Position numbers and translations under genes: made by a program
NCBI GenBank assembly: GCA_913776825.1
Contig: CAJYPV010000022.1
Location: 248,001-312,000, forward strand
Origin: Burkholderiaceae bacterium
GTDB taxonomy: Bacteria; Pseudomonadota; Gammaproteobacteria; Burkholderiales; Burkholderiaceae_C
Direction: 5' to 3'
Length of the DNA stretch: 64,000 nt
Part shown: positions 1 through 64,000 of the stretch, piece by piece
How the letters are laid out: each line of letters opens with the position of its first letter
How positions within the stretch are numbered: the first letter of the stretch is position 1
The notes under the pieces: generated by a model
Seen by the model: the letters and a program-made list of their open reading frames with translations, nothing else
The model's database searches: none
Told to the model about the DNA's origin: nothing

Positions 1-22
1 CGCGCAGTTCCTCGCTGCGCGC

Positions 23-1900
23 GTGGCGCAGGCCAACGGCGATCTGCGTCAGGCGGAAAGCCTCTTCGCCAAGGTGCTGCAGAGCTCGCCGGAATCGACC
101 CAGGCGCGGTTGGCGCTGGCGCAGGCCCAACTGCGCGCCGGTGATGCCGACCAGGCCATGAGCACCTTGCAGCCCGCGCTGGAGTCCAAGGACGGCGTCT
201 CGCCCGAGGCCTTGTCGCTGGCCGCGGAGATCCGTCTCAAGCAAGGCCGTGGCGATGATTCCGAAGCCTTCCTGGCCCGCGCCGCCGAAGCCAATCCGAA
301 GGATGTGCGCAGCCGTGTGGGGCTGGCGCTGGGACAGGTGAAGAAGGGCCAGGAAGCCCAGGGTCTGGCCGCGCTGCGCCAGCTCTCGGCCGAGGACAAG
401 GGCGTGGCCGCCGACCTCGCGCTGATCAGCGTGCTGATGCGCAAGAAGGATTGGGACGCCACCGCCAAGGCCATCGACACGCTCGACGGCAAGCAGCCGA
501 AGAGCGCCATGGCGCCGGAGCTGCGCGGCCGGGTGGCGCTCGCGCGTGGCGATCGTGCCGCTGCGCGCGGTCAGTTCGAAGAGGCGCTCAAGCGCGAGCC
601 GACCGCGCTGGCCGCGGCCAACAACCTCGCCGCGATGGATGTCCAGGACAAGAAGCCGGAAGACGCCGCCAAGCGCTACGACATCGTGCTGAAGGCCGAT
701 CCGAAGAACCTGCGCGCCCATCTCGCGCAGATCGGGCTGCGGCTCAACCACAAGCTCGCCACGCGCGACGAGTCCGTGCAGCGCCTGACGGAGCTGACCC
801 GCGCGAATCCGGAAGCGCCCGCGCCGCGCCTGGCGCTGATCGCCTTGCTGATGGAGAAGCAGGATCTGAAGCAGGCGCTCAGCGTCGCGCAGGATGGCGT
901 GACCCGCAGCCCGGATTCGGCGGAGCTGCTGGATGTGCTGGGCCAGGTGCAACTGGCCAGTGGCGATCGCCAGCAGGCGATGGCGTCCTTCAACAAGATC
1001 GCGACCCAGCAGCCGCGCTCGCCGCTGGGACCGCTGCGTCTGGCGGATCTGCACATCCAGGGCGGCGATCGGGATCAAGCCGCCGCGGCGCTCAAGCGCG
1101 CGCAGGCGATTGCCCCGGGGGATGCCGAACTTGCCGAAAAGGTCGCCACCAAGGCGCTGCAAATCCAGCGCCCGGAACTGGCCCTCACCGCCGCCAAGGG
1201 ACTGCAGACCGCGCGACCCAGCTTCGGTCTGGGATGGAAGCTGGAAGGCGACGTGGCGCGCGCCCGCAAGGACTGGCCGGCGGCGCTGGCCGCGTATCGC
1301 AAGGCCGAGCAGTTGTCGCAGGCGGCCGGTGCGACGGTGCCGGCCACCGACCTGGCCATCGCGATGCACAGCGTGCTGGTGGAGTCCGGCAAGATCGATG
1401 AAGCGAATCGTTATGCCAGCGCCTGGACGAGCAAGTTCCGCCAGGACACGCTGTTCCGCTATCACCTGGGCGATGTGGCGCTGACCAAGAACCAGTATGC
1501 GCAGGCCGAGCAGCACTACCAGAGCGTGCTGACCGACTCGCCGGACAACGCCGCCGCCGTCAACAACATCGCCTGGCTCAAGCTGCGTGCGGGCAAGACC
1601 GACGAAGCGCTGACGCTGGCCGAGCGCGCCAATCAGCTGCGGCCGCAGGTGCCGGCGTATCTGGACACGCTGGCCGAAGTGCTGGCGGCCAAGGGCCAGA
1701 CCGATCGTGCGATCAGCGTGCAACAGGACGCGGTGAAGCAGGCACCCGGTGTGCCAGCGTATCGACTGCGACTGGCCCAGTTGTTGGTGTCCAGTGGCAA
1801 GAAGACCGAGGCCAAGGCGGAACTTCAACGCCTGGCTGATCTGGGACCGAAGTTCGAGCAACAAGCCGAGGTGCAGAAACTGCAGGCCGCCATCCGCTGA
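23..1900 (+). CDS. TPR-repeat protein, PEP-CTERM system PrsT-like (5' end probably truncated by window edge)
   Basis: 625-aa ORF with many tandem TPR-like units (e.g. AEQHYQSVLTDSPDNAAAVNNIAWLKLRAGKTDEAL); ORF begins at window edge so true start uncertain. Confidence 0.8.
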   Translation: MAQANGDLRQAESLFAKVLQSSPESTQARLALAQAQLRAGDADQAMSTLQPALESKDGVSPEALSLAAEIRLKQGRGDDSEAFLARAAEANPKDVRSRVGLALGQVKKGQEAQGLAALRQLSAEDKGVAADLALISVLMRKKDWDATAKAIDTLDGKQPKSAMAPELRGRVALARGDRAAARGQFEEALKREPTALAAANNLAAMDVQDKKPEDAAKRYDIVLKADPKNLRAHLAQIGLRLNHKLATRDESVQRLTELTRANPEAPAPRLALIALLMEKQDLKQALSVAQDGVTRSPDSAELLDVLGQVQLASGDRQQAMASFNKIATQQPRSPLGPLRLADLHIQGGDRDQAAAALKRAQAIAPGDAELAEKVATKALQIQRPELALTAAKGLQTARPSFGLGWKLEGDVARARKDWPAALAAYRKAEQLSQAAGATVPATDLAIAMHSVLVESGKIDEANRYASAWTSKFRQDTLFRYHLGDVALTKNQYAQAEQHYQSVLTDSPDNAAAVNNIAWLKLRAGKTDEALTLAERANQLRPQVPAYLDTLAEVLAAKGQTDRAISVQQDAVKQAPGVPAYRLRLAQLLVSSGKKTEAKAELQRLADLGPKFEQQAEVQKLQAAIR

Positions 1901-1946
1901 CACGGATCCGCGTTCCGCGGTCGACCGCACCCCAAGGGAGACGGTC

Positions 1947-3248
1947 ATGAGCCAAATTCGTCGATCCAGCCTTCGCAAGCGATTGCACCAGGGCCTGCGC
2001 CTGATGTTCTCGCGCCTGCCGCGCCCGTGGCGGTTTGCCGTGTATCGGCGCATGGCCGATTGCGATCCGGCCCCGAGTGATCGGTTGGAACTCAAGGTCG
2101 CGGAAACGCAGGAAGAGCTGGACGCCTGCTTCCGCATCCTGCACGACGCCTATGTCGGCAGCGGCTTCATGAAGCCGGACCCGAGCGGCCTGCGGGTGAC
2201 GATCTACCACTCGCTGCCCACCACCACCACGCTCTGCGCGAAGTACGACGGCGTGGTGGTCGGCACGATCTCGATGGTGCGCGAGGGCGTCTTCGGCTTC
2301 CCGCTGCAGTCGGTCTTCGATCTGGAAGGCGTGCGGGCCAAGGGCGGCAAGATTGCGGAGATCTCGGCGCTGGCGGTGGCCCCCGCGTTCCGCAAGACGG
2401 GCGGGGCGATCCTGTTCCCGCTGATGAAGTTCATGCACCAGTACTGCACCGAGTACTTCGATACCCGGCATCTGGTCATCGCGGTCAATCCCGACAAGAT
2501 CGAGCTCTACGAAGCGCTGCTGTTCTTCCATCGCCTGCGGGAGCAGACGGTCGCCAATTACGACTTCGCCAATGGCGCGCCGGCGGTCGGCGCGACGCTG
2601 GATCTGCATGAGGCCGAGCAGCTCTTCGCCCGCGGCTATCGCGGGCGCCCGGCCCACAAGAACCTCCACACCTACTTCTTCCATCACCGCCTGCCCAACA
2701 TCCGGCTGCCGGAGCGTCGCTATCACACGACCAATGATCCGGTCATGACGCCGGCCTTGCTCGATCACTTCTTCAACCAGGTGGTGCCGGTGTTCTCGCA
2801 CCTAGGCGATCGGCAGAAGGCGCTGCTGTGGTCGGTCTACCAGCAGGTGGAATACCGCCAGGTGCTGCCGATGCTCACCGGCGGCCAGGACCTGGGCCGG
2901 GCGCTGCGGCAGTACCCGCGTTATTCCATCCGTTGCCCCGGCACCATCGATCTGCCCGCGACGGAGGAGGGCAGCGCGGTGGGGCAGGTGGTGCTGGATG
3001 TGATCGAAGTGTCGGCGCAGGGTTTCCAGGCCGAATGCAAATCACCCTTGCCCTTGCAGATCGATGGCCAGGTCGAGATCCAGCTGGGCCACAGCGAGAC
3101 CTCGCATCTCACCGCGCGGGCGGTGCGGCAGCGGGTCACCGATGAAGGCGTGTTCTACGGCTTCCGCATCGATGAGCCGGATCGCAATTGGCGCAACTTT
3201 GTCTCCGCGCTGGAGATGGGGCAGACGGCCCGCGACCTCGCGGCATGA
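1947..3248 (+). CDS. N-acyl amino acid synthase FeeM-like / GNAT acyltransferase with C-terminal PilZ-like domain
   Basis: ATG at 1947 (MSQIRRSSLRKRL) after GGGAG; N-terminal acyltransferase-like region (ISALAVAPAFRKTGGAILFPLMKFM), C-terminal RYSIR...EVSAQG resembling PilZ RxxxR...[DN]xSxxG. Confidence 0.7.
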   Translation: MSQIRRSSLRKRLHQGLRLMFSRLPRPWRFAVYRRMADCDPAPSDRLELKVAETQEELDACFRILHDAYVGSGFMKPDPSGLRVTIYHSLPTTTTLCAKYDGVVVGTISMVREGVFGFPLQSVFDLEGVRAKGGKIAEISALAVAPAFRKTGGAILFPLMKFMHQYCTEYFDTRHLVIAVNPDKIELYEALLFFHRLREQTVANYDFANGAPAVGATLDLHEAEQLFARGYRGRPAHKNLHTYFFHHRLPNIRLPERRYHTTNDPVMTPALLDHFFNQVVPVFSHLGDRQKALLWSVYQQVEYRQVLPMLTGGQDLGRALRQYPRYSIRCPGTIDLPATEEGSAVGQVVLDVIEVSAQGFQAECKSPLPLQIDGQVEIQLGHSETSHLTARAVRQRVTDEGVFYGFRIDEPDRNWRNFVSALEMGQTARDLAA

Positions 3249-3287
3249 GGCGCCGCGATCGGGCATCAACACGGAACGAGATGATCC

Positions 3288-4160
3288 ATGAATGAGTTGA
3301 GCGAGAAGGCCGCAGGCCGCTTGAACGTCGGCCGCGTGGCGAATGTCGTGAAGGATGAGGCGCAGCACGCCGCCCTGCCGCGCCGTCATGTGCTGGCGTT
3401 GGGCGCCGCCGCGATGCTGCCGATGGGCCTGCGGGCCCAGGAGATGACCAACACCTTGCCCGACCTGATCGACAAGAGCCGGCAGGCGGTGGTGGCGGTT
3501 GGCACCTACAGCGCGACGGACAGTCCGCGTTTCGGCTTTCGCGGCACTGGTTTCGTGGTCGGGGATGGCAAGTTGATCGTCACCTGCTCGCATGTGATTC
3601 CGAATCCGCTGGAGAAGGAGCTGGCGATCCAGGTGCCGGCGAGCGGCAATGCGTCGGGCGCGCCGCAGTTGCGGCCGGTCAAGCTGCGGCGTCGCGATGC
3701 GCTGCATGACCTCGCGGTGCTGGAGCTGGTCGACGACAAGCCGTTGGTGGTGACCTTGCCGCTCGCGCCGCTGGATGAGGGCGTGCCGGTGGTGCGCGAG
3801 GGCAGTGCGGTGGCGTTGATGGGCTATCCGCTGGGCACGGCGCTGGGCGTGTCGCTGGCCACGCATCGCGGCACGGTGGCGGCGATCACCAAAGCTGCGA
3901 TGCCGGCGCCGACCTCCGGCAATCTGTCCGAGCGCGCGATCCGCCAGTTGCGCGAAGGTCAGCTCGAATTCCTGCAACTGGACATGACGGCCTATCCCGG
4001 CAACAGCGGCGGCCCGCTGATGGAGATCCGCACCGGCAAGGTGGTGGGCATCGTCAACATGGTCGCGCTCAAGGGCACGCGGGAGTCGGCACTCAGCACG
4101 CCCAGCGGGATCAGTTATGCGGTGCCGGTGAAGTATCTGGTGCCGTTGCTGGCGCCTTGA
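3288..4160 (+). CDS. trypsin-like (S1-type) serine protease, probably exported
   Basis: Catalytic-triad-like motifs: CSHVIPNP (His), HDLAVLEL (Asp), YPGNSGGPL (Ser); N-terminal RRHVLALGAAAMLPMGLRAQ signal-like segment. Confidence 0.75.
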   Translation: MNELSEKAAGRLNVGRVANVVKDEAQHAALPRRHVLALGAAAMLPMGLRAQEMTNTLPDLIDKSRQAVVAVGTYSATDSPRFGFRGTGFVVGDGKLIVTCSHVIPNPLEKELAIQVPASGNASGAPQLRPVKLRRRDALHDLAVLELVDDKPLVVTLPLAPLDEGVPVVREGSAVALMGYPLGTALGVSLATHRGTVAAITKAAMPAPTSGNLSERAIRQLREGQLEFLQLDMTAYPGNSGGPLMEIRTGKVVGIVNMVALKGTRESALSTPSGISYAVPVKYLVPLLAP

Positions 4161-4193
4161 GTCGAATTCTCCAGCACGACAACTAGGGAAGCG

Positions 4194-5702
4194 TCACGGC
4201 TTGATGATGGCAGGCGATCCCGGCTCAGGCTGGGCAAAGTTGCGAACAACCTTGTCGAGCAGGCTGAAGAGAATCTCGATCCCGTAGCCGAATACGAACG
4301 GTATAAACAGTGGCGACAGGCTCTTCAAGCTGGGGTCGCTGGTGGGAAGAAGCAGGCTTCCGAATACACCCGCGATCGCGCCTAGACATATGCGCACGAT
4401 GCTCACGCTGGCAGACGTGGGGATGTAGGTGTGCTCGCGCAATTGTTGACTCAGCGTGCGGAGAATGAAGGTCAGCGCCCCCAATAGTCCCATCACCATG
4501 GAGATGATGTAGGTGCCGATGTTGGCGATGATGATGCGGACCTCCGCGGCGATGCTTCGGAAGCGGTCCGCATCCATCGCAGCCAGCTCTCGCTCCAGAC
4601 TGGCCAATTCGAAGCGTATGCGGCTTGGATGCGTTCGTCTGAATTCCCCTCCCAGCGAACTGGCGGTCGCGTAAGACGCGAGGTTGGCCGCCGGATCATC
4701 CGCAGGCGGTTCTCGCTCGGCCTGCTTGAGGTCGGCTTTCAGGCGTGCAATGTCCTCCTTGAGTGCGGTAGTCTCGCGTTCCGTCGCAGCCTTGGGGTTA
4801 TCGACGGGACACAGGTAACGCAGGTAGGAGGTGCCACAGATGTCCATGGCGCGTTCATGCCACTTGGTCAACAGGCGTTCCAGGGGGGCATTCCGTTCGT
4901 TGAGCTTCCGGACTTCGCCGTCGAGTTCCTGCTGCACGATGTCACGTTCAGAGATGTCGGCGCGGATCAGACCTGCCTCGGCCTTCAAAGCCGCGACACG
5001 CGCTGGATCTAACTGGGAGGCAGGGGAGGCTTTGTCTGTCTTGATGAAGCCCGGCGGAAATGGAACGCAGTTGAAGACCGCGCACGACTGAACACCGAGC
5101 TGTTCCCGCATGGCATTGAGTTTTCCTCGGGCGCGTTGCAGGTTGCTGTTGTTGAGAGCGATACGCTCCTGCAGGGGGCGCCGCTGGGCTTCCAGCGCGT
5201 CGGCGCGCTCGACGAGTTCTTTTCCGGCGACCCAGAATCCTTGTACGGCCAGACAGACAAGGAAGACCAACACGGCGAGCGCGGCCGTGATGGCTGTGGG
5301 CGTGAAGAGCGATCCCGGGAAGCGCGAAGCGTTGATTGCGGATGAGGCACGAATGGACAGCGCGCTCAAGGGGGCCATGTCTGCTGCGATGCTGTCGTAG
5401 GCCATCCAGAAGGCTGCGAGTTCCTCTGCGGCGGGCCGAGAGGCGGCCATCATGTGGCGTTGAAGTGCAGCGCTGGCCACCGTCAGCGCAACCACTTTCT
5501 CCTTGGAGAGCGACTTCCGGCTCTGGGCGGCGAATGCGATCAGCAGCTCGGCATCCTTGACCGCCCACTCGTGCGGTCGCTCGAGGTCGACAGGCAAGTG
5601 CGCACGGTCTGGATTCGGTGCGATGTGGCGTCTTACTCTGGCGGCAAGCTGCCGGATGGCACGTAGGGCATGGTCGAAGCTGGACATGGCAATGCCTCGC
5701 AA
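4194..5702 (-). CDS. hypothetical membrane protein with coiled-coil region
   Basis: 502-aa ORF; TM segments (AALAVLVFLVCLAVQGFWVAG; IIIANIGTYIISMVMGLLGALTFIL; IAGVFGSLLLP) and long charged helical stretch. Confidence 0.65.
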   Translation of the reverse strand: MRGIAMSSFDHALRAIRQLAARVRRHIAPNPDRAHLPVDLERPHEWAVKDAELLIAFAAQSRKSLSKEKVVALTVASAALQRHMMAASRPAAEELAAFWMAYDSIAADMAPLSALSIRASSAINASRFPGSLFTPTAITAALAVLVFLVCLAVQGFWVAGKELVERADALEAQRRPLQERIALNNSNLQRARGKLNAMREQLGVQSCAVFNCVPFPPGFIKTDKASPASQLDPARVAALKAEAGLIRADISERDIVQQELDGEVRKLNERNAPLERLLTKWHERAMDICGTSYLRYLCPVDNPKAATERETTALKEDIARLKADLKQAEREPPADDPAANLASYATASSLGGEFRRTHPSRIRFELASLERELAAMDADRFRSIAAEVRIIIANIGTYIISMVMGLLGALTFILRTLSQQLREHTYIPTSASVSIVRICLGAIAGVFGSLLLPTSDPSLKSLSPLFIPFVFGYGIEILFSLLDKVVRNFAQPEPGSPAIIKP

Positions 5703-5800
5703 ATCACAGCATCACCCTAACGTGCAAAGTCCTTGAATGCCTCCTTCGATTTGATGACAGGCTTCGTTCGTCTAGGTGGGCGCTGCGCGCCCGAGAACCG

Positions 5801-7384
5801 TCAACCGTGCGCCAGCCCCACGCTGTCCCGCACCTTGAATCGCGCGATCGTCTCGGACAGGCTTTGCGCTTGTTGACGCAGGCTTTCCGCCGCCGCAGCG
5901 CTTTGCTCGACCAGCGCGGCGTTCTGCTGAGTGCCTTGGTCGATCGACGCCACCGCCGCATTCACCTGCACGATGCCGGTGGTCTGCTGCTCGGTGGACG
6001 CATTGATCTCGCCCATCAGGTCGGTCACATGACGGACCTGCGTCATGATGGCGTCCATCGTGCGGCCTGCCTCCTGCACCAGTTCTCCGCCGGCGTCGAC
6101 CTTGGTGACGCTGTCGGTGATGAGGGACTTGATCTCGCGCGCCGCCGTCGCGGACCGTTGAGCAAGCGCCCGCACTTCACCGGCCACGACCGCGAAGCCA
6201 CGGCCTTGTTCGCCGGCGCGGGCCGCTTCCACGGCAGCATTCAGCGCCAGGATGTTGGTCTGGAAGGCGATGCCATCGATGGTGCCGATGATGTCGTGGA
6301 TGCGGCGGCTGGAACCGTTGATCGCTTCCATCGTCGAGATCACGCGGTTCACCACATCACCACCCTGGCCGGCCACCTTGGCCGCCACCGAGGCCAGATC
6401 GGTCGCCTTGCGCGACGACTCGGCGTTGTGCTGCACCGTCTCGGTCATGTGCGCCATCGACGACGCGGTCTGCTGCAGCGCGCTGGCCTGAGTTTCGGTG
6501 CGGCTGGACAGATCCTGGTTGCCGATGGCGATTTCGCTGGAGGCCGTGGCGATGCCGTCGGCCGCCTGTCGGACGTTGTTGACCATGTTCGACAGATTCA
6601 GACTCATCGCCTTGAGCGCGGCCAGCAACTGGCTCATCTCGTCCTGACCGGTCACATCGATCTCAGCGCGAAGATCGCCTTCAGCGACGGCTTCCGCCAC
6701 CCGAATGGCCCGTTGCAGCGGATCATTGACCGACCGGCTGATCGCCCACCCGAGGAAGGCGGCCAGCACCGCAGCGACGGCGGCCGTGCCCAGCAGCGTC
6801 AGACGGTCCTGCTTGAACAGCTGGGCGGCCTCGGCGGTCTCCTCGTCGGAGCGCTGGTCTTCATAGCCGATGAAGTCTGATGTGGCGCTCAACAGGCTCG
6901 CCAGCAAGGGGCGACATTCATCATTCATTTTGAGGATGGCGTCGTCGCGTCGACCCTCCACGGCCATCGCAACGATGGCGAGGGCCACCGGGCCGTACTT
7001 GTCTTCCACGCTGTCGACGCGGGCGAGCAGTTCCCGATCCTTCGCGGTGGCGCCCTGACCGCTGTCCAGGTTCTTCTTCAGCTGGGCCAGCGCGTCCTTG
7101 ACCTTTTGATGGGCCTTCTTCACGGCCTCGAGTTCCACGTTCTTGTCCTCGGGCTTGGTCACCAGCACCAGGTTGCGGGCGGCGATGGCACGGGACTTGG
7201 CCGCGGTTTCCAATTCGCTCACGAGCCGCTCTCGCTGGGCGACGCCGTCCAGATAAATCTGGAAGCGCTGGTTGGCGTGACCGAGCCAATACAGCGCCGC
7301 GCCCGACACGAGGGCCACGATCACAGCCATCAGACCGAAGCCGAGCCAGAGCTTGGTTTTGACCTTGAGCGACGAGAGCTTCAT
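5801..7384 (-). CDS. methyl-accepting chemotaxis protein
   Basis: Start chosen at MKLSSLKVKTKLWLGFGLMAVIVALVSG; HAMP region and signalling hairpin IDGIAFQTNILALNAAVEAARAGEQGRGFAVVAGEVRALAQRSA. Confidence 0.95.
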   Translation of the reverse strand: MKLSSLKVKTKLWLGFGLMAVIVALVSGAALYWLGHANQRFQIYLDGVAQRERLVSELETAAKSRAIAARNLVLVTKPEDKNVELEAVKKAHQKVKDALAQLKKNLDSGQGATAKDRELLARVDSVEDKYGPVALAIVAMAVEGRRDDAILKMNDECRPLLASLLSATSDFIGYEDQRSDEETAEAAQLFKQDRLTLLGTAAVAAVLAAFLGWAISRSVNDPLQRAIRVAEAVAEGDLRAEIDVTGQDEMSQLLAALKAMSLNLSNMVNNVRQAADGIATASSEIAIGNQDLSSRTETQASALQQTASSMAHMTETVQHNAESSRKATDLASVAAKVAGQGGDVVNRVISTMEAINGSSRRIHDIIGTIDGIAFQTNILALNAAVEAARAGEQGRGFAVVAGEVRALAQRSATAAREIKSLITDSVTKVDAGGELVQEAGRTMDAIMTQVRHVTDLMGEINASTEQQTTGIVQVNAAVASIDQGTQQNAALVEQSAAAAESLRQQAQSLSETIARFKVRDSVGLAHG

Positions 7385-7787
7385 GCGATTCCCCTGCGAG
7401 GTGTTCATGGATGACAGCGCATCCTGCAGCCACGGTTCGTCCGTCGACCTGGTTCGATCTTCGTTACTGACGACCTGAAATTCAATGCCCGTCATTCCCA
7501 GGCGCCTGTGCGGCGTGGCTGAACGCACTGTCAGGCATTGCCTGACACGCCCGAGTTGCCAATAGGCGACAGCGCCGGAATCGGCGCGCTTCGCTTCGGG
7601 CCTGCGCCTGCGTGCGGGGATTCCCGTGGTTGTGAGGTCCCGGCGGTCTCTCTAGAGTGAGACGGGCTGGTGCCGTGGGTCTGGGCTTCGTCCTTGGCCT
7701 CGGTTTCGGCTTCGGTTTCGGTGTATCGCTCGGTCAGCACAGCCGTTCAAAGCGGCGTCAGTCGGGCACCATCGGCGGGAGGAGGAT

Positions 7788-8414
7788 TTGATTCGGTGTC
7801 GAACCTGGTCTCACCTGGGTCTGTGGCTCGCGGCGCTGGCGCGCAGCGCGATGGCGTGCGATGCCGATGGCATTGGCGATTCGGGTGTTCTCATCGCCGG
7901 CGAAGCGCCGGTCTCTCCGGTCGCCGACAAATCCTTGACCGATCCCGCGCCGCAGCCATCGACGGTCAACGAGTCCCGCTCTGCCTGGGGCGTGCATCTG
8001 GCCAGCTATCACAGTGGTCCGGAGGAACGCATCACCACGCTCTATATCGATCAGGATGGCCGTGTGGTGGATCAGCGCACGCGCACGCGACGATTCAATG
8101 GCGCCAACCCGGGGCTGTATTACCGCTTCGAGCGGCAGACGCAGGTGGGGCTCTACTACAACAGCGTGCGGCGGTGGACCGTCTATGGCGGCTACCTGGC
8201 CACGACGCCGCGTTGGCCGTCGCTCGGCTTGTTCCTGGGCGCGGCCAGTGGCTATACGTTCCGTCACCGCTCACGGGCGATCGTCCCGATCGTGGCGCCC
8301 AATCTGCGACTCCCGTTGGGAGAGGGCTATCAAGCGAATCTCAGCTGGTACCCCGATGCCGGCCGCGATGCGGTTCAGGCGATTCATCTGTCGGTGGAGC
8401 GGCGGTTCCGGTGA
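7788..8414 (+). CDS. hypothetical protein, possible outer-membrane beta-barrel
   Basis: 208-aa ORF with N-terminal hydrophobic segment and alternating aromatic/hydrophobic strands (VGLYYNSVRRWTVYGGYLATTPRWPSLGLFLGAASGY). Confidence 0.5.
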   Translation: MIRCRTWSHLGLWLAALARSAMACDADGIGDSGVLIAGEAPVSPVADKSLTDPAPQPSTVNESRSAWGVHLASYHSGPEERITTLYIDQDGRVVDQRTRTRRFNGANPGLYYRFERQTQVGLYYNSVRRWTVYGGYLATTPRWPSLGLFLGAASGYTFRHRSRAIVPIVAPNLRLPLGEGYQANLSWYPDAGRDAVQAIHLSVERRFR

Positions 8415-8490
8415 GCGCTTGGGGTTGGGGAACGGGTGAGCGTCCGTCGACTATCAAGACTTACTGATAACGAAACAGCAGGGTCTACCA

Positions 8491-9156
8491 GTGAACACAT
8501 CGAAGCCAACGACGAAGGGCCGCCAAGTTCCACCTCCGGTGCGAGCGATTGAGCCGAAACTTGCAGAGGTGGAGTACACCTTCAAGCATTTCGAGGAGCA
8601 GCTTCAGAAGGCGCGAACCGGTGACGTGTCCGCCATAGTGAATCTGAACGCCGCTCTTCGTATGTGCGACGAGAGGCCTGAGGAAGAAGGTCGCTACCGG
8701 GCGCCTGAATGTGGCTTGCTACCCGTGAAAGGCCTGAAGGCGCGCTTGACCTTGCTGGATGAGTTCGCGCGAGGTGAGAATGCTTCGCCACAGGTCAAGG
8801 CAATGCTCGCAGGGCAACTGCTTTCAAACGCAGAAAAGGTGCCAGACTTGCTCGCGGGCAAGAACATATTCACTGACGACCAACTACGTCGCCATGTGGA
8901 AGCGCTGGCCACCTCCGCTTTGGAGGCAGGGAGCCGCGAAGCGGCGTTGCTGCTGCTTGGGATCCATCGCTATGGCAGAGCCGGGCCGCGCGACCTCTCC
9001 AAGGCCTATGGCTATGCGTTAGTCGCGGCTGAGCTGAATGCGCCGATGGAGGCAGACACGCTTGATTTGCTCAGGAAGTTGCTCAGTCCGTACGAGCTCG
9101 ATCAGGCAGAAGCACTGCGCGACTCGTTCTTTCGAAGCCAGTCAGACAGCGGTTGA
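8491..9156 (+). CDS. hypothetical protein (Sel1-like helical C-terminal portion)
   Basis: 221-aa ORF; ALLLLGIHRYGRAGPRDLSKAYGYALVAAELNAP resembles a Sel1-type helical repeat. Confidence 0.5.
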   Translation: MNTSKPTTKGRQVPPPVRAIEPKLAEVEYTFKHFEEQLQKARTGDVSAIVNLNAALRMCDERPEEEGRYRAPECGLLPVKGLKARLTLLDEFARGENASPQVKAMLAGQLLSNAEKVPDLLAGKNIFTDDQLRRHVEALATSALEAGSREAALLLLGIHRYGRAGPRDLSKAYGYALVAAELNAPMEADTLDLLRKLLSPYELDQAEALRDSFFRSQSDSG

Positions 9157-9218
9157 TCGAGAGGGCCTCCGCAAGGAGGCCTTCCGCTTTCTGGCACCCC
9201 TCGCGGCTCCCACGCCCC

Positions 9219-10208
9219 TCACGCCCCCCACGCGTGCGCTAACCCCGCCACTTCCCGCTCGAAGATCATCCGCTCCCGCAGCACGGCTTGTTGCGCCGGT
9301 CGCGACAGCTCCAGGTAGAGCGGGTATTGCTGCAGCAGCTGGCTCGCGCCGGCGAACACCTGATCCACCGCATCCGGCTTGAAATAGCACTCCTCCGGCA
9401 GCGCATAGTCCCGCGCCGCGCCGACATCCAGCGCGAAGACGCAGCAATCGCGCATCAGCGCTTCCCGCGCCAGCCGGTCCTTGCCCGGGAAGGTGCCCAG
9501 GTCGATGAAGAGGCGGCTGCGGTCCAAGGCCTCATAGACCTGCGCGCGCGTCAGGCCACGAATCAGATGCACCTTCACGCCGCAGTCGCGCGCCAGCCGC
9601 GCCGCGATGGCGCCGACGTCATAGACCACCTTGTGGTTCGCATTCAGCGCGATGTCGGTCTTCGGCAGCGTCGAATCCACGGCCACCTTGCCGGGCGTGT
9701 AGTCCGACAACGGCAGCGTGCGCCGGCAGCCCAGCGCGCGGATCACGTCATGCGCATAACCGGACTGGTAGGCGTGCAGCACCCGCTCGCTGCGCAAGGT
9801 GTTCAGGTTGACCTTCTGCACCGACAAATACTCGAAGGCGTTGTCGATGCTCAGCCACCAGACCATCGGGCTGCAATGCGGGAAGTAGCGCACCCAGTGC
9901 ACATAGGTCTCGGCGAACACGACGCAGGTGTCCGCATTCATCACGATCTGCTCGGCCAGCACCGTCTGGTACTTCTCGTAGTCCGCCACCGTATTGGGGC
10001 GCGGCTGCAGCCGCAGCGCCGTGTTGGCGCCCAGGCCGTTGTTCCGATAGAGCTCATCAATCGCCGGCAGATCGCTCGGCAGCACATACCAGACCCGCGC
10101 GTCATGCCCCTGCCGGATCAGCGCATCGGAGAGCTGGTGCAAGGCCTCCGGGCCGCCCGTCTGAACGCCGTGAGGAATCAGGATGATGATCTGCTTGTTC
10201 GATGTCAT
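9219..10208 (-). CDS. glycosyltransferase-like protein
   Basis: Starts MTSNKQIIILIPHGVQTGGPEALHQLSDALIRQGHDARVWYV; GT-B-like N-terminus and a GKDRLAREALMRDCCVFA region. Confidence 0.6.
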   Translation of the reverse strand: MTSNKQIIILIPHGVQTGGPEALHQLSDALIRQGHDARVWYVLPSDLPAIDELYRNNGLGANTALRLQPRPNTVADYEKYQTVLAEQIVMNADTCVVFAETYVHWVRYFPHCSPMVWWLSIDNAFEYLSVQKVNLNTLRSERVLHAYQSGYAHDVIRALGCRRTLPLSDYTPGKVAVDSTLPKTDIALNANHKVVYDVGAIAARLARDCGVKVHLIRGLTRAQVYEALDRSRLFIDLGTFPGKDRLAREALMRDCCVFALDVGAARDYALPEECYFKPDAVDQVFAGASQLLQQYPLYLELSRPAQQAVLRERMIFEREVAGLAHAWGA

Positions 10209-10258
10209 GTCAGGCCTCGTCGGCATCGCGCTGACGCGAGCCGTGGTTCAGCAGGGAG

Positions 10259-10999
10259 TCAGGCCAGCGCCGCCAGCCGGGCTTGCAGGCGCTGCGCCGC
10301 GGCGGGCGAGATCACCTCCAGCCCGGGCAGCAGGAAGTTGCTGCGCGACTGGATGATGCGGTCGGACAGGTGCTCCACCAGGAATTCCGGCATCTCGCGG
10401 TAGACCGACGGCAAATGGAAGATGCCGTGAAAGCCGAAGGTGGGGTAGGGCACCGCCGGAAACTCCACCGAGAAATGCGACGCGATCGCCTTCGGCGCGA
10501 AGCGGCAACCGAGCCGCTCCAGCGTGTCGCGCATGCGTCGGCAGATGAACAGGTCCTCCGCCTCGCTGGGGTCGTCGTAATCGAGCGCGGCCACCGCCTG
10601 CACCAGGCGTTTGGAGCGCCAGGAGAAGCCGCCGTTGCCCACGTCATGGCGCTCATAGTTGGGCCACGGCGCACCGATGTAGTCGTAGTGCAGGAAGTGC
10701 GGCGAGAACTGATCCGGATTGAGCACGAAGCCGTCGTACTGGATCACCAGCACATGGTCGGCGCTCAGGTGCTTGGCCAGCTCCTGGGTGATGAGCAGGT
10801 TGTAGTCGCGGATCGAGGTGAGCCGCGGCACCGGGATCACCGGCAGCCCGGGCCACAAGGCCGGCTGGTCGGAATAGATCAGCACCTGCGAGAACGGCAG
10901 GCCCTGCTGCTCCATCCCGCGCAGGGTGTGCATCAGGGCTTGCCGCGCCAGCACATGCAGGTCGGTGTCGACAATCGCGACCGCCAGGTTGGGCTTCAT
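10259..10999 (-). CDS. DUF5672-like putative glycosyltransferase
   Basis: VIQYDGFVLNPDQFSPHFLHYDYIGAPWPNYERHDVGNGGFSWRSKRL pattern typical of DUF5672 proteins. Confidence 0.75.
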   Translation of the reverse strand: MKPNLAVAIVDTDLHVLARQALMHTLRGMEQQGLPFSQVLIYSDQPALWPGLPVIPVPRLTSIRDYNLLITQELAKHLSADHVLVIQYDGFVLNPDQFSPHFLHYDYIGAPWPNYERHDVGNGGFSWRSKRLVQAVAALDYDDPSEAEDLFICRRMRDTLERLGCRFAPKAIASHFSVEFPAVPYPTFGFHGIFHLPSVYREMPEFLVEHLSDRIIQSRSNFLLPGLEVISPAAAQRLQARLAALA

Positions 11000-11018
11000 C
11001 AGGGCTCCTTGTGCAGGC

Positions 11019-12224
11019 TCAGAGCAGGTCCAGCAACTGACGCGTCACCGTGCCCCAGGAGAAACGCTCCGCCAGACGCAGACGCGCGGCCTCGCGGCGC
11101 ACCGGTGGGGGCAGGCGCTTCTCGACGACCTGCAGCATCGCTTCGCGCAGATCCTCCAGGTCCGGCACGACGAAGGCTCCGCCCACCGGCTGCGGCGCAT
11201 CGGCCGCGGTGCCGGGTCGGGTGTGGAGCCGATGGCAGAGTTCCGGCGGCGTGAAGTCGTCGGTGGCCCCACCGCCGCTGACGATCACATGCGTGCCGCA
11301 GCCCATCGCTTCCAGCACCGGCAGATTGAAGCCCTCGGCCCGGTACGGCGAGACATAGGCATCCGACAGCGCATACAGCGAGCGGATCTGCGGCAGGTTC
11401 AGACTGGTCGACAGCACCGAGATGCCGTCGCGCACCTGCGCCGCGCCGAGCTGGGGTGCACGGGCCGCCATCTCGGCAAAGACCCGCTCGACGGTGATGC
11501 CGTACAGCCCCTGATGGTCCTTCAGGATCAGCCGCACCGGCAGACCGGCCAGCCGCAGCTCGGCGAAGGCCAGCAGCAGCACGTCGATGCCCTTGTTCCA
11601 GGTCGCCACGCCGACATTGGTGAACACCGTCTCATGCGGCTGGATGTTCAAGGCCAAGCGCGCCTGCTGCCGCTGCTCGTCCGTCATCGGCAGGAAGGTG
11701 TCGGTCTTGTAGCCATGCGGCACCACGCGGATGCGCGCCGGGTCGAAGCCGTAGTCCACCAGACGCGCCTGCGACCAGCGGCTCGGCGTGATGACCAGGT
11801 CATCGCCCTGGGTCAACGCGGCGGGCGACAGGCCCGGCGGATCGAAGCTCTTCTCGGACAGTCCGAATTCGGTGACGACGAAGGTCGCGGTGCGGCGGGC
11901 GCTGCCCGGCGTGCCGGCGCGCACCGGCGAGGCGATGCGCAGGCAGACATCCATGACCTGATCGCCGGGATCGGGCAGGCCGTCGATCACGGCGCGCTCC
12001 TCGGGCGAGAAGCCCGCATCGAGCTTGCTGCGATCCCAGTGCGGCATGAAGAAGGGCGCATCGCGATGGAACAGCTGGAAGCGCCCGTCCTTGACCATCT
12101 CCAGGATCTGGTTCTGGTTGACCATCGCGATGGAGTGATTCACCCCTCGCCAGCCCTCGATGCACAGTGTTTTCAACGCAGGTCCTTTGGTGGCGGCTCC
12201 GCCTCGTGGACGGGCCATGGCCAA
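11019..12224 (-). CDS. glycosyltransferase family 4 (GT4-like)
   Basis: YVSPYRAEGFNLPVLEAMGCGTHVIVSGGGATDDF (GT4 E-x7-E type motif); start ambiguous (ATG 12224/12218 or TTG about 12176). Confidence 0.8.
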   Translation of the reverse strand: MAMARPRGGAATKGPALKTLCIEGWRGVNHSIAMVNQNQILEMVKDGRFQLFHRDAPFFMPHWDRSKLDAGFSPEERAVIDGLPDPGDQVMDVCLRIASPVRAGTPGSARRTATFVVTEFGLSEKSFDPPGLSPAALTQGDDLVITPSRWSQARLVDYGFDPARIRVVPHGYKTDTFLPMTDEQRQQARLALNIQPHETVFTNVGVATWNKGIDVLLLAFAELRLAGLPVRLILKDHQGLYGITVERVFAEMAARAPQLGAAQVRDGISVLSTSLNLPQIRSLYALSDAYVSPYRAEGFNLPVLEAMGCGTHVIVSGGGATDDFTPPELCHRLHTRPGTAADAPQPVGGAFVVPDLEDLREAMLQVVEKRLPPPVRREAARLRLAERFSWGTVTRQLLDLL

Positions 12225-12408
12225 TCATCGCTGCATTGTGTCGCTGCGGGAAACTCGGGCATGCGTCGATAAGCGCGGCTCCGGCCGGTCAACTCCGGCG
12301 TGGCGAGGCGGGCAGGACCGCGTGGGACAGGGCCGAGGCGGGCGGTCGGTGGGTCGAATCAGCGGGGACGCCGCCCGGCCAACGCCCAAGCCCGCGCGCG
12401 ACGCCCGC

Positions 12409-15400
12409 TCAGATCAGCGGCGCGATCGCATCGTCGCCATCCTGGCGCTTGAGGGCCTGCAGCAGCGCGTGGTGCACGGGGCTGCCGTCCGCGCTGACTG
12501 GGGCGGTGGTCGACGACGATCCACTCGTCGCCGCATGCGCCCCGTCCGACAGCAACCCGCCCGCATCCGCCGTCCTGGCCGAGGGCGCCGCCAGCAGGTC
12601 GGCCGCCGTCGGCAGCGAGGGATGGCCACCGGCCGCTGACGAGGTCGAGGCTTCCGCCGGCGCCTTCGCGAACCAGACATCCGCCATCTGATGGGTTTGT
12701 CCGTCGGCGGTCTTGTAGCCGGAGATCAGCCCCAGCAGATTGCCGTGGTCCTGCGCAGTGCCGGCCTGCGCATTCAGGTCCAGCTCGACGATGCCCAGCG
12801 AGGCCAGGCTCACCAGCTCGCCCGCATCGGTCTTGCCGTTGCCATTGGCATCGGCCCAGATGCGCAGCTCGCCGAAGGCCGCATCGGCGGCACTGAGCTT
12901 GTGGTCGTGGTTGGTGTCCAGCGCGGCCATCGCCTCGTAGCCGTTGGCCGCATGCTGCCCGTTGGCCAGCACGGTGCCGGTGCCGAAGAGCTCGGCGCCG
13001 GAATTGATCAGCCCATCGCCGTTCAGATCTCGCGCCAGCAGGCCGTTGCCCTGCGCCATCCAGCCCCATTGCTGAACCTGGCCGGTGCCGTTGAGGTCGA
13101 ACAGCACACCCTGCTGCGCGGAGACGGTGGACAGGCCGTGCCCGTCCAGATTGAGCATGATGGGCGTGGCCAGGAACAGCGCATCCAACTGCTGGCCGCT
13201 CATCGCATGGATCGCCTCGGTGCTGAAGGCCAGCACCTGGCTCATGTTGAGCGCGGTCAGGTCGCGGGTCTCGAAGCCGATCACCGCGTCGCTGGTGATC
13301 GCATGGATCTGGTCCACCGTCAGCGCCCGTGCCTGATCGCGGCTGAGTGCCGCCAGCTCGTCGCTGGACATCGTGGCGAAGCCTTCGGAGGAGATCGAGG
13401 CCAACTGCGCCGTCGTCAGCGACATCACCTGCCGGCTGTCCAGCGCCATGATGGCGTCGGTGTTCAGCGCCGCGAGCTGCTCGGTGTGCAGACCGCGCAG
13501 CACCGTGGTGCTGATGCCGTGGATCTGCTCGGCGCCCAGCGCGGCCATCACATCGGTGCTCAGACCGTTCAGCGCCGCGGTGCCCAGGCCGCGGAAGGCG
13601 GATGAGCTCATCGCGGCGAAGTCTTCGGTGGCGAAGCCGTTGAGCTGCGGCAGCGTCATCTCGGCAAACTGGGCGCTCGTCATCAGATGGACCTGATCGG
13701 TGTTGAGCGCCGCGAAATCGGCGGCTTCCATGACGCGGATCGCCCGGCCCGGCAGCAGGGCCACATCCTGCGGATCCAGCGCGGCGATCTGGTCGGGGGA
13801 CCAGGCCATCACCTGCACATTCGTCAGCGCGGACACCTGCGCGGTGCCGAGCGCCGCGATCTGGTCGGTGTGCATCGCCGCCGCTTGCTGATAGGTCAGC
13901 GACGCCACCTGATTCGGCGTCAGGGCCTGGATCTGGGCGAGGCTGAGCAGCCCGATCTGATCGCTGGTCAGCGCGCGCAGCGCGGTGGTGTGCAGCGTCG
14001 CCAGATCCTCGGTCTCGATGCCGGCGAGCTGGGTGCCGTCCAGCAGCGCCAGTTGCGACGAGCGCAGCGCCGCGAATTGGCCGGTGCTGAGTGCGGCGAT
14101 CTCATCCGGCGCCATCGCAGCGATCTGGATCGAGCTGAGCGCAGCGATCTGGCGCGGCGACATCAGCGCGATCTGTCCGGCATCGAGCGAGCCGAACTGG
14201 TCGCTGCTCAGGCCCAGCAAGGCCGCACTGTTGAGCTTGGCCAACTGCTCGCCGCTGAGTCGATCAAGCTGATCGGCCGTCAGCCCGCTCACCTGCCTGG
14301 AAGTCAGCGTGGCGAGCTGCGCATCGGTCAGCGAGGCGACGCTGTCACCGCTCAGCGCGCCGAGCTGGAGGGAGCTCCAGCCCAGGATGGCACGGGTGCT
14401 GACCGCCGCCACATCCACCGCTTCCAGGTTGGCGATCTGGTCGGTCGTCAGTGCGCCGATCTGGCGGGATGACAGCACCGCGTACTGCGCGGTGTTCATC
14501 GCATTCAGGTCGGCCTGGGACCAGGTCGCCAACTGGCTGGTGGTCAGCGCGGCGACCTGATTGGTGCGCATCGCATCGATCTGCGAATCCACCAGCGCAT
14601 TGAGCTGATCGCTGGTGAAGGCCTGCAGCGCCAGCACGCTCAGCCCGCGCACGCCGTCGCTGGACAGCGCATCGATCTGGTCGGGCGTCATGGCCGCGAT
14701 CTGCTGGGTGCTGAGCTGGGCCGTCTGTTGGCTGCCGAAGGCGCCGAACTGCTCGCGACTGAGCTGGCTGATCTGGCCCGAGCCCAGCGCCGCCAGGTAA
14801 CCCGGCCGGATCGCGGCCAGCAGGTCGGGTGCCAGTTGGCCGATTTCGTTGGACGCGATCGCGGCGATCTGGAAGGAGCTGAGCGCGTTGAACTGGGCGG
14901 TCGTCAGCGCATTGAAATTGTCATGGTCCAGGCTGCGGACCTGCGCCGTCGTCAGCGCGACCAGCTGGCTGGTGCGCATCGCCGTCAGCGCGCCCGGGCC
15001 CATCGCATCGAGCTGATCGGCGGTCAGGCCGCGGATGGCCACGGTGTTGATGGCCTGCAGCGCATCGGTGGTCAGCACCACCAGTTGATCGGCGCGCAGG
15101 GCGGCCACCTGGCCGGGATTGAGCACTGCGGCCTGGGCGCTGCTCAGCGCGCCGACCATCGCCACATCCAGCGCCTGGATCTGCGCGGTGCTCAACGAGC
15201 GGATGACGGTGCCGGACAGCGCGCCGAAATCATCGGTCTGCAGCAAGGACACCTGGTCGGTCGTCAGGCCGCGGAATTGCGCGGAACTGAAGGCCGCGAA
15301 CTGGCCGGTCGTCAGGCTGTTGAGGTCATCCGGCGTCAGCGCCGCGAGTTGGGCGGTGGTGAGCGCGCGGATCTGGTTGCTGGTCAGCGCGATCAATTGA

Positions 15401-16899
15401 TCGGTGCCGAGCAGGTCGAGTTGTTCGGTCGTCAGGCCGGCGATGACGCGGGTGGACAGCGCCTGGATGGCGCCGGTGCTCAGCGAGATCAGCTGGTCCG
15501 AGCTGAGGTTCTGCAGCTGCTGGGTCGTCAGCGCACCGGCCTGGCTGCTGGTCAGGGCGGCCAGCTGGGCGCTGTCGAGCGCCGCCAGTTGCGACGGCGT
15601 CAGACCTTTCAGCGCCACGCTGCTGAGCGCGGCCAGGTCGTCCGTGCCAAGCGAGCGGATCTGATCCAGCGACAGGCCCGCCACCTGCTTCGAGGTGAAG
15701 GCGGCGATCTGCAGGGTGCTCAGCGCGGCCAGGTCGTCGGTGTCGAACGCGGCGAGCTGGCGGGTGCTGATGGTGCTGATCTGGTTGGTGCGCAGCGCGC
15801 CGAGCTGATCGCTGTCCATCGCCGCCAGCACCTCGGGCCGCAGGCCGGCGAGGGCCGAGCTGCTCAGGGCCCGCAGTTCATCGGTGCTGAAGGAGGGCAG
15901 TTGCTCGCTGTGCAGGCCGATCAACTGGGTCGACGTCAGGCTCGCGACCTGGCGACTGGTCAGTGCATCGAGCTGGTCCGAGCTGAGCGCGGCCAACTGC
16001 GAGGAGGCGATCGCGCGCAGGCCCTTGGTGCCGATGGCGGCGAGGTCCTCGCCTTCCAGCGCGCGGATCTGCGCGGTGCTCAGTGACTTGATCTGCAGCG
16101 TGCCGACGGCCGCCATCTGCTCGGTGCTCAGCGCCGCGAGCGTGTCGGTGGCCAGGGTGCGGAACTGCTGGCTGCTGAGCGCCGCGACCTGCCGCGATTC
16201 CAGCGCGACGATGGTGTCCGAGGCCAGTTGGCTGACCGCCGTGGTGGTGAGGTTGCGCACCGCCTGGGTGTTGAGCGCATGCAGCGACTCGCTTGCCATT
16301 GCATTGAGCTGCTGCGCGCTCAGGCCCTTGCTCTGGCTGCCGCTGATCGTGGCGATCTGGGCCGTGCCCAGCACATTGAGCTGATCCACCGACAGCGCGG
16401 CGATCTGCACCGTGTTCATCGCCTTGACCTGGCTGGTGCTCAGCGCGGCGACTTCATCCAGCGCCAGCAGGCCGATCTGGGTGCTGCCCAGGCCACGCAC
16501 CTGGATCGAGGTCAGCGCCTGGATCTGGCTGCTGTCCAGCGCCGAGAACTGGTCGCTGTCCATGCGGCGCAGCCGGTCGATGGTCAGCGAGGGAATCTGG
16601 GTCGGCGTCAGCGCATGGATCTGGTCACTGGTCAGCGCCGCGAGCGAGGCGGTGGTGAGCGTGCGCAGCGCGCCGGTGTTGAGCGCCTGGATGTCCGTCA
16701 GCTCCATCGCCGACAGCTGGCCCGACGCGAGGTAGTTGAGCTGCCGGGCGGTCAGGGCCGAGACCTGGATCGTGGTCAACGCCACCACCTGCTCGGCGCT
16801 CAGCAGCGCCCACTGCGCACCGCTCAGCGTGGCGAGCTGGGCGGTGGTCAGGGCGGCGATCTGCTCAGGCGTGAGCGCGGTGACGTCGAAAGTGGCCAT
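12409..16899 (-). CDS. giant octapeptide-repeat protein (smaller paralog) with C-terminal Ca-binding-like domain
   Basis: Start proposed at MATFDVTALTPEQIA (16899; the ORF track extends to 16920). 154 consecutive 8-aa units (consensus ALSTxQIx), then PIMLNLDGHG...DLNGDGLINSGAELFG...DTNHDHKLS...DANGNGKTDAGEL and C-terminal APLI. Confidence 0.9.
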   Translation of the reverse strand: MATFDVTALTPEQIAALTTAQLATLSGAQWALLSAEQVVALTTIQVSALTARQLNYLASGQLSAMELTDIQALNTGALRTLTTASLAALTSDQIHALTPTQIPSLTIDRLRRMDSDQFSALDSSQIQALTSIQVRGLGSTQIGLLALDEVAALSTSQVKAMNTVQIAALSVDQLNVLGTAQIATISGSQSKGLSAQQLNAMASESLHALNTQAVRNLTTTAVSQLASDTIVALESRQVAALSSQQFRTLATDTLAALSTEQMAAVGTLQIKSLSTAQIRALEGEDLAAIGTKGLRAIASSQLAALSSDQLDALTSRQVASLTSTQLIGLHSEQLPSFSTDELRALSSSALAGLRPEVLAAMDSDQLGALRTNQISTISTRQLAAFDTDDLAALSTLQIAAFTSKQVAGLSLDQIRSLGTDDLAALSSVALKGLTPSQLAALDSAQLAALTSSQAGALTTQQLQNLSSDQLISLSTGAIQALSTRVIAGLTTEQLDLLGTDQLIALTSNQIRALTTAQLAALTPDDLNSLTTGQFAAFSSAQFRGLTTDQVSLLQTDDFGALSGTVIRSLSTAQIQALDVAMVGALSSAQAAVLNPGQVAALRADQLVVLTTDALQAINTVAIRGLTADQLDAMGPGALTAMRTSQLVALTTAQVRSLDHDNFNALTTAQFNALSSFQIAAIASNEIGQLAPDLLAAIRPGYLAALGSGQISQLSREQFGAFGSQQTAQLSTQQIAAMTPDQIDALSSDGVRGLSVLALQAFTSDQLNALVDSQIDAMRTNQVAALTTSQLATWSQADLNAMNTAQYAVLSSRQIGALTTDQIANLEAVDVAAVSTRAILGWSSLQLGALSGDSVASLTDAQLATLTSRQVSGLTADQLDRLSGEQLAKLNSAALLGLSSDQFGSLDAGQIALMSPRQIAALSSIQIAAMAPDEIAALSTGQFAALRSSQLALLDGTQLAGIETEDLATLHTTALRALTSDQIGLLSLAQIQALTPNQVASLTYQQAAAMHTDQIAALGTAQVSALTNVQVMAWSPDQIAALDPQDVALLPGRAIRVMEAADFAALNTDQVHLMTSAQFAEMTLPQLNGFATEDFAAMSSSAFRGLGTAALNGLSTDVMAALGAEQIHGISTTVLRGLHTEQLAALNTDAIMALDSRQVMSLTTAQLASISSEGFATMSSDELAALSRDQARALTVDQIHAITSDAVIGFETRDLTALNMSQVLAFSTEAIHAMSGQQLDALFLATPIMLNLDGHGLSTVSAQQGVLFDLNGTGQVQQWGWMAQGNGLLARDLNGDGLINSGAELFGTGTVLANGQHAANGYEAMAALDTNHDHKLSAADAAFGELRIWADANGNGKTDAGELVSLASLGIVELDLNAQAGTAQDHGNLLGLISGYKTADGQTHQMADVWFAKAPAEASTSSAAGGHPSLPTAADLLAAPSARTADAGGLLSDGAHAATSGSSSTTAPVSADGSPVHHALLQALKRQDGDDAIAPLI
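13183..16878 (-). repeat. 154 x 24-bp (8-aa) coding tandem repeat array
   Basis: Hand parse: ALTPEQIA|ALTTAQLA|TLSGAQWA|...|AMSGQQLD; 14 + 154x8 + 257 = 1503 aa, matching the ORF length exactly. Confidence 0.95.
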
Positions 16900-16925
16900 G
16901 CGGAGTTGCCGGGGAACCATCGGGG

Positions 16926-16987
16926 ATCGATCAAGGATCGATCAGGCATCGATCGGGAATCGATCAGAAATCGATCAGGCATCGAGA
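16926..16987. repeat. 11-bp tandem direct repeat array (ATCGATC core), six units, last one degenerate
   Basis: ATCGATC starts at 16926, 16937, 16948, 16959 and 16970, with ATCGAGA at 16981; spacing exactly 11 bp, just upstream of the small paralog start. Confidence 0.9.
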
Positions 16988-17092
16988 ACCAAGGCGCGAT
17001 CGGAGCCCTGTCGGCATTGTCCGCCGCCGGGGTCGGGCACCGGGCGTGAAAACTTCACAGCGTCGCGAGGCACGGCCGATCGGTCGCCCCAA

Positions 17093-17120
17093 GGAAAACC
17101 GGGGGCGCGAGGCCCCCGGT
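17093..17120 (-). terminator. rho-independent terminator of the large octad-repeat gene
   Basis: Minus-strand ACCGGGGGC-CTCGC-GCCCCCGGT perfect 9-bp stem followed by TTT, 13 nt past the stop codon. Confidence 0.85.
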
Positions 17121-17132
17121 GTCGTGCAGCGC

Positions 17133-20100
17133 TTAGATCAGCGGCGTGTTGTTCACATCGTCGTCATGCAGCTTGGGCTTGTAGGCCGCCGCCAGCAGGT
17201 CGTTGTTGATGTGATCGGTGGACGCCGTCGTCGCCGTTGTCGTCGCCGTGCCCGCGGCGGCTGCCGTCCCCGCCGCTGCGGTGCCGCCGGAGGCCGCGGC
17301 CGAGCTGGCCGGGTCGCCGAGCAGGTGGCCGCTGGGCGCTGCCAGCAGATCGCCCAACTGCACCGTGGAGGCGCCGGTGGCGGTCTGCGAAGCACCGTCC
17401 TTGGCGAACCAGACGTCGGTCATCTCATGCGTGCTGCCATCCGCCTTGGTGAAGCTGGAGACCAGACCCAGGACGTTGCCGTTGTCCACCGCGTTGCCCT
17501 TCAGGGCATTCAGGTTGAGGTCGATGATCCCCAGTTCCGCCAGGCCCTTGAGCTCGCCGGCATCGGTCTTGCCGTCATGGTTGGCATCCACCCAGACCGA
17601 CAGCTTGTTGAAGGCCGCGTCCTGCGCATTGATGTGGCCATCGTGGTTGGTGTCCAGCGAGGCGAGGGCGGTGAAGCCGTCCGCACCCTTGTGACCATTG
17701 ACCACGGTGCCCGCGCCGAACAGTTCCGCGCCGCTGTTGATCTGGCCGTCGCCGTTCAGATCCATTGCCAGCAGACCGTCGTTGCCGCCCACCCAGCCCC
17801 ACTTGTTGGTGTGGCCGGTGTTGTTGACGTCGAAGTGCACGCCCTGGCTGGCCGACAGCGTCTGGATGCCATTGCCGTCCAGGTCCAGCACGATCGGGCT
17901 GGCCAGGAACGGGGCATTGATCTGCTCGTTGCTCCAGCCGGCCTTCTGATCCGAGGTCATCGCCAGCACCTGCTCCATGTTCATGGAGGCCAGATCCTGG
18001 GTTTCCCAGCCGACGAACTGATCCGAGGTCATGGCGACGATCTGATCCGTCGTCAGGCCCTGAATCTGGATCGAGGTCAGCGCCTTGATGTCTTCGGAGC
18101 CGAAGGCCAGGATCTGGTCGGTCGAGAAGGCATGCACCTGCGCCGAGGTCAGCGACATGAAGTGGCTGCTGGTCATCGCGCCGATGTCGTCGGTGGTCAG
18201 CGCCGCGATCTGGTCGGTGCCCAGGGCGCGGATCTGTGCCGTGCTGAACTCATGCACCTGGTCGGTCGTCAGCGCCGCGATCTGATCCGTGCCGAAGGCA
18301 TGGACCGCCGCCGTGCTCAGCGCATGGATGCCGGCAGTCGTGATCGAGGCGATGTCCCCGGTCTCGATGCCGATGATCTGCGCGCTGCTCACCGCGCCCC
18401 ATTGCGACGCGGTCAGGGCATGGATCTGGTCGGAGCTGAAGGCTTCGAAGTCCGCCGAGCCGAAGGCCTGCATGTTGGCGCTGCTGATGACCGCGAGGTC
18501 ACCGCTGTCCAACGCCGCCACCTGGTCGGTGGTCAGCGCATGCAGCTGGGCCGAGTTCAGGGCGAACACCTGGCCGGAGGTCAGGGCCTGCACATCGTCG
18601 GTCGCCATCTGGCTGATCTGCAGCGTGCTGAGCGACGCCACCTGCGCCGTCGACAGCGCCGCGATCTGGTTGGAGTCCAGCGCTTCCAGTTGAGCGCTGT
18701 CCAGCGAGCGGATCGCCAGGGTGCTCAGGGCGCGCAGGTCCACCGTCTCGAAGGCGGCCATCTGGTCGGTGGTCAGACCATCGACCTGGGCCGAGGTCAG
18801 CACCGCGGCCTGGGTCGAGCTCAGCGCCACGATCGCTTCGGTGCTCAGCGCGCCGATCTGGGCGGAGCCGAGGGCCTGGATCTGTGTCGAGGTCAGCGCG
18901 GCGACATCCTCGCTGGTCATCGTCGAGACCTGGGCCGTGGTCAGCGCCTGGATCTGGCTGTTGGTCAGCGCGCGGATCTGGCCGCTGGTCAGCGCATTCA
19001 GGTCGTCGCTGGTCAGGTTGGCGATCTGCGCGGTGGTGAAGGACTGCACCTGCGCCGTGGTCAGCGCGCCGATCTGGTCGGAGTTCAGCGCCTCCAGCTG
19101 AGCGCTGCTGAGCGCGCGCAGGGCGACGGTGGACAGCGACTTCAGATCACCGGATTCGATCACCGCCATCTGGTCGGTGGTCAGACCCAGCACCTGGGCC
19201 GAGCTGAGCGCCGCGACCTGGGTGGAGCTGAGCGCCACCACCGCGTCGGTCGCCAGCGCGCCGATCTGCGCCGAATTCAGGGCCTGGATCTGGTTGGAGC
19301 TGAAGGCCGCGACATCCTCGCTGGTCATCGTCGACACCTGGCCGGTGGTCAGGGACGCGACTTGCTGCGTGGTCAGCGCACGGACCTGGGCGCTGGTCAG
19401 CGCGTTCAGGTCATCGCTGCTCAGGTTGCTCAACTGGCCGGTGGTCAGCGACGAGACCTGCTGCGTGGTCAGCGCGGCGACCTGGTCGGAGCCGAGCGCG
19501 TCCAGCTGATCGCTGGTCAAGGCGCGCAGCGCGACGGTGGTCAGCGCCTTCAGGTCACCGGTTTCCACCGCGGCGATCTGGTCGGTCGTCAGGCCCGCGA
19601 CCTGGCGAGAGCCCAGCGCAGCGACCTGCAGCGAGCTCAGCGCGACGATCGCGTCCGTGGCCAGCGCGCCGATCTGGGCCGAGCCCATCGCGGCGATCTG
19701 CTGCGTGGTCAGCGCGGCGACATCGGCGGTTTCCATGCTGCCGATCTGGCCGGTCGTCAGGGCCGCGACCTGGGTGGTCGACAGCGCCTTGATCTGCGCG
19801 CTGGTCAGCGCGTTCAGGTCGTCGCTGCTCAGGTTGCTGATCTGGCCGGTGGTCAGGGCGGCGACCTGGTTGGTCGTCAGGGCGGCGATCTGGTCGCTGT
19901 TCAGCGCGTCCAGCTCGGCCGTGGTCAGTGCAGCGACCTGGCCGGTGGTCAGGGCGCGCAACTGGCCGGTGGTCAGCGCGGCGAAGTCATCGGTGGCCAG
20001 CTGCGAGACCTGGGTGGTCGTCAGCGACGACACCTGGGCACTGGTCAGCGCCTGCACCTGGTCGGAGGCCAGCGCTTCCAGCTGATCGCTGGTCAGCGCA

Positions 20101-23100
20101 CGCAGCGCGAGGGTGGACAGGGACTTCAGATCACCCGATTCGATCGCGGCGATCTGGTCGGTCGTCAGACCGGCGACCTGACGCGAGCTCAGCGAGGCGA
20201 CCTGGCCGGAGGTCAGGGCCACGACCGCATCGGTGCTCAGAGCGCCGACCTGGGCCGAGCTGAGCGCGGCGACCTGGTTGGTGGTGAGCGACTGCACGTC
20301 ATCGCTGGTCATGGTCGACACCTGACCGGTGGTCAGCGCGGCCACCTGCTGGGTCGACAGCGCGCGGATCTGGGCGCTGGTCAGCGCATTCAGGTCATCG
20401 CTGGTCAGGTTGCTCACCTGGCCGGTGGTCAGCGCAGCGACCTGCTGGGTCGTCAGCGCGGCGACCTGGTCGGAACCCAGCGCTTCCAGTTGGGCGGAGC
20501 TCAGGGCCTGCAGCGCATTGGTGGTCAGCGACTTGAGATCGCCGGTTTCCAGTGCGGCAACCTGATCGGTCGTCAGACCCAGCACCTGGCGGCTGCCGAG
20601 CGCGCCGACCTGGCCGGAGGTCATCGCCACGATCGCCTCGGTGCTCAGCGCGCCGATCTGGGCGGAGCTGAGCGCGGCGACCTGTTGCGAGGTCAGCGCA
20701 GCCACATCGTCCGAGGCCATGGTGCTGACCTGGCCGGTGGTCAGGGCGGCGACCTGTTGGGTCGACAGCGCCTTGATCTGGGCGCTGGTCAGCGCATTCA
20801 GGTCGTCGCTGGACAGGTTGGCGACCTGGCCGGTGGTCAGTGCGCCGACTTGCGCGGTGGTCAGGGCGGCGATCTGGTCGGAGCCCAGCGCATCGATCTG
20901 GTCGGTGCCCAGGGAGCGCAGCGCCACCGTCGACATCGCCTTCAGGTCGCCGGTTTCGATGGCGGCCATCTGGTCGGTCGTCAGGCCGGCCACCTGCTTG
21001 GTCGTCAGCGCGGCGAACTGGCCGGAACCCAGCGCCACGATCGCGTCGGTGCTCAGCGCGCCGATCTGGCCGGAACTCATCGCCGCGACTTGCGCGGTGG
21101 TGAGCGAGGCGACGTCGTCGCTGGTCATGGTCGAGACCTGGCCGGTCGTCAGCGCGGCGACCTGCGCGGTGCTCAGCGCCTTGATCTGGCCGCTGGTCAG
21201 CGCATTCAGGTCATCGCTGGACAGGTTGCTCACCTGGCCGGTGGTCAGGGCCGCGACCTGCTGCGTCGTCAACGCCGCGATCTGGTCGGAGCCCAGCGCA
21301 TCCAGCTGGCTGCTGTCGAGCGCCCGCAGCGCGGTGGACGACAGCGACTTCAGGTCCGCGGTTTCCAGCGCCGCCATCTGGTCGGTGGTCAGGCCGGCGA
21401 CCTGCTTCGTGGTCAGCGCCGCGACCTGGGTGGAGCCCAGCGCGACGATCGCCTCGGTGCTCAGCGCACCGACCTGGCCGGAGCTCAGCGCCGCGATCTG
21501 GTTGGTGGTCAGCGCGGCCACATCGGCCGATTCCATGCTGCTGATCTGACCGGTCGTCAGGGCCGCGACCTGGGCGGTCGTCAGCGCCTTGATCTGGCCG
21601 CTGGTCAGCGCATTCAGGTCGTCGCTGGTCAGGTTGCTGATCTGGCCGGTGGTCAGGGCGGCGACCTGGTTGGTCGTCAGGGCGGCGATCTGATCGCTGC
21701 CCAGCGCCTCCAGTTCGGCGGAGCTCAGCGCAGCGACCTGACCGCTGGTCAGCGCACGCAGCTGGGCCGTGGTCATTGCGGCGAAGTCATCGGTGGCCAG
21801 TTGCGAGACCTGGGCGGTCGTCAGCGCGGCCACCTGCACGGTGCTCAGCGCCTGGACCTGGTCGGAGCTCAGCGCTTCCAGCTGGTCGCTGGTCAGCGCC
21901 CGCAGGGCCACGGTGGACAGCGCCTTCAGATCACCGGATTCGATCGCGGCGATCTGGTCGGTCGTCAGACCGGCGACCTGGCGCGAGCTCAGCGAGGCGA
22001 CCTGGCCCGAGGTCAGGGCCACGACGGCATCGGTGCTCAGCGCGCCGACCTGGGCCGAGCTGAGCGCGGCCACCTGGGCGGTGGTGAGCGACTGCACATC
22101 GTCGCTGGTCATGGTGGAGATCTGGCCGGTCGTCAGCGCGGCGACCTGCGCGGTGCTCAGCGCCTTGATCTGGCCGCTGGTCAGCGCGTTCAGGTCATCG
22201 CTGCTCAGGTTGGCGACCTGGCCGGTGGACAGGGCGGCGACCTGGGTGGTCGACAGCGCGGCGATCTGGTCGGAGCCCAGCGCATCGAGCTGGCTGCTGT
22301 CCAGCGCGCGGATGGCCGCGGTCGACAGCGCCTTCACATCGCCGGATTCCAGCGCGGCCATCTGGTCGGTGGTCAGACCGGCGACCTGACGGCTGGTCAG
22401 CGCAGCGACCTGCACCGAGCTCAGCGCGACGACCGCATCGGTCGACAGCGCGCCGACCTGGCCGGAGCTGAGCGCGGCCACCTGGCCGGTGGCCAGGGCG
22501 GCGACATCCTCGCTGGTCATGGTCGAGACCTGGCCGGTCGTCAGCGCGGCGACCTGCTGGGTCGACAGCGCGCGGATCTGGCCGCTGGTCAGGGCATTCA
22601 GGTCATCGCTGGTCAGGTTGGCGACCTGGCCGGTGCTCAGCGCGGAGACCTGCAGGGTCGACAGCGCTTCGATCTGGTCGGAGCCGAGCGCATTCAACTG
22701 GTCGCTGGTCAGGGCGCGCAGCGCGGCGCTGTTGAGCGCGCGCAGGTCACCGGTTTCCAGCGCGGCGACCTGGTCGGTCGTCAGGCCGGCCACCTGCTTG
22801 GTGGTCAGCGCGCCGACCTGGGCCGAGGTCAGGGCGACCACGGCGTCGGTGGACAGCGCACCCACCTGACCCGAGCCCAGGGCCTGGATCTGGTTGGTGG
22901 TGAGGGCGGCGACATCGTCGCTGGTCATGGTCGAGACCTGACCGGTCGTCAGTGCGGCGACCTGCGCGGTGCTCAGGGCCTTGATCTGGCCGCTGGTCAG
23001 CGCATTCAGGTCATCGCTGGACAGGTTGGCGATCTGGCCGGTGGTCAGCGAGGCGACCTGCACCGTCGACAGCGCGGCGATCTGGTCGGAACCCAGCGCA

Positions 23101-26100
23101 TCCAGCTGGCTGCTGTCCAGGGCGCGCAGGGCGACGGTGGACAGGGCCTTGATGTCGCCGGTTTCGAGCGCGGCCATCTGGTCGGTCGTCAGACCGGCCA
23201 CCTGGCGGCTGCTGAGCGCGCCGACCTGCGACGAGCTGAGCGCCGCCACGTTGTCGGTGCTCAGGGCAGCGATCTGGCCGGAGCTGAGGGCGGCGACTTG
23301 AGCCGTCGTCAGCGCCTGCACGTCGGCGCTTTCCATGCCGGCGATCTGGGCGGTGGTCAGGGCGGCGACCTGCGCGGTCGACAGGGCGCGGATCTGCGCG
23401 CTGCCCAGGGCGTTCAGGTCATCGGTGGCGAGTGCCACCACTTGCTGGGTGCTCAGCGCGGCGACTTGCGCGGTCGTCAGGGCGGCCACCTGGTCGGAGC
23501 TCAGGGCATCGATCTGGTCGGTCGTCAGGGCGCGCAGGGCTTGCGTGCTCAGGGCCTTCACATCGACGGTCTCGATGGCGCCGACCTGGTCGGTGGTCAG
23601 GCCGCCGACCTGGCGGGTGTTCAGCGGGGCGATCTGGGACGAGCTCAGCGCGGCGACGTTTTCGGTCGACAGGGCGCCGACCTGGCCGGAGCTCAGCGCC
23701 GCGATCTGGGCGGTGCTCAGGGCCTGGACGTCGTCGCTGGTCATCGTCGAGACCTGCGCGGTGGTCAGCGCGGCGACCTGGGCGGTGCTCAGCGCCTTGA
23801 TCTGGGCGCTGGTCAATGCATTCAGGTCATCGCTGGAGAGGTTGGCGATCTGGGCGGTGGACAGCGCGGCGACCTGGGCGGTCGACAGTGCGGCGATCTG
23901 GTCGGAGCCCAGCGCATCGAGCTGGCTGCTGTCCAGCGCGCGGATGGCGGCGGAAGACAGGGCGCGGAGGTCGCCGGTCTCCATGGCGGCCATCTGGTCG
24001 GTCGTCAGACCGGCGATCTGGCGGGTGCTCAGCGCGCCGACCTGGCCCGAGGTCAGGGCCACGATGTTGTCGGTGGAGAGGGCACCGATCTGCGACGAGC
24101 TCAGCGCCTGCACCTGCGCCGAGGTCAGCGCCTGCACGTCGGCGCTTTCCATGCCGGCGATCTGGGCGGTGGTCAGCGCGGCGATCTGGGCGGTGCCCAG
24201 GGCGCGGATCTGGGCGCTGCCCAATGCATTCAGGTCATCGGTGGCCATCGCGGCCACCTGGCCGGTGGTCAGCGCGGCGACCTGGCCGGTCGTCAGCGCG
24301 CCGACCTGGTCGGAATTCAGCGCATCGAACTGGTCGGTGCTCAGCGAGCGGATGGCGGCGGTGGACAGCGCGCGCAGGTCACCGGTTTCCAGCGCGGCGA
24401 CCTGGTCGGTCGTCAGGCCGGCGATCTGCTTCGTGCTCAGCGCGGCCACCTGGCCGGAGGTCAGCGCAGCGACGTTTTCGGTCGACAGCGCGCCCATCTG
24501 GGTCGAGCTCAGCGCAGCGACCTGACCGGTGGTCAGGGCCTGCACATCGGCGCTTTCCATGCTGTGGACCTGGTCGGTCGACAGCGCGGCGATCTGGGAG
24601 GTGCCCAGCGCGCGGATCTGGGCGCTGCCCAGGGCATTGAGGTCATCGGTGGCCATGCCGGCGACCTGGCCGGTCGTCAGCGCGGCGATCTGGCCGGTGG
24701 TCAGGGCGCCGACCTGGTCGGAATTCAGCGCCGCGAACTGGTCGGTGGTCAGCGAGCGGATCGCGCCGGTGGACATGGCACGCAGGTCGCCGGTTTCCAG
24801 GGCGGCCATCTGGTCGGTCGACAGACCGGCGATCTGGCGGGTGCTCAGCGCGGCGACCTGGCTGGAGCTCAGCGCGGCGATGTTGTCGGTGGACAGGGCG
24901 CCGACCTGGGCCGAGCTCAGCGCCTGCACCTGGGCGGTGCTGAAGGCCTGCACATCGGCGCTTTCCATGCCGGCCACCTGCGCGGTGGTCAGCGCGGCGA
25001 CCTGGGCGGTGCCCAGCGCGCGGATCTGGGCGCTGCCCAGGGCATTCAGGTCATCGGTGGCCATCGCGGCCACCTGGCCGGTGGTCAGCGCGGCGACCTG
25101 GCCGGTCGTCAGCGCACCGACCTGGTCGGAATTCAGCGCATCGAACTGGTCGGTCGTCAGCGAGCGGATCGCGGTGGTGGACAGCGCCCGCAGGTCGCCG
25201 GATTCGATCGCGGCGACCTGGTCGGTCGACAGGCCGGCCAGCTGGCGGCTGCTCAGCGCGGCGACCTGGGCCGAGCCCAGCGCCACGATGGCGTCGGTGC
25301 TCAGCGCGGCGACCTGGGCGGAACTCAGGGCCTGGATCTGGCCGGTGGTCAGCGCCTGCACATCGGCGGTTTCCATGCCGGCGACCTGGGCGGTCGACAG
25401 GGCCGCCACCTGGGCGGTGCCGAGCGCGCGGATCTGGCTGCTGTTCAGCGCATTCAGGTCATCGGTGGACAGCACCGCGACCTGGCCGGTCGTCAGCGCG
25501 GCGACCTGGGTGGAGCTGAGCGCGGACACCTGGTCCGAATTCAGCGCTTCGAATTGGTCGGTCGACAAGGCACGCAGGGTGCTGGTCGAGATGGCCTTCA
25601 TGTCGTCCGAGCTGATCGCGGCGATCTGGTCGGTCGTCAGGCCCTTGATCTGGGTGGACGAGAGCGCGCCGATCTGGCCGGAGCTCATCGCCTCGATGGA
25701 ATCGGAGCTCAGCGCGCCCAGCTGGCTGGAGCTGAAGGCGCGGATCTGGGCGGTCGTCAGCGCCTGCACGTCCTCGCTGGCGAAGCCGCCGAGCTGGTCG
25801 GTCGTCAGGGCGGCCAGTTGGGCGGTGGTGATGGCGCGGATCTGCGTGGTGTCCAGCGCGGCGATTTCATCGCTGCTGAACTGACGGATCTGGGCGGTGC
25901 TCAGCGCATTGATCTGCGCGGTGGTCAGCGCGGCGATCTGGTCGGAATTCAGGGCGGCGATCTGGTCGGTGCCCAGCGACTTCACCGCGGCGGTGTTGAG
26001 CGAATGGACCGCATCCGAGGTCAGCGCCGCAGCTTGATCGGAGGTCAGCGCGCCCGCCTGGGTGCTGGTGATGGCTTGCGCCTGCTGGGTGGTCAGGGCG

Positions 26101-26621
26101 GCCACGCCTTCGGTCGAGATCGCGGCGACCTGCTGCGAGTTCAGCGCCTTGATCTGATCGGTCTTGAGCGCCTGGAGGTCGTCCGAGGCCATGGTGCCGA
26201 TCAGGCTGGTCGAGATCGCGGCGACCTGCTGGGAGCTCAGCGAGCGGATCTGGTCGGAGCCCAGCGCATTCAGGTCGTCCGATTCCAGGCCGCGCACCTG
26301 CTGGGTGCTGAGCGAGCCGACCTGGCGGGTGGTCATGCTGCCGAACTGGTCGGAGCCGAGCGAATTCAGCTGCTCGGTGCTGAAGGTGCGGATCGCCGCG
26401 GTGCTCAGCGCGCGCAGGTCATCGGATTCGATCGCCGCGATGTTGCTGGTCGTGAAGAACGACACGGCGCGGGTGCCCAGGCTGGCGAACTGGGCGGTCG
26501 TCAGCGCCTGGAACTGGTCCGAGGTGAAGGCGGCCCAGTCTTCGCTGGTCAATCGGGCGAGCGTCGTCGACGTCAGCGCCTGAATCTGGTCGGTGGACAG
26601 GTTGGTAATCAGCGATGCCAT
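17133..26621 (-). CDS. giant octapeptide-repeat protein (larger paralog) with C-terminal Ca-binding-like domain
   Basis: Start proposed at MASLITNLSTDQIQ (26621; GGAG upstream; the ORF track extends to 26657). 362 consecutive 8-aa units, then PIVLDLDGNG...DLNGDGQINSGAELFG...DTNHDGHIN...DANHDGKTDAGEL and C-terminal TPLI. Confidence 0.92.
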   Translation of the reverse strand: MASLITNLSTDQIQALTSTTLARLTSEDWAAFTSDQFQALTTAQFASLGTRAVSFFTTSNIAAIESDDLRALSTAAIRTFSTEQLNSLGSDQFGSMTTRQVGSLSTQQVRGLESDDLNALGSDQIRSLSSQQVAAISTSLIGTMASDDLQALKTDQIKALNSQQVAAISTEGVAALTTQQAQAITSTQAGALTSDQAAALTSDAVHSLNTAAVKSLGTDQIAALNSDQIAALTTAQINALSTAQIRQFSSDEIAALDTTQIRAITTAQLAALTTDQLGGFASEDVQALTTAQIRAFSSSQLGALSSDSIEAMSSGQIGALSSTQIKGLTTDQIAAISSDDMKAISTSTLRALSTDQFEALNSDQVSALSSTQVAALTTGQVAVLSTDDLNALNSSQIRALGTAQVAALSTAQVAGMETADVQALTTGQIQALSSAQVAALSTDAIVALGSAQVAALSSRQLAGLSTDQVAAIESGDLRALSTTAIRSLTTDQFDALNSDQVGALTTGQVAALTTGQVAAMATDDLNALGSAQIRALGTAQVAALTTAQVAGMESADVQAFSTAQVQALSSAQVGALSTDNIAALSSSQVAALSTRQIAGLSTDQMAALETGDLRAMSTGAIRSLTTDQFAALNSDQVGALTTGQIAALTTGQVAGMATDDLNALGSAQIRALGTSQIAALSTDQVHSMESADVQALTTGQVAALSSTQMGALSTENVAALTSGQVAALSTKQIAGLTTDQVAALETGDLRALSTAAIRSLSTDQFDALNSDQVGALTTGQVAALTTGQVAAMATDDLNALGSAQIRALGTAQIAALTTAQIAGMESADVQALTSAQVQALSSSQIGALSTDNIVALTSGQVGALSTRQIAGLTTDQMAAMETGDLRALSSAAIRALDSSQLDALGSDQIAALSTAQVAALSTAQIANLSSDDLNALTSAQIKALSTAQVAALTTAQVSTMTSDDVQALSTAQIAALSSGQVGALSTENVAALSSSQIAPLNTRQVGGLTTDQVGAIETVDVKALSTQALRALTTDQIDALSSDQVAALTTAQVAALSTQQVVALATDDLNALGSAQIRALSTAQVAALTTAQIAGMESADVQALTTAQVAALSSGQIAALSTDNVAALSSSQVGALSSRQVAGLTTDQMAALETGDIKALSTVALRALDSSQLDALGSDQIAALSTVQVASLTTGQIANLSSDDLNALTSGQIKALSTAQVAALTTGQVSTMTSDDVAALTTNQIQALGSGQVGALSTDAVVALTSAQVGALTTKQVAGLTTDQVAALETGDLRALNSAALRALTSDQLNALGSDQIEALSTLQVSALSTGQVANLTSDDLNALTSGQIRALSTQQVAALTTGQVSTMTSEDVAALATGQVAALSSGQVGALSTDAVVALSSVQVAALTSRQVAGLTTDQMAALESGDVKALSTAAIRALDSSQLDALGSDQIAALSTTQVAALSTGQVANLSSDDLNALTSGQIKALSTAQVAALTTGQISTMTSDDVQSLTTAQVAALSSAQVGALSTDAVVALTSGQVASLSSRQVAGLTTDQIAAIESGDLKALSTVALRALTSDQLEALSSDQVQALSTVQVAALTTAQVSQLATDDFAAMTTAQLRALTSGQVAALSSAELEALGSDQIAALTTNQVAALTTGQISNLTSDDLNALTSGQIKALTTAQVAALTTGQISSMESADVAALTTNQIAALSSGQVGALSTEAIVALGSTQVAALTTKQVAGLTTDQMAALETADLKSLSSTALRALDSSQLDALGSDQIAALTTQQVAALTTGQVSNLSSDDLNALTSGQIKALSTAQVAALTTGQVSTMTSDDVASLTTAQVAAMSSGQIGALSTDAIVALGSGQFAALTTKQVAGLTTDQMAAIETGDLKAMSTVALRSLGTDQIDALGSDQIAALTTAQVGALTTGQVANLSSDDLNALTSAQIKALSTQQVAALTTGQVSTMASDDVAALTSQQVAALSSAQIGALSTEAIVAMTSGQVGALGSRQVLGLTTDQVAALETGDLKSLTTNALQALSSAQLEALGSDQVAALTTQQVAALTTGQVSNLTSDDLNALTSAQIRALSTQQVAALTTGQVSTMTSDDVQSLTTNQVAALSSAQVGALSTDAVVALTSGQVASLSSRQVAGLTTDQIAAIESGDLKSLSTLALRALTSDQLEALASDQVQALTSAQVSSLTTTQVSQLATDDFAALTTGQLRALTTGQVAALTTAELDALNSDQIAALTTNQVAALTTGQISNLSSDDLNALTSAQIKALSTTQVAALTTGQIGSMETADVAALTTQQIAAMGSAQIGALATDAIVALSSLQVAALGSRQVAGLTTDQIAAVETGDLKALTTVALRALTSDQLDALGSDQVAALTTQQVSSLTTGQLSNLSSDDLNALTSAQVRALTTQQVASLTTGQVSTMTSEDVAAFSSNQIQALNSAQIGALATDAVVALSSTQVAALSSAQVLGLTTDQMAVIESGDLKSLSTVALRALSSAQLEALNSDQIGALTTAQVQSFTTAQIANLTSDDLNALTSGQIRALTNSQIQALTTAQVSTMTSEDVAALTSTQIQALGSAQIGALSTEAIVALSSTQAAVLTSAQVDGLTTDQMAAFETVDLRALSTLAIRSLDSAQLEALDSNQIAALSTAQVASLSTLQISQMATDDVQALTSGQVFALNSAQLHALTTDQVAALDSGDLAVISSANMQAFGSADFEAFSSDQIHALTASQWGAVSSAQIIGIETGDIASITTAGIHALSTAAVHAFGTDQIAALTTDQVHEFSTAQIRALGTDQIAALTTDDIGAMTSSHFMSLTSAQVHAFSTDQILAFGSEDIKALTSIQIQGLTTDQIVAMTSDQFVGWETQDLASMNMEQVLAMTSDQKAGWSNEQINAPFLASPIVLDLDGNGIQTLSASQGVHFDVNNTGHTNKWGWVGGNDGLLAMDLNGDGQINSGAELFGAGTVVNGHKGADGFTALASLDTNHDGHINAQDAAFNKLSVWVDANHDGKTDAGELKGLAELGIIDLNLNALKGNAVDNGNVLGLVSSFTKADGSTHEMTDVWFAKDGASQTATGASTVQLGDLLAAPSGHLLGDPASSAAASGGTAAAGTAAAAGTATTTATTASTDHINNDLLAAAYKPKLHDDDVNNTPLI
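17916..26603 (-). repeat. 362 x 24-bp (8-aa) coding tandem repeat array with 408-bp superperiod
   Basis: Hand parse: NLSTDQIQ|ALTSTTLA|...|GWSNEQIN; 18 + 362x8 + 260 = 3174 aa. 'cgctttccatg' recurs at 23327, 24143, 24551 and 24959 (spacings 816, 408, 408). Confidence 0.95.
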
Positions 26622-27351
26622 CTTGGAGCTCCGTGGGCTATGGGCTGTTGCGCCCATAGGCGCGTCGTTTATCGATCTCTAACTTCCAGCGGCACCCGCC
26701 GAGGGATGCCGTCATTCGGGTTTTCGGACGCGGAATGACAAACTTGAGGTAGCCCCGGCATCGTATGAGGGACTTTCTGAAATGAAGCATTCAAAAGGGC
26801 CAGGAGTCGGCCTCAGTTCACGCTTACATCTTGGACGTAAAGCCCGCGAATGCGGGGTGACAGGCTCTGGACAGGATCGCCGTTCAGCCCGCATTCATCG
26901 GGGTTGTCGGCCGTTGGCTCGCTGAATGAAGCGTTCAGACGTCTTCACAGACATGTAACGAACGCGGCGCGGGGTGGCTTCCTCATCGCGTTCCCGCCCA
27001 GTTTCGTGATGGAAGTCTCAAACCATCGAGCGACGGCCTGGCGGCGATTCGATCAATATCTCCGACGAGTTTGAGAACTCCGTGCGAAGTTTGGCGAATG
27101 GTGCTCGCGGGAATGTCGGGAATGGCGCGGGGAGTTTGAACGGGAATGTCCGGAAACTGGGCGATAACTGACGAAGTCGCGGCCACGGAATTTCGCGGAT
27201 CGTGCTTTGAATGCTGCCGATGAAATAACGCGTTCAGGCGGCGTTTATCGCTCGTTCAATTCCGTGAGAAACGTGATGGATTTGGCGAACCGGGCGTGTC
27301 GAGCCCGTGCGGCGCAGCGGCGCGGCCTGCAAGGCGACGGGGCGAAGTGCC

Positions 27352-28044
27352 TCAGTCCGCCGCGTGCTGGGTGGCTCTGAGGCCGTTGTCGAAATGGCGG
27401 CGCACCAGTTGCGCGGCGCGCGCCGCATCCCGCGCCAGGATGGCGGCGAGGATGTCGCGGTGCTCCTGCAGCGATTCCTGCAGCCGGCCCTGCATGAACA
27501 GGGAATGGTGGCGGTTGAGCTTCATCACCCGACGCAGATCGGTGATGAACTGCATCCGCCAGCGGTTGCCGTCGATCTCGATGATGCGCAGATGGAAGCG
27601 CTCATTGGCCGCGAAGAAGCGCTCGCGCTCCTGCAGCGCGGCTTCCAGCTCGTCATGGAGCGCCTGCAGTTCGGCGCGTTGCGCCTCGTCCGCGCCCTGG
27701 GCGACCTGGGCGGCGGCGTCGCTCTCCAGCAGCGACAGCAGCTGATAGGCCTCGCGGACGTCCCGTTCCGACATCTCGGTCACATAGGCGCCGCGCCGCA
27801 CCCGCATCGTCACCAGGCCTTCGCTGGCCAGCACCTTCAGCGCTTCCCGCATCGGGGTGCGGCTGATGCCGAGCTCGGCGCAGAGCTTGAGCTCATCGAT
27901 CCAGCTGCCGGGCTCCAGCTCGCGCGCAAAGATCTGCTGGCGCAGGCGCTCCGCCACCTCTTCATACAGCGCGCGCGGCGCGAGCGGCGTCACCGGCGCC
28001 GGGGAGGGCGTGGTGGCCGGAGCGGGAGCAGGAGCGCGGGACAT
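27352..28044 (-). CDS. GntR-family (FCD-type) transcriptional regulator
   Basis: [63 protein letters not shown] winged HTH; divergent from the methylmalonyl-CoA mutase gene. Start chosen at MSRAPAP. Confidence 0.9.
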
Positions 28045-28116
28045 GGAGGAGGGCAGTCGGCAGGAGAGCGGTGGGGACGTGCAACACGCGGAAGCCCGCA
28101 GTGTAGTCAAAGCTGA

Positions 28117-28136
28117 ATTCATAATTATGAATTCGT
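28117..28136. promoter_or_regulatory. perfect 20-bp palindrome, candidate GntR operator
   Basis: GAATTCATAATTATGAATTC equals its own reverse complement; lies between the divergent gntR-type and mutase genes. Confidence 0.75.
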
Positions 28137-28171
28137 GCAGCGCTATGATCAGCGGCTTCCAGGAGTCCTTC

Positions 28172-30451
28172 ATGTCCAAGCCAGAACAGGTCCCCGGCGA
28201 CGCGTCGTCCGCGACCCGCGAGCCCCACGCCTCGAATCAGCCCGTGACGGGCAGCGCCGGTGGCGCAGCGACTGCATCGGCGGTGAGCGCCGCGACCGAT
28301 GCGGCACCCACCTTCGCCGCCGCGACCCTGGCGCAATGGCATCAGGCGGCGGCCAAGTCGGCACCGGGCGGCGATCCCTCGGCGCTGAACTGGCACACGC
28401 CGGAAGGCCTGGTGGTGAAGCCGCTCTACACCGCGGCCGACATCAAGGACCTGCCCCATGCCGACACCTTGCCCGGCTTCGAGCCCTTCCTGCGCGGCCC
28501 GCAGGCGACCATGTATGCGGTGCGGCCCTGGACGATCCGCCAATACGCCGGTTTCTCGACCGCCGAGGAAAGCAATGCCTTTTATCGCAAGGCGCTGGCG
28601 GCGGGCGGGCAGGGCGTGTCGGTGGCCTTCGACCTGGCGACGCACCGTGGGTATGACTCCGACCATCCCCGCGTGACCGGCGACGTCGGCAAGGCCGGCG
28701 TGGCGATCGATTCGGTCGAGGACATGAAGATCCTGTTCGACGGCATCCCGCTGGACAAGGTCTCGGTGTCGATGACCATGAACGGCGCGGTGCTGCCGGT
28801 GCTGGCGGGCTATGTGGTCGCGGCCGAAGAGCAGGGCGTGTCGCAGGCCCAGTTGAGCGGAACCATCCAGAACGACATCCTCAAGGAGTTCATGGTCCGC
28901 AACACCTACATCTATCCGCCGGCGCCGTCGATGAAGATCATCGGCGACATCATCGAGTACACCGCGGCCCACATGCCGAAGTTCAACTCGATCTCGATCA
29001 GCGGCTATCACATGCAGGAAGCCGGCGCGAACCAGGCGCTGGAGCTGGCCTTCACCCTGGCCGACGGCAAGGAATATGTGAAGACCGCCATCGCCAAGGG
29101 CATGGATGTGGACGACTTCGCCGGCCGGCTGTCGTTCTTCTGGGCGGTGGGCATGAACTTCTATCTGGAGATCGCCAAGATGCGGGCCGCGCGCCTGCTG
29201 TGGTGCCGGATCATGAAGGGCTTCCAGGCGAAGAATCCCAAGAGCCTGATGCTGCGCACCCACAGCCAGACCTCCGGCTGGAGCCTCACTGAGCAGGATC
29301 CCTACAACAACGTGGTGCGCACCACCATCGAGGCGATGGCGGCGGTGTTCGGCGGCACGCAGTCGCTGCACACCAATTCGCTGGATGAAGCGATCGCACT
29401 GCCGACCGAATTCAGCGCCCGCATCGCCCGCAACACGCAGCTGATCATCCAGGAAGAGACCCACATCACGAATGTGATCGATCCCTGGGCCGGCAGCTAC
29501 ATGATGGAGTCGCTGACCCAGGACATGGCCGACAAGGCCTGGGCCATCATCCAGGAAGTCGACGCGATGGGCGGCATGACCCAGGCGGTCGATTCCGGTT
29601 GGGCCAAGCTGAAGATCGAAGCCAGCGCGGCAGAGAAGCAGGCCCGCATCGACAGCGGCAAGGATGTGATCGTCGGCGTCAACAAGTACCGGCTGGCGAA
29701 GGAGGATCGGGTCGAGATCCTGGAGGTCGACAACGTCAAGGTGCGCGACAGCCAGATCGCCCGACTGCATCAGATCAAGGCCAGCCGCGACACCGCAGCG
29801 GTGCAGGCCGCGCTCGCCGCGCTGACCGAGGCCGCCCGCTCCGGTCAGGGCAATCTGCTGGACCTGAGCATCCGGGCGGTGCGCCTGCGTGCGACGGTGG
29901 GCGAGGTGTCCGATGCGCTGGAAGCGGTCTACGGGCGCCATCGCGCCGACACGCAGAAGGTCACCGGCGTCTATGCCGCCGCGTATGACTCGGCGGAAGG
30001 CTGGGCCCGCCTGCAGGACGAGATCGCCGCCTTCGCCGAGGACCAGGGCCGTCGGCCGCGCGTGATGATCGCCAAGCTGGGCCAGGACGGCCATGACCGC
30101 GGCGCCAAGGTGGTGGCCACCGCCTATGCGGATCTGGGCTTCGATGTGGACATGGGTCCGCTGTTCCAGACGCCCGAGGAATGCGCGCGCCAGGCGATCG
30201 AGAACGATGTGCATGCGGTCGGCGTGTCGACGCTGGCGGCCGGCCACAAGACGCTGGTGCCGGCCATCATCCAGGCGCTGAAGGACCAGGGCGGCGAGGA
30301 CATCGTCGTGTTCGTCGGCGGCGTGATCCCGGCGCAGGACTACGACTTTCTCTACCAGGCCGGCGTGAAGGGCATCTACGGCCCGGGCACGCCGATCCCG
30401 GCCAGCGCCAAGGATGTGCTGGAGCAGATCCGCCAGTCCGTCGCCGCCTGA
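28172..30451 (+). CDS. scpA: methylmalonyl-CoA mutase
   Basis: Starts [75 protein letters not shown] and C-terminal B12-binding [24 protein letters not shown]. Confidence 0.97.
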
Positions 30452-30465
30452 GCGCCGAACCCATC

Positions 30466-31626
30466 GTGTCCGATCTGTCCTCGGTCTCCCATCCGCTGAC
30501 GGCCGCGCTGCTCGGCGGTCCCGGACCGGCCCAGCGCCGCGCCGTGGCCAAGGCCATCACGCTGCTGGAATCGACCCGCGCCGACCATCGCGCTCAAGCG
30601 GATGCGCTCCTGACCGAGCTGCTGCCGCGTACCGGCCGGTCGCTGCGGCTGGGCATTTCCGGCGTGCCGGGCGTGGGCAAGAGCACCTTCATCGAAGCGC
30701 TCGGCCTGTTCCTGATCGAGGCCGGCCATCGCGTGGCGGTGCTGGCGGTCGATCCGTCGAGCTCGCTGTCCGGCGGCTCGATCCTCGGCGACAAGACGCG
30801 GATGGAGCGGCTGTCGATGGATGAGCGCGCCTACATCCGACCCAGCCCCGCCAGCGGCACGCTGGGCGGCGTCGCGGAAAAGACGCGGGAGGCGATGCTG
30901 GTCTGCGAGGCTGCGGGCTACGACATCGTGATCGTGGAAACCGTCGGCGTCGGCCAGAGCGAAACCGCTGTTGCCGGCATGACCGATCTCTATTGCCTGC
31001 TGCAGTTGCCGAATGCGGGCGACGATCTGCAGGCGATCAAGAAGGGCGTGATGGAACTGGCCGATCTGGTCGTCATCAACAAGGCCGATCTGGATGAGGC
31101 CGCCGCGACGCGGGCGCAGGCGCACATCACCTCGTCGCTGCGGCTGCATGGCTGGCGCGGACGCGTGGATCGGCCAGAGCGCGCGGCGTCTGTCGGGCCG
31201 ATGGAAGAGACCACGGCGGAGACCTCGGTCTGGCAGGCGCGGGTGATGCGGCTCTCCGCGCTCAAGTCCGCCGGCATCGAGGCCTTCTGGCGGGCGGTGA
31301 CCGACTTCCAGACCCAGCAGCGCAGCAACGGCGGCTTCGACGACAAGCGCCGCCATCAATCCCTGGCCTGGATGTGGGACCGCATCCAGGCCGGACTCAA
31401 GCAGCAGTTCAAGGCCGCCCCCGCCGTGCGCGAGGCGCTGGCTGACACCACCGCCCGCGTGCTGGACGGCCGCTTGGCGGCCTCCACCGCCGCGCGGGAG
31501 CTGCTGGCGATTTTTTCGGGTGACCGGGGCGCTGTGTCTGCTGCTGCTTCTGCAGCGACGGCGTCGGCGTCGGCGGTCCCCGGCATGGTGAAGACACAGA
31601 CCCCGGCCGGCCCCGTTCACGGGTGA
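30466..31626 (+). CDS. meaB: methylmalonyl-CoA mutase-associated GTPase MeaB
   Basis: GISGVPGVGKSTFIEALG (P-loop), AVDPSSSLSGGSILGDKTRMERLS; GTG start proposed at 30466. Confidence 0.93.
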   Translation: MSDLSSVSHPLTAALLGGPGPAQRRAVAKAITLLESTRADHRAQADALLTELLPRTGRSLRLGISGVPGVGKSTFIEALGLFLIEAGHRVAVLAVDPSSSLSGGSILGDKTRMERLSMDERAYIRPSPASGTLGGVAEKTREAMLVCEAAGYDIVIVETVGVGQSETAVAGMTDLYCLLQLPNAGDDLQAIKKGVMELADLVVINKADLDEAAATRAQAHITSSLRLHGWRGRVDRPERAASVGPMEETTAETSVWQARVMRLSALKSAGIEAFWRAVTDFQTQQRSNGGFDDKRRHQSLAWMWDRIQAGLKQQFKAAPAVREALADTTARVLDGRLAASTAARELLAIFSGDRGAVSAAASAATASASAVPGMVKTQTPAGPVHG

Positions 31627-31653
31627 CCGGCTCAGACCCAGAGGACCGACGAC

Positions 31654-33186
<1,533 letters not shown>

Positions 33187-33414
33187 TTTGGGCCCCCCAG
33201 TCGCTTCCGCTCCTGCCCCCGAGGGGCGCTGTCCGCTGGACCGGCAGAGCCGGATCCAGGGACGTGGCTTGACGACGGCCGGGCTGCGCCGGCCGGTTTG
33301 GTGGGCGTAGGGCTGGTGTTGAGGGCGGGGGGTTTGGTGTTGTGCTGTGCTGAGATGGTCCGGCGAAGCGTGTGCTCGACGGATGGTCAGAACCTGCTGA
33401 GATAGGGAACTGAG

Positions 33415-35469
33415 ATGTTCAAGAAGATCCTGGTGGCGAATCGCGGTGAGATCGCTTGTCGCGTGATCAAGACGGCGAAAAAAATGGGCATCGCGACAGT
33501 GGCGGTGTATTCGGAAGCCGACAAGGACGCGCGTCATGTCGAGCTCGCCGATGAGGCTGTGCTGCTGGGGCCCGCGCCGTCGCGCGAGTCCTATCTGGTG
33601 GCCGACAAGATCCTCGCGGCGGCGAAACAGACCGGCGCGGAAGCGATCCATCCCGGCTATGGCTTCCTCTCCGAGAACGAAGACTTCGCCCGCCGCGTGG
33701 AAGAAGAAGGCCTGGTGTTCATCGGGCCCAAACACCACGCGATCGCGGCGATGGGCGACAAGATCGCATCCAAAAAGCTCGCCAGCGAGGCGAAGGTCAA
33801 CACCATCCCCGGCCACAACGAGCCGATCCTGTCGGCCGAAGAAGCCGTGACGATCGCCCAGCGCGTCGGCTATCCAGTGATGATCAAGGCCAGCGCCGGC
33901 GGCGGTGGCAAAGGCCTGCGCGTGGCCTTCAACGACAAGGACTGCTTCGACGGCTTCACCAGCTGCCGCAATGAGGCCCGCGCCAGCTTCGGCGACGACC
34001 GGGTGTTCATGGAGAAATTCGTCGAACAGCCGCGCCACATCGAGATCCAGGTGCTCGGCGATGCGCAAGGCCAGGTGGTCTACCTCTGGGAACGGGAATG
34101 CTCGATCCAGCGCCGCCATCAAAAGGTGATCGAGGAAGCCCCGTCACCCTTCATCAGCGAAGCCACCCGCCGCGCCATGGGCGAACAGGCCGTGGCGCTG
34201 GCCAAGGCGGTGAACTACCAGAGCGCCGGCACGGTGGAATTCGTGGTCGGCAAGGACCAGTCCTTCTACTTCCTGGAGATGAACACCCGCCTGCAGGTGG
34301 AGCATCCGGTGACCGAATGCATCACCGGCCTCGACCTGGTGGAACTGATGATCCGCGTGGCCGCCGGCGAGCCGCTGCCCTTCACCCAGGACGAGATCCG
34401 CCGCGACGGCTGGGCCATCGAATGCCGCATCAATGCGGAAGATCCGTTCCGCAACTTCCTGCCGTCGACCGGCCGTCTGGTGAAGTACCAGCCGCCCGAA
34501 ACTTCGATGGAAGCGGCGAGCGATGAGCGCTTCGGCGTGCGGGTGGACACCGGCGTCTACGAAGGCGGCGAGATCCCGATGTTCTACGACTCGATGATCG
34601 CCAAGCTGATCGTGCACGGCCGTGATCGCGACGATGCGATCCAGAAGATGCGCGAGGCGCTCAACGGCTTCGTGATCCGCGGCATCTCCAGCAACATCCC
34701 GTTCCAATCGGCCTTGCTGGCGCATCCGGATTTCCGCCGCGGCGACTTCAACACCGGCTTCATCGCCCAGCATTACAGCGCCGGCTTCCATGCCGAGGAC
34801 GTGCCGCATGACGATCCGGATTTCCTGGTCGCGCTGGCCGGCTTCATCCGCCGCAAGGCCCGGGAGCGCGAGGCCGGCATCACCGGCCAGATGCGCGGTC
34901 ATGAGGTCCGCATCGAGCACGACTATGTGGCGGTGATCCATGAAGGCGAGGGCCGCTACAGCCGTCATCCGCTGAACATCACCGAATACGTCGGCGCGCT
35001 GGGCGAGGCGATGGTGAAGGTCGGCGGCCCGGATGGTCGGCCGTATCGCATCGTCAGCCTGTCCCGGTTGAACGACACGCGCATCGTCGGCACGGTCAAT
35101 GGCCAGCCCTTCGTGGCGCAGGCCGAGCGCGGCACGCCGAAGGCGCCGCTGGCCTATCGCATCCAGCACAACGGCCGCGCGATCGAGGTGACGGTGCTGT
35201 CGCCACGCGCGGCAGAGCTTCATGCGCTGATGCCCTACAAGGCGCCGCCGGACACCAGCAAGCTGCTGCTCTCGCCGATGCCGGGCCTGCTGGTCCACAT
35301 CGCGGTGCAGCCGGGCCAGATGGTGCAGGCGGGTGAGCGACTGGCGGTGATCGAGGCGATGAAGATGGAGAACATCCTCACCGCCAGCCAGGATGTGAAG
35401 GTGGCGGAAGTGCTGGCCAAGGTGGGCGAGAGCCTGGCGGTGGACCAGTCCATTCTTCGTTTCGAGTGA
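33415..35469 (+). CDS. acetyl/propionyl-CoA carboxylase alpha subunit (biotin carboxylase + BCCP)
   Basis: [38 protein letters not shown]; biotinyl motif [11 protein letters not shown] near the C-terminus. Confidence 0.96.
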
Positions 35470-35476
35470 GGCCGCG

Positions 35477-35980
35477 GTGATGACCCCATCGAAGGACAAG
35501 CCCTATCGCATCCTGGGCATTCAGCAGATCGCCATCGGCGGGCCGGACAAGGCGGCGCTGCGCACCTTGTGGGTGGATGTGCTGGGCCTGACGGTCACCG
35601 GTCAGTTCGTCTCCGAGCGGGAGAACGTGGACGAGGACATCTGCACCATCGGCAGCGGGCCGCATCGGGTCGAGGTCGACCTGATGCAGCCGCTCGACCC
35701 GGACAAGAAGCCGGCGGTGCATGCCACGCCGCTCAATCACGTCGGCCTGTGGGTCGACGACCTGCCCAAGGCGGTCGAATGGATGACCGCGAACGGGGTG
35801 CGCTTCGCGCCGGGCGGTATTCGCCGCGGTGCGGCGGGTCACGACATCTGCTTCATCCATCCGAAGAGCAGCGCCGAATTCCCGATCGGCGGGGAAGGGG
35901 TGCTGATCGAGCTGGTGCAGGCGCCCGAGGATGTGATTGCGGCGCTGACGGCCCCGTCGGCCCCGTCGACCCCGGTCTGA
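35477..35980 (+). CDS. VOC-family protein, likely methylmalonyl-CoA epimerase-type
   Basis: Glyoxalase/VOC fold sequence ([33 protein letters not shown]...[26 protein letters not shown]) directly after the carboxylase alpha gene. Confidence 0.75.
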
Positions 35981-36223
35981 CCTGAGGTGGGACGCTGCCG
36001 ACGGCCCCTGGATGGCACGCAGGGGCCGGGCGGGACGCCCCCGAAACGCACGCAATCATCGGCTGCGGCGCCCCGCCACTTCCGAGCGGGGTGCGGTCAG
36101 AGGTAAACTCCCGCCCTTCACCGTATTTCCGACGCTGCTCAAAGCGCCGGGCCCCTGGCGGGCTGTGGCTGGCGAGTCTGTGCCTTCGGGTGGGTGTTAC
36201 TTCAGTTCATTTCCGGAGCCAAC

Positions 36224-36388
36224 ATGGGCAACAAGATCATCACCGAAGCCGACCGTCGCGCTTCTCCCCGTCCCGCCGCCCCCAAGGGCGTCACGCTGAC
36301 CGCCGGTCGCGGCCAGAAGCGCAGCCTGGAGCGTGGTTCGCACACCCGCAGCAAGAAGAACCCGGGCAAGCGTCCGCATTCGGGTTGA
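36224..36388 (+). CDS. small basic hypothetical protein (54 aa)
   Basis: MGNKIITEADRRASPRPAAPKGVTLTAGRGQKRSLERGSHTRSKKNPGKRPHSG; GGAG-type RBS upstream and a terminator hairpin downstream. Confidence 0.65.
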   Translation: MGNKIITEADRRASPRPAAPKGVTLTAGRGQKRSLERGSHTRSKKNPGKRPHSG

Positions 36389-36481
36389 GATCCGCGGGGT
36401 TCCGGCCCCGGCGCGATCCCGCTGACAGGCCCGCTCGACGAGCCTGCACCGACCCCAGGCCCGTTCCACGGCCTGACCCAC

Positions 36482-36515
36482 CACAGGCCCGCTCACACGG
36501 GCCTGTGTCGTTTCT
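36482..36515 (+). terminator. hairpin terminator after the small basic protein gene
   Basis: CACAGGCCCG-CTCACA-CGGGCCTGTG perfect 10-bp stem followed by TCGTTTCT. Confidence 0.65.
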
Positions 36516-36554
36516 CCCCGGTCCTCCCGACCGATCCTTGCTCGATCAATCGCC

Positions 36555-38240
36555 ATGATCCGCATCAACGAACTCCGCCTCCCGCTCCATCATCCGGAAG
36601 ACGCGCTGCGCCCGGCCGTGGTGGCCCGGCTGGGCATTCCGGACGCTCAACTGCAGTCCTTCACCGTCTTCAAACGCAGCTACGACGCGCGCAAGAAGAC
36701 CGCGATGGTGCTGATCTACAGCATCGACGCCGACATCGGCGATGCCGCCGCCGAAGCCGCGCTGCTGCAGCGCCTGCACGGCGACGCGCACATCAAGCCG
36801 TCCCCCGACACCGCCTATCGATTCGTCGGCCATGCGCCGGCGGATTTCCACGCCACCGGCCGCCCGCGCCCGGTCGTCATCGGCTTCGGGCCGTGCGGCA
36901 TCTTCGCCGCGCTGATCCTGGCGCAGATGGGCCTGCGCCCGATCGTGCTGGAGCGCGGCAAGCAGGTGCGCGAGCGCACCAAGGACACCTGGGGCCTGTG
37001 GCGCCAGAGCGAGCTGCATCCCGAATCGAATGTGCAGTTCGGCGAGGGCGGCGCCGGCACGTTCTCCGACGGCAAGCTCTACAGCCAGATTTCCGACCCG
37101 CGCTTCCTGACCCGCAAGGTGCTGACCGAGTTCGTCAAGGCCGGCGCGCCCGAGGAAATCCTCTACGTCAGCAAGCCGCACATCGGCACCTTCCGCCTGG
37201 TGAGCATGGTCATCAAGATGCGGGCCGAGATCGAGCGGCTGGGCGGCGAGATCCGCTTCCAGCAGAAGGTGACCGATCTGTTGATCGAGCCCGATGCCGA
37301 CGGCCAGTCGCATGTGCGCGGCGTGACGCTGGAATCCGGCGAGCAGATCGCGGCCGATCACGTCGTCGTCGCCCTGGGTCACAGCGCGCGGGACACCTTC
37401 CAGATGCTGCATGCGCGCGGCGTCTACATGGAAGCCAAGCCGTTCTCGATCGGCTATCGGATCGAGCATCCGCAATCGCTGATCGACAAGGCCCGCTTCG
37501 GTCCGAATGCCGGTCATCCCATCCTCGGCGCGGCGGACTACAAGCTGGTGCACCACGCCAGCAACGGCCGCTCGGTCTACAGCTTCTGCATGTGCCCGGG
37601 CGGCACGGTGGTGGCGGCGACGTCCGAGCCGAATCGCGTGGTCACGAATGGCATGAGCCAGTACTCGCGCAATGAGCGCAATGCGAATGCCGGCATCGTG
37701 GTCGGGATCTCGCCGCAGGACTATCGGCAGGACGGCAAGCGCGACGGCTCGCTGGTGAATCCGCTCGATGGCCTGGCCTTCCAGCGCTTCTGGGAATCCC
37801 GCGCCTATGAGCTGGGCGAAGGCGGCTACCGCGCGCCCGGCGCATTGGTGGGTGACTTCATCAAGCGCCAGCGCAGCAGCGTGCTGGGCACGGTCGAGCC
37901 GAGCTACAAGCCCGGCGTCACCCTGACCGATCTGCAGCAGAAGGGCTTCGGCAGCCTGCCCGAGTACGCGCTGGACGCGATCCGCGAAGCGCTGCCCGCC
38001 TTCGAGAAGCAGATCCGCGGCTTCTCGATGAACGATGCGGTGCTGACCGGCGTGGAGACGCGCACCTCGTCGCCGCTGCGCATCACCCGGGGCAAGGACT
38101 ATCAAAGTCTCAATGTCCGCGGCCTGTATCCGGCCGGCGAGGGCGCGGGCTATGCCGGCGGGATCATGTCCGCCGGCGTGGACGGCATCGAGGTGGCGGA
38201 AGCCTTGGGTCGAGCGGCGCTGGGATTGAGCGCGGACTGA
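36555..38240 (+). CDS. NAD(P)/FAD-dependent oxidoreductase (uncharacterised FAD-dependent family)
   Basis: PVVIGFGPCGIFAALILAQMGLRPIVLERGKQVRERTKDT...FGEGGAGTFSDGKLYSQI. Confidence 0.88.
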   Translation: MIRINELRLPLHHPEDALRPAVVARLGIPDAQLQSFTVFKRSYDARKKTAMVLIYSIDADIGDAAAEAALLQRLHGDAHIKPSPDTAYRFVGHAPADFHATGRPRPVVIGFGPCGIFAALILAQMGLRPIVLERGKQVRERTKDTWGLWRQSELHPESNVQFGEGGAGTFSDGKLYSQISDPRFLTRKVLTEFVKAGAPEEILYVSKPHIGTFRLVSMVIKMRAEIERLGGEIRFQQKVTDLLIEPDADGQSHVRGVTLESGEQIAADHVVVALGHSARDTFQMLHARGVYMEAKPFSIGYRIEHPQSLIDKARFGPNAGHPILGAADYKLVHHASNGRSVYSFCMCPGGTVVAATSEPNRVVTNGMSQYSRNERNANAGIVVGISPQDYRQDGKRDGSLVNPLDGLAFQRFWESRAYELGEGGYRAPGALVGDFIKRQRSSVLGTVEPSYKPGVTLTDLQQKGFGSLPEYALDAIREALPAFEKQIRGFSMNDAVLTGVETRTSSPLRITRGKDYQSLNVRGLYPAGEGAGYAGGIMSAGVDGIEVAEALGRAALGLSAD

Positions 38241-38352
38241 AGCGCCTCTTAAAGGCGCTTGAGTCGCGCCTCATCTGCGCGTTGCGCCGGCCGCTCGGGT
38301 GGAGACCCCAGCGGCCGGTTCGCGCTCAGCGCCCTGAACGACGCTCAACCGA

Positions 38353-39534
38353 TCAGATCGCCTTCCAGAGGATGTCCAGCACGCCGGCCGAGGTGGGCGT
38401 CCAGCCCGCGCCTGCGTGCGCGGTGTGCGCCTGCAGGCAGCGGAAGCGCTTGCCCTGGTAGCTCACCACCTGGCCGACGGTGTAGCTGGCGCCTTCGGTC
38501 CAGTCCGGTGCGTCGCCGGGCGGGTTGGGCGGCGTGGTCGGGGGCGTGGTGGGCGGCGTGGTCGGCGGGAGCACCACATCCATCGCGTAACTCGCGCCCG
38601 AGGCGGCATTCAGCAGATAGACATCCATCACCGACACGCCGCTCGGCACCACCACATTGCCGCCTTGCAAGGTGCCGACGCGGACATAGGCCGAGGCCTG
38701 ATTCGCCCGCGTCGCGATCTGCGACAGCCAGGCCGATTTCGTCGCCGCGGCGGACAGCGTCAGCGCAATGGTTTCCAGGTCGCCGCCGGACTTGTCGAAC
38801 ACCCGCAGCTTGACCTGGCTGCTGGCCGGCAAGTCCTGCGCGGCCGAGACCTGCCCGATCTGCTTGAGCCCGGTCGGCACCGATGGTGGCGTGGTGGCGC
38901 CGCCGAAGTCCACGTCGGAGCAGGCATAAAACGCCTCGGTGCTGTCCGCGCGCTGCCAGGCCGAGAACACCACGTGCTTGCCGCTGCGCTTGGGCAGGCT
39001 CAGCTTCATGGTGTAGGTCTTGCCCACGGTGACGATCTGGTCCGGCCCCAGTTGCGCCACCTGATCCAGGTCGGACCAGCGCAGCGGCGAGGCGCTGGGC
39101 GTCCAGCCGTCGCGGGTCATGAAGAAGGTCCAGTTGAGCGAACGGTGCGGCGCGGTCGCGTTGTAGCGGTATTCGTATCGGCCATCCGGACCCGGTGACC
39201 ATGCGGTCGCCGGCCAGTCGGTGCGGGCCAGGTCAAAGCCCTTGAACTTCTCCTGACCGCCGGCGCACAGCTTCAGATCCGGCACCACCGCCCGGTGATT
39301 GCCATTGGCGGCGGCCTGATTGACGCCGTTCCAGTCGTAAAGCGCCTGCTCCCCGCCGTACGCAACCGCCGCCTGACAGGCGGGCAGCGCCGGATTCTTG
39401 TAGCAGTTGTATTGGCGCGAGATCGGGAACTCGGGCGCGCCGTGGGCGAGGGCGCTGGACGCGGTGGTCCAGGCCAGAACGCCGAGCACGCAAGTGCCGG
39501 ACCAGCGCAGTCGCGCGGAATGCAGAACCGTCAT
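38353..39534 (-). CDS. AA10-family lytic polysaccharide monooxygenase with C-terminal chitin-binding (CBM5/12-like) module
   Basis: Signal peptide ending ALA-HGAPEFPISRQYNCYKNP (N-terminal His after cleavage), LNWTFFMTRDGWTPSASPLRWSDLD, (TTPP)n linker, C-terminal WTEGASYTVGQVVSYQGKRFRCLQAHTAHAGAGWTPTSAGVLDILWKAI. Confidence 0.93.
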   Translation of the reverse strand: MTVLHSARLRWSGTCVLGVLAWTTASSALAHGAPEFPISRQYNCYKNPALPACQAAVAYGGEQALYDWNGVNQAAANGNHRAVVPDLKLCAGGQEKFKGFDLARTDWPATAWSPGPDGRYEYRYNATAPHRSLNWTFFMTRDGWTPSASPLRWSDLDQVAQLGPDQIVTVGKTYTMKLSLPKRSGKHVVFSAWQRADSTEAFYACSDVDFGGATTPPSVPTGLKQIGQVSAAQDLPASSQVKLRVFDKSGGDLETIALTLSAAATKSAWLSQIATRANQASAYVRVGTLQGGNVVVPSGVSVMDVYLLNAASGASYAMDVVLPPTTPPTTPPTTPPNPPGDAPDWTEGASYTVGQVVSYQGKRFRCLQAHTAHAGAGWTPTSAGVLDILWKAI

Positions 39535-40082
39535 GGATGTCTCCTGTGGTGAAGGGCGAGCGCGGCGCGGCGTGCGCCGGCTCGTCGTGGGAAAGCGATT
39601 CTTGGAAGTCCCGCCGCGGTTGCCATGCGTTCCCAGATGGGGAAATTGGCAGGCGACGGATACAAACGTCTCCATCTCGGCAAAGGCGTGAGCAAATGGC
39701 AACAAATGGATGTCCTGAATATCAAATGAACTTCAGATAAATGCCAGATGAATGCCAATAAGAAACCAAAGGCAGACCACCATAGGAATTTCATCGGCTG
39801 AGGGCAAGCTTTCGGCCCTCCATGCCCCGCATTGGGGCCACAACGACGGGTGGCGCTTGAACTGGCGCGGGGCATCGCCTAAGGCCTTCAAAGGGGACGG
39901 CGACCGCTTGCGGCCCCTCCGCCTGGACGATGGGCATCCGTGGAACGGCGGCGACGGAACCGTTCTTATGCGGTGGCGTACGCGCTTCACGAGCATTCGT
40001 TGGGCGCGAAGGAAGTATCATCGGGCCCCATAGCCAAGTCATCTCGACGAAGGCTAGAGTCCAACTTCAACGCCTCACCACC

Positions 40083-40976
40083 ATGCGCCTGGACCTCACC
40101 ACCCTCAACCTTGTGCTGGCCATCGAGCAGACCCGCTCGATCACGCGCGGTGCCGAGCGCGAGCATCTGGCGCTGGCGGCCGCGAGCAAGCGGATTTCGG
40201 ATCTCGAGACCCGTCTCGGCGTGCAGCTGTTCGAGCGCCGCGCGCGGGGTGTGGAGCCGACCGAAGCCTGCCGCGCGCTGGTGCGGCACATCCGCTCCCT
40301 GCATGCCTCCTTGCATGCGTTGGAAAGCGAAGTGGTGGAGTTCGCGCGCGGCATCAAGGGCCATCTGCGCATCGCCGCCAATGCAGGCGCGATCGCGGAA
40401 GCCCTGCCGCCGGACCTCGCGGCCTTCTCGCAGGCCCATCCGCAGATCCGCATCAGCCTGGAAGACCAGACCAGCGCCGAGGTGCAGGCCGCTGTCGCCG
40501 AAGGGCGCGCCGATGTGGGCGTGTTCACCGCGCCCTTGCTGGACAACCGCCTGCAGACCTGGGCCTATCGCCAGGGTCGCCTGTCGGTGCTGGTGCCGCA
40601 ACAGCATGTGCTGGCCGAGCGGGACGCGGTGAGCTTCGACGACCTGCTCGAACACGACCTGGTCGGGCTGCACAGCGGCGCGGCCGCGCAGGAATTGATG
40701 CTGCAGGAAGCCATGGCCCGCGGCCGCACCTTGAAGGCGCGTCTGCAGGTGCGGGGCTTCGATGCGATCGCGCAACTGGTCGAGGCCGGCCTGGGGGTCG
40801 CAGTGCTGCCCGATGCGCCGGCGCGGCGTTTCGCCCAGGTGTTCGCGGTCAAGCGGCTGCGCCTGGAAGAGACCTGGGCGCAGCGTGACTATGTTTTGGG
40901 CGTGGCGCGTCAGGAGCGCCTGCCGACGGTGGTGCAGCGCTTTGTCGATGCGCTGTGCCCCCAACCTTCGAAGTGA
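40083..40976 (+). CDS. LysR-family transcriptional regulator
   Basis: [65 protein letters not shown]; directly upstream of leuC. Confidence 0.93.
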
Positions 40977-40989
40977 TGGAGAGTCCCTC

Positions 40990-42417
<1,428 letters not shown>

Positions 42418-42509
42418 GGGGCGGCCCGCGTGGTGCGTCGAGAGGACGCACGGCGGCGGGCCTCGCGCGTCATCAATGCCCGCCGGTCGGGCCTGAGACA
42501 AGGATAGAC

Positions 42510-43166
42510 ATGGACAAGTTCACCGTGCACAAGGGCCTCGTGGCCCCGATGGATCGCGAGAACGTCGACACCGACGCGATCATTCCCAAGCAGTTCCTCA
42601 AGTCGATCAAGCGCAGCGGCTTCGGGCCCAACCTGTTCGATGAATGGCGCTATCTGGACCACGGCGAACCCGGCCAGGATCCGGCCAGCCGCCGACCCAA
42701 TCCCGATTTCGTGCTGAACCAGCCGCGTTATCAGGGCGCCTCGATCCTGATCGCCCGCGGCAATTTCGGCTGCGGCTCCAGCCGCGAGCATGCGCCCTGG
42801 GCGCTGCAGCAATACGGCTTTCGCGCGCTGATCGCGCCGAGCTTCGCGGACATCTTCTTCAACAACACCTTCAAGAACGGCGTGTTGCCCATCGTGCTGC
42901 CCGAGCATCAGGTGGCGCGCCTGTTCGATGAGGTCTTCGGCTTCCCGGGCTATCAGTTGACCGTCGATCTGACGCGTCAGGTGGTGGTCAAGCCGGATGG
43001 CGAGGAACTGCCGTTCGACGTCCAGCCGTTCCGCAAGTACTGCCTGCTGAACGGCTTCGACGACATCGGCCTGACCCTGCGCCATGCCGACAAGATCAAG
43101 GCCTATGAGGCGGAACGCATTGCCACCAAGCCGTGGCTGAACAACCGGCTCACGCCGAATGGCTGA
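42510..43166 (+). CDS. leuD: 3-isopropylmalate dehydratase small subunit
   Basis: [39 protein letters not shown]...[14 protein letters not shown]. Confidence 0.98.
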
Positions 43167-43254
43167 ACCCGCGCGGCGGCTGCGCTCGGTCACGACGCCG
43201 AGCGGCCTGCGCCTGGCGGTGCGATCCGCCGACTGAATTGCACAAGGAATGAAG

Positions 43255-44379
43255 ATGAAAGTTGCAGTCCTGCCGGGTGACGGCATTGGCACGGAAATCA
43301 TTGCCGAGGCCGTCAAGGTCTTGAAGGCGCTTGAGCTGCCGCTGGAGATGGAAACCGCGCCGGTCGGCGGCGCGGCGTATGAAGCGGCCGGGCATCCGCT
43401 GCCCGAAGCGACGCTGAAGCTGGCGCAGCAGGCGGATGCGGTGCTGTTCGGCGCGGTCGGCGACTGGAAGTACGACAAGCTCGAGCGGGCGCTGCGTCCG
43501 GAGCAGGCGATCCTCGGCCTGCGCAAGTCGCTGGGGCTGTTCGCCAACTTCCGTCCGGCCATCTGCTATGAGCAGCTGACGCATGCGTCCAGTCTCAAGC
43601 CGGAGCTGGTGGCGGGCCTGGACATCCTCATCATCCGCGAGCTGACCGGCGACATCTATTTCGGCCAGCCGCGTGGCCGGCGCACCGCAGTCGATGGTCA
43701 CTTCCCGGGCAGCGAAGAAGCCTTCGACACGATGCGCTACTCGCGCCCCGAGATCGAGCGCATCGCTCATGTGGCGTTCCAGGCGGCCCGCAAGCGCAAC
43801 GGTCGGGTGACCAGCGTGGACAAGGCCAATGTGCTGGAGACCTTCCAGTTCTGGAAGGATGTGGTCACCGAGGTGCATGCGCAGTACCCGGATGTGGCCC
43901 TGGACCACATGTATGTGGACAACGCCGCGATGCAGCTGGTGAAGGCGCCGAAGAAATTCGACGTGGTGGTGACCGGCAACATGTTTGGCGACATCCTGTC
44001 CGATGAAGCGGCGATGCTGACCGGCTCGATCGGCATGCTGCCGTCGGCTTCGTTGGACCAGCACAACAAGGGCCTGTACGAGCCCAGCCATGGCAGCGCG
44101 CCGGACATCGCGGGGCAGGGCATTGCGAATCCGCTGGCTACAATCTTGTCCGCTGCCATGATGCTCAAGTTCTCCCTCCAACAGCCCGAAGCCGCCGCCC
44201 GCATTGAGTCGGCGGTGCAATCGGTGCTGGCCCAGGGTCTGCGTACCGCGGACATCTGGAGCGAGGGCACCCGCAAGGTGAGCACCCGCGAGATGGGCGA
44301 TGCCGTGGTTGCAGCCGTGCGGGCAGATTCGTCCGCCACGGGCGCAACCACCACGACCACCAAAACCATCAAGAGCTAG
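43255..44379 (+). CDS. leuB: 3-isopropylmalate dehydrogenase
   Basis: [21 protein letters not shown]...[26 protein letters not shown]; start at 43249 or 43255. Confidence 0.98.
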
Positions 44380-44581
44380 TCCAGCTCCGGTTCGTCTCGC
44401 CCCCACACAAACCCGGCGAAGCGAGCCGGGCAGGGACCCGGAGGGTTTGTGATGGGTCGGGCACCTGCGGCGCGCAACGCGCCGGCACGGGCCTGGAACT
44501 GGAACTGGATCGGTGTTTTGACGGGCGCTTCGATCAAGCCTGTCGAAGCGCGCTCAGAGAACGCTTTCCAAAGGAACGCAA

Positions 44582-45712
44582 ATGACGACATTGGTTGGTT
44601 TGGTGGGTTGGCGCGGCATGGTCGGCTCGGTGCTGATGGACCGCATGGCGCAGGAACGGGACTTCGACCTGATCGAGCCGCTGTTCTTCAGCACCTCGAA
44701 TGCGGGCGGCGCCGCCCCTTCGTTCGCCAAGAACGAGACCGCGCTGCAAAGCGCGTTCGACATCGAGCAGCTCAAGCGCTGCGACATCATCCTCACCTGC
44801 CAGGGCGGCGATTACACCAACGAGGTGTATCCCAAGCTGCGCGCGGCCGGCTGGAACGGTCACTGGATCGATGCGGCCTCGTCGCTGCGCATGAACGACA
44901 ACGCGGTGATCGTGCTGGACCCGGTCAACCTGCCGGTGATCAAGAACGCGCTGTCGCAAGGCGGCAAGGACTGGATCGGCGGCAACTGCACCGTCAGCTG
45001 CATGCTGATGGGCGTGGGCGCGCTGTACAAGGCGGGCCTGGTGGAATGGATGTCCACCCAGACCTACCAGGCAGCGTCGGGCGGCGGCGCCCAGCACATG
45101 CGCGAGCTGCTGACCCAATACGGCTCGCTCAATGCCGAGGTCAAGTCGCTGCTGGACGACCCGAAGAGCGCCATCCTGGAGATCGATCGCAAGATCATCG
45201 CCAAGCAGCGCGGCTTCGCGCCGGAAGAGACGGCCAACTTCGGCGTCCCGCTGGGCGGCTCGCTGATCCCGTGGATCGACAAGGACCTGGGCAACGGCAC
45301 CTCCAAGGAAGAATGGAAGGGCATGGCCGAGACCAACAAGATCCTCGGCCAGGGCGCGGGCTTCGGCACGCCGGCCGTGCCGGTCGATGGCTTCTGCGTG
45401 CGCATCGGTGCGATGCGCTGCCACAGCCAGGCGCTGACCTTCAAGCTGAAGAAGGATGTGCCGCTGGCCGACATCGAAGCGATGATCGCCGCCGACAACG
45501 AATGGGTGAAGGTGGTGCCCAACACCCGTGAAGCCACCATCCGCGACCTGACCCCGGTCGCCGCGACCGGCACCCTGACCATCCCGGTCGGCCGGCTGCG
45601 CAAGATGGCCATGGGCCCCGAGTACCTGGGCGCCTTCACCGTCGGCGACCAGCTGTTGTGGGGCGCGGCCGAGCCGCTGCGCCGCATGCTGCGCATCCTG
45701 CTGGACCGCTGA
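44582..45712 (+). CDS. asd: aspartate-semialdehyde dehydrogenase
   Basis: [18 protein letters not shown]...[44 protein letters not shown]. Confidence 0.98.
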
Positions 45713-45805
45713 TCCGGCGCCGAGGACCGTCCGTCCTCATCACCGGGCGGGCGCCGGCTGGCGCCCAACACGGAGCCGAACCGGACCACCGTCCACACAG
45801 AGCCG

Positions 45806-45837
45806 AGAGCGCCGAAGCAGATTCGGCGCTCTTTTTT
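45806..45837 (+). terminator. rho-independent terminator after asd
   Basis: AGAGCGCCGAA-GCAGA-TTCGGCGCTCT followed by TTTTT. Confidence 0.9.
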
Positions 45838-46202
45838 CATTTGCGTGACGTTTGACCTTCAGCCCGGCGCGCCTTGGGCCGACAACGAAGAAGCGTGTGT
45901 GGTGGTGGGCGGTCCTGGGCCGTGGCCCGGTTGTGAGATCGGTCACGGTGGCCGGACAGTTGGCGGCGTGCCCGTGGGGCGTTGCCAGCAAGCGACAAGG
46001 TGGTAACGGGCTGTGAACCAGCGCTCCCTCATGGATGCTATTCAGGAGCTACCTCAGCAACGGAGCGTATATGCTTGCCACCGTTGTGATTTTCTACCGC
46101 GGGAACGGACCGTGCCTTGCTGAACGCTCGAGCCGCACAACAACAATACGTCATGACAGGCGGTCCTCTTCGTGTGGCCGCTTTGTTGCTTTGGGGGACG
46201 CC

Positions 46203-48893
46203 TTGAAAAAACATTCGAGCGCATATGCGCGATTCGCACTGAGCCAAGTGGCCGCGGTCACCGCTTTGGGACTGGCGGCAGGTTCGGCCTGGGGGTTGGG
46301 ACTGGGCAAGCTGACGGTGCAATCGTCGCTGGGTGAGACCCTGCGTGCCGAGATCGACATCAGCAGCATGACGCCCGACGAGGCTTCCTCGTTGAAGTTG
46401 CGCGTCGCGCCGCCGGAGGCCTACCGCTCGACCGGTCTGGACTACAACGCGATCCTGACCAGCACCCAGGTGCAGTTGGCCCGTCGCGCCGACGGTCGCC
46501 CCTATCTGAAACTGAGCAGCGACCGCGCGGTCCAGGAACCGTTCGTGGACGTGATCCTCGAACTGAGCTGGAGCAACGGCCGTCTGGTGCGTGAATACAC
46601 GCTGCTGTTCGATCCGCCGAGCAACAGCAACGTCGCCCGCAACAACGAGGGTGGCGCCTCGCCGGTGATCTCGGCGCCCGCGCCCAGCACCAGTGCGCAA
46701 GCGTCGTCGCCCTCGGCCGCCAGCGGCAGCCGTTCCAGCGCCGCCGCCTCGGGTGCCGCTTCCGGCAGCAGCCGTCCGCGCGCCTCGGCGAATGCGCCGG
46801 CTCCGGCCGCCGCACCCGCGCCGGCCACCGGCGCCAGCGAATACACCGTCAAGCCGGGCGACACCCTGTCGCGCATCGCCGGCCGCACCCAGCCTGCCGG
46901 CATCTCGCTGGATCAGATGCTGGTCGGCCTGTATCGCAACAACCCGGATGCCTTCATCAGCAACAACATGAACCGGCTGAAGTCCGGCGCCGTGTTGCAG
47001 GTGCCCGGCAGCGACAGCCTGTCCAGCATCACGCCGCAGGAAGCCCGCCAGGTCATCCAGGCTCAGAGCGCCGACTTCGGCGGCTATCGCCAGCGTCTGG
47101 CCGAAGCCGCGCCGACGCTCAAGGCCACCGACAGCGAACGTCAGGCCAAGGGCAATGTGCAAGCCGCGGTGGACGAGCGCAAGTCGTCGTCCGCTCAGGC
47201 CCCTGACAAGCTGACGCTGAGCAAGCCCGGCGCCGGTTCGGAAGCCAAGGTCTCGAAGGAGACCGAGAAGAAGGATTCCGCCACCCGCGTCGCCGAGCTC
47301 ACCCGCAACGTGGAAGAGCTGAAGAAGCTCTCCGCCGCGGCCAAGCCGTCCGCACCGACCACGGCCGCCGCTCCGGCGCCCGCACCGGCTCCGGCGCCCG
47401 CGCCGACGCCTGCACCGGCCCCCGCACCGGTGGTGCCGCCGGTGACGGCCGCCGCGACCGTGCCGGATGCCGCGTCGACCGTGGCCTCCGATGCCGCTTC
47501 CGACGTGGCCGCAGCGGATGCCGCGTCCGCGCCGGTGGTGCCGGCCTCGGCCCCGCCCAAGCCCATCGTCGTGCCGCAACCGCAGGTCCAGGAAGAACCG
47601 GGCCTGATGGAGAAGCTGGGCGACTACCTGCCCGCCATCGGCGCCGCGCTGCTGGTGATCGTCGGCGGCATCGGCTTCACCCGCTGGAAGGCGAAGAAGG
47701 ACGCGGCCAACCGCGGCGAGACCGCGTTCGCGGAAAGCCGTCTGGCGCCGGATTCGTTCTTCGGCCACAGCGGCGGCCAGCGCGTGGACACCCGCGATGG
47801 CAGCTCGACCGGCCAGTCGTCGATGAGCTATTCGCTCAGCCAACTGGATGCGATCGGTGATGTGGACCCGGTGGCGGAAGCGGATGTCTATCTCGCTTAC
47901 GGCCGTGATCTGCAGGCCGAAGAAATCCTGAAGGAAGCGCTGCGTGCCAATCCGGAACGCCTGGCGATTCGCGTCAAGCTGCTGGAGGTCTACGGCAAGC
48001 GTCGCGACATCAAGGGCTTCGAGCAACTGGCCGTCCAGCTGTACGCCGAGACCAAGGGTCAGGGCGACGACTGGGCCAAGGTGCAGGAGCTGGGTCGTCA
48101 GGTCGATCCCGAGAATCCGCTGTACCAGCCCGGCGGCGCGCCGGTGATGCTCAGCGATGACATCGAGGACCGTCCGGAGCCGATGAACGCCAGCACGCTG
48201 CCCGCCGCAGCGGCCGGCATCAGCATGGGCCACGGTGCCGACACCGCGATTGCCCGCGCGGCTGCAGCAGCGGCCCCGCGTGACAGCGGCCCGTCCAGCC
48301 TGATGGATCTGGACCTGGATCTGGACCTGAACAACACCCCGGCGCCCGCACCCGCCATGGCCGCCACCCAGGCGATGCCGAGCGCGGTGAGCCAGCCGGC
48401 GATGGGCATGGACCTGGACCTCGGCGGCGCGCCCGCGCCGGCACCGTCCAGCAAGCAGGAACTGGAATTCGACCTGGGTGATTTGGGCGATCTGGATGAC
48501 CTGGGTCAGACGAGCCGTCCGGCCCCGGCCGCTGCCGCGGATGATTCGCTGGACTTCGATCTGTCCAGCATCAATCTGGACCTGCCCAGCCCGGGTCAGG
48601 ACGAGCCGTCCAAGCGTCCGGCGGCGCAGTCGCCGTCGCTCGATCTGCCCGACCTGAGCGCCCCGGCGCGCGCTCCGGCGGCGGACACGATGAGCCTGGA
48701 CGACCTCGGCGTCGACCTGGACAGCATCGATCCGAACGATGGCGAAGGCCTGCAGCGTCAGCTGGAACTGGCGGAGGAATTCCGTCAGATCGGCGACACC
48801 GAAGGCGCTCGCGACGTGCTGCAGGAACTGGTGGCCAAGGCCGACGGTCCGCTGCGAGCCCGCGCTCAGGCGATGCTGGACCAGCTGCGCTAA
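46203..48893 (+). CDS. fimV: FimV-family protein (LysM, TPR-like C-terminus)
   Basis: TTG start proposed at 46203 (MKKHSSAYARFALSQVAAVTALGLAAGSAWGLGLGKLTVQSSLGETLRAEIDI); LysM-like YTVKPGDTLSRIAGRTQ; C-terminal EGLQRQLELAEEFRQIGDTEGARDVLQEL. Confidence 0.93.
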   Translation: MKKHSSAYARFALSQVAAVTALGLAAGSAWGLGLGKLTVQSSLGETLRAEIDISSMTPDEASSLKLRVAPPEAYRSTGLDYNAILTSTQVQLARRADGRPYLKLSSDRAVQEPFVDVILELSWSNGRLVREYTLLFDPPSNSNVARNNEGGASPVISAPAPSTSAQASSPSAASGSRSSAAASGAASGSSRPRASANAPAPAAAPAPATGASEYTVKPGDTLSRIAGRTQPAGISLDQMLVGLYRNNPDAFISNNMNRLKSGAVLQVPGSDSLSSITPQEARQVIQAQSADFGGYRQRLAEAAPTLKATDSERQAKGNVQAAVDERKSSSAQAPDKLTLSKPGAGSEAKVSKETEKKDSATRVAELTRNVEELKKLSAAAKPSAPTTAAAPAPAPAPAPAPTPAPAPAPVVPPVTAAATVPDAASTVASDAASDVAAADAASAPVVPASAPPKPIVVPQPQVQEEPGLMEKLGDYLPAIGAALLVIVGGIGFTRWKAKKDAANRGETAFAESRLAPDSFFGHSGGQRVDTRDGSSTGQSSMSYSLSQLDAIGDVDPVAEADVYLAYGRDLQAEEILKEALRANPERLAIRVKLLEVYGKRRDIKGFEQLAVQLYAETKGQGDDWAKVQELGRQVDPENPLYQPGGAPVMLSDDIEDRPEPMNASTLPAAAAGISMGHGADTAIARAAAAAAPRDSGPSSLMDLDLDLDLNNTPAPAPAMAATQAMPSAVSQPAMGMDLDLGGAPAPAPSSKQELEFDLGDLGDLDDLGQTSRPAPAAAADDSLDFDLSSINLDLPSPGQDEPSKRPAAQSPSLDLPDLSAPARAPAADTMSLDDLGVDLDSIDPNDGEGLQRQLELAEEFRQIGDTEGARDVLQELVAKADGPLRARAQAMLDQLR

Positions 48894-48913
48894 AGTCCGC
48901 GCTGGTTCACGAC

Positions 48914-48947
48914 AAGGCGCTCGGCCTGGCCGGGCGCCTTTTCTTTT
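48914..48947 (+). terminator. rho-independent terminator after fimV
   Basis: AAGGCGC...GCGCCTT followed by TTCTTTTT. Confidence 0.75.
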
Positions 48948-48991
48948 TGTGGTTGGCTTTTCTCTTTTTCAGTCGGCAACGGGAGCAGTGG

Positions 48992-49786
48992 ATGCGGGTG
49001 GCGCTGGGCGTGAGTTACCGCGGCGGGGCCTACAAGGGCTGGCAGAGCCAGCCCGGCGGCGGCACGGTGCAGGACCGTCTGGAGGCCGCGCTGTCGCAAT
49101 TCGCCGCGCAGCCGATCCGCACGATTTGTGCCGGTCGCACCGACACCGGCGTGCACGGCCTTAATCAGGTGGTGCATTTCGATTCGCCGGTGGACCGGGA
49201 GCCGTTCTCCTGGGTGCGCGGCACCAACCGCTATCTGCCGCCGGACATCGCGATCCAGTGGTCCGCCTTCCCGGGCGACGATTTCCATGCCCGCAACTGG
49301 GCCCGCGGGCGGCGCTATTGCTATCTGCTGCTGGAATCCAACGTCCGGCCCTCGATCGAGAGCGGCGCCTGCGGCTGGATCTTTCGGCCGCTGGATGGCG
49401 ACGCGATGCGCGACGCCGCGGCGCGGCTGATCGGCGAGCACGACTTCAGCTCCTTCCGCTCGGCGGAATGCCAGGCGGCCTCGCCGATCAAGCAATTGCG
49501 GGCGATCCAGATCCATCGGCGCGGCGCTTACTGGCGCTTCGAATTCGATGCCAGCGCCTTCCTGCATCACATGGTCCGCAACCTGATGGGTTGCCTGATC
49601 GCCGTGGGCACCGGCAACCGGCCGCCGCAGTGGATCGATGAGGTCCTGGCCGCCCGCTCCCGCGATGCCGCCGCGCCGACCTTTGCGCCCGACGGGCTGT
49701 ATTTCGTCGGTCCTTATTACGATGCGCATCTCCAGCTGCCGCAGCGCACCGCCGCCATGGACTGGCTGCCCGGATTCACCGATTGA
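48992..49786 (+). CDS. truA: tRNA pseudouridine(38-40) synthase TruA
   Basis: MRVALGVSYRGGAYKGWQSQPGGGTVQDRLEAAL...CAGRTDTGVHGLNQVVHFD. Confidence 0.97.
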   Translation: MRVALGVSYRGGAYKGWQSQPGGGTVQDRLEAALSQFAAQPIRTICAGRTDTGVHGLNQVVHFDSPVDREPFSWVRGTNRYLPPDIAIQWSAFPGDDFHARNWARGRRYCYLLLESNVRPSIESGACGWIFRPLDGDAMRDAAARLIGEHDFSSFRSAECQAASPIKQLRAIQIHRRGAYWRFEFDASAFLHHMVRNLMGCLIAVGTGNRPPQWIDEVLAARSRDAAAPTFAPDGLYFVGPYYDAHLQLPQRTAAMDWLPGFTD

Positions 49787-49870
49787 GGCGGCCGAAGGCG
49801 TCCGGCGGGCGAGGGCGCCTGAGAAGGCGCGTTGACGTGGAATCGGTCGAACGACCAGGATGAGAACCTC

Positions 49871-50518
49871 ATGAGCCGTACCCGAATCAAGATCTGTGGC
49901 CTCACGCGCGAGGCCGATGTGGACGCGGCGGTGGACGCCGGTGCCGATGCGATCGGCCTGGTGTTCTACGCGCCCAGCCCGCGCGCGGTGACGGTGGCCC
50001 GCGCGGCCGAGCTGGCGCGCCGGCTGCCGCCGTTCGTGACGCCGGTGGGGCTGTTCGTCAATGCCGACGCGGCCACCATCGACGCGGCGCTGCAGGCCTT
50101 GCCCCAATTGCTGCTGCAATTCCACGGCGATGAAACGCCTGAGGAGTGTGAGCGCTGGAATCGCCCTTATCTGCGTGCGGCGCGGATGGCGCCTGGCTTC
50201 GATTTGCTAGACTTCGCCCATCGTTTCTCCAGCGCCCAGGCTGTGCTGCTCGACGCGTTCGTCGACGGCTACGGTGGGGGTGGAAAGGTGTTTGATTGGT
50301 CACTGCTGCCTCCAAGCGTTCCCTCTCCGGTCGTTTTGTCTGGTGGGTTGAGTGCAGCCAACGTGATCGATGGCGTGCTGAAGGTCCGGCCCTGCGCCGT
50401 TGACGTCAGTTCCGGCGTCGAGGTCGCCAAGGGCCTCAAGGACGCCGGCCAGATGCGCCAGTTCTGCGACGCCGTGCGCGAGGCCGATCGATTGATCGCC
50501 CAGGCCGCGCCCACTTGA
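49871..50518 (+). CDS. trpF: phosphoribosylanthranilate isomerase
   Basis: [38 protein letters not shown]...[16 protein letters not shown]. Confidence 0.97.
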
Positions 50519-50552
50519 GCGTCGCGCCACACCTCTTGCACAGGAGACACGC

Positions 50553-51908
50553 ATGTCTTCCACGATCGCTTTCAAGCCCGCCGACGCGTCGGCGCCCGAG
50601 CAACTGTCCGCGGCCTTGCCCGGCTATGCCCAACCCGACGCGCAGGGCCGATTCGGCCCCGTCGCAGGCGGGCTCGCCCAGGGCTATTACGGCGGACGCT
50701 TCGTCGCCGAGACCCTGGTCCATGCGCTCGACGAGCTCAACGAGGCCTACGACCGCTACAGCCGCGACCCCGAGTTCCTGCGCGAATTCCAGTACGAGCT
50801 CGCGCATTTCGTCGGCCGGCCCAGTCCCATCTATCACGCCCGCCGGCTGAGCGACGAGCTGGGTGGGGCGCAGATCTTCCTGAAGCGGGAAGACCTCAAC
50901 CACACCGGCGCGCACAAGGTGAACAACACCATCGGCCAGGCCCTGCTGGCCCGCCGCATGGGCAAGAAGCGGGTGATCGCCGAAACCGGCGCCGGTCAGC
51001 ACGGCGTGGCCACCGCCACCATCTGCGCGCGCTACGGCATGGAATGCGTGGTGTACATGGGCTCGGAGGATGTGAAGCGCCAGTCGCCCAATGTCTACCG
51101 GATGAACCTGCTGGGCGCGACGGTGGTGCCGGTGGAGTCCGGCTCCAAGACGCTCAAGGACGCGCTCAATGAAGCGATGCGCGACTGGGTCACGAACATC
51201 GAGTCGACCTTCTACATCATCGGCACGGTGGCCGGCCCGCATCCCTATCCGATGATGGTGCGGGACTTCCAGCGCGTCATCGGCGATGAATGCCTGGTGC
51301 AGATGCCGGAGATGATCGGCCGCCAGCCCGACGCGGTCATCGCCTGCGTGGGCGGCGGCAGCAATGCGATCGGCATCTTCTATCCCTACATCCCGCACGC
51401 GGGTGTGCGGCTGATCGGCGTGGAAGCCGCGGGCCATGGCGTGGACACGCCCAAGCATGCGGCTACCCTGAGCGCCGGCACGCCGGGCGTCCTGCACGGC
51501 AATCGCACCTACCTGCTGCAGGATGCGGCCGGTCAGATCATCGAAACCCATTCGATTTCCGCCGGCCTGGACTATCCCGGCGTCGGTCCGGAGCATGCCT
51601 ATCTGAAGGACATCGGCCGCGCGGAATACGTCGGCGCCACCGATGCGGAAGCGCTGTCGGCCTTCCACCGCCTGTGCCGGACCGAAGGCATCATCCCCGC
51701 GCTCGAATCCAGCCATGCGATCGCGCATGCAATCAAGCTCGCGCCGACGATGCGCCCCGACCAGCATCTGCTGATCAACCTGTCCGGCCGGGGCGACAAG
51801 GACATCGGCACCGTCGCCGACCTGTCCGGCGCCACCTATTTCGATCGCCCGTCGATGGCGGGTCATGCCGTCAAGGGCGGCGCCGAGCTGAAGGGAGCCG
51901 CGCAATGA
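50553..51908 (+). CDS. trpB: tryptophan synthase beta chain
   Basis: [47 protein letters not shown]. Confidence 0.98.
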
Positions 51909-52702
51909 GCCGCATCCAGACCACCTTCGAGCGGCTGCGCGCCACCGGCCGCAAGGCGCTGATTCCTTACGTCACGGCCGGCGATCCGTATGCGGACGTG
52001 ACGGTCGAGCTGATGCACGCAATGGCCGAAGCCGGCGCGGACGTGATCGAGCTGGGCATCCCGTTCTCCGATCCGATGGCGGACGGCCCGGTCATCCAGC
52101 GCGCCAGCGAGCGCGCCCTGGCCAAGGGCGTGACCCTGCGGGATGTGCTGGCGATCGTGCGCGAATTCCGCCAGCGCGATGCCGACACGCCGGTCGTGCT
52201 GATGGGCTATGCGAACCCGATCGAGCGCTTCGGTCCGCAGGCCTTCGTCCTGGCGGCCAAGGAAGCCGGCGTGGACGGCGTCCTGGTGGTGGACTATCCG
52301 CCCGAGGAATGCGAGGCCTTCGCCAGCGCGCTGAAGTCCCACGGGCTGGATCCGATCTTCCTGCTGGCGCCGACCTCCACCGATGAGCGGGTCGCCCTGA
52401 TCGGCCGGATGGCCAGCGGCTACGTCTACTACGTCTCGCTGAAGGGCGTGACCGGCGCGGGCCACCTGGACACCTCGGCGGTGGCGGATGCCATGCCCCG
52501 GCTGCGGGCCCACATCCGCGTGCCGCTGGGCGTGGGATTCGGCATCCGGGACGGCCAGACGGCAGCGGCGGTGGCCCGGGTGTCGGACGCCGTGGTCATC
52601 GGTTCGGCCCTGGTTCAGCTGATGGAGTCCCAGACACGCGATAATGTCGCGATCCAGGCTGCGGCGTTCATCCGAGACATCCGCGCCGCGCTGGACGCCT
52701 GA
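51905..52702 (+). CDS. trpA: tryptophan synthase alpha chain
   Basis: ATG overlaps the trpB stop (ATGA); [29 protein letters not shown]...[21 protein letters not shown]. Confidence 0.98.
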
Positions 52703-52750
52703 CCCGGCGCTCAGCGCCCCGGACGCCCAGTGACAACCAAGGAGCCCGCC

Positions 52751-53623
52751 ATGAGTTGGCTTGAGAAACTTCTCCCGCCCAAGATCCAGCAAACCGATCC
52801 CGACCAGCGCCGCACGGTGCCGGAAGGCCTCTGGATCAAGTGCCCGTCCTGCGAAACGGTGCTGTACAAGACCGACCTCGAGCAGAACGTCAACGTCTGC
52901 CCGAAGTGCTCGCACCACCACCGGATCGGCGCCCGCGCCCGTCTGGACGCCTTCCTCGACGGCGAAGGCCGTTACGAAGTCGGCCAGGAAGTGCTGCCGG
53001 TCGACGCGCTGAAGTTCAAGGACAGCAAGAAGTATCCGGACCGGCTCAAGGAAGCGCTGGAATCCACCGGCGAGACCGATGCGCTGGTGGTCATGGGCGG
53101 CGCGGTGATGAGCGTCCCCGTGGTGGCGGCCTGTTTCGAGTTCGACTTCATGGGCGGCTCGATGGGCTCCGTGGTCGGCGAGCGCTTCGCGCGGGGCGTG
53201 GAAACCGCGCTGGAGCAGAAGACCCCGTTCATCTGCTTCACCGCCACCGGCGGCGCCCGGATGCAGGAAGGCCTGCTCTCGCTGATGCAGATGGCCAAGT
53301 CCAATGCGGCGCTGACCCGTCTGGCCAAAGCCAAGCTGCCCTACATCTCGGTGCTGACCGACCCGACCATGGGCGGCGTGTCCGCCAGCTTCGCGTTCGT
53401 GGGTGACATCGTCATCGCCGAACCCAAGGCGCTGATCGGCTTCGCCGGCCCCCGCGTGATCGAGAACACCGTGCGCGAAAAGCTGCCCGCCGGCTTCCAG
53501 CGCGCCGAGTTCCTGATGGAAAAGGGCGCGGTCGACATGATCGTGGACCGCCGCAAGCTGCGCGAAGTCATCGCCCGCAGCCTGGCCATGCTGCAGCGCC
53601 AAAGCGCCGACGCGGTCGCTTGA
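52751..53623 (+). CDS. accD: acetyl-CoA carboxylase carboxyltransferase subunit beta
   Basis: [13 protein letters not shown]...[29 protein letters not shown] zinc ribbon. Confidence 0.98.
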
Positions 53624-53870
53624 TCGCGGCGCGGTCGCTCCGGTGGCCGCTCCGATCCGTTTGCCCGCACGGCCAGACCCGCAACGGTCTGGCCGTCTTC
53701 ATTTGGGGTGGTCTTCACGGCGCGGCTGGGCAAGCGCTGCATCGCTCCCGCGAGCGGAGATGACTCTGATTCGGGCTGGTGCGCCACTTCCCCAGGGATC
53801 CAGGCCCTGAGCCCCCGTCACACAAGCGCTGATCGATTCGATCGACACCCCTCAGCTTCCGCCACATCCG

Positions 53871-55250
53871 ATGTCCTCCTCCTCTCATTCCTCGACCTCT
53901 CCCGTCACCGGCGCCCTGGATGCGCAGCAGGCGCTGGACGCCTGGCTGGCGCACTGCGAACGGCTGCATCCCAAGGAAATCGACATGACCCTGGCCCGCG
54001 TCGCCACGGTGCGGGATGCCTTGGGACTGCGCTTCAGCGATCGCACCCCGGTGGTGATGGTGGCGGGCACCAACGGCAAGGGCTCGACCTGCGCGATGCT
54101 GGAAAGCATCGCCCTGCAGGCGGGCTACCGGGTCGGGCTCTACATCAAGCCGCATCTGGTGCACTTCCAGGAGCGCTGCCGCATCGACGGGCGGCCGGTC
54201 GACGCCGCAGACCTGGTTCCGCATTTCGAGGCGGTCGAAGCCGCGCGGGGCGATCAGGCGCTGACGTATTTCGAATTCACCACGCTGGCGATCCTGCATC
54301 GGCTGGCTGCCGAGCCGCTGGATCTGGTCATCCTGGAAGTGGGTCTGGGCGGCCGGCTGGACGCGGTCAACGCGATCGATGCCGATTGCTGCGTGATCAC
54401 CAGCATCGACCTGGATCACACCGAATTCCTGGGTCCGGACCGCGAATCCGTGGGCCGCGAGAAGGCGCACATCATGCGCGCCGGGCGGCCCGTGGTGGTG
54501 TCAGATCCGATGCCGCCGGCGTCGATCGAGGCCCATGCGCAGGCCATCGGCGCCGATCTGCGGCAATTGGGTCGCGATTTCAGCTACAGCGGCGACCGCC
54601 AGCAGTGGCAATGGGCGGGGCGCTCGCGTCGCTTCAGCGGCATGGCTTATCCGGCGCTGCGCGGTGTCAATCAGCTGCTGAATGCCTCGGGCGTGCTGGC
54701 GGTGTTCGAGGCGCTGTATGACCGGCTGCCGATCAGCGCCCAGGCGGTGCGCACCGGGCTGGCGCTGGTCGAGCTGCCGGGCCGGTTCCAGGTCGTGCCC
54801 GGTTCGCCGATGCTGGTGCTGGATGTGGCCCACAACCCGCATGCGGTGGCCGCGCTGGCGCAGAACCTGGATCAGATGGGGTTTTATCCGCGCACCCGTG
54901 CGGTGTTCGGCGCGATGGCGGACAAGGACCTGGCCAACATCCTGGCGAAGATCGCGCCGCTGATCGATCACTGGCATTTCTGCGACTTGCCAATCGCCCG
55001 TGCGGCGAGCGCCCAGGCGCTGGCGGACCGCTTCGAGGCGGCGCGCGCCGAAGGCACGCTGAAACCGCCCGCTGGCGTGGGCCACAGCCTGCACGGCAGC
55101 CCGGCCGACGCCTTGGCCGCGGCGGCGTCTCAGGCGGACCCCGCTGATAGAATTTTGGTCTTCGGTTCCTTCTACACGGTGGGCGGCGTGCTCAAGGACG
55201 GCATCCCGCGTTTGGGCACCGGTGTTCAGCCCGAATCCGATGGTGATTGA
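53871..55250 (+). CDS. folC: bifunctional folylpolyglutamate/dihydrofolate synthase
   Basis: VVMVAGTNGKGSTCAMLESIALQAGYRVGLYIKPHLVHFQERCRI. Confidence 0.96.
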   Translation: MSSSSHSSTSPVTGALDAQQALDAWLAHCERLHPKEIDMTLARVATVRDALGLRFSDRTPVVMVAGTNGKGSTCAMLESIALQAGYRVGLYIKPHLVHFQERCRIDGRPVDAADLVPHFEAVEAARGDQALTYFEFTTLAILHRLAAEPLDLVILEVGLGGRLDAVNAIDADCCVITSIDLDHTEFLGPDRESVGREKAHIMRAGRPVVVSDPMPPASIEAHAQAIGADLRQLGRDFSYSGDRQQWQWAGRSRRFSGMAYPALRGVNQLLNASGVLAVFEALYDRLPISAQAVRTGLALVELPGRFQVVPGSPMLVLDVAHNPHAVAALAQNLDQMGFYPRTRAVFGAMADKDLANILAKIAPLIDHWHFCDLPIARAASAQALADRFEAARAEGTLKPPAGVGHSLHGSPADALAAAASQADPADRILVFGSFYTVGGVLKDGIPRLGTGVQPESDGD

Positions 55251-55493
55251 GCGGCGATGTCCAACGCCGTCGGCGGCGCGGGCGCGTGGCGCCGAAGGAC
55301 GCGTCGCTCGACCGGCATTGAACAGCGCTGAACCTTGAATTCAAACTGACGCCGTTGAAGACGGCGGTCTCGGCCGAACATCGGTGAGACCGCCTTCCGC
55401 GCCGGACCCTTCACCAGGGGCCGGCGTTTGCATTCCGGCCGTGTGGCGTCCGAAGCCCGGACCCGCGCGACCACAACCAGGCAATCAAGCGAC

Positions 55494-56447
55494 ATGGGTC
55501 TGTTGTCCTTCCTGAAGCGCAGTGAATCCGGCGAAACCGCCCGGCCAGCCAAGGCAGGACGAGCCGCCGATGCGATCGATGATGTCCAGCAACTGCGCAT
55601 TCGGGCGCGCCGTCGGCTGATCGGCGCGGCGGTGCTGGTGGTGGCGGCCGTCATCGTGTTCCCGCTGCTGTTCGAGACCCGGCCCCGCCCGATTCCCATC
55701 GACCTGCCCATCGAGATCCCTCGCAAGGACGCCGCGGCGCCGCTGAACATTCCCGCGCCGCCCGCCCGCACTGCGCAGGCCGCACAGACCTCCGGCGATG
55801 CCGCACCCGCCGACGGTGAACGCGGTCGCGGCATCATCAACGAGACCGCCGAGCAGATCGCGTCCGACCGCGAAGTGCCGCCCCCGTCGGCGCGCAACGC
55901 GACCGCCGCGGCGCCCTCGACCGCCGTGGCGCCGTCCACCGCCACCCCGCCGCCGACCGCCAGCGCCGACAAGCCGGCCGAGCACCGCGCCGAGCCCAAG
56001 CCCGACGCGCGCGTGAAGATGGCGGAGCCGGCCAAGCCCGCGAAGCCAGAGACGCGGGCCGAAACTCGCCCGGAGACCCGGCCCGACACACGACAGGAAG
56101 CGCGAACTGAATCTCGCCCGAATGAGTCCGCACGCGTGCAGGCGATGCTGGATGGCCGCGCCGCCGAGCAGCGTGCGGCCGCGGAGCGCAAGCCGGCCGA
56201 GCCGGCCGCGGCTTCGGGCGGGCGGTTCATCGTCCAGGTGGGCGCCTATGCGGATGCCAAGGCCGCCCAGGAAGCGCGCATGAAGGTCGAGCGCATGGGC
56301 CTGAAGACCTATACGCAGGCGGTGGACACCGCCGATGGCAAGCGCATCCGGGTGCGGGTGGGGCCGTTCGGGTCGCGCGACGAGGCGGACAAGGTGGCCG
56401 CCAAGGTGCGCGGCGGCGGGCTCAGTTCCGCGGTGCTGACGATCTGA
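55494..56447 (+). CDS. SPOR-domain cell-division protein (DedD-like)
   Basis: Single TM (LIGAAVLVVAAVIVFPLLFE), low-complexity linker, C-terminal SPOR GRFIVQVGAYADAKAAQEARMKVERMGLKTYTQ; between folC and cvpA. Confidence 0.88.
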   Translation: MGLLSFLKRSESGETARPAKAGRAADAIDDVQQLRIRARRRLIGAAVLVVAAVIVFPLLFETRPRPIPIDLPIEIPRKDAAAPLNIPAPPARTAQAAQTSGDAAPADGERGRGIINETAEQIASDREVPPPSARNATAAAPSTAVAPSTATPPPTASADKPAEHRAEPKPDARVKMAEPAKPAKPETRAETRPETRPDTRQEARTESRPNESARVQAMLDGRAAEQRAAAERKPAEPAAASGGRFIVQVGAYADAKAAQEARMKVERMGLKTYTQAVDTADGKRIRVRVGPFGSRDEADKVAAKVRGGGLSSAVLTI

Positions 56448-56454
56448 GCCCGCG

Positions 56455-56985
56455 ATGACCTGGGTCGACCTCGCCTTGCTCGCCATGTGGCTGATCTCCA
56501 TCCTGTTGGGGATCTGGCGAGGCCTGGTCTTCGAGGTGATGACCATCGTCGGTTGGGTGGTGGCTTACCTGACGGCACCGTTCGTCGCGCCGTTCATCGA
56601 GCAGTTCCTGCCGGCGCATCGACTGGGACCGACCTTGCTGCATGCGGCCGGCCTGGTGCTGGGTTTCATGCTGGTGCTGCTGGTGTGGGGCCTCGGCGCC
56701 AAGCTGATCCGGGCGCTGATCCATGCGACGCCGCTGGGCCTCATCGACCGCATGGGCGGCGCCGCCTTCGGCGTGGTGCGCGGCCTGCTGCTGGGCTTGC
56801 TGGTGGCGGTGGTGGTGGGCATGACGCCCGCCGTGCGCTCCGAGCCCTGGACCGACTCTCAACTCGCGCCCTGGCTGCAGGGCGCGCTGATGCAGGTGAA
56901 GCCGCTGTTGCCGGCGGCCCTGCACGACTATCTTCCGGCTCAGGCGCCACAAGCGCCGGAGTCCTCATCGTTCCAAGTGCATTGA
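56455..56985 (+). CDS. cvpA: CvpA family protein
   Basis: [39 protein letters not shown]; immediately upstream of purF. Confidence 0.92.
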
Positions 56986-56995
56986 AGGATTAGGC

Positions 56996-58507
56996 ATGTG
57001 TGGCATCGTCGGTGTGATCTCCAAGGCGCCGGTCAACCAGCTCATTTATGACGCCTTGCTGCTGCTGCAGCATCGCGGACAGGATGCGGCTGGCATCGTC
57101 ACCATGCAGGGCAAGAAGTGCTTCATGCACAAGGCGCGCGGCATGGTCCGGGATGTGTTCCGCACCCGCAACATGCGGGCGCTGCCCGGCAACGTGGGCC
57201 TGGGCCAGGTGCGCTATCCCACCGCCGGCAATGCCTACAGCGAGGAAGAGGCGCAGCCGTTCTATGTGAACGCGCCCTACGGCATCGTGCTGGTCCACAA
57301 CGGCAACCTGACCAACGCCCATGCGCTGAAGGACCAGCTGTTCGAGATCGACCGACGCCACATCAACACCGAGAGCGACACCGAGGTGCTGATCAACGTG
57401 CTGGCCCACGAGCTGGAGCTGGCCGCGCGCGAGCTGCCGCTGACGCCGGCCTCGGTGTTCAAGGCGGTCAGCGAAGTGCACAAGCGGATCAAGGGCTCGT
57501 ATGCGGTGATCGCGCTGATCGCCGGCCACGGCCTGCTGGCGTTCCGCGATCCCTATGGCATCCGTCCGTTGTGCTTCGGACAGGCCGCCGACGGCGAGGT
57601 GATGGTGGCCAGCGAAAGCGTGGCGCTGGAAGGCACCGGCCATCAGCTGACCCGCGATGTGGCCCCCGGTGAAGCGCTGTTCATCGACACCGCCGGCACC
57701 ATCCACACCCAGCAGTGCGCCGAGAACCCGACCCTCAATCCCTGCATGTTCGAGTTCGTGTACCTCGCACGTCCGGATTCGGTAATGGATGGCATCTCGG
57801 TCTACCAGTCCCGCCTGAACATGGGCGAGACCCTGGCGCAGCGGCTGATTTCCACCATCCCGCCGAGCGAGATCGATGTGGTGATCCCGATTCCCGAATC
57901 CAGCCGCCCGTCGGCCATGCAACTGGCTCACCGCATCGGCAAGCCGTACCGCGAAGGCTTCGTGAAGAACCGCTATGTCGGTCGGACCTTCATCATGCCG
58001 GGCCAGTCCACCCGCAAGAAGTCGGTGCGCCAGAAGCTCAATGCGATCGGCCTGGAGTTCAAGGACCGCAATGTGCTGCTGGTCGACGACTCCATCGTGC
58101 GCGGCACCACCTCCAAGGAAATCGTGCAGATGGCGCGTGAAGCCGGCGCGAAGAAGGTGTATCTGGCGTCGGCCGCGCCGCCGGTGCGCTATCCCAATGT
58201 CTACGGCATTGACATGCCGACCACCGAAGAGCTGATCGCGCACAACCGCTCGATCGAGGAAATCCGCCAGTTCATCGGCGCCGACGCGCTGATCTATCAG
58301 GATGTGGATGCGATGAAGCGGGTGGTCGGTGCGCTGCGCCCGGGCCTGAATGGCTTCGAGGCCTCGTGCTTCGATGGCCGCTACATCACCGGCGATGTGT
58401 CGGCCGAGGACTTCGCCACGATGCGCGAGCAGCGCAAGTCGCAAGCCGAGGAAGAGGATCTGCCGGCCCGCAGCCGCCTGGCGCTGCAAAGCGGCGGAGA
58501 CCAGTGA
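56996..58507 (+). CDS. purF: amidophosphoribosyltransferase
   Basis: [36 protein letters not shown]...[30 protein letters not shown]. Confidence 0.98.
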
Positions 58508-59754
58508 TGGCGAACGATCCGTCGTCCGCCAAGACCGGCGGCATCCCGCGCGTTCAACTGCCCGACGACGCCCGCCTGGACACGCTCGCGGTGCGCGAGG
58601 GCCTGCCCGCGACGCCGTGGGGCGAGAACTCCGAGGCGCTGTTCATCACCAGCTCGTTCATCCATCCGGATGCCGCGACCGCAGCGCGCCGTTTCGCGAA
58701 TGAGGAAGAGGCGTTCGTCTACAGCCGCTTCTCCAATCCGACGGTGATGATGATGGAGCGCCGACTGGCCGCGCTGGAGGGCACCGAGGCCTGCATCGGC
58801 ACGTCGTCGGGCATGTCGGCCATCATGCTGTTGGTGATGGGCTTGTTGAAGGCGGGCGACCATGTGGTGTGCTCGCGCTCGGTGTTCGGCTCCACCATCA
58901 AGCTGCTGCAGGGTGAGTTCGGCAAGTTTGGCGTGCAGACGACCTTCGTCTCCCAGACCGATCTCGCCGAGTGGAAGGCCGCGCTGCAGCCCAACACCAA
59001 GCTGCTGTTCGCCGAAACCCCGACGAATCCGCTCACCGAGGTCTGCGATGTCGCCGCGCTGGCCGAGATCGCCCATGCGCATGGCGCGCTGCTGGCCGTC
59101 GACAACTGCTTTGCCTCGCCGGCCCTGCAGCGTCCGGCGGACATGGGCGCCGACTTCATCATCCACTCCGGCACCAAATACCTCGACGGCCAGGGTCGCG
59201 TGATCGCCGGCGCGATCTGCGGTTCCGCGCAGCACATCGACGGCGTGTTCACGCCGGTGATGCGCAGCGTCGGCATGTCGCTGTCGCCGTTCAATGCGTG
59301 GGTGGTGCTCAAGGGCATGGAGACGCTGTCGATCCGCATGAAGGCGCAGAGCGCCAGCGCCGCGCAACTGGCCGAATGGCTGGAAGCGCATCCGGCGATC
59401 GAGCGCGTCTACTATCCCGGCCTGCGCTCCCATCCCCAGCATGAACTGGCGATGCGCCAGCAAGGCGGGCAGGGCGGGGCGGTGGTGTCGTTCATCGTCA
59501 AGGGCGCGGTCGAGGACCACGGCCGCGCGGCGGCTTTCCATGTGATCGACCACACCCGCATCTGCTCCATCACCGCCAACCTGGGTGATACCAAGACCAC
59601 CATCACCCATCCCGCCAGCACCTCGCATGGCCGCCTCACCGAGGCGCAGCGCCAGGCGGCGGGCATCACCCAAGGCCTGATCCGCGTCGCGGTCGGCCTG
59701 GAAGACATCGAAGACCTGAAGGCCGACCTGGCCCGTGGCTTGAACTCGCTATGA
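58507..59754 (+). CDS. metZ: O-succinylhomoserine sulfhydrylase
   Basis: PLP-binding [23 protein letters not shown]; Cys/Met metabolism family; start overlaps the purF stop by 1 nt. Confidence 0.93.
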
Positions 59755-61178
59755 CCAAGACCCCTGTTCGCACCCGGATCGCGCCATCGCCGACCGGCTT
59801 TCTCCATCTCGGCACCGCCCGCACGGCGTTGTTCTCCTGGGCCTATGCCCGCCATCACGGCGGTCAATTCGTGCTGCGCATTGAAGACACGGACGTCGCC
59901 CGCTCGACGCAGGATTCGGTCGAGCAGATCCTGGCCTCGATGCAATGGCTGGGCCTGGGCTACGACGAAGGTCCGGTCTATCAGATGCAGCGCCTGGCGC
60001 GTTATCACGAGGTGGCGCAGCAGATGATCGCCGCTGGCACGGCCTACTACTGCTACTGCACGCCCGAGGAACTCGACGCCATGCGCGAAGCGCAGCGCGC
60101 TCGCGGTGAGAAGACCGGCTACGACGGACGCTGGCGTCCCGAGCCCGGCAAGACCTTGCCGCCGGTGCCGGCCGATGTGAAGCCGGTGGTCCGTTTCAAG
60201 AATCCGCTCGACGGCGATGTGCGTTGGGACGATCTGGTCAAGGGACCGATCGTCATCAACAACCGCGAGATCGATGACCTCATCATCATGCGTCCGGCCG
60301 ATGCAGCGGCGGGTGAGGGCGCCCTCGGCGTGCCGACCTACAACTTCGCGGTGGTGGTGGACGACTGGGACATGGCCATCAGCCATGTGTTCCGCGGCGA
60401 CGAGCACATCAACAACACGCCCTGGCAGATCAACATCTTCAATGCGCTGGGCGCGCCGCTGCCGCAGTTCGGCCACATCCCGGTGATCCTGGGCGACGAT
60501 GGTCAGAAGCTGTCCAAGCGTCGCGGCGCGGTGAGCGTCACGGCCTATGAGGACAACGGCTACCTGCCCGAAGCGATGCTGAACTATCTCGCGCGCCTGG
60601 GCTGGAGCCATGGCGACGATGAGCTGTTCAGCCTGGAACAGATGGTGTCGTGGTTCGATGGCAGCCACATCTCCAAGAGCCCCGCGCAGTGGGATCCGGC
60701 CAAGCTGGAGTGGGTGAACTCGCACTACATCAAGCTGGCCTCGGACGCGCGTCTGGCCGCTTTGGTGGGCGCTCAACTGACCAAGCGTGGTCTGCCGGTC
60801 CCCACCAAGCTGGAAGCGATGTGCGCGCTGTTCAAGGACCGTTGCGCGACGACCGTGGCGCTGGCGGACTGGCTGGTGATGTATGTCGCGCCGGTCTCTC
60901 CGTCGGACGAGGATCGCGCCACGCATCTGACCGAGGCCGTCAAGCCGGCGATTCACGCGCTGGCCGACAAGCTGCAGGCGCTGGACGGTGAGGGCTGGAA
61001 CAAGGCCCAGATCAATGCCGCCATCAAGGAGACCATCGGCAGCTTCGGTCTGAAGATGCCGCAACTGGCGATTCCGGTGCGTGTGCTGGTGTGTGGTCGT
61101 GCACAGACGCCCTCGGTGGATGCGGTGCTGGAACTTTTCGACAAGGAAATTTTGGTGAACCGCTTGCGTTCGGTTTAA
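59751..61178 (+). CDS. gltX: glutamyl-tRNA synthetase
   Basis: [44 protein letters not shown]...[11 protein letters not shown]. Confidence 0.98.
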
Positions 61179-61339
61179 AACTCGGTCTATACTCTCGTTC
61201 TCGCTTGAACAGCGCAGTCAGAAACAGTTCTGAAACGCAGCAAGGTTGGCGAATCCGGTGAAGTTGGCAGTAGTCACTGCGCTGGATATCAACAGTTTTG
61301 CTATCGCGTCCGGTCTGTGACGGCTCTGGAGGAAACTCT

Positions 61340-61415
<76 letters not shown>

Positions 61416-61478
61416 GAATTCTTCAGGATGACTATCCAGAGTTCGCAGGTGGCGCGCAGTTCAAGTCAAGAAGGTTTT

Positions 61479-61554
61479 GTCCCCTTCGTCTAGAGGCCTA
61501 GGACACCACCCTTTCACGGTGGCTACAGGGGTTCGAATCCCCTAGGGGACGCCA
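61479..61554 (+). tRNA. tRNA-Glu (anticodon TTC)
   Basis: GTCCCCTTCGTCTAGAGGCC...CTTTCAC...GGGGACGCCA, 76 nt. Confidence 0.97.
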
Positions 61555-61691
61555 AGACTCAACGTCATGCTCGCATGGCTTGATTACTGGATTGAAAATT
61601 GAAGCGAATTTGTTCAAATCACTTCAAAATTCAGTTATAGTAATGAATCGTTGAAAACAAACTGATGCGATGGCTGGAAAGCCAAGTATCT

Positions 61692-61768
61692 GGAGTGGTA
61701 GTTCAGTTGGTTAGAATACCGGCCTGTCACGCCGGGGGTCGCGGGTTCGAGCCCCGTCCACTCCGCCA
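61692..61768 (+). tRNA. tRNA-Asp (anticodon GTC)
   Basis: GGAGTGGTAGTTCAGTTGG...CTGTCAC...CCACTCCGCCA, 77 nt. Confidence 0.97.
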
Positions 61769-61816
61769 ACATTGTCGATGACTCGGGCTGCGTACCGTTT
61801 CAATGCGAAAGCATTC

Positions 61817-61892
<76 letters not shown>

Positions 61893-61966
61893 AATGCCTT
61901 CGAGATAGTTCAATTGAGCTGTTTCGAGGGGTTTGAGCGCAGTTCCGAGTGATCAAAAGAAGAGTT

Positions 61967-62042
61967 GTCCCCTTCGTCTAGAGGCCTAGGACACCACCCT
62001 TTCACGGTGGCTACAGGGGTTCGAATCCCCTAGGGGACGCCA
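61967..62042 (+). tRNA. tRNA-Glu (anticodon TTC), second copy
   Basis: Identical to 61479-61554. Confidence 0.97.
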
Positions 62043-62157
62043 AGTTTCACAAGTCAGGCGTCTGACTTGTCAGGTGTCGAAATTTGTCGGCACCCGCGCA
62101 GAAAAAACTGCGAAGCTTGTTTCAGTAAGGATTCAGCGCGTCTATCGCGTTGATTCT

Positions 62158-62234
62158 GGAGTGGTAGTTCAGTTGGTTAGAATACCGGCCTGTCACGCCG
62201 GGGGTCGCGGGTTCGAGCCCCGTCCACTCCGCCA
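62158..62234 (+). tRNA. tRNA-Asp (anticodon GTC), second copy
   Basis: Identical to 61692-61768. Confidence 0.97.
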
Positions 62235-62239
62235 ACATT

Positions 62240-62274
62240 CAAACCCTGTCGATGCAAGTCGGCAGGGTTTTTTC
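62240..62274 (+). terminator. rho-independent terminator after the tRNA cluster
   Basis: AACCCTGTCGATGCAAGTCGGCAGGGTTTTTTC hairpin with T-tract. Confidence 0.8.
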
Positions 62275-62817
62275 TTTGCTCGAGAGATTTCACCGCACCA
62301 AGTGGGATATTGCGACTGGCGTTGGCTGTCGTTGGAATGCGGCATGGCGCGCTGACTTGCCATGGGAATGTGACTCGCGTCGCGCGACCGCCTGAGTTAA
62401 TCGTCAGGGCTCGCTGCCAGTGTGAGGTGATGTGGCAGGGCGGATGTCCAAAAAAGGTATCTGCCAAGCGGCGGCGACTTCAATTGATTCCCGCGGTCGG
62501 AGTTTTCAGGAATTCTGGTGACCTGGAAATGCTGGTTGTGCGATCACTGGATCGCCGCCGTCGGATACTCGGAAACTTTCCGCGCCATTCCAATGTGCTA
62601 TTCGGTTAGCAGAGCGTCTCGCTTCACAGCGATTCTGCGATCGGCACCGCAGGACATATTGGCGGGCTGCGAGTTTGTCCGGGTCTGTCAATCTACGTTG
62701 GCGCTCGCAAGACACCATTGACGCAGCCAAGCCAAGCCAAGCCACACCAGACCACGCAGGCCTGCGAGCCTGCGCGCAACGTCCCACCCGTTGCCGCATG
62801 GCGCGCATCAGACCCGC

Positions 62818-63177
62818 TCAGACGTCCGGATAGAGGAGCTTGCGCTGCGCCGTAAAGCTCCACCAGTCGCGCGCCGGGCCGCCGTTCATGAAGTCGACTG
62901 CGGCCATGAACGTGTCCAACACGCAGGGATCGTGTCGCTGGTGGGTGGTTTGGCAGAGCCGCTGATACAGGGCCAACGCGTCCGCGCCAACGAGCTCTTC
63001 CGGCCTGTGAATGCCCAGCAGTGCGAAGTCGGCGACCATCGCGGAGCCGATGTTGGGGATCTGCTGGAGCGCCTGGCAGTCAGCGGCGGTCGCCGCTTTG
63101 CCCTGGCGTTTGGATTTCGCTTTGGGTTTAGCGCTGGCGCTGGCCTTGGGCTTGGCGGTATGGGCGTTGAGCGTCAT
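62818..63177 (-). CDS. helix-hairpin-helix (Cdd1-like) protein
   Basis: ALQQIPNIGSAMVADFALLGIHRPEELVGADALALYQRLCQTTHQRHDPCVLDTFMAAVDFMNGGPARDWW; basic Lys/Ala-rich N-terminus. Confidence 0.8.
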   Translation of the reverse strand: MTLNAHTAKPKASASAKPKAKSKRQGKAATAADCQALQQIPNIGSAMVADFALLGIHRPEELVGADALALYQRLCQTTHQRHDPCVLDTFMAAVDFMNGGPARDWWSFTAQRKLLYPDV

Positions 63178-63244
63178 GGCGCGTACCAGCAGAGGAGTGC
63201 GAACAAAGGCGGCGGCCGCCCGTCGGACAGCCGCCGCGCAGCCG

Positions 63245-63922
63245 TCAATGGAATCCCGCGCGGATCAAACCCACCGCGAGACCTTCCAACGCGAAGCTCT
63301 CGTCGCCAGCGGCGACTTCGATCGGTTGGAAGTCCGGGTTCTCCGGCAGCAAGCGGATACCGCCGGCGTGGCGCTGGAATCGCTTCACGGTCACCTCGTC
63401 GCCCAGGCGCGCCACAACCACCTGGCCGTTCCGCGCTTCGCTGGTTTTCTGCACCGCGAGCAGGTCGCCGTCCATGATGCCGATGTCCTTCATGCTCATG
63501 CCTTTGACCCTGAGCAGGAAGTCCGGCGTGCGGGAGAAGACCGAGGGATCGACGCTATAGTGCTGCTCGACATGTTCCTCGGCCAGGATCGGCGACCCCG
63601 CCGCCACGCGGCCCACCAACGGCAGCGTGAGCTGCGCGATCTGTGGCAGCGGCAGCGAAAACTGGCGATGCTCGCGGGCTTGGTTCACCTCGCGCAGGGT
63701 GGGCGAGGGCAAGCGAATGCCACGCGCCGTTCCCCCCAGCAATTCGATGACGCCTTTGCGGGCGAGCGCCTGCAAATGCTCTTCCGCGGCATTGGCCGAA
63801 CGAAAGCCGAGCTCGGTCGCAATTTCAGCGCGGGTGGGGGGCGAGCCGGTGCGCTCGATGCTGCGCCGGACCAGGTCGAAAATCTGTTGTTGGCGGGCGG
63901 TGAGTTTGGGTGGTGTATCCAC
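63245..63922 (-). CDS. lexA: LexA repressor
   Basis: [55 protein letters not shown]...[12 protein letters not shown]...[20 protein letters not shown]; cleavage-site Ala-Gly present. Confidence 0.97.
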
Positions 63923-64000
63923 GAGCGCAGCCTTTGGTTTTCAGAAAATGAGGATGGCTCAGTCGACGATGCGTCGATGGTGCCGGACCTGCAGTCAGGC

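Follow-up and report, generated by a model that had tools for sequence, protein, structure and literature searches.

A probable lineage-specific intergenic minisatellite in front of a giant ALTTAQ-repeat gene of a Roseateles-type bacterium

The 11-bp tandem array found at positions 16926 to 16985 of the window, upstream of a gene encoding a giant ALTTAQ-repeat protein, is an element of a known kind, an intergenic minisatellite or VNTR, and we consider it very likely that it is specific to this lineage, was produced by slippage or tandem duplication and has been mostly tolerated where it stands. The window, meaning here the whole stretch of 64,000 nucleotides that was analyzed, corresponds to positions 248001 to 312000 of contig C22 in a 5.74-Mb genome (G000), and named loci put the gene in Roseateles/Mitsuaria (R. 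aquatilis, R. chitinivorans, R. noduli, and Mitsuaria chitosanitabida).

Two genes on the minus strand frame the array. The downstream one (12409 to 16899) encodes a 1,496-amino acid ALTTAQ-repeat protein (PF20080) that begins with MATFDV and carries a C-terminal non-repeat domain. Its frame could open at 16920; the start conserved in all 12 relatives compared corresponds to the ATG at 16899 (ATGGCCACYTTCGACGTC), and the array is therefore situated in non-coding DNA, where the leader or promoter of this gene lies. The upstream neighbor (17133 to 26621), assigned by domain match, encodes a 3,162-amino acid protein of the same PF20080 type, and its intrinsic terminator (17098 to 17120, minus strand) is a G+C-rich stem-loop kept in 8 of the 12 relatives. 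As the array lies beyond this terminator, it belongs to the downstream gene's own leader. The region from 12409 to 26621 thus consists of tandem giant ALTTAQ-repeat genes, whose products have non-repeat C-termini with acidic D-x-D/N-x-D-G-like stretches, the larger protein also giving weak EF-hand and dockerin matches. Full-text literature searches returned no paper on ALTTAQ and nothing on tandem repeats of Roseateles.

Five perfect ATCGAT cores occur at 16926, 16937, 16948, 16959, and 16970, in exact 11-bp steps, followed by a degenerate sixth, ATCGAG, at 16981; all these positions, listed in the first-pass annotation, were confirmed, as was the distance to the gene, the last core starting 27 bp from the conserved ATG. 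Tandem Repeats Finder describes the array with a period of 11, 5.5 copies, 83% matches and a score of 78, and describes it better with a period of 33 (2 copies, score 106). Indeed, positions 16919 to 16951 and 16952 to 16984 are identical at 29 of 33 sites, so that the array is a three-unit block present twice, a nested organization that had been missed before. On either side stand degenerate units, AACCATCGGGG (16915 to 16925) and ATCGAGAACC (16981 to 16990); neither these nor the array and its two blocks have a strand assigned. The array is not a product of chance, considering that a third-order Markov null with the composition of this genome yields 1 array with a score of at least 78 and a period that is not a multiple of 3 per 4 Mb. 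The coding repeats do not explain it either, as previously stated, since it is non-coding and unrelated to the 24-bp repeats of the genes.

Of 100 relatives searched at the DNA level, 12 congeners (Roseateles/Mitsuaria) share the gene pair and yielded the corresponding intergenic interval, and we aligned these 12 intervals. The array is missing in 12 of 12, none has ATCGAT in the orthologous interval, and their leaders contain at most one weak 7-bp run. In the nearest relative, G015, identity reaches about 80% in the part of the interval next to the terminator and 95% in the part next to the start codon; G015 is collinear across the array site and exactly 55 bp (5 x 11) shorter. On the plus strand, G015 reads ...GGGGAACGATCTGGAATCGAAGACCAAGG... 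at this site, with only two flanking partial units, and the window reads GGGGAACCATCGGGG, then five units, then ATCGAGAACCAAGG. The alignment matches the two flanking degenerate units of the window with AACGATCTGGA and ATCGAAGACC of G015, respectively; both are therefore common to the two genomes, and the five units are extra in the window. The leaders of the remaining relatives are mostly unalignable. Related genomes consequently differ here by whole units, five with respect to G015, and the 11 other congeners have no array; with one genome per species, this copy-number variation is between species only. The orthologous leader of R. aquatilis (G002) contains a small near-duplication of its own, GAGAGATTCCGA present twice, unrelated to the 11-bp unit.

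These comparisons are compatible with a simple history. A degenerate ancestral direct repeat, such as the one seen in G015 (AACGATCTGGA followed by ATCGAAGACC), would first have grown to about three 11-bp units, through replication slippage or tandem duplication; a subsequent 33-bp duplication would have given about six. The leader of the giant ALTTAQ-repeat gene would thereby have been lengthened by exactly 55 bp, and the array would be tolerated because it falls between the terminator of the upstream gene and the start codon. The 55-bp difference together with the nested blocks makes slippage, proposed in the first-pass annotation, the likely origin of the array. Parsimony favors expansion in this lineage, although G015 may instead have contracted from a longer ancestral array. 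The array is probably near-neutral; by analogy with known repeats, a 55-bp insertion into the leader could change expression, and any such effect would be secondary, through leader length, spacing or RNA hairpins.

Two features of the array itself count against the minisatellite reading. First, the units are only about 83% alike overall, so that the array cannot be very young and has been retained. Second, the cores are better kept than the bases between them, with five perfect ATCGAT in a row in what is a tiny sample, and this could hint at constraint.

To place the array in its genomic context, we counted separate arrays with a period of 4 to 60 that is not a multiple of three and a score of at least 50, in samples of 400 kb from G015 and 464 kb from the genome under study. 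Short tandem arrays with unrelated units proved to be far more frequent in the non-coding DNA of these genomes than expected. In G015, 34 arrays were present in 400 kb, where the Markov null had produced 45 per 4 Mb; with a score of at least 78 required, the numbers were 10 and 0, respectively. In the genome under study, there were 18 in 464 kb against 54 per 4 Mb. The units of the different arrays are mutually unrelated in sequence, and the great majority of the G015 arrays lie outside called genes, the gene calls being crude. A further point against the minisatellite reading is that, among arrays with short units that are not a multiple of 3, none in the 464 kb sampled from its own genome scores higher than the one described here. 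Both further arrays that were checked are also species-specific, namely an 11-bp array of G015 near 919133 without counterpart in G000 and the array of G000 at C22:165526-165575.

Other features of this array landscape were noted. Per base, G015 has about twice as many arrays of non-triplet period as the genome under study, some of them with an 8-bp unit present more than 10 times. Many Roseateles-type arrays begin at or within about 12 bp of a stop codon, often with a TGA-containing unit and a non-triplet period (L188, L203, L186, L191, and L185 around 1501-1545; in G015, L148, L150, L156, L158, and L162). Repeated out of step with the triplet code, such a unit puts a stop codon into each of the three frames; the location of the arrays could reflect mere tolerance beyond the stop, or selection.

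A comparable abundance is known from Burkholderia pseudomallei, whose short-unit VNTRs are mostly intergenic, about 30% lying in ORFs or no more than 40 bp upstream of one (PMC1853098). The two cases share short-unit, mostly intergenic and abundant arrays in a high-GC betaproteobacterium; they differ in that most B. pseudomallei units are 6 to 9 bp long with variation measured between strains (PMC1853098), while here the unit is 11 bp long and degenerate, and the variation is between species only.

Among the functional alternatives, we considered whether the array could be a contingency locus, in which slippage within the species would change copy number and thereby tune expression of the ALTTAQ protein through promoter spacing or leader length. 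Array copy number does alter expression of the phase-variable genes nadA, porA, and hifA/hifB (PMC3899988), and the present case resembles them in having a tandem array between a neighboring gene and the start codon of a large protein, here a giant repeat protein. The five units that separate the sister species also speak for this reading. On the other hand, the units are imperfect (83%), which lowers the slippage rate, and a scan around the array found no sigma-70-like promoter, so that, unlike in those genes, no known promoter element or regulator marks the array. Moreover, many similar arrays are downstream of stop codons, where such control is not expected. A contingency function would be unlikely.

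A different view would make the ATCGAT cores a newly evolved, species-specific operator or rheostat, a chance palindrome that was expanded into a helically phased, multi-site putative binding region setting ALTTAQ expression. We regard this as quite improbable; if true, slippage would here have created a regulatory array de novo. Very unlikely, too, is the version in which a palindrome-recognizing regulator would bind each ATCGAT unit and, helped by the helical-turn spacing, would control the ALTTAQ gene cooperatively, as the first-pass annotation had proposed in calling the array iteron-like and in naming conservation in relatives as something to look for. The five perfect palindromic cores, regularly spaced by 11 bp and situated 27 bp from the ATG, speak for it, as does their better preservation relative to the bases between them. 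However, cooperative operators are expected to have their sites conserved before orthologous genes, and all 12 congeners that have this gene are without the array. Likewise, the 4-core pattern was found nowhere else in 200 related genomes, and the leaders of further ALTTAQ genes (25 loci checked) contained no array of non-triplet period. The claim that all sites face the same side of the DNA holds only in part: the spacing is indeed near one helical turn, but 11 bp differs from the helical repeat of about 10.5 bp, so that five steps add up to a shift of about 2.5 bp (about 85 degrees) and a common face is only approximate.

The spacing itself is not special either. Within the genome, 60 pairs of ATCGAT lie within 36 bp of each other, and among the 50 listed only one outside the array is spaced by 11 bp (C22:370019), so that no genome-wide set of 11-bp-spaced sites was seen among them. 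Three TCGATC in 11-bp steps, with one mismatch allowed, occur at several further loci in the genus, yet equally spaced TCGATC triplets are found there with many periods: 7 (1 locus), 8 (9), 9 (17), 10 (1), 11 (7), 12 (11), 13 (3), 17 (1), and 18 (3), where periods 9, 12, and 18 may include coding repeats. Every such locus is internally regular and has its own period, which is the mark of tandem duplication and not of a protein needing sites 11 bp apart. Tandem duplication also brings helical phasing with it automatically, and for that reason a constant helical-turn spacing of palindromes is by itself no evidence of an operator, a caution that applies beyond this locus.

A recurrent TCGATCARG family of 11-bp period in the genus was considered and rejected, as other periods are as frequent or more so and non-coding DNA shows no excess of TGATCGA; the densities of TCGATC, ATCGAT, and TGATCGA are about equal in coding and non-coding sequence by crude gene calls. 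A second 11-bp TCGATC-type array of the genome, the one at C22:165526-165575 mentioned above (L132:5526-5575), begins at the stop codon of a gene of about 499 amino acids; it has no match at the orthologous site of G015, and G009 has a related run at the end of the orthologous gene.

The term iteron-like also invites comparison with plasmid origins, which share short direct repeats about one helical turn apart. Here, however, the array is not conserved, no Rep initiator gene was present among the neighbors scanned (besides the ALTTAQ genes, a glycosyltransferase, a DUF5672 protein, a GntR/FCD regulator, an MCP, and a FAD protein), and the 376-kb contig bears no sign of a plasmid origin. Typical iterons are also longer than the 11-bp unit.

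Could the array act as RNA? Palindromic units stacked as hairpins in the 5' UTR might affect translation or mRNA stability, and the array alone is predicted to fold better than its shuffles (z = -3.33, -29.1 kcal/mol). The whole leader is nevertheless ordinary (z = -0.40), such folding is expected of any tandem palindrome repeat, the array is not conserved among the 12 congeners, and an Rfam search of the region gave no match; a role of this kind is highly improbable. Finally, a switch in which a Dam-type methylase would read the seven GATC sites that the array carries within about 50 bp can be practically set aside, as a PF02086 (D12/Dam) search of the genome (assembly 94% complete) found no such methylase.

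Taken as a lineage-specific minisatellite, the array points to a more general property: genomes of the Roseateles type contain many short tandem arrays in non-coding DNA that are species-specific and could be of use in strain typing. If this particular array did alter expression, the two sister species would offer a clean natural comparison between a one-unit and a six-unit leader.
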